DNA of 64,000 nucleotides, taken from contig OZ038464.1 of NCBI GenBank assembly GCA_964036295.1, forward strand, positions 4,095,501 to 4,159,500, written 5' to 3'. Source of the stretch: Plumapathes pennacea. Taxonomy: Eukaryota; Cnidaria; Anthozoa; Antipatharia; Myriopathidae. Both the position numbers and the translations under genes were made by a program. Below, in pieces: positions 1 to 64,000 of this stretch. Position 1 is the first letter of the stretch. Every line of letters begins with the position of its first letter. The notes beneath the pieces were generated by a model that had not been told where the DNA came from, did not search any database, and saw only the letters and a program-made list of their open reading frames with translations.

Positions 1-191
1 TTCTTTTTTCAACGCAAAAGTATAACACACACCATTCTTTTTCTCCTTCCTTTGCGTGTAGCACTTGAGTTCGAAGAAAAGATCGAGTCAACATTTCGGT
101 AAAACAAAGGCTACTCTTATTGGGAGTTACCAAAAGTAAAAGTCCCATCAATGGCAGAGTGAGGGGGTATATGCGATTATCGTATTTCTAG
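1..191 (+). mobile_element. 3' end of a Helitron-like repeat (truncated by window edge)
   Basis: Nearly identical to 50530-50722. Both copies stop at the same point, with GATTATCGTATTTCTAG followed by T. A CTAG terminus next to T fits a Helitron 3' end, but no clear hairpin precedes it, so the class is tentative. Confidence 0.6.
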
Positions 192-1104
192 TAAAATATT
201 TCTGGGAAACTTCAATGGATCAGTTTAGGTGATAGCCTCTATAGCTGTCAACCTAGACTAGGGGAATCAAACATGTGCACGCCAGTGTAGTCCAAACGAA
301 CAGCAAAAAGCTGCTGTCTGTGGTGTGGCCTTCACGCTGCTAACACCATTATTCCAGAAGAAAAACAAACGACAGTGATCGGTACTTACAGTTGGATCGC
401 TCTTGCTTCATGGGAGTGGCCAAACACAATTGAAACGTTTATAGATTATTATTATTTTCTGAGGATAAGATCAACAACTGACAAGTATGAATAACAGTGG
501 TAGAAGCCATTCGTCACTTTAGAGTGTATTTGACCGGTCATAATTTAGAAGGCCAAGGTATCTGGCGACAACTACGCGCAAGAACACGATTTCCATTGCA
601 CGAATTTCCCACGAGTGTCCTTTGTAACTTTCCATTTCATCACAAGTTTACCTAAAAAAGTGAATATAAATACACAGCAAAGAATAACGTCATTTTAGTG
701 GTGATGGCGATAAGGTATATACAAAAAACTATAGTGCAAACCAGGCGCTGTAATGCGGTGTGACGACGAAATTAGCCCTGGTTTCATTTTACGGCGATGC
801 TTTGAGTTGTCGCACTGCACTCAGCGTGAATCAGGTACAACAAATAACCGCGAGTAAATTTAATCGCGTTGCCCCTGAAGCGCGTTGCGTTTGAATTGTC
901 CTAAACACTATGGGAGAGACTGGATGACAAATGAAATCAAACTCCGACAATCCTGCTCCGTTTCGAAGAAAAACGAGATCATTTAACGTGCTTCTGATGT
1001 GTTAGCCTCGATTTCCAATCCATTTTTTGAAGTTTCTACAAAACATGGCATGCAGCACATATTCCAGCTCACGTGCGCATCACGTGGTGTATCACGTGAC
1101 ATTT
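192..1104. other. CPSF3 3' flank, no other gene seen
   Basis: Downstream of the CPSF3 stop (1105-1107). No canonical AATAAA was found on the minus strand. ATTAAA at 859-864 on the minus strand is a possible polyadenylation signal. No coding segment was recognised. Confidence 0.4.
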
Positions 1105-3486
1105 TCAGCAGTGACATGGAGTGAAAGCCTCGTGGAGTCGCTTCACAGCGCATGACACGTAGTGTTGTAGGTTTTCGTCGGGGCACTCGACCACCTGAGA
1201 GGAGAAGAATTTTTTTAAGAACTGTGAGCGACACACTGTATTCTAATGTTGACTTGTCGGTCACTAATTGTACGAGAAATGTCCAGACCTGAAACAACGG
1301 CTTGACATTAAGAATCAAATTGTTCCTTTCATAGCCTTGTTTCTCTGTTCAAATAAATCTAAAAAATACACTTGCTAAATAATTTGTTAGTTGACGCTTC
1401 GAGTACCAGACCTTTGGTAGGAGAAAACAATTCTTACCAGGCTTTTTAAGTCGACTAGAGCGATCGATCCATCAAATTTCACGGAAATCTGGTCTCCTTT
1501 AGTGGTGCGAGTCACGGCATCGTCTCCATAGGAATTCTTTAGCAGTTTCAGGAGTCTATAAGAAGGGGGTATGATAATAGAATCAACCGCGAGATACAGC
1601 TGTAGAGAAAGCATGGAGAAACACCACAAACACTAGTGGTCTTTATAGGACTCCCTCTTTGTTTTGCTACATTTAACTTGTTCATCGATTCGACAATAAC
1701 AGCAATAACCACGACGACGACGACGACGACGGCAAAAACACCCACACCAACACCAACACCAACACCAACACCAACACCAACACCAACATCAACACCAACA
1801 CCAACACCACCATCATCACCACCACCACCAACAACAACAACAGTAAAACAAACAACTAAAACGATAACAAGAACATGAGTGTTCAAGTCGTGGTGAGTCT
1901 GTGTAGCTTCTAGACAGAGGGCCCACCTCTCGGGGAACTTGCTCATGTCGGTGGCCTTACTCGCTCGAACAACTTGTTGGGGAGATAGGAAAACAATTAG
2001 TGTCGGCAAAATCATCTTCTAACGGATGACAACTTGAGTTAGCAAGGCTGCTTCCTACAAATAAATTTACGCAAGTGCTAAACAAAGCGAAAAAAAAAAA
2101 AGGTCTGCTGGTCTGCTTGCTGAGGTAGTTTGCGTCTAAAGAAACAATACGCTAACTTTATGCACGGCAAACAGAGATATATAGATATATCATATGCCCG
2201 TTACCTTGTGCAGCAGTAGGGTTGGACTCCACTTGAAGTATAACTGCCAACACAGCGTCTGCGAACATGTCATTAACTGAGTTGGCCACCCACTAGAAAT
2301 AAAAAGCTACAATTAGAAGCCGTATTATCAAAACCACTGTGAGAATAAAGCTGTTCGTAAGTTAGTATATGATTATCTCTATCGCACAAGTCCGTATAAT
2401 GTTCGAGAAAAGAAACATTATGAGTCGAACTCAATGCAAATGAGCAAAAGTCATTGTTTGAGCTAATTTACATTGCGTTCAACTCATGTGAAGTTCGACG
2501 TTCGACCAAGGCCTAACTTTCGGGTTATAATTTGTCAAGATGTCAAAATTGAAATACGGGTCATTTTATTTCTATAGGCGAACTTAACTCAATTTAAACA
2601 TCTTTCATCGTCAAATTACTGTAATATAGCAAATGAAACTCGAACTAAGGTGTGACTACTCAAAGAACGTTCAGAGTTCATGTTCTTTAGACCTCTTTCA
2701 AACGTCGAACTTTTCATCAGCTTAACTCAGTGCAAATTAGTTAGTTGTCCTTAAGATCGGTACGGATCGACAATAGACCAATTCACGGTATTGAATGCAT
2801 GATGGGTATTCAGGGCAAGAACAAAGAAACATGGCGACGACGCGTGCGAGAAGTCTCGGTTAAATAGTAAAATCGCTCACGATCAGAACCACCGAAAGCT
2901 TGCAAATGACAATTTGGAGTGCTCCGAAGTTCCTCCAATCAGAAAAAACGAATGTATATGCAGTTTATTTGCCCTCATTACCCATCATGCATTCAATACC
3001 GTGAAGGGGTCTTCTCACTTTTACGAGTCGTTATACGAGCCGTGATACAGAATAACAAATTAGTTATAAAAAAAAGGATTTTGCCCAATCATTTGCATTA
3101 AGTTCGACGCATAAAAATTCGATGTTTGAGTTGAATTGGGAACGAAAAAAACATGGCAGTCAAATAGTGGGAGAACGAGAGAAGTGACTGGTCAATGTGC
3201 AAATCGTTGGCTGTTTTTACCTCAATAAAAATGCTTCCTTTCTCGTGTATTACAGTGATGGTTTTGAAGACTCTTAATGCTTCCTTGCCCTGTACTGTCA
3301 GCTCTTCAACACTTCCAGCCAGGTTTTCTAGACATTGTCGTAACACAGTAAATGCTCCGTTGAAGGCGACGGTTTGTTTCTAAAATACAAACGAAAGTAA
3401 CAAACAAAATAGTTGAAACTGACATAGGTATATTTAGAATTATTTTAGGTATACATTACTTGGGTAGTAAACGTATGTTTTTGTTT

Positions 3487-3518
<32 letters not shown>

Positions 3519-4484
3519 CTCGGCAAAGCAAGCTGCTTATTTATTTGAAGGTCATTATAAGACTGCGTTTACATAAATGCGTAAATAGAGGATATTACAC
3601 GGTGGCGCGAAGATATGAATTTTATTTTCGAGTGGTAAAAACAATATTTTACGAACGAGCGCTTCGCGAGTGAGTAAAATATTGTTTCTACCACGAGAAA
3701 ATAAAATCCATATCTTCAAGCCGCCGTGTAATTTTCTTTTTATTATACTAGACAGAGTGTTTTACGAGAAATTGCACAAACAACCGTGCAAAGCGGGAAA
3801 TGATGCCAACGATATCCTCACTAGTGAGGATATGGAAAATACGCCACTCGTGTCCCGGATGTAGTTTCGTATGGATTTTACGCACGGTATATTTTCCAGT
3901 AAAACACTCGTGTCTATATAATAAATGATTTTATCTCCCTTTTTCTGCTGTTTACACGTAAGAATTGGATGACTCCACATTTGGCATCATCTTCAAATCA
4001 ATGCTTTTGAATCATATTCACCAATTAGCCAAGTCTATTTCTGCTTGTTTGTTACTGTGCTAAATGCCAAATCGAGGCCAACATATACTAACTAGTCTCC
4101 ACACGTAACGTATCACATGAGGACGAATTCTTTGAAGCACAAAACCAACAAACCTGGGTCAAAACGCTGGTTGCTAGCTCCGTGTAACCTGGAATACAGA
4201 ACAAAAATATGAGTCAACGTTATTAGTATTAAAGCAGTATTATAGAATTGTAAGCACTTGGAATTCTCTAGACTCTTCTCTTAAACTTTGTAATTCTGTA
4301 GCTGTTTTTAAACGTCGCCTTCAGACAAATTACTGAAAGAACTCTGGGATTCTTAATGTTATTTTTATTTATCTATTTTATTTATCTATCTATTTTATCT
4401 ATTTTATTTATTTATTTTGTTATATTAATATTAATGTTAATATTGCTTTTAAAATACGTATTATTTATTATTATTATTATTATG

Positions 4485-4521
<37 letters not shown>

Positions 4522-7500
4522 GTAGTAGTAGTAGTAGTATATTTCCTTCGAGTATATTGCATTGTATTTAAATTTATATTGTCTTTGAAAAGCCTCTTTG
4601 GGGAAAGTCAATAAAGTATGTATGTATGTATGTAGCTGCTGTTCCCCTGTTAAAAAGAAGACCTGGATAACGATTTATGGGCATGCACTTGTAATGCGCA
4701 CAACGCTCATTGCAGTCGTCTAAATCACGAAGGGACAACGACAGCTTTTAAAATTGAAAGAAGCGAGCGAAGACAGATTTTCATTCCATTAACTGAGGCC
4801 TGCTTCAAATGTCGAACTTCAGATTAGTCGAATACAATGCAAATGAGCTAATTAAAGCTCTCGTTTCAGCTAATTTACATTGTATTCGACTCATGTGAAA
4901 CTTAAAGTTTGAAGGTGACGTTACACGAGACGATTTTTAACGACAATTTGTCGCGCAACACCTACAATTTTGTAGCTAGCACTTTGGCTTTTACTCCAAA
5001 AACATGGTGAACCTTCGCCAAAGGCAAAATTTGGTGCAAATATTGCTATAATTGATAGTTTAGACGATTACTAGGCAAGAAGTATAGATAAAAAAAAAAA
5101 AAAAAAAAATCGTCAAATCGTCAAATCGTTAAATCGTCGTTACAAATGGACCCGTGTAACATCTCGGCTTGAAACAAGTCAATAGCACACACTGTAGAAC
5201 GGAAATAACCATTCAATGTATACTCACTCTGCAGGTCATCCGGCGCTATGAGATGATAGTTGAAACCGCGCTTGATGAGAATTCCCGAGAGCGGCTTCTT
5301 GTTTTCTGGCTTCTCTGCTGCTAGCTTGCCCATCACCTGCAACAAGAGAACCAGTCATGAAAACGTAGAGTGATGCGTTGCCTGAAAATAAAGTAGCATC
5401 TGATTTGAAGAGAACATTACAGCTAACGTTTTTCATACAAAAAAGTCTGCGTATAACTGTTGCATTTCTAGAGCTTTACACACATTTTATCCGTCCGCGT
5501 ACACACACCTTTGAAACGTCCCTCGCCTAGTATGCGCTCGTTCATCTACAAAATACTATGTTTAATCAGCTTTAAGATTAGAAAAATTGCTGGGATGATT
5601 CTGTGTGTTTAATACACTTTTTTTTCCATTTTAGGGAGCAATCAACGTGAACATACGCTGAATATATGCAAATCCACATCGTCATCTAACAGTGGCAGTG
5701 CGGTGTTTGCATGATAAGTACTAACATTGGTACTACGTGTTTCTGTGATGTTACGAGTTACTTTTGTTTTTGTTTTTTGTTTTTGTTAACTGTCTCAAGA
5801 TATAAAATACACATCACTACTAACAACTGTAATATGAGACAAGCCGCCACAAAAAAAACAAAACAAAAACAAAAACAAAAACAAAAACAAAAACAAAAAA
5901 AACCCAAAGGCACGAGAGCTCGTTACCTTGGCCATTTTCTCTCCCCTAAAGTAAAGCTCGACGTTTTGACAGTTCGGAGGATTATGAACGACAACTTGTG
6001 CCTCCTGCAGAACAAAAGAAAGTTCGTTAAGTTTTAACTTGAAAAGCAGACTATCATATCTAACAAAACTAAAACGGGATCAATGAGTAGTTGCAAAGAT
6101 AACACTCACAAGTTTTTAGTTGTCACCCTACGCTCGTAATTACATTATTTGTAGGTCTGTAGTAGACAGTAACATCTCACCGCATTGTCCTCGTATTCTC
6201 GGATCAAGGCTGCCTTCAGTCGACCCATCTCGTTTTGTTCTCCGTGCACAAGGACTATGTGAGGGGGCTTTAAGATTCTGATGAATTCACTGGTTTGTTC
6301 AAAATCGGTGTGCGCCGAAAAGGAGATATAGTCTGAGAAAAGAAAGGCCAAGCATAAGAACAAGCGGGTAGCAACATTATTGCCACAGTATTGTGGTTCC
6401 GAGTTGAACAAAAACAACAACAACAACAATAACAACACAAATTAAAGTAGCCCAAACAAACCATTCTGTGAATAAGCTTTACTTGGCTTTACCTATGGAA
6501 CACTTTCGTGGTATCTTTTGTCCCGTCATAGTGGTAATTTCTTCTGGCTCTGACATCAAGGTCTGCTCGAAGATAATGAAACCACGCGGTAAAAGAAAAA
6601 CATCACCACTGCAAGCTTTTGTCTTGGAATTCCTCAGATAAGTTCAGTTTAACAACAAGTATACAAAATGCAATGCACGACTGCTTCATAAAATGAAACA
6701 AAACACCGACGTTTACGGTGCAAAACTAAACAACGGCAAAGAGTTGATAAACGAAAGCAATAAAGCGGGAACCTATCAATTTTTGTAATACTGGTTGTGG
6801 CCTGCGTCTGTGCTGAAAAGTGTAGAATGTATCAAATTAAGGTTGACGATGAAAATTATCCAATCACAAAGCGAGAAACTGACGTGTTATTGTAAAATGA
6901 CGTTTCGAGCGTTTGCCCTTCTTCGCAGCACTTTCACCTCGTTTTTTTTTTTTGTTCTGACGAACTTTGGCAACGCACGGAAACATTGACCTTACTCTCA
7001 TACCTTGGCCAATGTTCCCTCGACACAGTAGCCTGCGATGATGACGCCGTTTCTTCGGTCACTGGACCACTGTTCAAACAGCTCGCGCGACAAACCACTC
7101 TGAAAGGGAAGGAAACACTCAAGAAAGTTTCAACAGCAAAATGTACAACTAAGGCAACTATTTGGCTTCACTGCTGTAGAAAAAGTGAACGTTATTATTT
7201 TATAAGTTTTTAGAGTTTTTAGAGTTTTTAGTTACTACATTTCTTTGCTTGACTGTAGCAGCCAAGGAGTGTAAGGGAGGATTTCAGGATTTTTCGTGTT
7301 CCTGAGAGCTAGATGAAAACATACGCGTTTTCCTGTTCTCGTGGTGTTTTGCGAGCTGTATTTTGGTATTACATTGGATGACGACTCAGGGCATCAAGAT
7401 CTTTCAGGAAGTGGCAAAAAAATCCATAATTACAAGTAACTTATCTTAGAAAAATATTTGTTTGCGTTTATTGTAATCAATACTGGAATTGCAGTGGAAA

Positions 7501-10500
7501 CCCTCGTAACTTTTTAAATTCCAAGAGCGGTCAAGCGGAAACCTCATCCAGTCGAATTATGTTGAAAAATGGTGATCTCTTGCTTGGCTTCAAGAACTTA
7601 ACACACATTGCTTAGGACAGGTTAATTTTTACCTGCATCATTCCCGGGCTGGCCATCACAACTGAGGGACCGATGTCATCAAACTGATCAATGCTCTAAA
7701 GAGTTAAGAGCCACACAACGAAATTAGTTTACTCACTGGGTTAAATGTGTGCTATTACAGATGCAAAAACATCCTCATACGTATATGAGTAGGTAACTGC
7801 AAAAGGCCAAAGGCAAGAACGTTATGATTAATATATTAATAAAGAAACGTTCATGGTAAACTCATGGAACGAGAGAATGAAACAAGGACTGAGAGGATGG
7901 ATAGACAAAAAGGACAAGCAAAAAGATGTTGTTTTCCAAGAACACCAGGGTGGAAGATGGAGAAGAGGAAGTAGAGAAAGTTTGACAAATATTTGAAGAG
8001 GAACACAGAGAAAAAAAAACAACAACAAAAAAAAAAAAAACAAAAAACAAAAAACAAAAAAACAGAAACCTTACCTTTAGGTTTGATACATGCTTGAAAA
8101 CAAACGGATTGGAAATTGCTATCTGGAGAGGAAGAGACGATGCAAAAGGTTTCCAAAGTAAATCACTTAAACGTATGCTAAACACTTCACATGTACAGCT
8201 TTTTCGAATCGAAATTAATGGACTTTTCAAGGTCAATTATAATTTTTTCAAGACTTAAAATTACTTGTTGGTGCCAGTAAAATGTTTAGCATTCTTTGAA
8301 GAATTTCAATTTATTATAAGCATCTCTTCAAATGACTGCATCTGAACAGCTTCGCTTCCCCCCAGCCCCTCCCCCCTCGTGCTCTTCCCTGAAAGGCGAG
8401 TGATTTGCCCAGCGCAGGGTCTGAATTGCCAGTAGATTCATTCGGAGTTGTTTGAAACTGTTCTGATCGATTACTACTATTTAGAAATTAACAAACTTCT
8501 CAAGGACTGCTGTCTAAACTCAAGGACTTTTCAAGGCATCGTACAAATTCAAGGACTTATCACGACAAGCAGATTCAAAGGCTTCAGTTTCAACATTGTA
8601 CGAAATCTGATTTCAACGGTTACCTGTTTCTTGATTTTATCATTCATGGCGTTTACGTATGTTTGGAAAACTGCAATAAAACACAGAATTACAAATAATG
8701 CAGTGCAAGATCCTGAAAACGGTTCATATAACTTAGAAGACAATATTCTCCATACAGACGACATATAAGCCACTATGGCAATCATGCGCAGTTCGAGTGG
8801 CTAAGATGTTTTGATAATAAAACTTGGCGGACAAAGTAGAGGATTGCTTCGTTGGCCATAATGCAATTTTTAGAAACAAAACATAAGTCAGCAGAAAGGT
8901 TTACTTGAGGGACACTCGTTTATGCGGACAGTAAAACGTACTATTTGCCACTGCACATGACTGTGAAAGTGGAATATATAACTGTCAAATTAACCCTTTC
9001 ACTCCCAAGAGTGATCAACTTCAGTTTTCTCTTTTCAGTCTCCCACCAGAGATATATCATACAGTATGGAGAATTTGGCATTTGATACCTTGCTCAAACG
9101 ACAGCTGATTAAATCATGAATTATCTTTTCATCACTCATACATTTTCTTATTTCGTGGTTGGGAGAATTTGTATTTTGAGCTTGTGGTAACTTACCTGAC
9201 ATGCACTTTTTGGCCAGCTGTGATGCATAGTAGATAGGAATGTCATGAAGCTCCGGGTGATTTTGCCAATATTCATCTACACAAAGAGAACAAACAGACA
9301 AGTTCTTGCTTTTGTGTACGACATAGAGCGTACAATATCACCCTAAATTTGTTGTTAATGGGGCCCTCTCAGTCCTTTGCGCGCCGAAATCCTTGGTTCC
9401 GCCATTTTTGGGGCCCCCGAAAGTCGGAGGATGAATAGCAATCCACTTCCATCCGACTTGTTTAAGGAGAAAATTAGTTTCTTTTGATCTAAAAGTGCTA
9501 CTAACCTATTTTTCTTTTGATTAATTAAGTCATTTCGTTTTGGGAACCAAATTCAGCCTTGGATTTTCAAGGTGTAAACAAAAATACGGAAAAGGCTGAG
9601 AGGGCTCCTTTAATATGCAAGCTGAACGTCTGAACATCCGTCAAGCGTTAGCTCCTCGTCCTTTACTACGTTATGCACTGACGAAGGACGCCGCGGAAAT
9701 ACGTTCTTTACGTCACTTCCGTTGGTCAGCGTTCATCGCCATGGCTATCTAACTTATCATAATTCGAGGTAATTCGAGTTCCATTGAATTTATGTTTGCA
9801 CGACAGGGATATTTTCCTTGCACTGAACGCACCTAAAATAAGCAGCAGTTCCTGAGCTCTTCCCAGAGCAAACACCGGAATAAGACAGCGACCTCCTCTG
9901 TTAACGATGTCGTGCACAGTGTCTGAGAAGCAAAATGGAATGGAGAATATCACATTTTCCAAAAACAAAAAACAAAAACAAAAACAAAAACAAAAACAAA
10001 AACAAAACAAAAACAAAAACAAACAAAACAAAACAAAACAAAAATGACGTCAGTGGCCTGATAGTGGTATATGATGCCTGATTGGTGTTTACGTGTATAT
10101 ACGTGTTTATAGCGAGGACATAAGGTGGAGAGTCAAGTGACTGTGCCATTGACACTGCACAAAGTAGCCTTGCTTCTATAATTTTCATGGTAACTCATCA
10201 GACGATACTTTGCAGAACGACAGTACAATATTCGGTGACTGGTAGCGGTAGGAAAATTAAAATTTATTTTCAGAAAGATCTTGGGCTTGTGGGTGCCTAG
10301 CCTGTTCCAGACTCTCATGATACTGAAACGGCTGCAAAAGTCTTTCTTCCTCCCGCCTCCGCCCCAGTCTGTTGTGCGCCACTTTTGCAGCCGTTTCTAT
10401 ATCACGAGAGCCTGTAACAGGTTAGTGGAAGCCAAACTAGAATATCCACTTACAAAAGACAACTATATAAATAAAGTAATGTTAAATGAACTAAATGTTG

Positions 10501-13500
10501 ATGTGAGAAAGTTAATCGCCGGTAAAAAAAGTTTTAAAGCTGACGATTCTTAAAAGCGTTTGCACCTTCGTCGAATTTTTATCTCCACACCGACATAGTC
10601 TAAACATAGTTCTCACAAGTATTAGCATTCTATAACTCTTAGAGAAATAGACAGGGTATCATGCAAGCAACAAGGGAAGCTTATTGATTAAACATGCTTA
10701 TCCCATCAAAGCCTCGCGGTTTTGTTCATAACATTAGAAAGTAGGCATGGTGGATTTCCATACGGTAAATCGTATCGTATCATATCATATCGACATACTT
10801 GTAAATCTTGCTTCTCTGTCCTCTCTCTTTTCGTGGATATGGGTCCCGTATGTGGCCTCCTATATCCAGATTAAAAACGAAGATTAATCAACTTTTATTT
10901 ATGCATGATTAAAGAGACCCTCTCACCGTAGATGCTTTGCGCGCCCACGTTTATATTTACATCCGGAGCTTGACTTTCCTGAGGCGCCCACGTTATGACT
11001 GATCGATCTGACTGTCGCTGCTTGCTGTATTCAATACACTTTCTGAGTTTGTGCTGATTTTTTTTTTTTTTTTTTCGCAATTAGACGTGGAAAAACATGC
11101 GAATCCGTCATTTTCGTAAGATACGAAAATGGCCACTGTCAGTCACTGGGCGCGAAAAGCATCTACGTATTCAAACGAAAATGCATTAGTATGCACGGGG
11201 CATAGTTCTGCTATCAGGAGCAGATTTTGACGGAATTCTATTGGAATCAGAACAGGTCTAATACAACAACACAATTTCCGTCTATTCTGGATTTTCATTT
11301 GGGGATAGCCATGGCGATGAACGCTGACCAACGGAAATGACGTCATTTGGGAATACAGTAGAAACCCGCTATTTCGAACCTCCCCGCTATCTCGAACAGA
11401 ATTCCTTCAATTTCCGTTGGAAATGAACTTTGTAGAAATTTCCCTTGGTAGAACCCCGCTGTCTCTATTCTCCGTTATCAGGGCCGACTATTCCTCCCTT
11501 CCCTTGCAAGTTCGCGAGATAACGGGGTTCTGTTGTAGTCCCAAAAGAACGTGTTATATCTTCTGTAACTACAGTAAAGGTTACTACGATAAGGGTACAT
11601 ACCACAATCAAGACATCTGGCGAGATACTCGGGATTTCTGCCGCCATTAGATGTCGATCCTCCTCTCTTGAGAAATCTCCAGTGTACAGAATCTAGAAAA
11701 TGAAATGATTGAAACAGTATCGTTAGGTATCAGAACACTCAAGTACGGACCTCCCCGAATTACGGCGAATTTTGATTTTGATTTCATACTGTTTAGTCTT
11801 TAAATTGTCTCTAATAGTCTCTTTTTGTCTTTAACCTTTTTTAACTGGTTCGTGATTTGCTCATTCATTGGGCATTATTTTCCCGTAACGCCACGGGCCA
11901 CTAAATTTATGCCACGTAAATCATATTGCCTTTTTAGAGCTGCCTGACGTACTTTAGATCACACTACATGTTACAAGATAATATACAAATCTAAAACGTT
12001 TAAAATACAGTGTAGAACTTGCGCACTGATTAATTCGAACAACATGCACCGTACAAGTCTAAAATTACTCGCAAATATTGTCGTCCAGAACACACGCTAA
12101 AATATAGGAGGCAAGGAGGCAGCGTGGCCGAGTGGTGAGGGCGCCGGACTTGAAATCTGGAGGTCCCAGGTTTAAGTCCTGCTCTGAGCACTAACTGAAT
12201 TTGTAACACGGTAGCCCCGCGTTCAAATCCCTGGCCACGTTATGTAAATAGCCAACTGGTTAGCCTTCGACCAGTTGGGATTTTTAACAGATTTACGTTG
12301 AGTTTAAAACACGGCCCCACCAGCTCTGCTCAATTACATACCGTGTATAAATAAAGATACTTTACTTTACTTTACTTTACTTTATAGATCAAGAACTGTA
12401 CTGTATTGTACAGTGCGTACTGTATCTTTCCCATTGTGAATGTTTGGGATTGCTACGTGTCCTCAGATAAAACGACAGTAGCTAAGTATTGCTCTGAATA
12501 ATTATGCACAGTTATGATAGTGAGCTTGAAGTTGCACAAACCTTTACTCCTGCTATCTCTATCATAAACATGGAGGCGCCGAGCACATGACCTGCATGGT
12601 AACACCAGAACTTGATGCCATTCACTTCTTTCTCCTGAAAACAACGGGCCACAATCGATTGCTATTTCTGTTATATTTCATCAAACTATATGATAATGAT
12701 GATGCATTTATACTGCACAAATTCTATGTGTATATATTCAAATGCGCTTTACAATGATCTCTGAATTAGTGATATTGTAATGGAAGTTCACAGCACCGCG
12801 GAAATTCCCCTGCTGACTTTTCGAGAAGTGTTTAAGTTCTTTAAAGTCCCTCATATTGGGTTAGTGAAGGTTGAGAGACTAGGTCAATGGCTTAACGTCC
12901 AACCCAAGGACGGAGGGTAGCTCAGACAGGAACATTGTCCTTCCACTTACGGTGCCGGGGTCAGATCCCCAAGCTGGGAATTGAACCTGGGTCGCATTGG
13001 TGAAAGACCAACGAGCTAACTGCTTGGCCATCTGAACACTAAACACCTGAAAACTTAGCCAAAGTAAATAGTAACAATAAAAGCTTTGTTTCACAAACAA
13101 ACTTTCCTGCAACTTGCAATGCAATGCAAACAGCAGAAAATCATCACAAGGTGCAGTGATGTTAATCACTTGCAACTTAAATGCGATGATGCAAAAAAAA
13201 TGGAATATTTTCCTACTTCCATATCAAGTTGTTTGCACAATTTTTGATTGCTGTACCTGATGAAAATGGATGGTCTCTATCTTGTCCATGCTCTTTTCAA
13301 GGTCGGACTCTGTGTATAACATGTCCTCTGTTGCAATATTGCTGAAAAAAAAAAAAAAAAAGAAAGGAAAACATAATTTGGTAAAAATGTTGTGAATAAT
13401 AGACAATAATTGTGGGTGGATCCATGTGCCAGCTAATCAGTTAACAGTGAGAGAACCAAATGGTGAACACTGCTATAGTGAAATCATACCGTACTTTATT

Positions 13501-16500
13501 GAGTGCATGATTACAGTACTTGCACAGGTTTCTGAGATTAACCCATTTACTTCCAGAAATCAATTTCTCACCATAAATACAGTATATACTGTATATGAAA
13601 CGTATGGAGAACTCGCATTTTTTTGATAACTTGCTCAGAAGACAGATGATAGCTAAACAAACTACAGTCGAGGTAGAATTTAGGTCAAGGGAAACAAGGA
13701 TCAGCGTAAAATAGCAGGGAGTTCAAAATAACTGAGTTCGAAATAGACGATAGTAAATGACTGGAAAAAATGATGGTAAATTGAAGGGGTTTCGTCTTGA
13801 CTTCGAAAGATGGAAACTTCAAATTAACTGAGTTCGAAATAGCAGGGTTCAATTGTACTATAAATTCTGCTTGATGCGTAATTTTTTATATCAAATGGCT
13901 GGGATAATTCGTGTAAGAGAGTTAACTTCTTGAACTCCCAACTTCAATTCTCCCTAACGATCCAAGCAGAAAATGCATGATTGAGTGATGTAGGGATTCA
14001 CCAGTCCCCCGCTTAAGGTCAACCCCCCCCCCCTCCCCCCCTTGCTTAATGTCCACCCATAATTCGTTGTCCCATGGTCATAAAAAACAGCATAAAAATA
14101 CCGCATGTACCAAAGCTGAAGGAATGGTGACCAGAAAGTTCTGAACAGATGAAAATCATCGAATTCATTTCATACCTGGTATGTGGAAACATACACATAC
14201 AACCTATGGCTAGTTGCGAACTTGTTTTACGCCAACGATCCAAAGAGAGGGGTGAATCGCCAACGGCCACTATGTTTCTCTCAACGTTGCACCGACCAGT
14301 GGATTACTGCATTAGGTACATCATGTAGACTAAATATCTCGCACCAACACATGCCAGACAGCTTTAATCCATGTGCAGACACGGCTTTAAATTGCAAAAT
14401 TTTTCATGACCGAGCAATTTGTTCTTCCACTAAGACTCTCTTATAGTTTTACCCCCAAAATCCCCAAAATTCTCGCACTAACGTCCACCTTTTTGGGGGT
14501 CTGGACCCTCCCCCCCCCCCCCCCCCCCTCCCCTTAACGTTCATTGGACGTTAAGCAGGGGAGTGGTGAATATGTCGACAGCCCCTAATATTCTTGATTT
14601 TTCAGTATTCATCTGAAAAAACTACTGAATGTCAAGTTCTTCAAACTGTGTGACATATATTTCTGGTAAGAAATTGGACAAGAAAATTAAAGCTGATCAC
14701 TCTAGAAATATCACTCTATTACAAATCTTTGCTCGCAGTGGAACTAAACTCTCTATTCACCATTTTTATGGCACAAAACTTATAAGTATTGGCTTGGCTC
14801 AGACAATAATAAAATTATTTACCAAGTCTTTAATTAGGCCAGAAAGTGTCAAATTCACTATTTGTATGCTATCAACAATTCACTATAACTTATACTGTGC
14901 AATAATTTGTTTCTTTTGTTAGGAACTTATACTTTTCTTAGACCATTAACTCTTTCAATCCCAAGCTCAAAATGCAGACCCTCCCAACCTTAACCCTTTC
15001 ACTCCCAAGAGTGATCAATTTCAATTTTCTCTTTTCAGTCTCCCACCAGAGATATATCATACAGTATGGAGAATTTGGCATTTGATACTTTTGTCAAATG
15101 GCAGTTGATTAAAACACAAATTCTCATTTTATCACTCATGCATTTTCTCATTTTATGGTTGGGAGAATTTGTATTTTGAGCTTGGGAGTGAAAGGGTAGA
15201 GGAAAATATATGAGTGATGTAGCGAGAATTTTATAGTTTAATCAGGTATCATCTGAGCAAGGTGTCAAAAGCCAAGTTCCCCTCACTGTATGATATATTT
15301 GTGCTGCCAAAACTGAAGAAGAAAATTGAGCTTGATCACTCTTGAATAACCAAAAATTAAACACTGTATTAGTCTAGCTAGGAGAGTAAACCTACTTTGA
15401 CATATTTAAGTTTCACACAGTAAAGTACTGTACAGTTGTGTGGTGTAGATCACATTTATCATTTAAGGTATCACCCCCCCTAAATTTCCATACGGGTTTT
15501 AATTTTTTTACTTGACAAAAAAACATAAAATAGTTGCATGCAATATATTAAAATGTTTGTTACAAATCAGCACATTGATTCACGGTGGTGGTTGCCATGG
15601 ATATTGAGCTTAGGGGAACCTTTTTTCACAATCAATGATGTCATGTATTTTATATATTTTTGAGTTTATCTCCCTCAATTTTGAATTAATCAGAACAAAA
15701 TTAACAGCATATGAAAGAGTTAATGGGGGTCTACAAAAGTTTCTCAGAATTTTGAAATTTTGCTTCAAACTTTTTTTATGGACTTTTTAATGTAAACTGT
15801 GAAAATTTCTCACATCGTTAAAATATAAAAAAATCATAAAAAAGTTTTCAATCAAAATAAAAAAAAACCGAGACAACTTTTTAGATCTCCATGAGCCCTT
15901 TCAAATGCCGCTGGGTTCGTTCCGATCGGTTAAAAACTGAGGGAGATTAACTCAAAAATATGAAAAACCTGTGACGTCAATGATTGCCAATAACGTTTGC
16001 CATATTTGGTATTAAGGGCAGATATTATTAGAAGCAGCTAGACAATTTAATAATAAACAGTTTGATATATAGCATGCCTATGTTTAGTCAATTGATGCCA
16101 TTTAAATAAAATTCTGCTGGAAAGTGGTCGTTTGGGGGGGGGGGGGGGGTGATACCTTAACTTGTGTAACAGTACAAAATCTTACTTTACTTACCTCACT
16201 TTGACATAATCTGACAACAGCCATCTAAAAGCAAATTAAAGTACAACATTGCTGAGTGATAGCATCCTGCATATTTAACACATGTGTCTTTAAACACATG
16301 TGAAGGGTGCCATGAAAGACGTGCTACTGGTCTATCAGACTTTACCTTTGGGCTTACTTAGACGTTCCTAATAACTAAATATAGTGGAGAAGAAACCTGC
16401 AAATCTATTAAAATCGTGCCTTGCATGTAACTGAATCTCTGCACCTCCATTTTTTCCCTCCCATTCTCTCTCACCTGACAGTTGATTTACCTGTAGATTG

Positions 16501-18609
16501 CTTTTGTTGCATGAGTCATAAAAACACGTCCTTTAAAGGTGGTCTAGGAATGAGCACAAAAAAAGTCAGCAGAAGTCAAAACAAATAATTCAAGGAACAT
16601 CTGTTAGCCAGTTTTACAGAGTTCCTAAGTTGAATTGAAATTATCACCATATGTGCCATAATATTATGTCACTATATGTGTATGCATGTTATTCAGAATT
16701 TGCACAATATTTATGATAGGATTACTGACAGTGAGTAGCGCTTTAAAGTCAACAGCAAAACTCACCTTTTCCAGAAACCAGGGTAAAGCTCCACAATGGT
16801 CTAAATGAAAACTAAAGGTACAATATTTAAATTAGATACAGTAAACCAAAAGCATGTTACAATGTACAAGCATTCTGTTAAATTATAAAACAACAACACT
16901 GTACTGTGTGTTGTTTCCTGCTGGCTGTAAAAAAAAAAAACAAAAACAAAAACAAAAACAAAAACATGGAAGAACCTGCAGTATTTCTCACAGGAGCTGG
17001 GCTCAGACTAAGAACTTGTTTGCAGAGGTAAGAGATACCAGGGATTTGGGACTTGGCAGTTTTTCTTATTGTATACCATGTATGATCTGACCTCCCCGCC
17101 CACCCTATCTGTGTCTCAGAATATTTGGCACTGTCAGTCCTCCATATCACATGTCTTAGTAACATAAATCATTCTTTACCTCGGAGCTGGAGAAATGTCA
17201 CAATTGGGATTGAAATCGACTCCATTTCCAATTTCGTAAACAAAAAAGAAGGGGGGAGGGGGTGTAGATCATTGCAATCAGAACCCTCACAATCCATTAA
17301 GGCCAGATTTCATCAGTGAGACACAATATACAAGCAGTTAAAAATACCAGCTGCAATTAATATAACTTACTGACTAACTAGCAGCAGATCAATTTCTGCC
17401 GTATCAATCTCATCAAGAAACGGCAATGACTCCAAGCCTGTCATCCCAGGATGAATACCACAGTCCAGCTATAGGCATAGCAGATGAGAGAGCAAAGATA
17501 CAGCATGTCAGTATTTCAATGTCTGCATAAAACTGCATGTAAGAAACACTCAAAGCATTCTTAACATGTACATGCATACTGTACATTATAGTTTTTGCCT
17601 GGGACTGCACTTCTGGTAATTATAAATTGCGATCACCTGGCCACATTTGGCTAATTAACGATATAATAACATGCATACAATAATTTCTGTATTCTGATTG
17701 GCTGAGCGCACGTCAATTTATCCCAGACTGTGCAAAGATGTGAAATTAACAGTGCAAAAATGTGAAACTAAGAGTGCAGAAATTTGAAATTGAAAATTGC
17801 CGACATCTGGCGCACATTATTTGCGAAGCAAAACAAAACAAAAGAGCATGTTTTCATTCCTCAGGACGATTCCGATTCTGTTTGAGATAATTAAAACAAA
17901 GTTCTTGAGAGACACTTGTGATTTGTAACGAAATTGAAAAAATTGCGCGACGTAAATTATTGTATGCATGTTATTAACAAGTAATCACATGATTTCTAGT
18001 GCAATTTTAGAATAAATAAGCACTCGTAAATTTTTCAAAAACCACAAATTGCACTCGAAATCATGCGATTACCTATACTAACAACATTCTTCTGTATTAG
18101 TACCAAAAATGCCAAGTGGTAGACATCAAGCTATTAAGCCAGAGACTTGCGTGTATTGTAAGTGACACATACCGAGAAGGAAAATCACCAATGAGCAATT
18201 GGATCTAGATTGTACTGTAGGTATTGGGAAGGGTACTTCAAAATCACACTCTTAATTTACGTACCATGACTTTCTTTTCTTTGAATTCCAAAATGTGACA
18301 TGATCGTCCCACCTCTTGCCCAGCACCTCTGAATACATGAACAAAAACAACAAGATGCAAAGCAAATAATGTATGATGCGATCATGCACAGAACCTTGTC
18401 TTGAGGAAAACCTCACACAGACAACATATTTTACGAAGTCCACGTGAGCCCACTCATAAACGCAAAAACGTAAGCCATTTTCAGAATGCAAACCAAGCAG
18501 GGGAATTACTTAAACAAGATACTCACAAAGGAGTAACGGTCAGGAGATCGCTCTCCTCTGGAGGAACTGCTGACTCTGATTTCCTCTTCGTCGTTACAGG
18601 CGCCGCCAT
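1105..18609 (-). CDS. CPSF3: CPSF3/CPSF73, pre-mRNA 3'-end processing endonuclease, 26 exons, complete
   Basis: Zinc-dependent endonuclease subunit of the nuclear cleavage and polyadenylation complex; it cuts pre-mRNA (and histone mRNA) at the 3' end. Exons in transcript order: 18527-18609, 18265-18328, 17371-17468, 16766-16811, 16491-16543, 16195-16224, 13257-13341, 12542-12634, 11603-11692, 10799-10859, 9833-9922, 9196-9276, 8624-8670, 8075-8122, 7633-7695, 7004-7099, 6493-6562, 6181-6332, 5927-6004, 5228-5336, 4154-4188, 3221-3379, 2205-2292, 1927-1972, 1438-1555, 1105-1194. They sum to 2073 nt, 690 residues; human CPSF3 has 684. Phases agree at all 25 junctions. The metallo-beta-lactamase signature HFHLDH is at residues 82-87, AGH with H169, LYTGD with D190, the beta-CASP motif SFSAH with H407 and LVHGEQNE with H429. 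The C-terminal domain (from about 480) ends FTPCHC. The ATG starts [21 protein letters not shown], about 11 residues longer than human. Exon 24 (1927-1972) is the least certain because that segment is poorly conserved; an alternative at 1966-2008 also keeps phase but fits the family less well. Confidence 0.95.
1705..1858. repeat. Low-complexity ACG / ACCAAC / ACC tract in CPSF3 intron 24
   Basis: Successive ACG triplets, about ten ACCAAC units and ACC/ACA triplets lie in the intron between CPSF3 exons 24 and 25. They give open frames on both strands that encode Thr-Pro or Gly-Val runs; these are not genes. Confidence 0.9.
2778..3008. mobile_element. MITE with about 30-bp terminal inverted repeats
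   Basis: TTCACGGTATTGAATGCATG near 2780-2800 recurs as its reverse complement near 2985-3004, enclosing about 170 bp. It lies in a CPSF3 intron. The family is not recognised. Confidence 0.55.
3590..3915. mobile_element. Palindromic MITE in CPSF3 intron 21
   Basis: The arms ATTACACGGTGGCGCGAAGA and TCTTCAAGCCGCCGTGTAAT face each other at about 3594 and 3731, with a near-perfect stem between them (AAAACAATATTTTACG against its complement). Related sequence with CACTCGTGT motifs runs to about 3912. Confidence 0.6.
4470..4545. repeat. (ATT)n / (AGT)n microsatellite
   Basis: Pure ATT triplets followed by AGT triplets in CPSF3 intron 20. The open frame of Ile and Ser runs here is spurious. Confidence 0.95.
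5846..5906. repeat. (AAAAAC)n tract
   Basis: A-rich hexamer repeat just beyond the donor of CPSF3 exon 19. Similar tracts occur at 9960-10043 and 16928-16968, also in CPSF3 introns. Confidence 0.9.
8990..9184. mobile_element. TTAA-type MITE, right end truncated, next to CPSF3 exon 12
   Basis: It begins TTAACCCTTTCACTCCCAAG, as other copies of the family do, but the mirror-image right end is missing. It stops about 6 bp before the splice donor of CPSF3 exon 12 (donor 9190-9195). Confidence 0.65.
9960..10043. repeat. (AAAAAC)n tract
   Basis: A-rich hexamer array in the intron downstream of CPSF3 exon 10. Open frames of Phe-Leu-Cys runs on the minus strand come from it. Confidence 0.9.
10905..11160. 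repeat. Dispersed repeat, inverted copy near 40800-40960
   Basis: Contains CTCACC, GCGCGCCCACGTT, TCCGGAGCTTGACTTTCCTGAGGCGCCCACG and CGACTGTCGCTGCTTGC stretches that reappear reverse-complemented at about 40800-40960. No coding content was identified. Confidence 0.5.
12117..12384 (+). mobile_element. tRNA-derived SINE with (TTTAC)n tail
   Basis: Starts GCAGCGTGGCCGAGTGGTGA, a tRNA-Ser-like A box, followed by a TGA anticodon-like loop and a B box-like GGTTTAAGTCCTG. The tRNA-like part lacks a pairing acceptor stem. The element ends in repeated TTTAC units (12357-12384), a typical SINE tail. It lies in a CPSF3 intron. Confidence 0.7.
12840..13037 (-). mobile_element. tRNA-Glu-like SINE, minus strand
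   Basis: On the minus strand, GTTCAGATGGCCAAGCAGTT (A box) is followed by a TTC anticodon-like loop and B box GGTTCAATTCC. It lies in a CPSF3 intron and does not fold as a full tRNA by eye, so it is called a SINE head and not a tRNA gene. Confidence 0.55.
14947..15344. mobile_element. TTAA MITE interrupted by a second copy (14990-15198)
   Basis: The outer copy starts TTAACTCTTTCAATCCCAAG and resumes at about 15199 with GAGGAAAATATATGAGTGAT, ending at CTTGATCACTCTTG. The inner copy starts TTAACCCTTTCACTCCCAAG and ends TTGGGAGTGAAAGGG. Comparison with the uninterrupted copy at 56787-56999 shows the order. Confidence 0.65.
15464..16161. mobile_element. Non-autonomous TIR element with TTAAGGTATCACCCCC ends
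   Basis: The left end TTAAGGTATCACCCCCC mirrors the right end GGGGGGGTGATACCTTAA. Sub-terminal inverted motifs (GAGTTTATCTCCCTCA against TGAGGGAGATTAACTC) lie inside. No transposase frame was seen. A one-ended relative is at about 30490-30525. Confidence 0.7.
17664..17976. mobile_element. TIR MITE with TTAATAACATGCATACAATA ends
   Basis: AATAACATGCATACAATAAT at the left is mirrored by ATTATTGTATGCATGTTATT at the right. The homologous element in the duplicated copy is at 52417-52727 and a partial one is at about 53866-54092. Confidence 0.65.
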
Positions 18610-18760
18610 TTTGAAAATGCCTCTATGAGCCCGCATTATTCCGGTCAGCTCTTGTACAGACGCGACGCATTCTGGGACGGGTGAATTCCTCAGCTCAGAC
18701 AAGCGACGAAAAGAACAAAACGTGCACTTCCGGAAAATAGCTCAGCATGGGGAGGCAGAA
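18610..18760 (-). promoter_or_regulatory. CPSF3 5' UTR and TATA-less promoter with ETS-type site
   Basis: The segment just upstream of the CPSF3 ATG has no TATA box. It carries CCGGAAGT on the minus strand (ACTTCCGG at 18726-18733), the consensus of ETS/GABP factors common at animal housekeeping promoters, about 120 bp before the start codon. The same site sits at the matching place in the duplicated copy (53515-53522). The role is inferred from the motif and position; no transcription start is visible. Confidence 0.45.
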
Positions 18761-20085
18761 GAATGAATTACGATATGGCTATTTGAAATGGTTTTGAGAT
18801 ACGTGTTTAGTATCTTCTCGTACAAAAAATTGGAAAAGTAAAATGGATGTATGGCTTCCGAGCTGGTTTATTAGAGATGGGTCAGATAAATTGATGGTTG
18901 CATGCATGCATGGACAATTTAAGAACTTATTTAATTTCTTGTCAATCTTTAGGGTTATTCAACCAAGGAAACTGGCCAACATATGAACCTTTTGGAGGGT
19001 GTTGAGTTGGCCTAGCCATGCTTTGAAAAACCGGGCCCAGGTTGTGTGGGGTTCTCAGACCAAAATTTAGGAATTTTGACAGCATACCAATTTGTGAACC
19101 AACACAGACCAAATGCCAAAATAAGCAAAATGTAAACTTAATCTATTCCAGACTTGGACGGGAGGAGGGAGATCTGGAACTGAAATCCCTATTGCAGACC
19201 AAAATATTCGATTTTTGACCTATTTTCAGACCAAAATTTAGGATTTTTTGACAGCATACCAATTTGTGAACCAAGACCAAAATTTATGATTTTTGATCTA
19301 ATTTCAGACCAAATATTAAAATCTCCGGGCCTTATTCCAGACCAAAGGATCAAAATCAAAACCCTAATTTAGACTAAAATGAAAAGGCATTATTAGACGC
19401 GAACGAAAATTTGTTTTCAGCTGAACCAGATAAAAAGATAGAATTTTCCTGGGGCAAAGCCTATTGCTGACAAACATAACATGAAACGCACAGTTGGCGA
19501 CTTGCAAACGTAAATCTTGCTGTGTAAAACCGCATATTTAGTTGACAGTTCTGTTCGTGCCAAGAAACGCAAGAAGCTTCTTGTTTGCTTTCTGCATTTC
19601 CGCCTCGCCGGCTGAGTAAATATTCTTTTTTAAACGAAAACAGATTAGTGTGAGTGTTAGGCTTGGATAAATTCTGCTGGCATAAAATTTTTAATCGGTA
19701 AGACAAGGACATGCATAACAGTTGAAAGAAAAATGAATAAAACAAATTCAAAACAAATCAAATATATATTGTGATTCGCCTAACGTTCGCTAAAACGCGC
19801 CCCGCATCACACGCTCTGAAATATAAAGTCACTACCTCGCTCTCAGACTCGGGTAACGCAGCCGCGGAGAGCTGGGGGCGAAACCATGCACGGCAAGAAA
19901 CTGGGGCGAGCCTCGAACCGAGCATAATTCGAGTATGATTTTGTTCCCCGAGCATAATTTTGAGTATAATTCATGATATTTCCGAGCACTACCGGCAGGT
20001 ATAATTCGCCAATTTATATTTTACGAGCATAATTTATCCAAACATAATGGGCGAGGCCTGAGCCTCACTATGGTATGTTCAAGGT
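18761..20085. other. Intergenic spacer upstream of CPSF3
   Basis: AT-rich and without a recognised gene. It contains several degenerate repeats of GACCAAAATTTAGGATTTTT and ACAGCATACCAATTTGTGAA between about 19060 and 19350. The segment from about 19395 matches 56000-56170 in the duplicated copy. Confidence 0.5.
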
Positions 20086-21741
20086 ACCAAAGGATCAGGA
20101 ACGGCTGTTTTCTTTTTAAAACTACTTTATTTCAAACGACACACAGCTTACAATGCAGATCTCAATTTATCTAATCTATTTTCTGACGCCAGCTAATTGG
20201 ACGCTATCAAAGTTAAAGAATCAATATGGATAAAGTGATAACATCACCACTTAGCAACTGAAAACAAAAAAGACACACACTGCCATCTAACTTGAACTTT
20301 TATGGTTCACGAGTAGTAATGCCTGCCAATAGACTGGCGTGCCTCAACAACTTAAGATTTTAAAACCTAATGAAATCTCAACTATTAAATGCTGTACTTA
20401 CTAGGGCTGTACTTGACTACTAGGACTTTAAAGCTAATAAAGTCTTAACTAGTAAATACTATAAAAGTTTATTGACTGTAAAACTAATAGTCTCAACTAG
20501 TAAATGCTATAAAACGTACTTGACTACTAAAGTTGCGTTGTCAACAAAATTAGATTGATAAGCATTACGTCAGGGTTTAGGAGTTTTAAATAAACTCATG
20601 CATTTGAAACTCATTTAGTTAGGCCACGCAAATTTTGGCTTAACGCGTTATTACACACTCGATTAACTTTAGGAATAGTACTTTGTAGCCGCAATTTACA
20701 CTCTAAGATTATCAAGTATATGATGACAATATTCAGTCACGTCTGTCAAAGTCATTAGTACTAATTTAGGTGGTATTTGTACCAAAATCTGTTCCGTGAC
20801 ACGAATAAGATGGAGCAGAGAAAAACGCGTTTATTGACGTGTACTTTTGTCAATATGAGTTCTAAATGTCTCCCTCGCCTTCAGATCGCTTTCGAAATGG
20901 AGAATTTTTCAAATTAAAGTTTTGCACTAGGTTGATATGTTCATTGAAATGTAACCTGTTGTTACAAACATTTTGTTTTCAGAGAGGTATTACTCTTTGT
21001 TCCTTCTAGTAGTTCTCCTCTACTGGTTGTTCTCTTTCTCTTCTGGCCGCTCTCTCTCTCTCTCTCTCTCTGTCGCTTATAAGCCCCATGCACACGAGCA
21101 AGTTTTCTATGACAAGCTTTCAGTAACAAATAACTTGCCCGTGTGTACGGTGGAACTTTCTTTGACAAGTTTTTATGCAAATTTTCTTTGTTTCTTTTAC
21201 TTCTGACTTAGAATTCCATAAGCTTTTCGCGTGATCTCTAACCCTAACCCTCTGGTATAAGACTTTATCGTATAATATAAATCTGACCAATTCAAAGACA
21301 TATATTCTTGTCGGTGTTGTGGGCGCGGCCATCTTGATAATGCGAGCACACCATGCTCGCAAATGAAGACCCGGGAACTAAAAGTTATCCAAAAAACTTT
21401 AACAAATTTTGATAAGTTTTGACAAGTTTTCCTTGTCATGAAAAATCTACTACGTAAGCCTTTTCAGCAAATGCATTTTTCATAGAAATTTTGGCCAATT
21501 TTTCTCATATAAACGAGCAAAAACATATTGTCATAGAAAACTTGCTTGTGCATGGGGCTCTGTTTAAGCCGAGCAAAGCAGCTGCCTTTGTTTGTCACTT
21601 TCTCAATTTTACTGATTTGTAGAGATAGGATTTGTGCATATTACATCCAAAATTACGCACTTACACTATATATTGGAAACTAATGGACTTTCAAACTTAA
21701 CGTTAGCAACCTCTGCCTGGTATCCAGAGTTCCAGATTTGT
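20086..21741. other. 3' flank of the TRP-SPRY gene, non-coding
   Basis: Matches 56610-58263. It holds degenerate CTAGTAAATGCTATAAAA repeats (about 20340-20560), a (CT)n run near 21046-21070, and an inverted pair around CACACGAGCAAGTTTTCTATGACAAGC (21089) and its complement (21520-21555). No exon was recognised. Confidence 0.5.
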
Positions 21742-24700
21742 TTACTTGCTGTCTTTCTTCATTGCACCTTTAACTTCCAACAGCATGTCCTTCATCTCAT
21801 CAATTTGAGACTCAAATTGAGATTTTAGATCGCGAATCTCCCCCTTCACACCTTGAATCTCTCCTTTTACTCCTTTAAGGATGGATTGGTCAAATGTGCC
21901 CATCTGCAACAGACAAATACATAAACAAAGTCGGACTGGCGTTTTAGACGCCGCTCCTCGCCAACCTCGTTCCCAGGCTGGGGCTGGATTGAGAGAAGAG
22001 CCTGGGAACTAGGTTGATTCCTCGCATACACCAAACGTAATGCAAATTAGCAAAAGAAAGCATTGTTTGAGACAAATGAACCGGGCGTTAAATGTCTTCG
22101 TCCGTCAATGACGATTTGTATCATTGTATTGTTACCTCAAGTTTGATAGTAATGGCGACAAACGCTGACCAATGGAAGTGGCGTCAAGAACGAATTTCTG
22201 CGGTGCCGTCAATACATTTTTTATAAAATAACTATGATACTACGCGCGTTCTAATTGGTTGAAAAGCCGGTAATTATTTAAAATCAACATAACACGCGTT
22301 TCCTGAAGTGGCTCGTGATTTTGAACTTTTTCTCGTGTTCTGAAAAGTCCTTGAATTTGTGTAGCGCCTTGGAAAGCCCTCAATTTTGACAACAGTCCTA
22401 GAAAAATTAGAATGTATTGAATGAACCGAGAAATAAATCAATTGGCAATTTGATTCTGCAGTCGACAAGTCAAGTGCCATTCACGGAACAGCATTGGGGA
22501 AAACTGTTCAGAAACAAGGCATCACTGCAGCAGGAAATGCACTTCAATGCTAGAACAAGTAAATACGGGCTAACCGCTTTATTTTTAATGAAAGATCTGT
22601 GCCGTACGAAGAACTATTAGAGAAACTGGGTCTGACGACTCTTCAAAATCAAAGACTTTTAAAGATAGTTTGCACTGTCTTTAAGACATTGAATCATCCA
22701 CAAGCTCCAAGCGGTATCCAGGATCTCATAAACAAAAGAAACACAAAGTACAACCTCAGGGAAATGAAATACTGAACCAACCCAAAGTCAACACTACTAC
22801 GTACGGACTACGATCATGGAGGCACACAGCCCCAAAATTCTAGAACACGCTACCAAATCAATTAAGAGTACTAAACACTTACAAAAGTTCAAAAGTCATC
22901 TAAGAAAGTTAGAGTTGACGAAGTATAGTAATCTGGGCAATTTCCTTAAGCATTGTGGATAGCGGTTCGTTCTATAAGAAGTAATTCTAGGCATTTCAAC
23001 CAAAACTGAAATTCTTTTAAGAACGCTAAACGTTCTATTTGGACCAACCAGGTCATTTTAAGTCCTCGAAAATATTAAATTGGCCTTGAGAAGCCCTTGA
23101 AGTTCGATTTGAAAAATCTGTACGAACCCTGATTTACAAAGGAGAATTAAACGACCGATATGTCGAACCTACCACAACCCACCGTATGGGTGACGAGACA
23201 TGCCAACTTTGGAATGTACTCACGCTAAACTTTACTTTGATTCCTGCGCTGTGCATTGCAATGCAAGGATAAAGTTGTTCACCACTGTTTTTGATACAGG
23301 TTTTTCCGACTTCTCTTCTATTCAGACTGAAAGTTACAGGAACGTAGCCATCTTTCTCTTCATGGAAAAGAACTTTGCAGCCGACAAGGTCTCCACTGTA
23401 TCCCAATGCGCCTAGATTAAAAGATAATGCAAGTAAGTTCACCAAAGATTAAAGGTTCAATTACTTGGAACAATATCGAATTGATATAGTATATTTAAAT
23501 GTTAGTTCAAACGAACGACGTAAGCATAACTGTATACATTCTATTGTCTGTCGCCTCTGTTTCATGCCTAAATGAGAACCTTGACGCGCAAGTATAAATA
23601 ATGCGTGAAGATAAGTCAATGTTCACACTTTTTTCTGACGAAGGGCGGACGCCCAAAACTTATGGGGTGTTTACATGATACCGTATGACTTATATTGCGG
23701 TACGAGATATGTTTTTGTATTACGTTTACATCGGAGGCCGTTGTACCAGAATGACGAAGATGCTTATGTGTGCCTAATAATGCTCGTCGGATATTTCGTT
23801 TCGACCCCCAAGAGGTACTAAAATTGGCGTGGCTCGAGCGCATTTTGACCCCTAAAAGTTACCAATAAAAACATACCAATATAATAAAATTCATTCGACT
23901 GACACCCGACCCCTAAACGGTAGCACGTCACATAAAATTGTCAGCATTTGATCTTGAGCACCCTAAACGGTACCAAAACCCGTGATTTTGACCCCTAAAC
24001 GGTACGAAGGGCATCCCCGTTCTTTTTTATATGGAGTTACCCCCACCCCCCGACATCTCACGTTTACCACTACGACAACACAGTCCAAAATTAGTTCTCA
24101 CAGGGACTATCATTCAATTGCGTGTCAAAAGATCAAACCTGGCAGCTCTCTGCCAAAGTTTCTGTGTTTTTCCTCAAAAATCCTTCCGTCGTCAAGGTGA
24201 TATCCTACAGATTTGTCAAGCCAGCCTGGAAATACCGTGAAGTCTTGATGGTCGGACAGAACAATTCCAACTCCCAACATCCGGTCACTGCCACTTTCTT
24301 CAATTAACACCTTCGAGAACAAACACACTAACTATTAGACTTTTGTAATAGTATGCAAAACCGAAGTTATTCTAATGTCCCCCTCTAGTTCCTGTAGGAA
24401 AGCGAAACATGAAACCTTAGAAAATAGAAGTAAAATAATCATGTACTTTTACCTGAAACATCGGAGATGCCCGAGTTAATGGTTTTTTATAGCGAACATT
24501 GCAGTCTTCGTCCACCTCATCTCTAAATGTCAGCGTGTTTCCCTCAATTTTAATACCGTGATGGCCCGTCCACAGCTATATTCCAAACAAAACGTACAAT
24601 TTTTAAAAATACGCAAAACTGTTATTATATCAGAGGTGTAAAGGCCACAGCAAACGAAAACAGCATGCACATCATCTCATCGGCAAACAGTGTGTACTGA

Positions 24701-38084: not shown

Positions 38085-39668
38085 ATCATTCGAGTGAGCT
38101 TGCATTTCACAAATTATTTGGCATAAAATGTGTTGGGAAGCGCGCGTTGTAGCGAAAACGAGCTGCCATATTCACACAGGTGGGAAAAACTGCGCATGAG
38201 CAGATACTTATTTGTAGGCAGTTATTTGCAAGTGACGTAGTAGTCTCTCGGCCAATCAAAAGAGCGATAAAAAGTATCGAATGATAAAGATGTTTATTTA
38301 TATATATTATTTATTATTGTTGTATATTTTTATGAAAATATACAGGAAGCAATGTCTGAGTATTGTAGTACTTGCCTTTAGCGTTTTCTCTGAAAACACC
38401 TGTCGCATCATGCCCAGAGTCTGAAAATTGAAAGATTGATGGCAGGTTTGACTTTGAAACTAGAACAACATTCACGATAATTTTAATTTTATATTGTTTT
38501 TCCGCATCTGTGTATTTGTAAAATTTGTGCGCCAATTGTACTCAGGTGTATTGTTTTGTATGTGAGAGTACGATCGATGCTCAGCTTTTAGGCCCCGTTT
38601 ACACTTGAAAACTGTTTCGGATACAAAGTATCCGGATACAAAGTTCCCACTTTCGATTCCGGATTCGTTTTCTCTCCGGATTCACTAAAAATGACCCCAG
38701 ATTCACAAAAACTAGTGTAAACGCTTTCACGAATCCGGAAACAAATGCCTCGAATCCGGATAAATTCGCTCTAGTGTAAACGGGGCCTTAGTAAGTTGTC
38801 ATATACCTTAATATGTCTAGTTTCTACTTTGTTATTAAAGTTTTCGTATTTGCTTTTAGCTGCATGGTCAAATCTATGTTATGCAGTATAACTCATCACA
38901 AACTGATAATATTTATCAACGAACGAGTCAGAGATTTCGTCAACACGAGAAGATAGATTTCGTATATCCAAGCGGCCATGTAGTGTTGTCTATTATATAA
39001 ATATCGATAAGATATCCAGAATAAAGACGTATCTCGCAGCCTTAATTTCCTTTTAGAACTGACTGTCTTCAAAAATCGCGTGTACAGTGAACGTATGATT
39101 TCACTTGTAAAAATACCGAAAATGTCAGTTTTTAAAACTTGAGAAATACTGGTATTTTATCGATATAATAACTTACGTTTACGGACCAAGAATACATGTG
39201 GCTATTAATGAATATTAAAATATATTCTTTAACTGGTCCACTGGTGTGCAATATGTCTACTAATAAAGCTTAGCCGTGGAACACCAATTGCTTTAGACTG
39301 CGAGCAGTCCCTCCAGTTTTCATCTACGATCGTACTGCAAGAGCTCAGTCGCGAGCGCGAAAGAGTATGGCGTGCGGGAAGTGTGGCCTCCCCTCTCCCC
39401 CCCCCCCCCGTCCCCTGCCTCGCCCCACTTTCCGTGCCCCTTACTCTTCCGCGCTCGCGACTGGGCTCATGCAATACAATCTTAGAGGGAAAATAAGGGA
39501 TTTCTCGCTACAATTGCTTTTACCTTCACGCAACAATTCCTCGATGAGGCTTGAACCCATGGGTATATTACTTTCCTCTGAGTATTGGCTTTGCTTATCT
39601 TCTTCGACCTCTTTTGTTAATGCTACAATGTCGTCACAAGACTGCTTTTCAGTTAGTTGAAAAGCCAT
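21742..39668 (-). CDS. TRPC-like cation channel with C-terminal SPRY domain, 16 exons
   Basis: Predicted six-helix membrane cation channel. Exons: 39524-39668, 38376-38420, 36257-36384, 34673-34867, 33994-34183, 32047-32287, 30550-30900, 28297-28489, 27447-27585, 26708-26760, 26140-26218, 25180-25301, 24453-24575, 24139-24310, 23224-23411, 21742-21903; 2526 nt, 841 residues, phases consistent throughout. The N-terminus (1-171) is helical and has no ankyrin repeats, unlike TRPC proteins. FLAHPVVYNLIHKKWYG (172-188) resembles the TRPC pre-S1 segment. Helices: S1 about 202-224, S2 about 246-268, S3 about 275-292 or 318-335, S4/S5 region 365-420, S6 about 464-490. The pore-loop segment SLFGIAET (443-450) resembles TRPC. 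A TRP-box-like EWCFKRC and PIPVPLNIV follow S6. Then a helical linker (561-627), a SPRY domain (about 635-788, including VGIVL, PGW, SVGYH, LDDGRIF, GDLVGC and LYPCIAMHS) and a 53-residue C-terminal coiled coil. Intron 2 uses a GC donor. The start ATG opens exon 1; N-terminal exons are less certain than exons 5-16. Family-level subtype is not settled. Confidence 0.85.
22228..22400. mobile_element. MITE end with TATAAAATAACTATGATACT terminus
   Basis: The terminus TTATAAAATAACTATGATAC followed by TACGCGCGTTCTAATTGGTT recurs at 24929, at 58935 (diverged) and reverse-complemented at 63700-63765, which defines one dispersed family. It lies in intron 15 of the TRP-SPRY gene. Confidence 0.5.
22500..22980 (+). 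mobile_element. LINE fragment (end of reverse transcriptase), degenerate
   Basis: Plus-strand translation reads RSVPYEELLEKLGLTTLQNQ, then a stretch typical of the RT-distal region of CR1/L2-like LINEs, with stops and frameshifts. It lies in intron 15 of the TRP-SPRY gene. The duplicated copy lacks it: flanks AAAACTGTTCAGA and ACGTTCTATTTAGACCAACC are joined near 59400-59475. Confidence 0.6.
24929..25150. mobile_element. Palindromic MITE in TRP-SPRY intron 12
   Basis: TTATAAAATAACTATGATAC at the left, then TAATATAGCCTCATCTA and its complement TAGATGAGGCTATATTA close to each other. It is absent at the matching place (60970-60985) of the duplicated copy. Confidence 0.55.
25377..25800 (-). pseudogene. 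LINE ORF fragment upstream of RT domain, copy 1
   Basis: Minus-strand sequence in intron 11 of the TRP-SPRY gene. It encodes the linker between endonuclease and reverse transcriptase of a LINE (for example RKNPNNTGYI-like and NTVDKMTLAKECNYC-like pieces) but is broken by frameshifts. The homologous fragment at 61967-62389 is in the same intron of the second gene, so the insertion preceded the duplication. Confidence 0.55.
27655..27995. mobile_element. TIR element, TTTTCGGATGACTGTCGAAA ends
   Basis: TTTTCGGATGACTGTCGAAA at 27666-27685 is mirrored by CGACAGTCATCCGAAAACCG near 27957. Inner repeats include CCAAAACCAAAGTAATCACA. A one-ended relative is at 42575-42790. It lies in intron 8 of the TRP-SPRY gene. 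Confidence 0.6.
31054..31320. mobile_element. Inverted-repeat remnant related to Penelope-element termini
   Basis: GGTTGGTTGTGATCGTCCTG to GAAGTCATCTTCAGAGTCAA is repeated in inverse order to about 31320. The same arms flank the Penelope fragment at 54765-55370; the interior is much shorter here. It lies in intron 6 of the TRP-SPRY gene. Confidence 0.6.
32340..32735 (+). mobile_element. Helitron-like repeat, 3' part
   Basis: Shares long stretches with 45490-45903, for example ATCGACTTTGCTTACTG and CCGTGCGACAAA. It ends near the family's shared GGTATATCTGCGATTATT motif. It lies in intron 5 of the TRP-SPRY gene. Confidence 0.5.
33060..33654 (-). mobile_element. Helitron-like repeat, 5' part, with basic-repeat ORF
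   Basis: On the minus strand it starts TCCCCGAGCGAAGCGAGGG right after an A. It contains a 33182-33448 reading frame with REARLQKRREQARARRNRE-type basic repeats, the same as at 49314-49721. A (CA)n run (33516-33556) is inserted near the start. It lies in intron 5 of the TRP-SPRY gene. Confidence 0.5.
35080..35400 (-). pseudogene. LINE reverse transcriptase fragment with FADD motif
   Basis: Minus-strand translation starts LFADDTNLFHFNKDINELD, containing the RT catalytic FADD box. A frameshift and stops follow, then NCKFFGVIID, which is typical of the RT thumb border. It is cut at 35400 by another repeat and lies in intron 3 of the TRP-SPRY gene. Confidence 0.7.
35401..36157 (-). mobile_element. 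Repeat of the Helitron-like family, minus strand
   Basis: The end near 36150 reads GCGAGGGTGATAATCACGAC on the minus strand, as other 5' ends do. The segment at 35425-35480 is the reverse complement of 43320-43400 (GAACGGAAGTGATTTTGCA). It appears inserted in, or joined to, the LINE fragment at 35400. Confidence 0.45.
37671..37780 (+). mobile_element. tRNA-like SINE head
   Basis: GACTTGGTGGCCGAGTGGTC (A box) and GGTCGTGGGTTCAATATTC (B box) are spaced as in a tRNA-Ser/Leu-type gene with a long variable region, but the acceptor ends do not pair. It lies in intron 2 of the TRP-SPRY gene. Confidence 0.5.
37925..38090. mobile_element. Palindromic MITE
   Basis: ATCAATTATTTGCCGATGCC and its near complement GGCAAATAATTGATCTGCGA form the centre. 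Outer arms include CAATTATTGGACGAGGTTGA against its mirror. It lies in TRP-SPRY intron 2. Confidence 0.6.
38590..38790. mobile_element. MITE with AGGCCCCGTTTACACT ends
   Basis: AGGCCCCGTTTACACTTGAA at the left is mirrored by CTAGTGTAAACGGGGCCTTA at the right. Such ends are common in hAT-like MITEs; the class is inferred. It lies in intron 1 of the TRP-SPRY gene. Confidence 0.65.
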
Positions 39669-40440
39669 TACGAGGACACTAGCAGTCCTGCAAATAAAAC
39701 GTTTTATTTATTCTTATGGTGCTTTTTGTCAAAATGGCCGATTTTGGCCAAAAACTGAAGACTCTTGAAACTTTTAGGAAACTTTCCTAAAACAACACAA
39801 CAACAACAGAAAGAAAAAAAAACCACGAGTAAAAATTCCGCCGTAAGCCGGTTGTTTTCAGAATCCAAAGAATGTGAGTGATGACGCGAAGCCGTACGGG
39901 CGTGCTGACTTGAGCTCCGTAGTTTCCATTGAATTATGACCTTGTGAAAACGTATTTGAATCCCTTGCTATATCAATCTACGGTTTTGACGATTTGGTTC
40001 AGCTTGTGGAAATTTCACTGGTGTTTCTGTGTACTTCATTTTGCTGGATTCTGGCCTAACGGAAAAATCCCTGAGCGCTCGTGAAACCGTAGTAGGCGAC
40101 ATAAGGTTGTCATGGTAAAACGGTTTTTTTGTTTCAAGCGACTTCCGCGCGTGCTGAACATCTGCACGAGCTTTGGAAGCTGCACGCTCACTGCTATGGC
40201 GGCTACCGGACTCCTACTATTCCTGCTCGTTTCAACCTCTACAATCTCATCACCAAGTCTGAAGTTACACAAGCCTAGTTACCAAACACCCGCAAATTGC
40301 CTGCGGTTAGTGCGGTTTACAGGACCACTTCCACACGGTCCAATTAGCTGGAGGGTGCAGTAGGACCATTATAATTGGAACCATATTGCACAGAAGAGGC
40401 CGCGGTAAAACGTTTGCTTCAAGCAGGATCATCGTGAAGA
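39669..40440. other. Upstream flank of the TRP-SPRY gene
   Basis: No TATA box was recognised. A plus-strand reading frame from 40196 starts MAATGLLLFLLVSTSTISS, which looks like a signal peptide, but it ends after about 55 codons without an evident downstream exon. It may be chance or a first exon of an unseen gene. Confidence 0.25.
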
Positions 40441-40499
40441 AAAGATTCTTAAGGATCTGGAGAAAGTCCACAATCTACATTGCATGACAGAGAGAAAAG

Positions 40500-40765
40500 A
40501 GCTTGTGTCTATATTGTCTACTGAATGAGTAAGGCGTTTGATTTCCTTTGCCACTCCCTCATCATAAAAAAATTTGAAGCCCATGGCTTCAGTAGCGGTT
40601 CATTGAAGCTCATGCGGTCATTTTTTCACTTCAAAAGGTCAACAGAGTAAAAATTAATGGCGTTACAAGCGAGTGGAAGGAAATGGCACGTGAATGTCCA
40701 CAAGGTTCGTCCTTTGGACCTCTACTATGGAATCTGTTCCAAACCGACATGTCTTTTCGCGTCAA
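40500..40765 (+). pseudogene. LINE reverse transcriptase fragment
   Basis: Plus-strand pieces read MSKAFDSLCHSLIIKKFEAH, then FSSGSLKLMRSFF, VKINGVTSEWKE and CPQGSSFGPLLWNLF, matching the order of RT motifs in CR1/L2-like LINEs. Frameshifts and a stop break it. Confidence 0.75.
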
Positions 40766-41299
40766 AAACGCAAATCTCAATTAAAATCTAAAACGTTTTA
40801 TCGCGAAATAAATACACACAAACTCAAAAAGTGTACTGAATACGGCAAGCAGCGACCGTCAGATTGATCAGTCACAACGTGGGCGCCTCAGGAAAGTCGA
40901 CCTCCGGATGTATATGGGCATGGGCGGGCAAAAGCATGGTGAGAGGATCTCTTTGAGCACCGCCTTCCGATTGTTCGATCAATTTGGAAAATCGCTTAGA
41001 ATGCCAGTATGTAACGGTCATCCAAACCATTATGAATAACGTGTTGTTCCCGTTTCCAATTTTTGTCATTTTGTATTGTTCTGATTTTACTCAATTTGCT
41101 CGGAACTGAACCGGAAACGCCGATATTGATAGCTCAGTTTCCGGAAAGGAAGCGCCGGCCAGCTTTTGTGACTAACACTACCTCTGGGAAAAATGTCAGG
41201 TAATGAAACTTTGTGATCCAGATAAACTGAATATTAATATCGTTGGGTCAGTGCTTGCGGCTAGTTCTGCGGTGCATATTTCTCAGTTGACTGCGCTCT

Positions 41300-41610
41300 T
41301 GCAACATCGCTGTTTGTTATGGGCAACGATCCGTCTCAGACAAGTAAAACTGCATTGGAAGCCTTAGAAGAGATTGAAGTACAACTTCACAGGATTCCTG
41401 CTCGTTCGCCGGACTTGAATCCTATAGAAGTTCGAAGCGCAAGCGATTGAGTTGCAAATTGTTAAAGAATCTTCTAATGAATTTAAGAGTAGAGTCATTC
41501 GCACTCTTGACTCTTTAAGTTCTAAAACTATCGATCGCACAATTCTACGTATGCCCAAGCGCATTGAGGAGATGTTGTTGTCCAAAGGAAATAGGGTAAA
41601 GTACTGAAGA
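41300..41610 (+). pseudogene. Tc1/mariner transposase, C-terminal fragment
   Basis: RIPARSPDLNPIE is the C-terminal catalytic block of Tc1-like DDE transposases. A frameshift follows, then QIVKESSNEFKSRVIRTLDS and a stop at about 41607. The N-terminal DNA-binding part is missing. Confidence 0.75.
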
Positions 41611-42574
41611 TGAAAACAAAAATGCGGTATTGTTTTCTGTGTTATACGAGATTACACTATAAACTCCAACGGTCATCAAAATCATGCATCACTGGAGTCA
41701 GTGGAGCTTGTAACACAACAGCATAATATAAACCAGCGCTTCTCCATCTCAAACTGCGTATTATGTGTGGCCTAAATCCAACAATTCTCCTTTATATCAC
41801 TAAGAATTGATTTATGGGTATATGATTAATGTGATTAACACGAAAGATTGTGGAAAATTACACGAAATGCCCGAAATTTCACATTTCTCCATCTGAGCAT
41901 AAATGTAAAAATAGAATTTGTGTTTAATCTGCTAGCTATACAATTTGCAGAACAGCAATTTTCGGACAATCCTACAAACTAAGGCAAAAATATTGGGACA
42001 GTTTGAACAAAAGAGCCATTACAAGGACTTCAGCATCGCCCCCCTCCCGCTCCCTCCCCCTCCCCCCCCCCCCCCCCCCCCCCGTCGCAGTGTTAAAATT
42101 TTTGGAGACAAGTGCTGTAAGATGTTTACCTCATACCTACTTTACAACATTGAAAGAGGGAAGAGAGAATCTGTCATAGACACGTATGTGTGAGTGCAAA
42201 GTACGACAACATCGAAAAACGCTGATACATGATACACTTTCGTGGAGTGTCCTACATAATTTTGATCCGGATTGTAAGTTTATCTCCCTTCACGCTGCAA
42301 AACCATTTTAGAGTAGTCATCCTACCTCAGCACCGTTTAAAAACGCAAAAATCATCTTCATTTAAGTTTTTCGTTTTTACTGAGTGTCTATATAAAATTT
42401 CACCTGATATGCAAAACTCCAATTTCCTTGTGCACAATTCATGTTGTAAAAAAACGCATTAAACTGACTTACAGTTGAGTATTGAGTTCTAGTTTTGAGT
42501 TTATTGCCGTTACAAGCGCAGAAGCTCTTGTCCCGAACGAAAATATGCTTACGCAACAATTTGAAGTGTCTTAT

Positions 42575-42790
42575 GGAACCGTTTTCGGATGACTGTCGAA
42601 AATAATGGTGTGATTGCTTTGGTTTTGCGTTTGCTACACTTTTTGACTAGTCCAGTTTAGCAGCATTTTTGGCCAATCAAGAACAAGAAGCAAAACTTGA
42701 TTGCGATTTCCTCACGCAAGAAAGCAAGTAGCGATGGCGTGTTCTCGGACTGCTGATTGGTTTCTTCTTCAAAGTAAAACATGACTTGAA
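42575..42790. mobile_element. One-ended relative of the 27655 TIR element
   Basis: CCGTTTTCGGATGACTGTCG and GGTGTGATTGCTTTGGTTTT match the end of the element at 27655-27995. The other terminus was not found. Confidence 0.5.
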
Positions 42791-43428
42791 TAGTGCCTGG
42801 AGGCATCAAGAAAGAATCAACAAAGAATTTCAATTACATAATCATATAATTATGCTTATCCTATATTTTGTTGAACTCATCAGTCCCACGCACATGCCAT
42901 AGGATACTGATTCTTTTTGTGCAAAGGACCAGCAATATAAAATTCGTCCAACGTTGTATTTCCTATCCACAAATCAGTTCCGAATATCTCTTCTGTCTTT
43001 ACGGCATGCCATCGTCCTTGTTTTTTTTTTTCGCATTTCATTTGTGTCTGTACTTAAATTCTCATTTTCTGCGTAGAAAATTGATTGAAGGCTAACAGTT
43101 CAAGTTAATACAGCTTCGACTGAAATTTCACATTCACGTCTATCTGTCTTCGTGATTTAAACGGATAATTATCCTTGAGCGTAAGCGAGGGTAGTAATCA
43201 CGACGCTAATGCTGTAGTATTGTCTTATTTGGAGACTCCAAACGGGTCGCCATCTCAAAATTTAAACTTCGTCTGTCAGTCAGTCTGTCAGGTACGACCT
43301 GCAGGCGCGGATACTCAACAGCTCAACTGCTAACCGCCATGAAAAGCGATGTAGTACGAACGGAAGTGATTTTGCACAACAAGATGCAGATACAAGGCCA
43401 AGCAGTTCGACAAGCAATGATCCTTGGA

Positions 43429-44428
43429 GCCTCACAACGAAAAGACGCCTCATAATGAAAAGTTGCCTCATAACGAAAAGTCGCCTCATAATGAAAAGTT
43501 GCCTCATAATGAAAAGTCGCCTCATAATGAAAAGTCGCCTCATAACGAAATATCGCCTCATAATGAAAAGTCGCCTCATAATGAAAAGTCGCCTTATAAC
43601 GAAAAGTCGCCTTATAATGAAAAGTTGCCTCATAATGAAAAGTCGCCTCATAATGAAAAGTCGCCTCATAATGAAAAGTTGCCTCATAACGAAAAGTCGC
43701 CTCATAATGAAAAGTTGCCCCATAACGAAATATCGCCTCATAATGAAAAGTTGCCTCATAATGAAAAGTCGCCTCATAATGGAAAGTCGCCTTATAACGA
43801 AAAGTGGCCTTATAATGAAAAGTTGCCTCATAATGAAAAGTTGCCTCATAATGAAGAGTCGCCTCATAATGAAGAGTCGCCTCATAATGAAAAGTCGCCT
43901 CATAATGAAAAGTCGCCTCATAATGGAAAGTGGCCTTATAACGAAAAGTGGCCTTATAATGAAAAGTTGCCTCATAATGAAAAGTCGCCTCATAATGAAA
44001 AGTTGCCTTATAATGAAAAGTTGCCTCATAATGAAGAGTCGCTTCATAATGAAGAGTCGCCTCATAATGAAAAGTCGCCTCATAATGAAAAGTTGCCTCA
44101 TAATGAAGAGTCGCCTCATAATGAAGAGTCGCCTCATAATGAAAAGTCGCCTTATAATGAAAAGTCGCCTCATAATGAAGAGTCGCCTCATAATGAAAAG
44201 TTGCCTTATAATGAAAAGTTGCCTCATAATGAAGAGTCGCCTCATAATGAAAAGTCGCCTTCTAATGAAAGTCGCCTCATAATGAAAAGTCGCCTCATAA
44301 TGAAAAGTTGCCTCATAATGAAAGGTCGCCTCATAATGAAAAGTTGCCTCATAATGAAGAGTCGCCTCATAATGAAAAGTCGCCTCATAATGAAAAGTTG
44401 CCTCATAATGAAGAGTCGCCTCATAATG
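43429..44428. repeat. 18-bp minisatellite array, about 55 copies
   Basis: Unit CCTCATAATGAAAAGTCG with variants (GTTG for GTCG, CTTATAAC, GAAGAG). As 18 is a multiple of 3 and the unit has no stop in several frames, long open frames arise on both strands: hexapeptides PHNEKS and LIMKSR on plus and MRRLFI on minus. These are taken as repeat by-products and not genes. Confidence 0.95.
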
Positions 44429-44885
44429 CGCCGATCAATGCGAAAGTTCAACATCCCCTCCCCGGGCAACCCCCGAGAATTTGAACTTTTGAAGGTTGGC
44501 TTGGTCAAATGCCCGCCCCCTGGGCCAAAAAGGCGTTCAAGTGCCCTACCCTAGTGTCAGATTTGGTGGTCAAATGCTCCCTCCCCCTCCCAAGGACAAA
44601 TTTTTTCGAATCGATGCGTACATCGCCACGAGACTCTCTTCAACACTTACACTTTTGGCTCGCTCCTCATTGGCGCTGTAATATTTGTGGTCAGATAAAC
44701 ACTGATAAACCGTGCTCCCGTTGTTAAAGCTCTTTGAAATCGCTTGTTGTTCATGACTTCCCAGCGACCTCTCCTTATAGGCCGCCTCCACACTAGTCCT
44801 ATTTTATTTGAAAACGCAACTTCATATTTTCGTTGTGGGGGGGGGGGGGGGGGGGGGGGATGTTGAACTCTCGCATTGATCGGCG
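44429..44885. mobile_element. TIR element inserted in the minisatellite
   Basis: The left end CGCCGATCAATGCGAAAGTT and the right end AACTCTCGCATTGATCGGCG are inverted copies of about 35 bp. Flanks are CATAATG on both sides, which may be a target duplication or part of the array unit. A run of about 24 G lies next to the right TIR (44837-44860). No transposase frame. Confidence 0.75.
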
Positions 44886-45005
44886 CATAATGAAAAGTCG
44901 CCTCATAAGGAGAGTAGTCGCCTCATGGTGAAAAGACGCCTCTTAAGGAGTAGTCGCCTCATGATGAAAAGACGCCTCATAAGTAAAAGTCGCCTCATAA
45001 TGGCT
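44886..45005. repeat. Right-hand, degenerate end of the 18-bp array
   Basis: GAAAAGTCGCCTCATAA-type units with insertions (AAGGAGAGTAGTCGCCTC) continue after the TIR element, showing that the element split the array. Confidence 0.8.
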
Positions 45006-46459
45006 GATCACATGCCAAAATGTCATAATTTCATGTCATAATGTATGTTTGAATTTTGAACCTAATAACGCGCCATACGATTCCTGACATATTTGGATAA
45101 TTTCGCTGACACATGGAAATGCTATGAAGTTTCTCGCTGTGTTTGTTGGCACACTGTATTCAAGGATGAAATGTAACCGGCTTAAAGTGCTTTCGCCTTC
45201 TGAAGGCCATTAAAGTAGAAAATACCCGGCCAGGGGCCACTGGTTTCTAAATTAAACAATTACAGTCTATTGTATATTATTGTCTGAGTGGCCGGGTTTG
45301 CTCGCTCAACACAATCGGACCTTCTATTATCTAATGACTTGATCTCTTTTTTCTGTCAAAGATTTTAAATTCGTCAAACACGGTTTGAAAAGTTGTTGTG
45401 TTCAAAATTGGATCCTTGCCAAAATTCACCTTCGGAAGCGTATAAATAATAAGTGACTCTCGCTTTCAAAAAAAACATACACGTTTTTGGTTAGGATACA
45501 GCGCTGGTGGAGCAACCGCGGCTTTTCTTACAATCCATAAAATTTTAGGTATCGAAGATCGACTTTGCTGACTGTACAAAACTGATCGAGTCGCGATTCT
45601 AATTGCGCTTTTCTAGGCTTGCAAGTCTCGGGAGTATTCTGTAGTTGCGTGTAAAAGTTGTCTCAGCGAATTCTGGAGTTCAGTTAGTGTCCACGAAAAC
45701 TTGCAGACTGTGCACGTTGTTTGAACTAAACCCGGACTGCCGTGCGACAAAGATTCTTTTTAGCGGTCGACTGGACGTCGCTACACAACCATGGCTTGTA
45801 AAAAAAAATCAAAATAATTTCCAAGCGGAAAATAAACAAGAACCCCGCTTTCCGAAAACTCACTACAGAGCGAGGGGATATCTGCAATTATCGTGTTTTT
45901 AGCGTTCCTGAGGCTGTTCGCACATATGACGGAATAGGAAAGCATACAAAACAGAAATGCATCCATAGACTTTTTGACACTGGATTAGTCACGGTTAGAT
46001 CTGTCTTACCAGATATCTATTCGTTCCTCCTGGTTCTAGTGTTTCTTGTCGTCCAAAGCTGTTCATGAATACAGAATATAAATACAAATAGTGCCTGTGA
46101 TGTATTGGCGCTGACGAGATCACACGAATTTATCTCAGTGTCAGTTACCATGCCAGAAGCAACGTCAAGCTAATCGAATTGTTTTTCTTTTCCTTATCAC
46201 ACATCGCGGCTCTCTTGGTCTAAGATGTGTTGAAATTTAATAAGTTCGGAAAAATTAGACCGAAAGATTCCTGTCCTGTTTTGAGAATTGCAACTGACTA
46301 CTTTTGGTATGGGCGGCCGTCACCAGCAAAAATACAATCATGTCAAATAATACAGACAAGACAAAGATGGTTCAGATGTCACTAACAATATGGTATAGCT
46401 AGTTAAGAAATGGCATAGCCAAATTACAAAGAGTTTAACTTTCTTTTATGAAATAGAAC

Positions 46460-47575
46460 AGCTTATAAGCAAATGGTCTGGCCAAACAATAAACGGTTTA
46501 ACTGTAGATGACGAATTGGAACATGAAATTGTCATTGGGTACGCTGTGCCATTCGATACTATGCAAGACCATTTCAACAATTTTCATGCCATTTGGTGTT
46601 ACGCTAGGCCATTTGATATTATGACAAACTATTTCATGCAACTCTATTCCATTTGATGTTACAGAAGACCGTTTAATGTGCCAATTGGTATTATGCTACG
46701 CTATTTCACACAACGCTATCACATTTGATGTCGCGCTGAATCATTGCGTTCGACGTAGGAGAACGCAACCCTAATCTTGGTTCCATGGGGTTGATAGGAT
46801 ACCTGTCACGTTCTTTCGACCAGCGCGAAGAATCGAGATTTTTTGGGTCATCGGGTGGGCGGGCGGTCGATGTGGAAAATCTGCGCCATTTTGAATAATT
46901 ACTATGCGCGCTCTGTGCCGCACGAGTGGCTCTGAATGGTCACACTGAGGTCTATCAAAGGCAAAGAGACCTACTTTTCAGTAAAAGAAGCCAATATTTG
47001 GGATAATAAGGGCAGCACAACAGCAAGAATTCCACAGAAAAAAGTAACTCGACTCGCGATTGCCGTATTTCAGTTTCTGCGTTGATGAAAATATACTCAG
47101 TATGCAACCAACACTTTACTGATGTTCCAGATACTTACCTGGAAGAAATATACGGCTTTTTGGAGACAGAGGTATCGTGGTGATTCAATCGCAAGCCACA
47201 GGATGGTCGAATTGTGAAACTCTCGTGTGCAACTCAACTTATTTCTTCCGACGAAAGTATTAATCACATTTGATCATGTCTTACAATTTCCATATATCTT
47301 CAAAGAATGAAAACAAGAAAAAGAAAAGAAAAGTAAAGTAAAGTAAAGTAAAGTAAAGAAAAAGAAAGAAAGAAAGAAGTTTTGGTTATTATTGCTTGGC
47401 AGGGGTTCGAACCCGGACCGTGCGGTCTTCGTGCTGGTCACTTCCGGTTATAGACGAAACCCACGAACTTTTTGAGGTCGTTATAGGGAAAAGCATTTTA
47501 GAACATAAACAACTCCAAGTAAAGAGAAGTCGAACGCACCTGACTAATCTCTGATTACTACTAGTTTTAAAATAG
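46460..47575. repeat. Local duplication, copy A
   Basis: Shares with 47616-48690 the blocks AAGAAGCCAATATTTGGGAT (46987), CTGGAAGAAATATACGGCTT (47142) and GACGAAACCCACGAACTTTT (47453). One block, encoding GQTINGLTVDDELEHEIV on plus (about 46473-46535), is in reverse orientation in copy B. Gene content is unidentified; a minus-strand segment at 47129-47200 ends in a good donor (CCAG then GTAAGTATC). Confidence 0.5.
47313..47470 (-). mobile_element. SINE, minus strand, (CTTTA)n tail
   Basis: B box GGTTCGAACCC on the minus strand, then a tail of TTTAC/TTTCT units. The matching copy in the local duplication is at about 48360-48560, where the tail has become (GAAA)n on plus (48366-48488). Confidence 0.5.
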
Positions 47576-47615
47576 ACTGTGTTGCTTCAAAATCAATAGC
47601 TAGCCTATACTTTGT

Positions 47616-48384
47616 TTACCTCGACCATTTCTTTTCAATCTGTCCCGTAATACAGACGAGAGTTAAGCTAGTCACAGTTACACTTGTCCATTTCACAATT
47701 TCATGTTTCAATTCGTCATCGACAGTTAGACCGTTCATTGTTTGGCCATACCATTTGTTTAAAAGACACCTACTTATCAGCAAAAGAAGCCAATATCTGG
47801 GATAATAAGTGCAGCACGACAGCAAGAATTCCACAGAAAAATGTAACTACAATACAATACAAGTCTTTTATTTATACACGATGGAGTTTAAGCGTTACCG
47901 CTTGTGGGGTCGTGTATGAAAATGGCTAAATAAAGAGAACTAATCTGTAATGAAATTGTAATAAACTAAGTTATAACCTATTCTAATCTAATAATAAAGC
48001 TAAAATTATTATTATTACTATTATTATTATAATAATAATAATGATTATTATTATTATTATTATAATAATGATTATTATTATTATAATAATAATAATGATT
48101 ATTATTATTATAACTCGACTCGCGATCGCCGTATTTCAGTTTCTGCGTTGATTAAAACCAGGTTAAAATAAACTCAATATGCAACTGACACTTTATTAAT
48201 GTTACATAATACTTATCTGGAAGAAATACACAGCTTTGTGGAGACAGAAGTATCGTGGTGACTCAATTGCAATTGCAAAATCTCGTGTGAAACTCAACTT
48301 AATTTCCGACGAAAGTATTAATCACATTTGATCATGTATTACACTTTGCATATATCTTCAAAGAATGGAAAAAAGAAATAGAAA

Positions 48385-48456
<72 letters not shown>

Positions 48457-48690
48457 AGAAAAGAAAGAAAGAAAGAAGAAAGAAAGAAGTTTTGGTTCAA
48501 TATTGCAAGGCCAGGTTTGAACCCGTGCTGTGCAGTCTTCATGCTGGTCACTTCCGGTTTCAGACGAAACCCACGAGCTTTTTGAGATCAGTATGGGGAA
48601 AAGCATTTTGGAGCGAAAACAGCCCAAGCAAAGAGAAGTTGAACGCACTCCACTAATCTCTGATTACTATTAGTCTTGGTTTTAAACTTC
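47616..48690. repeat. Local duplication, copy B, with a 270-bp insertion
   Basis: Matches 46460-47575, but 47845-48113 is an extra segment with a TAAC repeat at both junctions. It ends in a tangle of ATT and AAT triplets and looks like a retroelement with a simple-repeat tail. The minus strand of 47616-47834 has a 72-codon frame, KWYGQTMNGLTVDDELKHEI and on, of unknown identity. Confidence 0.5.
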
Positions 48691-49020
48691 TGTATGGCTC
48701 TCTCTTGGTCTAAGATGTGTTGCCTCTCAATGCTATCTAAAAGAAGGGACTGGCACCTTCTTAAACTAGCTTTTAAGGCAATGTATAACCCATTATGGCC
48801 CTCTTATCTGCCAATTAATATCGTAAAGAACATTCAAAATCTCCATTCTAATGCAGCACCAAGACTGACCATAACACTAGTTCAGGGCACCTTCCAGGAC
48901 TCAGCCTCCAGGTTATTTAACTAACTATCAAGTAACATAAGAGCATGTAGTAATTTTAAACAATTTTGTAACTTATCTGAAGAATTTCTCTCAAACCAAG
49001 CCTGTACTGAGGAAAGCCCT
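48690..49020 (+). pseudogene. LINE fragment, distal end of reverse transcriptase ORF
   Basis: Plus-strand translation LLKLAFKAMYNPLWPSYLPI and GTFQDSASRLFN is typical of the conserved tail after RT in CR1/L2-like LINEs. A stop follows at 48922. Confidence 0.6.
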
Positions 49021-49108
49021 ACTCACTGAACACGCCACTAGCACCCGCACATAACTTTACAATATTTTATCGTGTCTTATGTAGAACTTTTTTGGTCTTT
49101 TAGTATTG

Positions 49109-50722
49109 TCCCCGAACGAAGTGAGGGAAATACTCACGACGCTAATGCAGTAGTATTATCGCCTTATCGGAGACTCCAAGCCTGTCGCCATCTCGAAATC
49201 TAATGTTCGTCTGTCAGTCAGTCAGTCAGTCAGTCAAGGTGTGGACAACACTTCATGTAAAGACTAACGGAAAACTATTCTACTCCTTATAAGGCAGTTC
49301 GTTCCACACGAAAATGAATTTGAAAACTGGAAAAATTGAAACAGAACGGTCTCGCGAAGCTCGTCTTCAAAAGAGAAGGGAACAGGCACGGGCAAGGCGA
49401 GATCGTGAAACGATCGAACAGCGCCAAAAGACGACAAACATGTTTTTCCGACAGCATCATGAACGGAAGCGTGCCGATCAAGAAACGGCTCCGCAAAGGG
49501 AACAGCGCTTGAAAGCAAATCGGGAGCTTCAGACGCCGTTTTGCGTTAAACTCAGATACTTATTCAGAAAGGACAAGCAACAAAGGTCAGTCAGTGGAAA
49601 TCTAACAATCACCGTGACGAATATATTCTATCCCGTATCTTGTAACTCGATCACTTCAAGAGGTTACCGGTCGTTTCGCCGACGAGTCGGTTCGCTAATG
49701 TGTCAAAGTCGATTCGCTTAACAATTTGTATCACACAAAAATCGTATTATCGAAACATCTGCGTAGAAGAAGTAGTGAATGGTGAGGTCGACAAGCGAAC
49801 AAAACTCGGGTCATATTTCATGTAAATATATTCTTTACTGCTTTGCCTTACATAACATCAAGCCGCTTTGCCTTTACATCAAATAACACGCTACAGTCGT
49901 CTTGATTAACGCATAGAAAGCCTCTTTGCCATACATCTACGCGCGCGCACTACATACTGTTACTTTCCGCAAACACGTCAGTCGACAAGAATGTATTAAA
50001 ATCTGTATGCTGATCATTTCCCTCGAAGTATTGTTTTAATACGCTTCTGTTGCCAGTTTCGGGTACCGTATTCGTTCAGAGCAATCGGAACTTGGAGTCT
50101 TGAATGATTTAGTCAGATGTCTTATTTTTTCTTTCAAGACTAAAACTGTAATAAATGCTGTAAACAGAGACGCGGTGATTGCAGCGCGAATCGTTCACAA
50201 GCCCTATGAAGTATGACTACGTCTGAAGCCCGTGTATAATTTGACTTTAACTGTTCAAGTTTTGCTTTGATTTTGGGAGAAATCATTAAATATGCATGTC
50301 TGAGTCTAGTGCTTGCAGTCCAGAGTAAAAAAAAGATCGCACAGGAAGCCTATCTAATTGTACTGCCTATGAATTCAAAATTGGAAAATCAGTGTTCCTT
50401 TTTTCCCGTACTACGGCGGCCGACCAACTTCAAAATTTAAGTATTAAATTTTGAGAACGTGCTTAGCAGACTGTATGAATTAATTTGACTCGCCGACCGT
50501 GGGAATTACGTACGGCGTCACGCAATCGACTCTTTTTTCAACGCAAAAGTACCGCAAAACACACCATTCTTTTTCTCCTTCCTTTGCGTGTAGCACTTGA
50601 GTTCGAAGAAAAGATTGAGTCAACATTTCGGTAAAACAAAGGCTACTCTTGTTGGGAGTTACCAAAGTAAAAGTCCCATCAATGGCAGAGTGAGGGGGTA
50701 TCTGCGATTATCGTATTTCTAG
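49109..50722 (+). mobile_element. Helitron-like repeat, near complete copy, 1.6 kb
   Basis: Begins TCCCCGAACGAAGTGAGGG and ends GATTATCGTATTTCTAG before a T, without terminal inverted repeats. The 3' 193 bp equal 1-191 of the window and the 5' 500 bp match 33060-33654 on minus. A GTCA tandem (49207-49235) follows the 5' end. It carries the basic-repeat ORF 49314-49721. TC start, CTAG end and lack of TIRs suggest Helitron, but no helicase is present, so it would be non-autonomous. Confidence 0.5.
49314..49721 (+). CDS. Basic-repeat protein of the Helitron-like element
   Basis: A 135-codon frame whose first 80 residues are Arg/Glu/Gln-rich, in units of about 23 residues (REARLQKRREQARARRDRE, then ETIEQRQ, ETAPQREQRLKANRE). 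The pattern resembles STPR-type DNA-binding repeats often found beside cnidarian and other invertebrate transposons; that link is from memory and unproven. A broken relative is at 33182-33448 (minus). The last 50 residues are probably not real coding sequence. Confidence 0.4.
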   Translation: MNLKTGKIETERSREARLQKRREQARARRDRETIEQRQKTTNMFFRQHHERKRADQETAPQREQRLKANRELQTPFCVKLRYLFRKDKQQRSVSGNLTITVTNIFYPVSCNSITSRGYRSFRRRVGSLMCQSRFA

Positions 50723-50884
50723 TTTAAGATTTTAAGTAGAACACGTGTATTTTGTTCATAATTTTTTCTTTTATTTATTTTTGTTTTAGGTAGATCATTG
50801 TTTAGGTTTGTAGTTTCTCTGTATAATTAGCTTAGTTTTAGAATAGTTGACAGGTGAAGAGCCACCTCGTGGAAACACTGTAAA

Positions 50885-50995
50885 TAAATCGTTATTATTA
50901 TTATAATTATAATTATTACTATTACTATTATTATTGTTATTATTGTTATTATTATTATTATTATTATTATCATTATTATTATTATCATTATCTAA
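50885..50995. repeat. (ATT)n microsatellite
   Basis: ATT triplets with scattered ATC and GTT variants, downstream of the Helitron-like element. 51000-51570 holds a dispersed repeat that is inverted relative to 31500-31680; no gene was seen. Confidence 0.9.
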
Positions 50996-51953
50996 TTTGG
51001 CACGAATGAAGACTAAGGATTAGTTTGATAATTTGCTCAGTTGCACGGTGCTGCCATCTTGGATCCAAAGCGAGGCTAACCTGGCATGAAATTCACCAGA
51101 CATGAAACAAGAGAGTTTCTTATCGCTCTAAAGCACAATTATGTCTACAGAGGAAATGCACATGTTTCATTTGGGGAGTTACATGCACATTTCCAAGGTA
51201 ACCTTCTCAGTTATGCCAGGACAGCCCTGTTTTGAAGTTCTTGCCAGTTCCCATGCAAGGAGTCCATTGAGTTTTCAATCAAAATAACTATTGGTTTGAA
51301 TTATCGAGAGTTTGAACTATCGGGATATTTTACAGTGTTAGCAAATCAAAGTTAATTTAGAATCATTGAAACATGACAGAAACACAAAAACATTTTACCC
51401 TATCCTCTTTCTCCTTTAGCTCCATCAGTATTGATGTGTTTTCACCCTATTATGAAAAACAACAAAAAATATATATAATGAATGGTATAGTCCATTGTCT
51501 AAAATGTTCAACAGAGTGTTAAGACTATTGTATATACATTCAGCAAACCAACGTGCCTTTGCTGATTTCGATAACCATAGCCCCATTTCTCAAAAAAGAA
51601 AGGGGGGTGTGGATCATGCAATCAGAACCCTCACAGTCCATTAAGGCTAGATTTTATCACTGAGATAAAATATACAAGTATTAAAAAAAAACCTGCAGTT
51701 AATAACTTACTGACTAAAAGGCAGCAGGTCAATTTCTGCCGTATCAATCTCATCAAGAAATGGCGGTGACTCCAAGCCTGTCATCCCAGGATGAATACCA
51801 CAGTCCAGCTATAGGCACAGCAGATGAGAGAGCAAAGATACAGTGTGGTCAATATTTCACTGTCTGCATAAAACTGCACTGATTGTGAGAAATTCTCCAA
51901 ATATTCTTACATGTACATGCACTGTGATTGTACTGTAGAAAATCAGCAGAGTA

Positions 51954-52164
51954 TTAACCCTTTAACTTCCAAGATCAAAATGCAGATTCTCCTAACCTTT
52001 TTAAAAGAAAATGTGTGAGTGATGCAATAAGAATTATTTATAGATTAATCAGCTGTCACATGAGCAAGGTATCAAAGCCAAGTTTTTCTTGCTGTATGAT
52101 ATATTTCTAGTGAGAAACTGAAGGATAATATTGAATTTGATCACTCTTGGGAGTCAAAGGGCTA
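51954..52164. mobile_element. TTAA-type MITE
   Basis: Starts TTAACCCTTTAACTTCCAAG and ends TTGGGAGTCAAAGGGCTAA. It is in the intron after the exon 3 remnant; copy 1 has no counterpart at about 17610. Confidence 0.65.
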
Positions 52165-52249
52165 ATCAGTTGATAGCCACACAATACAGTTTTTGCCTGG
52201 GACTGCACTACCAGTAAATATAAATTGTGATTATCTGGCCACATTTGTA

Positions 52250-52410
52250 TAGGTAATTGCATGATTTCAAGTGCAATTTGGAATAAATAAGCACTCATAA
52301 ATTTTTCAAAGACCACAAAATTGTACAAGCGCCGTATGAGTGCAATTTGTGGTCTTTAATAAATTTACGAGTGCTTATTTATTCCAAAATTGCATAAGAA
52401 ATCATGTGAT
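52250..52410. mobile_element. Palindromic MITE
   Basis: AATTGCATGATTTCAAGTGC at the left mirrors GCATAAGAAATCATGTGATT at the right, with ATAAATAAGCACTCATAAAT against its complement inside. The partner in copy 1 is at about 17990-18080. Confidence 0.6.
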
Positions 52411-52416
52411 TACTTG

Positions 52417-52727
52417 TTAATAACATGCATACAATAGTTTACGTCACACAAGTTTTTTTCAATTTCGTTACAATTCACAAGTGTCTCTCAAGAACTTTGT
52501 TTTCTCGCAAACAGAATCGAAATCGTCCTGAGGAATGAAAACATGCCCTTTTGTTTTGTTTGGCTTCGCAAATACGTGCACCAGCTGTTGGCAATTTTTA
52601 ATTTCAAATTTCTGCACTCTTAATTTCACATTTCTGCACTGTTAATTTCACATTTTTGCACTGTTTGGGATAAACTGACATGCACTCAGCCAATCAGAAT
52701 GCAGAAATTATTGTATGCATGTTATTA
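52417..52727. mobile_element. TIR MITE, partner of 17664-17976
   Basis: TTAATAACATGCATACAATA and its complement at the ends. Here it is inverted relative to copy 1: TTCTCGCAAACAGAATCG lies near 52505, read on plus. Confidence 0.55.
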
Positions 52728-52915
52728 AGTTAATTAATAATATAATAACATTATCCTATATAGTACATAAATACCAAGTGGTAGACGTCAAGCTATTAAG
52801 CCAGAGGCTTGCGTGTATTGTAAGTGGCACAAGCCAAGAAAAGGAAAATTACCAATGAGCGAGTGGATCTAGATTGTACTGTAGGTATTGGGAAGAGTAC
52901 TTCATGATCACACTC

Positions 52916-53010
52916 TTAACCCTTCCACTCCCAAGAGTGATCAACTTCAATTTTCTCTTTCAGTTTTCTTACCAGAAATATATCATACAGTAAAGAGAGA
53001 ATGTTGCAGA
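52916..53010. mobile_element. TTAA-type MITE, left part
   Basis: TTAACCCTTCCACTCCCAAG starts at a TTAA that corresponds to the TTAA at 18254-18257, just beyond the donor of CPSF3 exon 2. The right end is missing. Confidence 0.6.
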
Positions 53011-53736
53011 AAATCACAGAATTTGATAATGAAACTCAAACGTTCGCTATACCTGTTAGTAGTTGTCTCCTGTGTCCCTTGTATTAATTTGAAGCCGCTG
53101 CGACCAGTATTAGTGGTAGAAATTCCCTCTTTCTACATGAACAAAAACAACAAGATGCGAAGCAAATAATGTATGATCGGTCATGCACAGAACCATGCCT
53201 CGAGGAAAACCTCACAGACAACATATTTGAAGTCCACGTGAGCCCAAGTTAATAAATTATAAGCCATTTTCAGAGTGCGAGCCAAGCAAGAGAATTACTT
53301 AAAACAAGGTACTTACAAAGTAGTAACAGTCAGGAGATCGCTCTCATCTGGAGGAACTGCTGACTCTGATTTCCTCTTCGTCGTTACAGGCGCCGCCATT
53401 TTGAAAATGCCTCTATGAGCCCACGTTATTCCGGTCAGCTCTTGTACAGTTTGTACGCGACGCATTCTGGGGAGGGCGATTCCTCAGAAAAGCGACGAAA
53501 AGAGCAAAACGTGCACTTCCGGAAAATAGCTGAGCATGGGAAAGGTTAGAAGAATGAATTACGATATGGCTATTTAACATGGTTTTGAGATACGTGTTTA
53601 GTACCTTCTCGTACAAAAAATGAAAAAATAGAAAGGATATATGACGTCCAAGTTGATTTTATTAAAGATTGTTTAGAGAAATTGATTGTTGCATGCATGA
53701 GCAATATAAGAACTTATTTATTGTCAATCTTTAGGG

Positions 53737-54250
53737 TTATTCAACCAAGAAAGCTGGCCACCATATGGACCTCTTGGAGGGTGCTGAGTTGCCTTCATAT
53801 TGAATTGTACTGTTTTAACATAACAGTAATTAAGTTATGGATATGAAATGAATTCAAAAAGCAGTTTTCTCGCAAACAGAATCGGAATCGTCGTGAGGAA
53901 TGAAAACACGCCCTTTTGTTTTGTTTGGCTTCGCAAATACGCGCACCAGCTGGGTCGGCAATTTTTAATTTCAAATTCTGCACTGTTAATTTCACATTTC
54001 TGCACTGTTAATTACACATTTTTGCACCGTTTGGGATAAATTGACGTGCGCTCAGCCAATCAGAATGCAGAAATTATTGTATGCATGTTATTAAATAACT
54101 TCTCTCTTGTCAATCTTTAGGGTTAATCAACCAAGAAAACTGGCCACCATATGGACTTCTTGGAGGGTGATGAGTTGGCCTCATAGTGAATTGTACTGTT
54201 TTATTAACATAACACTGAAATTATGCAGATAAAATGAATTCAAAAAGCAG
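53737..54250. repeat. Direct repeat of about 130 bp flanking a MITE piece
   Basis: GTTATTCAACCAAGAAAGCT (53737) and GTTAATCAACCAAGAAAACT (54122) start two similar 130-bp units that end AATTCAAAAAGCAG. Between them is part of the 52417-type MITE. Copy 1 has one unit (from 18953). Confidence 0.6.
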
Positions 54251-54764
54251 TACTGTGCCAGGTAAGCATATTTCCATGCTTTACAGTTAATTGACTCTAA
54301 TATTCTATAGTCTCTGCGGACGTTTTACAATGTAGCTGAGGGTTAATTTGCTATTAAACCAAGGAAGGTAAAAGTGTAATTATAATTATGTTTTATGTCT
54401 ATAGTGTTCCCCTCAGTGTATTATAATCTTGAGATCTGACTGTGTATAACTATTTTGATCATTTAGACAATAGCATTAATTTGGTGCTAACTAAGATACA
54501 GTACCAGAGCACATTCAGGAGAAAATCTGATTGATTTACAAGTGTGCGAGGGCAAAAGGCCCAAGCCTTTAGGGGGTCCAACTAACTGAAGAATTTTGAG
54601 ATTTGGTTCTCCAAAATGCCATTTCTGGAAGCTGGTAACTGCAGAAACCCCATCAGTCTTACTGGTTTTTGTAAACTGGTTTAAACCAGTCTGGATCTGC
54701 CCCTGAGTAATATACTTACTTTCATGAAATCTCTCATGGCAAATGGTTTGAACCCAGGAGTGTG

Positions 54765-55372
54765 AACAGTAGGTTGGTTGTGATCGTCCGGGTTAGAGTA
54801 GTCTCCAGAAAGACTGTTGTTGGTGACTGACGTTTCGACTACCTGAGCGGAAGTCATCTTCAGAGTCAAGTGAAAGTAATCGACTTACTGAACACAAACG
54901 AGCTACCAGAAACGGCGACATCAGAAATCACATTTCTGAACACCACCGACAGACTGAACACGACATAAACTGGGACTCTGCTGAATGCATCAACCACAGT
55001 ACCAACTACTACCAACGACTTACACTGGAAAGCTGGTACACAAACTTAGAACGGAAACCACTTAACAGATGCCAGCAACTACCGGCACCTTACAAACGAC
55101 TGATTGATGACATCAAACGCAACCGAACGAACAATAGACAGGACAACAGAACATCAACTGACCAATAACGAAACACAACCAAGCCGACTCGACCAACCAT
55201 CAGCCGACAAAGCGAACCAATCACTTCAACAACCAGAGACATAAATACCGCCATCCGACGAATATTTTCACTTGACTCTGAAGATGACTTCCGCTTAGGT
55301 AGTCGAAACGTCAGTCACCAACAACAGTCTTTCTGGAGACTACTCTAACCCGGACGATCACAACCAACCTAA
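54765..55372 (+). mobile_element. Penelope-like element, 3' fragment, with inverted terminal arms
   Basis: Arms of about 105 bp (GTTGGTTGTGATCGTCCGGG ... and its inverse) enclose an open piece, 54887-55168, that reads EHKRATRNGDIRNHISEHH and later SWYTNLERKPLNRCQQLPA, the typical C-terminal end of Penelope-like GIY-YIG polyproteins. RT and the GIY-YIG core are missing. Confidence 0.75.
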
Positions 55373-55800
55373 TGAAATCTCTCATTGGTCAAGTACAACC
55401 CTGGACATTTGAAAGGAATATGCGGAGAGGGGCATCTTTTTTTATTTATTACGCTTCGCCATACGGCCGGGTCACCACAACAGCTTACGCCAATTACTGT
55501 GGGCCCGTGGAGTGCAGGCACTGAGGGTGGTCACTGCCAGAGATTTGCTTGCGTGCTCAGTGGTTCTTTTACGTCCCCCTGTAATCAAGTATAGAAGTAT
55601 AGGGAGACGGGTATAATGCTCCTTATTAACCTCTGATGAATTTGAAGTGCCAATCAACACTTGGGTTGCACATGTGAGGCAATATTTCTTCAAAGTTTGA
55701 AATATTAACAGTAATTAACGACTGACCAATAGCTGGAGTCTCACAAAGTGCCATGTTCTTTTTTTTTTTTTTCTTAATATTTCAAGAGTATGTCAGAGGT

Positions 55801-56058
55801 ACTTCATCCAAGCTGCTCAATTTCCAGAACTTCAAGGTGTAGGTAGAGCTGTTGGATAAAGGGTATCGTTTGTTTGGGAGCCAGTCCTATTCCGTAATAT
55901 TTTGAATACCGTTTCGTCCATTCTGCTCCCGGAGGCATAATGTCAGACACAACATTCCGGAAAAATAATGCGGTTGCATCATGAAAAGCGTCATGAGACG
56001 CAAGCGAAAATTTGTTATCAACTGAACCAGAGAAAAAGATAGAATTTTCCTGGGGCAA
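55801..56058 (-). other. Unidentified open frame, 84 codons
   Basis: Minus-strand frame from MPQENSIFFSGSVDNKFSL to VLEIEQLG. The part from about 55805 to 55999 (GAEWTKRYSKYYGIGLAPKQ) has a protein-like composition and is absent from copy 1. The rest (56000-56058) lies in duplicated spacer that is not coding in copy 1. It may be the end of an inserted retroelement or pseudogene. Confidence 0.2.
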
Positions 56059-56269
56059 AGCCTATTGCCGAGAAACACAACATGATATGCACAACTGGCG
56101 ACTTGGAAACATAAATCTTGCTGTGTAAAACCGTTTATTTAGTTGACAGTTCTGTTTGTGCCGAGCGCAAGCGGCTTCTTGTTTGATATCTTCACTCCGC
56201 CATTTTGTATTAAATAAAATAAATAAATAAAAATAAAATGCTGCATGGAGGATAACTGAATCATCGTAT

Positions 56270-56600
56270 TGTAAGGGATTCGTTTTCGTTTGAAAACGAA
56301 GTTTACATACGAAAACGAATCGAAAGTTTTATGTCCACACTATCGCTTTCTAATCGCTTTCGCTGTCCACACTAATACGCTGGACCGACCGAAAACGCTA
56401 AATGCCCGGATTCATCGTGCGTTTTCGCCGTCCACGCTACAGCATGAAACTGGATTTTTCTAAAATATCCACTCTGTAGAGCGTTTTCGAAAGTATCCGT
56501 TTTCAGTCACCAAAAACGCGTGTGTGGACGGAGGCCAAAACGGATGAATAAATGTTCGTTTTCAAACGAAAACGGATTATTGTGGACGGGGCCTGAGCCT
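56270..56600. mobile_element. MITE with GTCCACAC and AAACGAAAACG motifs
   Basis: TTCGTTTTCGTTTGAAAACG at the left and CGTTTTCAAACGAAAACGGA at the right. It is absent from copy 1 between about 19700 and 20060 and is followed by GGGGCCTGAGCCTCGCTATG, shared with copy 1. Confidence 0.5.
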
Positions 56601-56786
56601 CGCTATGGCGTGTTCGAGGAACCAAAGGATCAAGAACGGCTGCTACTTTTTTAAAATCACTTTATTTCAAACGACACACAGTTTACAATTCAGGTCTCAA
56701 ATTCTGTAATCTACTTTCTGAAACTACAGGTGCGCGTCTTTTTGTATAGGTGCTTACTTCGTATAGCTAATCGGACGTTATCAAAG

Positions 56787-56999
56787 TTAACCCTTTCACT
56801 CCCAATCTCAGAATGCATATTCTCCCAACCTTCTAAGAGGAAAATGTAAGTGATGTAGTGAGAATTAATAGCTTAATCTGCATCATTTGTCTGAGCAAGG
56901 TAACAAATCAAGTTCTCCTTACTGTATGATGTATTTGCGTTGAGAAATTAATTGAAAGGGACAATTGAACTTGATCACTCTTGGGAGTGAAAGGGTTAA
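56787..56999. mobile_element. Complete TTAA-type MITE with empty site in copy 1
   Basis: TTAACCCTTTCACTCCCAAT to TTGGGAGTGAAAGGGTTAA, 213 bp with the duplicated TTAA. Copy 1 reads ATCAAAGTTAAAGAATC at 20206-20222 with one TTAA and no insert. TTAA targets with such ends point to piggyBac-type mobilisation. Confidence 0.85.
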
Positions 57000-58263
57000 A
57001 GAACCAATTATAAGGATAAAGTAAAAACGTCAACACTTAGCAACTAAAAACTAAAAGAGACGCTCACTGCCATCTAACTTAAACTTTCATAGTTTACGAA
57101 TAGCCATAATGGAAGCAAGAAAACCCTGTTAGAAAACACTGTACGTATAAAATGTGACGCCTGCCGATAGACTGGCGTGCCTCAACAATGTAGGACTTTA
57201 AAACCCAATAAAGTCTCATCTATAGTAAATGCTATAAAAAGTACTTCACCACAGTACTAAAGTTGCGTTGTCAACAAGATTAGATTGATAAACCCTTACG
57301 TCAGGGTTTAGAAGTTATAAATAACCTCATTCGAAACTCATTTAGTTAGGCCAGATAAATTTTGGCTGACGCGTTATTACAAACTCAATTAACTTCAGGA
57401 ATAGTACTTTGTAGCCGCAGTTCACACTCTAAAATTATCGAGCTTAAGATGATAATATTCAGTCATGTCTCCCAAAGTCATTAGTACTAATTAGGTGGTA
57501 TTTGTACCAAAATCTGTTCCATGACACGTATAAGATGGAGAGAAAAACGCGTTTATTGACGTGTACTTTTGTCAATATGAATTCTAAACGTTTCCCTCAC
57601 CTTCAGATAGTTTTCAAAATGAAGAAATTTTCGAATTAAAGTTTTGCACCAGGTTGATATTTTCATCGAAATGTAACCTGTTGTTACGCACGTTTAGTTT
57701 GCGGAGAGGTATACACGGTACAGTTAAGTGAGGTGTAAACTTTACTGCTTGTCTCTTTTAGTAGCTCTCCTCTACTGGTTGTTCTCCTTCTCTTCAGGCC
57801 GCCTCTCTCTCTCTCTCTCTCGCTTATAAGCCCCATACACACGAGCAAGTTTTCTATGACAAGCTTTCAATGACAAATAATTTGCCAGATTTTTCTGACA
57901 AATTTTCTTTGTTTCTTTTCACTTCTGACTTGGAATTCCATAAGGTTTTCGCGTGATCTCTAATCATAACCCTCTAGTAAGAGGCTATATTGCAGAATTT
58001 ATCTGGCCAATTCAAAGACTTTCTTGTCGGTGTTGTGGGCGCGGCCATCTTAACAGTGTGAGTACATGCTCAACTTTAGTAAATATTTAGGATTTGTGCA
58101 TATAAGTCACTAGAACGTTTTCCTTTACTTGTCCAAAATTACGCACTTACACTATATTGGAAACTAATACAACAGCCATGGACTTCAAATTAACGTTTCG
58201 CTCAAAACGAGAAAACTTAATGACAAGTTAACAACTGCCTGGTATCCGGAGTTCTAGATTTGT

Positions 58264-61200
58264 TTACTTGCTGTCTTTCTTCAATGCACTTTTAATTTCC
58301 AACAGCATGTCCTTCATCTCATCAATTTGAGACTCAATTTGAGACTTTAGATTGCGAATCTCCCCTTTTACTCCTTTAAGGATGGATTGGTCAAATGCAC
58401 CCATCTGCAACAGACAAATACATAAAAAAAAGTCAGACTGGCGTTTCAGACGCCGCTCCTCGCCAACCTCGTTCCCAGGCTGGGGCTTGGAGATAAAAGA
58501 GCCTGGGAGCGAGGTTGGCTCCTTGCATGCGCCAAACATAATGCAAATGAGCAAAAGCCATTGTTTGAGATAATTTGCATCGAATGAACCGGGCTTCAAA
58601 TCTCGTCCGTCTATAACGATTTGTATCTCTGTATTTTTACCTCGAGTTGGATAGTAATGACACAAACGCTGACCAGTAGAAATGACGTCAAGAACGAGTC
58701 TCGATGCCTTTAATTGCTATAAAGATGACATCATAAAGCACTTAGTCCCTTGTTTTCAAACAAAAAAGTTCATTCAACTGACACCCTACCCCTAAACGGT
58801 ACACGTCACATTAAAATGTCAGCGTTTGATGGTGAGCACCCTAAGCGGTATCAAAACCCGACGAGCATCCCCGTCCTTTTTTTATATGGGGAGTCCCCCC
58901 TTCCCGGGGTTTCTGCCGTGCTGTCTATTTATTGTAATAATATAATCATACGCGCGTTCTAATTGGTTAAAAAAAAAAACACCAAGTACAAATACATGGT
59001 TTTGTGAAGCCGGTCACGATACCGTTTAGTCATTATATTTAACATCAATTTAATGCGCGTTTCCCGAAGCGGTTCGTGATTTTGAACTATTTCTTGTGTC
59101 CTCATAACATCCCGCGTGTTTATATAGAAGTAAAAAGACATGGAAATTCGTGTTATATTGCTTAAATAAAATATTTGTTTCTATATATTTGAATCAATGT
59201 TGGCAGGGCTCGCACAATCTTGAAAAGCCCTTTAATTTGACTTCTTGTCCTGAAAAGTCCTTGAATTTGAATTTGTATGAAAAGTACTTGAAAAAAATGC
59301 CTGAATTTCTAAGTAAAAGGTCGATTAGAATGGATTGATTGGCAATTTGACCCTGCAGTCGGCAATTCAATTGCCTTTCACGGAACAGCATAGGGGAAAA
59401 CTGTTCAGATGCAGTCACTTTAAGGAGAATATTAAGAAAAGGAATTCTTTATAGAACGTTCTATTTAGACCAACCACGTAATTTTAAGTCCTTGAAAATT
59501 TTAAATTGGCCTTGAGAAGCCCTCGAAACCCTAGAATTTTGATTTGAAAAGGCTGCACGAACCCTGATTTACAAAGGAGAGTTAAACGTCCAATACCGAA
59601 TGGATGGCGAGACATGCCAACTTTGGAATATACTCACGCTAAACTTTACTTTGATCCCTGCGCTGTGCATTCCAATGCAAGGATAAAGATCTTCACCATT
59701 TCTCTCGATTTTGGTTCGTCCGACTTCTCTTCTATTCAGACTGAAAATTACAGGAACAAAGCCATTTTCCTCTTCTTGGAAAAGAACTTTGCAGCCGACA
59801 AGGTCTCCACTGTATCCCAATGCGTCTAGATCAAGAGATGATGCAAGTAAGTTCACCAAAGATTAAAGGTTCAAAGGTTACTTGGACTCCCACATAAATA
59901 GGACGGGGTGCTCGTCGGATATTTTCGTTTTGAGCCCCAAGAGGTACTAAAATTGGCGTGGCTCGAGCGTATTTTTACCCCTAAAAGTTACATACAAACA
60001 TACCAATACAGTAAAAGTCCATTCGACTGACACCCGACCCCTAAACGGTACCACGTCACATAAAAGTGTCAGCATTTGATCTTGAGCACCCCCCTCCCTC
60101 CCCCCCCAACATCTCCCGTTTACCACTACGCCAACACAGTCCAAAATTAGTTTTCACACGGACTGTCATTCAATTGCGTGTCAAAAGATCAAACCTGGCA
60201 GCTCTCGGCCAAAGTTTCTGTGGTTTTTCTCATAAATCCTTCCATCATCAATGTGATATCCTACAGATTTGTCACACCAGCCAGGCTGTACGTCGATCTC
60301 TTGATGGTCGGACAGAACAATTCCAACTCCCAACAACCGGAACTTGCCACTTTCCTCAATTAACACCTTCCAGAACGAACACACTAACTATTAGACTTTT
60401 GCAAAAGTATGCAAAATCAAAGTTATTCTGATGTCCACCTCCAGTTTTTATAGGAAAACAAATTGAAACGTCAAGATATAAAAATAGAAATAATCATGTA
60501 CTTTTACCTGAAACATCGGAGATTCCCGAGTTAATGGTTTTTCATAGCGAACATTGCAAGCATCCACTTCATCTTCATATGTCAGCGTGTCTCCCTCAAT
60601 TTTGATACTTGGATGGCCCCTCCACAACTATAATCCAGATAAAACGTATGATATATAAAAATACGCGTAACTGTTGTTATATCAGAGCGTGTAAAGGCCG
60701 AACCCAGCATGTTGGGACAACACTGCCCAACATTGTGCACTGAATACTTCATGCGACAGTAAGAGTAGCAATTGCGATGCGTTTTCGCGTTTTGCATCGT
60801 CTATTTCATCGGGCTCATATTTGCGGAGCCCAACAGCACTATGATTTCGCGAAGAGTTTTTGGGTAAAACTGTTTGGCGATGTTGTCCTAACATGTCGCA
60901 ATCGTAGGCGAAGATCAAAATCGGCAAACGCAAACCATACACAAACACCCATGCACGTGTATATAATGTCTAATATAATGTAAAAGTGATATGGCACAAT
61001 GAGATATTACCTGTGCATCAAACGACTCTTCATCTGAGAACATTTGATGCATAATCAGGTTGATCATTCTCTGGTTCTCCACTGACTCGTGATGAATTTG
61101 ATTTATTGAATTTTCGAGTCGATCCATGCTTTCTGAAACATAGACGTTGATAATTAACTTTCTTCTCAAGATGTCAATTTTGCTTGTTTTGCCCATGCTA

Positions 61201-64000
61201 TGCGAAGTGTAACTGGGTTGGCAGAGTAAGTTTGCATAAAGTGCTAGGATATATTTTGATGAAATATTCACTGAATTTCAAAGGAAGTGTGCTGGTTTTA
61301 TTTCCACGGCAGATCGCCTTCTGGAGACCACGAGTGCAGCATCCATATCTGCATGGGCTGACTCATACTTTTGATAATATACACAGTAGTGATATCAGTC
61401 TTCATGACCCATCAAATATTTCCTCCCGCGCGTGATTGGTGGAATCGTGACATGTGACCGAACAACGTCCGCTCAGGAGCGAACGTTATCGGCGAATAAC
61501 CCCCGCCTGGCGAACTATCGCTGTTTATTGACAATATCCGAGCACAGACTGCCGAGGAGGACATCGATTCAATGGTCGAAAAAGCAGTTCCAGAAAGCAA
61601 CAAAAAGCCTCACAGTCCCCGCGCCATTATTTGCGCTGCGAGAGGAAATATTTGAGAGATAATGAAGACAATAAACTACTTTTGACTTCGGAAATATGCA
61701 CGGATAATTGCCCGAAGATATTATCTGTTCCGAGAAGTGAACAGTCGCTCTCGGGTAACTGTTCGCTTCTCGGAACAGATAATATCTTCGGACAATTATC
61801 CGTGCATATTTCCGAAGCCAAAAATAGTTTATTGTTTATACAATTATTTGGTTTCTTGTGATCGTCATCTTTTAGAATCGGAGTCACTTCTTCCAAGCAG
61901 GTTTCACTCGTAGGGGCTTTTGATGCCTTTTTCAATTTAGCGGCATTTCACTCGTCTTAGCGAGAACTACTGTGTTGCGGGAAGATAACACCTTGGGACA
62001 AGAACTAAATTGTGCTGATTGACGTGCAGTAGTTGCATTCCTTGGCTAGTGTCATTTTGTCGACAGTATTTTGCACAACTGTCGGAAAGAAATGATTGAA
62101 GTGAGTCGTTTGTGAGCGTTTTGTAATCTTTACTAAATGTTCTTCGATTAACTGATTTTTGGGGAATACATGACCGTACAGCCGTCCGAATATAGCCTGT
62201 GTTGTTAGGATTTTTCCTGATTTGTTCTGCAACATGTTTATGTTGTGCTAGTCCTAATTCTCGTTTGATTTCCCGTTTGAAGTTCCTATAGCCGGTCCAT
62301 GCCAAACGACCATTAGTTCCCCTCGCTAACTTCCGCAACTCGATTATGGTTTTCATTGGCGCACGGATCTCACTATTGGCCAACTTCATTTTTTAACTTG
62401 TTTAAGAATGCATGAAGATCATGGATTTGATTGAGTAAAAAATGAAACCATGAAACGCATTTAGTTTTTCTTCACTACATAGAACTAACGTGTTATGAAA
62501 GAGAAATACAGCAAAATGGTTCAGTTTTTTTTTTCTTTTTTCAATTAAGTTACTGGAAATGGAAATAATATTAAACAGCCTGCATGATCTTATGTATTTT
62601 TACACAGCCATGCGATCATGTTTTTCAGTGGTAACATGAGATTTATCCATGTGAAAGATAGATTTACCTATTTGTTGTATTTGGATATTATCATAGAAAT
62701 GTTTCCATTTTTAACATACCTCTAATTGGAAATGAGGCGCCGTATTTTGAACGGTACTCTTCCTCTAACCAATCCATCAGTTCTTTCATGGATTCAGTCT
62801 GTCGGGGTAAAAAGCATACGTAGGAATATAATAAGTTTGTGTGTGTACGTATGTACGCATACACGCTACGTCTATATTTAAGCAATATAACACGAGTTTC
62901 CATGTCTATGTACTCTTATATAAACACGCGGGATGTTGGGAGAACACGAGAAAAAGTTCAAAATCACAAGCCGCTTCGGCGAGTGATTTTGAACTTTTTC
63001 GAGTGTTCTCACAACATCCCAAGTGTTTATATAAGAGTACAAAAACATGGAAACTCGTGTCATATTGCTTTTATAAAATAACAAAGCTTTTATTACCTGA
63101 TAGAACTTTATATTGAAAATGATCAAGTTCAAGATTCTCCCGAAAACCGTCAAAACGCACGCTCGTCCAATCGGAAAGTCTGTTTCACGGCACTTGGCTC
63201 AAGTCAGTCCATGAATGAAAACGGAACACCACTCGCGTTCACTTGAAAGAGTTGACAGGCTGCTAAATGAAGATGAATTTCACAAGAATTGTGTCGGATA
63301 TTAGTACCGCTGTTTGTCAAGAATTCAAAAGAACCGGCGAGAATGTTCTGAGCCGTCAGGTTTCAACTTTCAGGACAACGGTGTCACTCGACGTAAACAT
63401 GTCTGCACAACAACACTATCCTGCCGAAGAAGGTAGTTTGTACATTTGTTTGCTTTACTTGAGCATTACATGAGCTCTGCCGGACGACAGTCAACTCCAT
63501 TGAATCGACTCAACGGCTTTTGTGCCACCGAGCCGACAGCCGACCCTGCTTCACTAATTGCACATGATTTGCACACGGCTTCGGCTTCACTATTTGCTCT
63601 AATAGCCCACTGCAGTTTTATAACACATGAATCTTTGAAGTAGGGGACGACTCGCAGTCTTTTTATTTCAGAATTCGTCATTTCCATGTCTCTGTACTTA
63701 TTTATAAAATGGTTTTTTAACCAATCAGAGCGCGCGTAGTATCATGGCTATTTTATAATTATCTACATTATAATGTCTATGGTAGTTGGCTGTGGGAAAC
63801 TCTTACCGCAATTCATTTGATAATTGTATATATGCTGATATATATATTTAATGCTCAAAGTTGTGTACTAATATAAACAGTTGTTTGCAAACATTCTGAG
63901 CCCTCAGTATATATAATCAGTATATACAAATATTGAGTGCATTCTGGGAAGATGTATATTAACCCTTTCACTCCTAAGAGTGATCAAGTTCAGTTTTCTC
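58264..64000 (-). CDS. Second TRP-SPRY gene, 3' part (exons 11-16), 5' end outside window
   Basis: Paralogue of the 21742-39668 gene. Exons: 62720-62798, 61011-61132, 60508-60627, 60195-60366, 59638-59825, 58264-58404; phases and splice sites match the first gene, no stops. It encodes the helical linker (TESMKELMDWLEEEYRSKYG), the SPRY domain (LLGVGIVLSDHQEI, PGWCDKSVGYH, DDGRIY, GYSGDLVGC, LYPCIGMHS) and the C-terminal coil (MGAFDQSILKGVKGEI). It differs from copy 1 at many residues; SPRY exon 13 is one codon shorter and the last exon 7 codons shorter. The equivalents of exons 1-10, including the channel, would lie beyond 64000; whether they exist cannot be seen. Confidence 0.8.
61150..61910. 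mobile_element. Long inverted-repeat element in intron 11 of the second TRP gene
   Basis: Contains a near-perfect palindrome, 61668-61834, with arms of about 78 bp (ACAATAAACTA ... CACGGATAATTGCCCGAAGA and the reverse). Copy 1 has no counterpart near 25340. Both strands encode similar short frames because of the symmetry; these are not genes. Confidence 0.65.
61967..62389 (-). pseudogene. LINE ORF fragment upstream of RT domain, copy 2
   Basis: Minus-strand frame starting MKLANSEIRAPMKTIIELRK and including KREIKRELGLAQHKHVAEQI and NPNNTGYIRTAVRS, the linker between endonuclease and RT of a LINE. The reading frame shifts after KDYKTLTND. It is the partner of 25377-25800. Confidence 0.6.
62879..63765. 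mobile_element. Fold-back element and MITE end, upstream of exon 11 of the second TRP gene
   Basis: 62879-63070 is an inverted repeat: AATATAACACGAGTTTCCAT against ATGGAAACTCGTGTCATATT. 63700-63765 ends with CGCGCGTAGTATCATGGCTA and TTTATAATTA, the reverse of the 22228-type terminus. The reading frame at 63267-63473 (MKMNFTRIVSDISTAVCQEF) may belong to the insert. Copy 1 lacks the whole segment near 26270. Confidence 0.5.

Follow-up and report, generated by a model that had tools for sequence, protein, structure and literature searches.

The window, a 64,000-nucleotide stretch of contig C3 (C3:4095501-4159500 of a 290 Mb assembly in 24 contigs), very probably carries a gene from a multi-gene family of TRP channels that are closest to TRPC. 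The predicted polypeptide continues after the TRP box into a SPRY domain resembling that of SPRYD3 and a tail patterned in heptads. As read from the predicted exons, the group I TRP core, the SPRY domain and the tail lie in one frame and are conserved across copies. Copies were collected by exon-by-exon tblastn over C3:4095501-4320000 and C3:6720001-6750000. With the window gene counted as P1, five further copies (P2-P6) with the same exon order were obtained.

Gene model and the channel half

The gene model was rebuilt and comprises 15 exons on the minus strand, from 39668 down to 21745 (Table 1). The ATG begins at 39668 and the stop codon occupies 21745-21747. All 14 introns are GT-AG, the exon phases agree, and the predicted product has 816 residues. 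An earlier note on this DNA had placed a TRP-SPRY gene here, with an exon chain continuous in phase from the channel into the SPRY domain; both points were borne out on the minus strand, and the coordinates agree within three bases. Its figures of 16 exons and 841 residues are superseded by those of the rebuilt model. An acceptor-like AG lies just upstream of exon 1, which could then begin at 39687. This acceptor is present in P1-P4 and suggests a 5' leader exon. A 21-bp tandem unit is found at 21834-21875, inside the span of exon 15.

Table 1. Exons of the window gene and of copy P3, with positions in the window
Feature	Position	Strand	Evidence
Exon 1: start codon and acidic N-terminus	39524..39668	-	gene model
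Exon 2: N-terminal cytosolic segment	36257..36384	-	gene model
Exon 3: helices before pre-S1	34673..34867	-	gene model, alignment to the matching TRPC4 stretch
Exon 4: pre-S1 helix with fingerprint Trp, then hydrophobic segment	33994..34183	-	gene model, TRPC4 alignment, fingerprint
Exon 5: S1-S2 region	32047..32287	-	gene model, TRPC4 alignment, fingerprint
Exon 6: S3, S4 and S5, with the Gly of the S4-S5 linker	30550..30900	-	gene model, TRPC4 alignment, fingerprint, genome matches
Exon 7: pore helix, LFG filter, S6	28297..28489	-	gene model, TRPC4 alignment, fingerprint
Exon 8: TRP box (EW) and IPVPLN segment	27447..27585	-	gene model, TRPC4 alignment, fingerprint
Exon 9: frame-keeping micro-exon, least certain exon	27311..27336	-	gene model, copy comparison
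Exon 10: linker	26140..26218	-	gene model, tblastn of copies
Exon 11: linker before SPRY	25180..25301	-	gene model, tblastn of copies
Exon 12: SPRY start	24453..24575	-	gene model, SPRYD3 match
Exon 13: SPRY middle, with variable stretch HQDFTVFPGWLD	24139..24310	-	gene model, SPRYD3 match, copy variation
Exon 14: SPRY end	23224..23411	-	gene model, SPRYD3 match
Exon 15: heptad-patterned tail and stop codon	21745..21903	-	gene model
P3, exons 10-15	58270..62789 (C3:4153770-4158289)	-	tblastn; remaining exons beyond the window end

In a search against solved structures, residues 72-533 of the window protein, a stretch that starts ahead of pre-S1 and ends beyond the TRP box, matched TRPC4 at 1.6e-24, and for the whole protein TRPC4 was followed by TRPC6, TRPC3 and TRPC5. 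TRPM-type structures scored below TRPC, with a TRPM2-like channel of Nematostella (6co7) at 3.8e-15 and TRPM7 at 2.8e-14. When the transmembrane part was searched alone, TRPC3 led at 9.5e-18. Pfam Ion_trans was matched at 1.1e-7 with 31.7 bits, above its 25-bit cut-off; the NCBIfam trp model gave 45.7 bits, far below its cut-off of 498.75. The TRP fingerprint consists of 12 residues, of which at least 9 are present in 95% of TRPs (PMC9242649, in excerpt). With positions carried by hand from the TRPC4 alignment, the window gene has 10/12 and P3-P6 have 11/12; the two mismatches of the window gene, L to M and I to V, are both in S6. The Trp of the TRP box after S6 is present (W488).

Neither ankyrin repeats nor TRP_2 (PF08344) were found in the window protein in Pfam searches at E up to 1, and the channel was not filed as TRPC. 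Hidden ankyrin exons upstream were considered and rejected. A typed ankyrin consensus searched against the C3 stretches used for the copies, one of 224.5 kb and another of 30 kb at 6.72 Mb, returned one match, at E 3.3, and the upstream similarity among copies spans all three frames, often with stops, as in non-coding duplicates. By its fingerprint residues the window channel is a group I TRP, and among solved TRP structures it is closest to TRPC.

SPRY domain, copies and linkage

A 169-residue C-terminal piece of the window protein matched human SPRYD3 (2yyo) at 2.8e-19 over piece residues 5-163, and the same piece matched RanBP9/10 at about 1e-5. Pfam SPRY was matched at residues 643-766 with 1.6e-4 and 22.2 bits, below the cut-off of 26.3, and the C-terminal part alone still fell short at 24.7 bits. 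Three of the four divergent copies score above the cut-off (P4, 30.1; P5, 27.0; P6, 28.4 bits); P3 is below it at 24.0 bits. In the window protein, Ion_trans is therefore above its Pfam cut-off and SPRY is not, yet SPRY is above it in P4, P5 and P6. The tail, read by eye, has hydrophobic residues spaced by 3-4 over about 37 residues. No SPRYD3 orthologue stood out in the genome.

The window segment 18075-52998 (~35 kb, gene included) is duplicated 80 kb away at C3:4192357-4228685 with 96-99% identity, as a recent segmental copy or an assembly duplicate. Exon 1 of P5 was not found by exon-by-exon tblastn in the fetched C3 stretches; exon 1 of P6 lies outside the searched stretch, with a match at C3:6712543. 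No stop codons occur in P2-P6 over 737-814 aligned codons each, the codons being taken from exon matches only. Wherever flanks could be aligned, acceptors are AG and donors GT, except at the exon 9 donor. Length differences among the aligned exons are multiples of three; the exception is exon 3 of P6 (C3:6722661-6722856), where one extra base gives a +1 shift, reflecting a pseudogene or a sequence error. Exon 9 gave a tblastn match only in P1 and P2. In P3-P6 it was found at the DNA level, where it extends to an AG/GT donor with a length of 89-116 bases and the frame kept. The window gene and its twin P2 no longer have this donor in its original form, and the frame-keeping choice there is a micro-exon of 26 bases. 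Exon 9 is the weak point of the gene model, since it has a donor that is not shared with the four divergent copies. Behind P5, an extra cassette of exons 11-15 (linker, SPRY, tail; C3:4275783-4278954) has no channel exons and no stop in 252 aligned codons.

Exon by exon, the channel part matches at least 109 places in the genome and the SPRY-to-tail part at least 91. For the linkage test, 33 channel rows, intended to represent each locus once or a few times, were taken from the matches listed, together with 64 SPRY-exon rows. Among these, the pore exon was matched at 28 loci of the 290 Mb assembly, and 25 of them are followed on the same strand by SPRY-exon matches, of which the closest lies 3.0-11.2 kb downstream. 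The 25 loci are distributed over C3 (14), C4 (4), C6 (4) and C2 (3) with identities of 35-91%, and those at 35-43% pore identity keep both halves. Because the same exon chain recurs at 25 loci, it is not a product of chance. Viewed from the SPRY side, 60 of the 64 rows lie 3-17 kb behind a channel match. Two rows 37-39 kb behind C3:3978484 may be a separate module. The remaining two form an unlinked exon pair at C6:22479751-22480900 (C6:22.48 Mb, L051), SPRYD3-like at 1.6e-5, with no channel match nearby among the channel-part matches listed. At C3:3766106, where only S6 to the TRP box was matched, a SPRY match also follows.

Among the matches listed, no SPRY was found downstream of three pore loci (C6:6.90, C6:14.72 and C12:3.41 Mb), which are distant single-frame channel genes of 23-27% identity with open frames of 572-629 residues, or behind an S6 match at C11:12.90 Mb that lies amid TRP_2 matches. 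The 13 TRP_2 matches in the genome are on C11, at C4:4.47 and at C1:0.25 Mb, none of them in the TRP-SPRY clusters. C11:11.94-12.92 Mb alone holds 11 of the 13 (8 of the 10 above the cut-off) and seems to be a cluster of ordinary TRPC-type genes. Ordinary TRPC genes thus seem to exist apart from the TRP-SPRY genes.

The earlier description of a TRPC-like channel with a SPRY domain after the pore is upheld by the gene model, by the solved-structure relatives of both halves and by the exon chain kept in the paralogues. Against the reading of one family of TRP-SPRY polypeptides stand the SPRY modules without channel exons of their own, behind P5 and at C6:22.48 Mb. The sub-cut-off Pfam SPRY scores of the window gene and P3, the weak NCBIfam trp score, the P6 shift and the three SPRY-less loci were also counted against it.

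Selection on the two halves

dN/dS was pooled over P1, P3, P4, P5 and P6, with the near-identical twin P2 left out. In the N-terminus the pooled value was 0.50; it was lower in exons 4-7, at 0.38 (bootstrap 0.28-0.50), and lowest, at 0.28, in exons 8-11, which encode the TRP box and linker (bootstrap 0.15-0.48). The SPRY domain gave 0.76 (bootstrap 0.53-1.16) and the tail 0.64 (bootstrap 0.26-1.64), both intervals reaching 1. By the same test, therefore, the channel and linker are clearly constrained and the SPRY domain weakly so. Pairwise values for the SPRY domain were at or above 1 for P1-P5 (1.04), P1-P6 (1.00) and P5-P6 (1.14); for the tail, P3-P5 gave 2.74 and P5-P6 1.49, on 37-40 codons. 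The case for diversifying selection on the SPRY domain is weak, as dS is lower there too (0.148 versus 0.22-0.27 in exons 1-11). Variable residues number 53/161 in the SPRY domain, 48/182 in exons 6-7 and 70/156 in the N-terminus. The densest variable SPRY stretch was equalled in 245/5000 shuffles for a length of 12 residues, 1233/5000 for 8 and 940/5000 for 16.

These values bear on three other accounts of the locus. A gene for a TRPC-like channel and an adjoining one for a SPRY protein might have been merged by eye, and the linker exons 9-11 are indeed short. However, the two halves are associated at 25 loci spread over four contigs, and purifying selection acts on exons 8-11. Exon lengths vary by threes except in P6 exon 3, and exon 9 is in frame in P3-P6. 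This account was rejected on linkage and selection; with exon order and nearly all splice sites that could be aligned also kept in the copies, and dN/dS at 0.28-0.50 in the N-terminus, channel and linker, separate genes are very unlikely and scarcely credible. Alternatively, a single gene may have two ends, such that a short isoform with the channel alone ends after exon 8-9 and a long one goes on into an exchangeable SPRY cassette. The duplicate cassette behind P5 and the changed exon 9 donor of the window gene point that way, but purifying selection runs across exons 8-11, and we regard alternative ends as unlikely. Finally, the copies, window gene included, could be recent tandem duplicates or pseudogenes of little function, as the 96-99% copy, the P6 frame shift and the altered exon 9 donor of the window gene and P2 might suggest. 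Since all six copies are free of stops over the aligned codons, dN/dS is below 1 in the channel and linker, and both halves persist at 35-43% pore identity, such decay is highly improbable.

Proposed role and relation to known channels

For the TRP-SPRY polypeptide, the following arrangement is proposed. Four subunits would assemble into a cation channel, with their four SPRY domains facing the cytosol and held by the tail helices. The SPRY domain would bind a protein partner, and this binding could gate the pore through the TRP helix, anchor the channel or set its turnover. We judge the likeliest mechanism to be control of gating or of placement by a partner bound to the SPRY domain, these two taken jointly having about even odds. 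Individual cell types may use differently tuned channels, as the number of divergent copies suggests. In a special case of the same arrangement, the SPRY domain would recruit a ubiquitin ligase, and the fusion would set turnover or location and not gating. SPRYD3, to which the window SPRY is closest, is reported as a specificity factor or adaptor of the MYCBP2 ligase (PMC12664034, in excerpt). The likeness to SPRYD3 is one of overall similarity only, and ligase recruitment, the best rival to partner-controlled gating or placement, is by this analogy a tentative possibility. It is distinctly unlikely, we believe, that the genes form a large, directly ligand-gated TRP family in which a diversified cytosolic SPRY domain senses proteins of host, symbiont or microbial origin. 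Such a sensor would turn recognition straight into calcium entry, with a logic like that of SPRY-bearing immune sensors.

What sets one TRP subfamily apart from another is largely the parts attached to it on the cytosolic side. The kinase domain of TRPM channels is C-terminal, and the SPRY domains of ryanodine receptors precede the pore. The window protein resembles TRPC over the stretch aligned to TRPC4 (TRPC3/6 structures also match) and in its fingerprint residues, and differs in having no ankyrin or TRP_2 match and in the SPRY domain and tail added after the TRP box. Its SPRY domain aligns with SPRYD3 over nearly the whole piece, but sits on a channel, whereas SPRYD3 is reported as a ligase adaptor (PMC12664034, in excerpt). 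Ryanodine receptors are likewise cation channels bearing SPRY domains, and the excerpt of PMC3194816 names SPRY only for them; they are giant, belong to another family and have several SPRY copies, in contrast to the one SPRYD3-like domain after a TRP pore found here. TRPM channels with NUDT9H share the plan of a TRP pore with an extra C-terminal domain (PMC13143021, in excerpt), as do those with a kinase. Their domain is a different one, and TRPM is the weaker match to the window protein (3.8e-15 versus 1.6e-24 for TRPC). The TRPC6-like family HOG0002487, expanded in Montipora corals, is likewise an expanded TRPC-like family (PMC9145168, in excerpt); as described, it differs in that the main text reporting it does not contain the word SPRY.

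The earlier note's statement that no standard TRP subfamily ends in a SPRY domain fits the ten subfamilies listed in the excerpt of PMC9242649. In the open-licence text searched, no paper pairing a SPRY domain, a TRP channel and a cnidarian was found, and no title or abstract on TRP channels and SPRY domains dealt with such a fusion. The word SPRY is absent from the main text of PMC9145168, PMC12314368, PMC10236652, PMC13143021, PMC9242649, PMC11526382 and PMC12503276. A TRP-SPRY fusion was thus not found described in the open-licence literature searched; it may have been catalogued earlier, and such genes may now carry the annotation "TRPC-like" only. A TRP core with a SPRY domain, kept at 25 or more loci, would add a kind outside the excerpted subfamily list of PMC9242649, namely a channel whose control input would be a definable protein partner.

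Several other features were observed around the gene. Exons of a metallo-beta-lactamase/beta-CASP RNA-processing enzyme, presumably CPSF3-like, lie on the minus strand at window 6145-10049 (RMMBL, 2.1e-13; Beta-Casp, 0.0047, below the cut-off); the third ORF there gave no match. An array of 55.6 copies of an 18-bp unit at window 43429-44428 comes with four open frames, 312-384 residues long, which overlap one another and occupy both strands. GFP, tried as a cnidarian marker, had no match, an absence that carries no weight because the controls gave none either. Elsewhere on the contig, a 1771-residue open frame is located at C3:3842311, and the 2.5 kb around its 5' side contain no long frame. 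Two similar arginine-rich ORFs, at window 33182-33478 (minus strand) and 49293-49721 (plus strand; no Pfam match), are possibly remnants of mobile elements.
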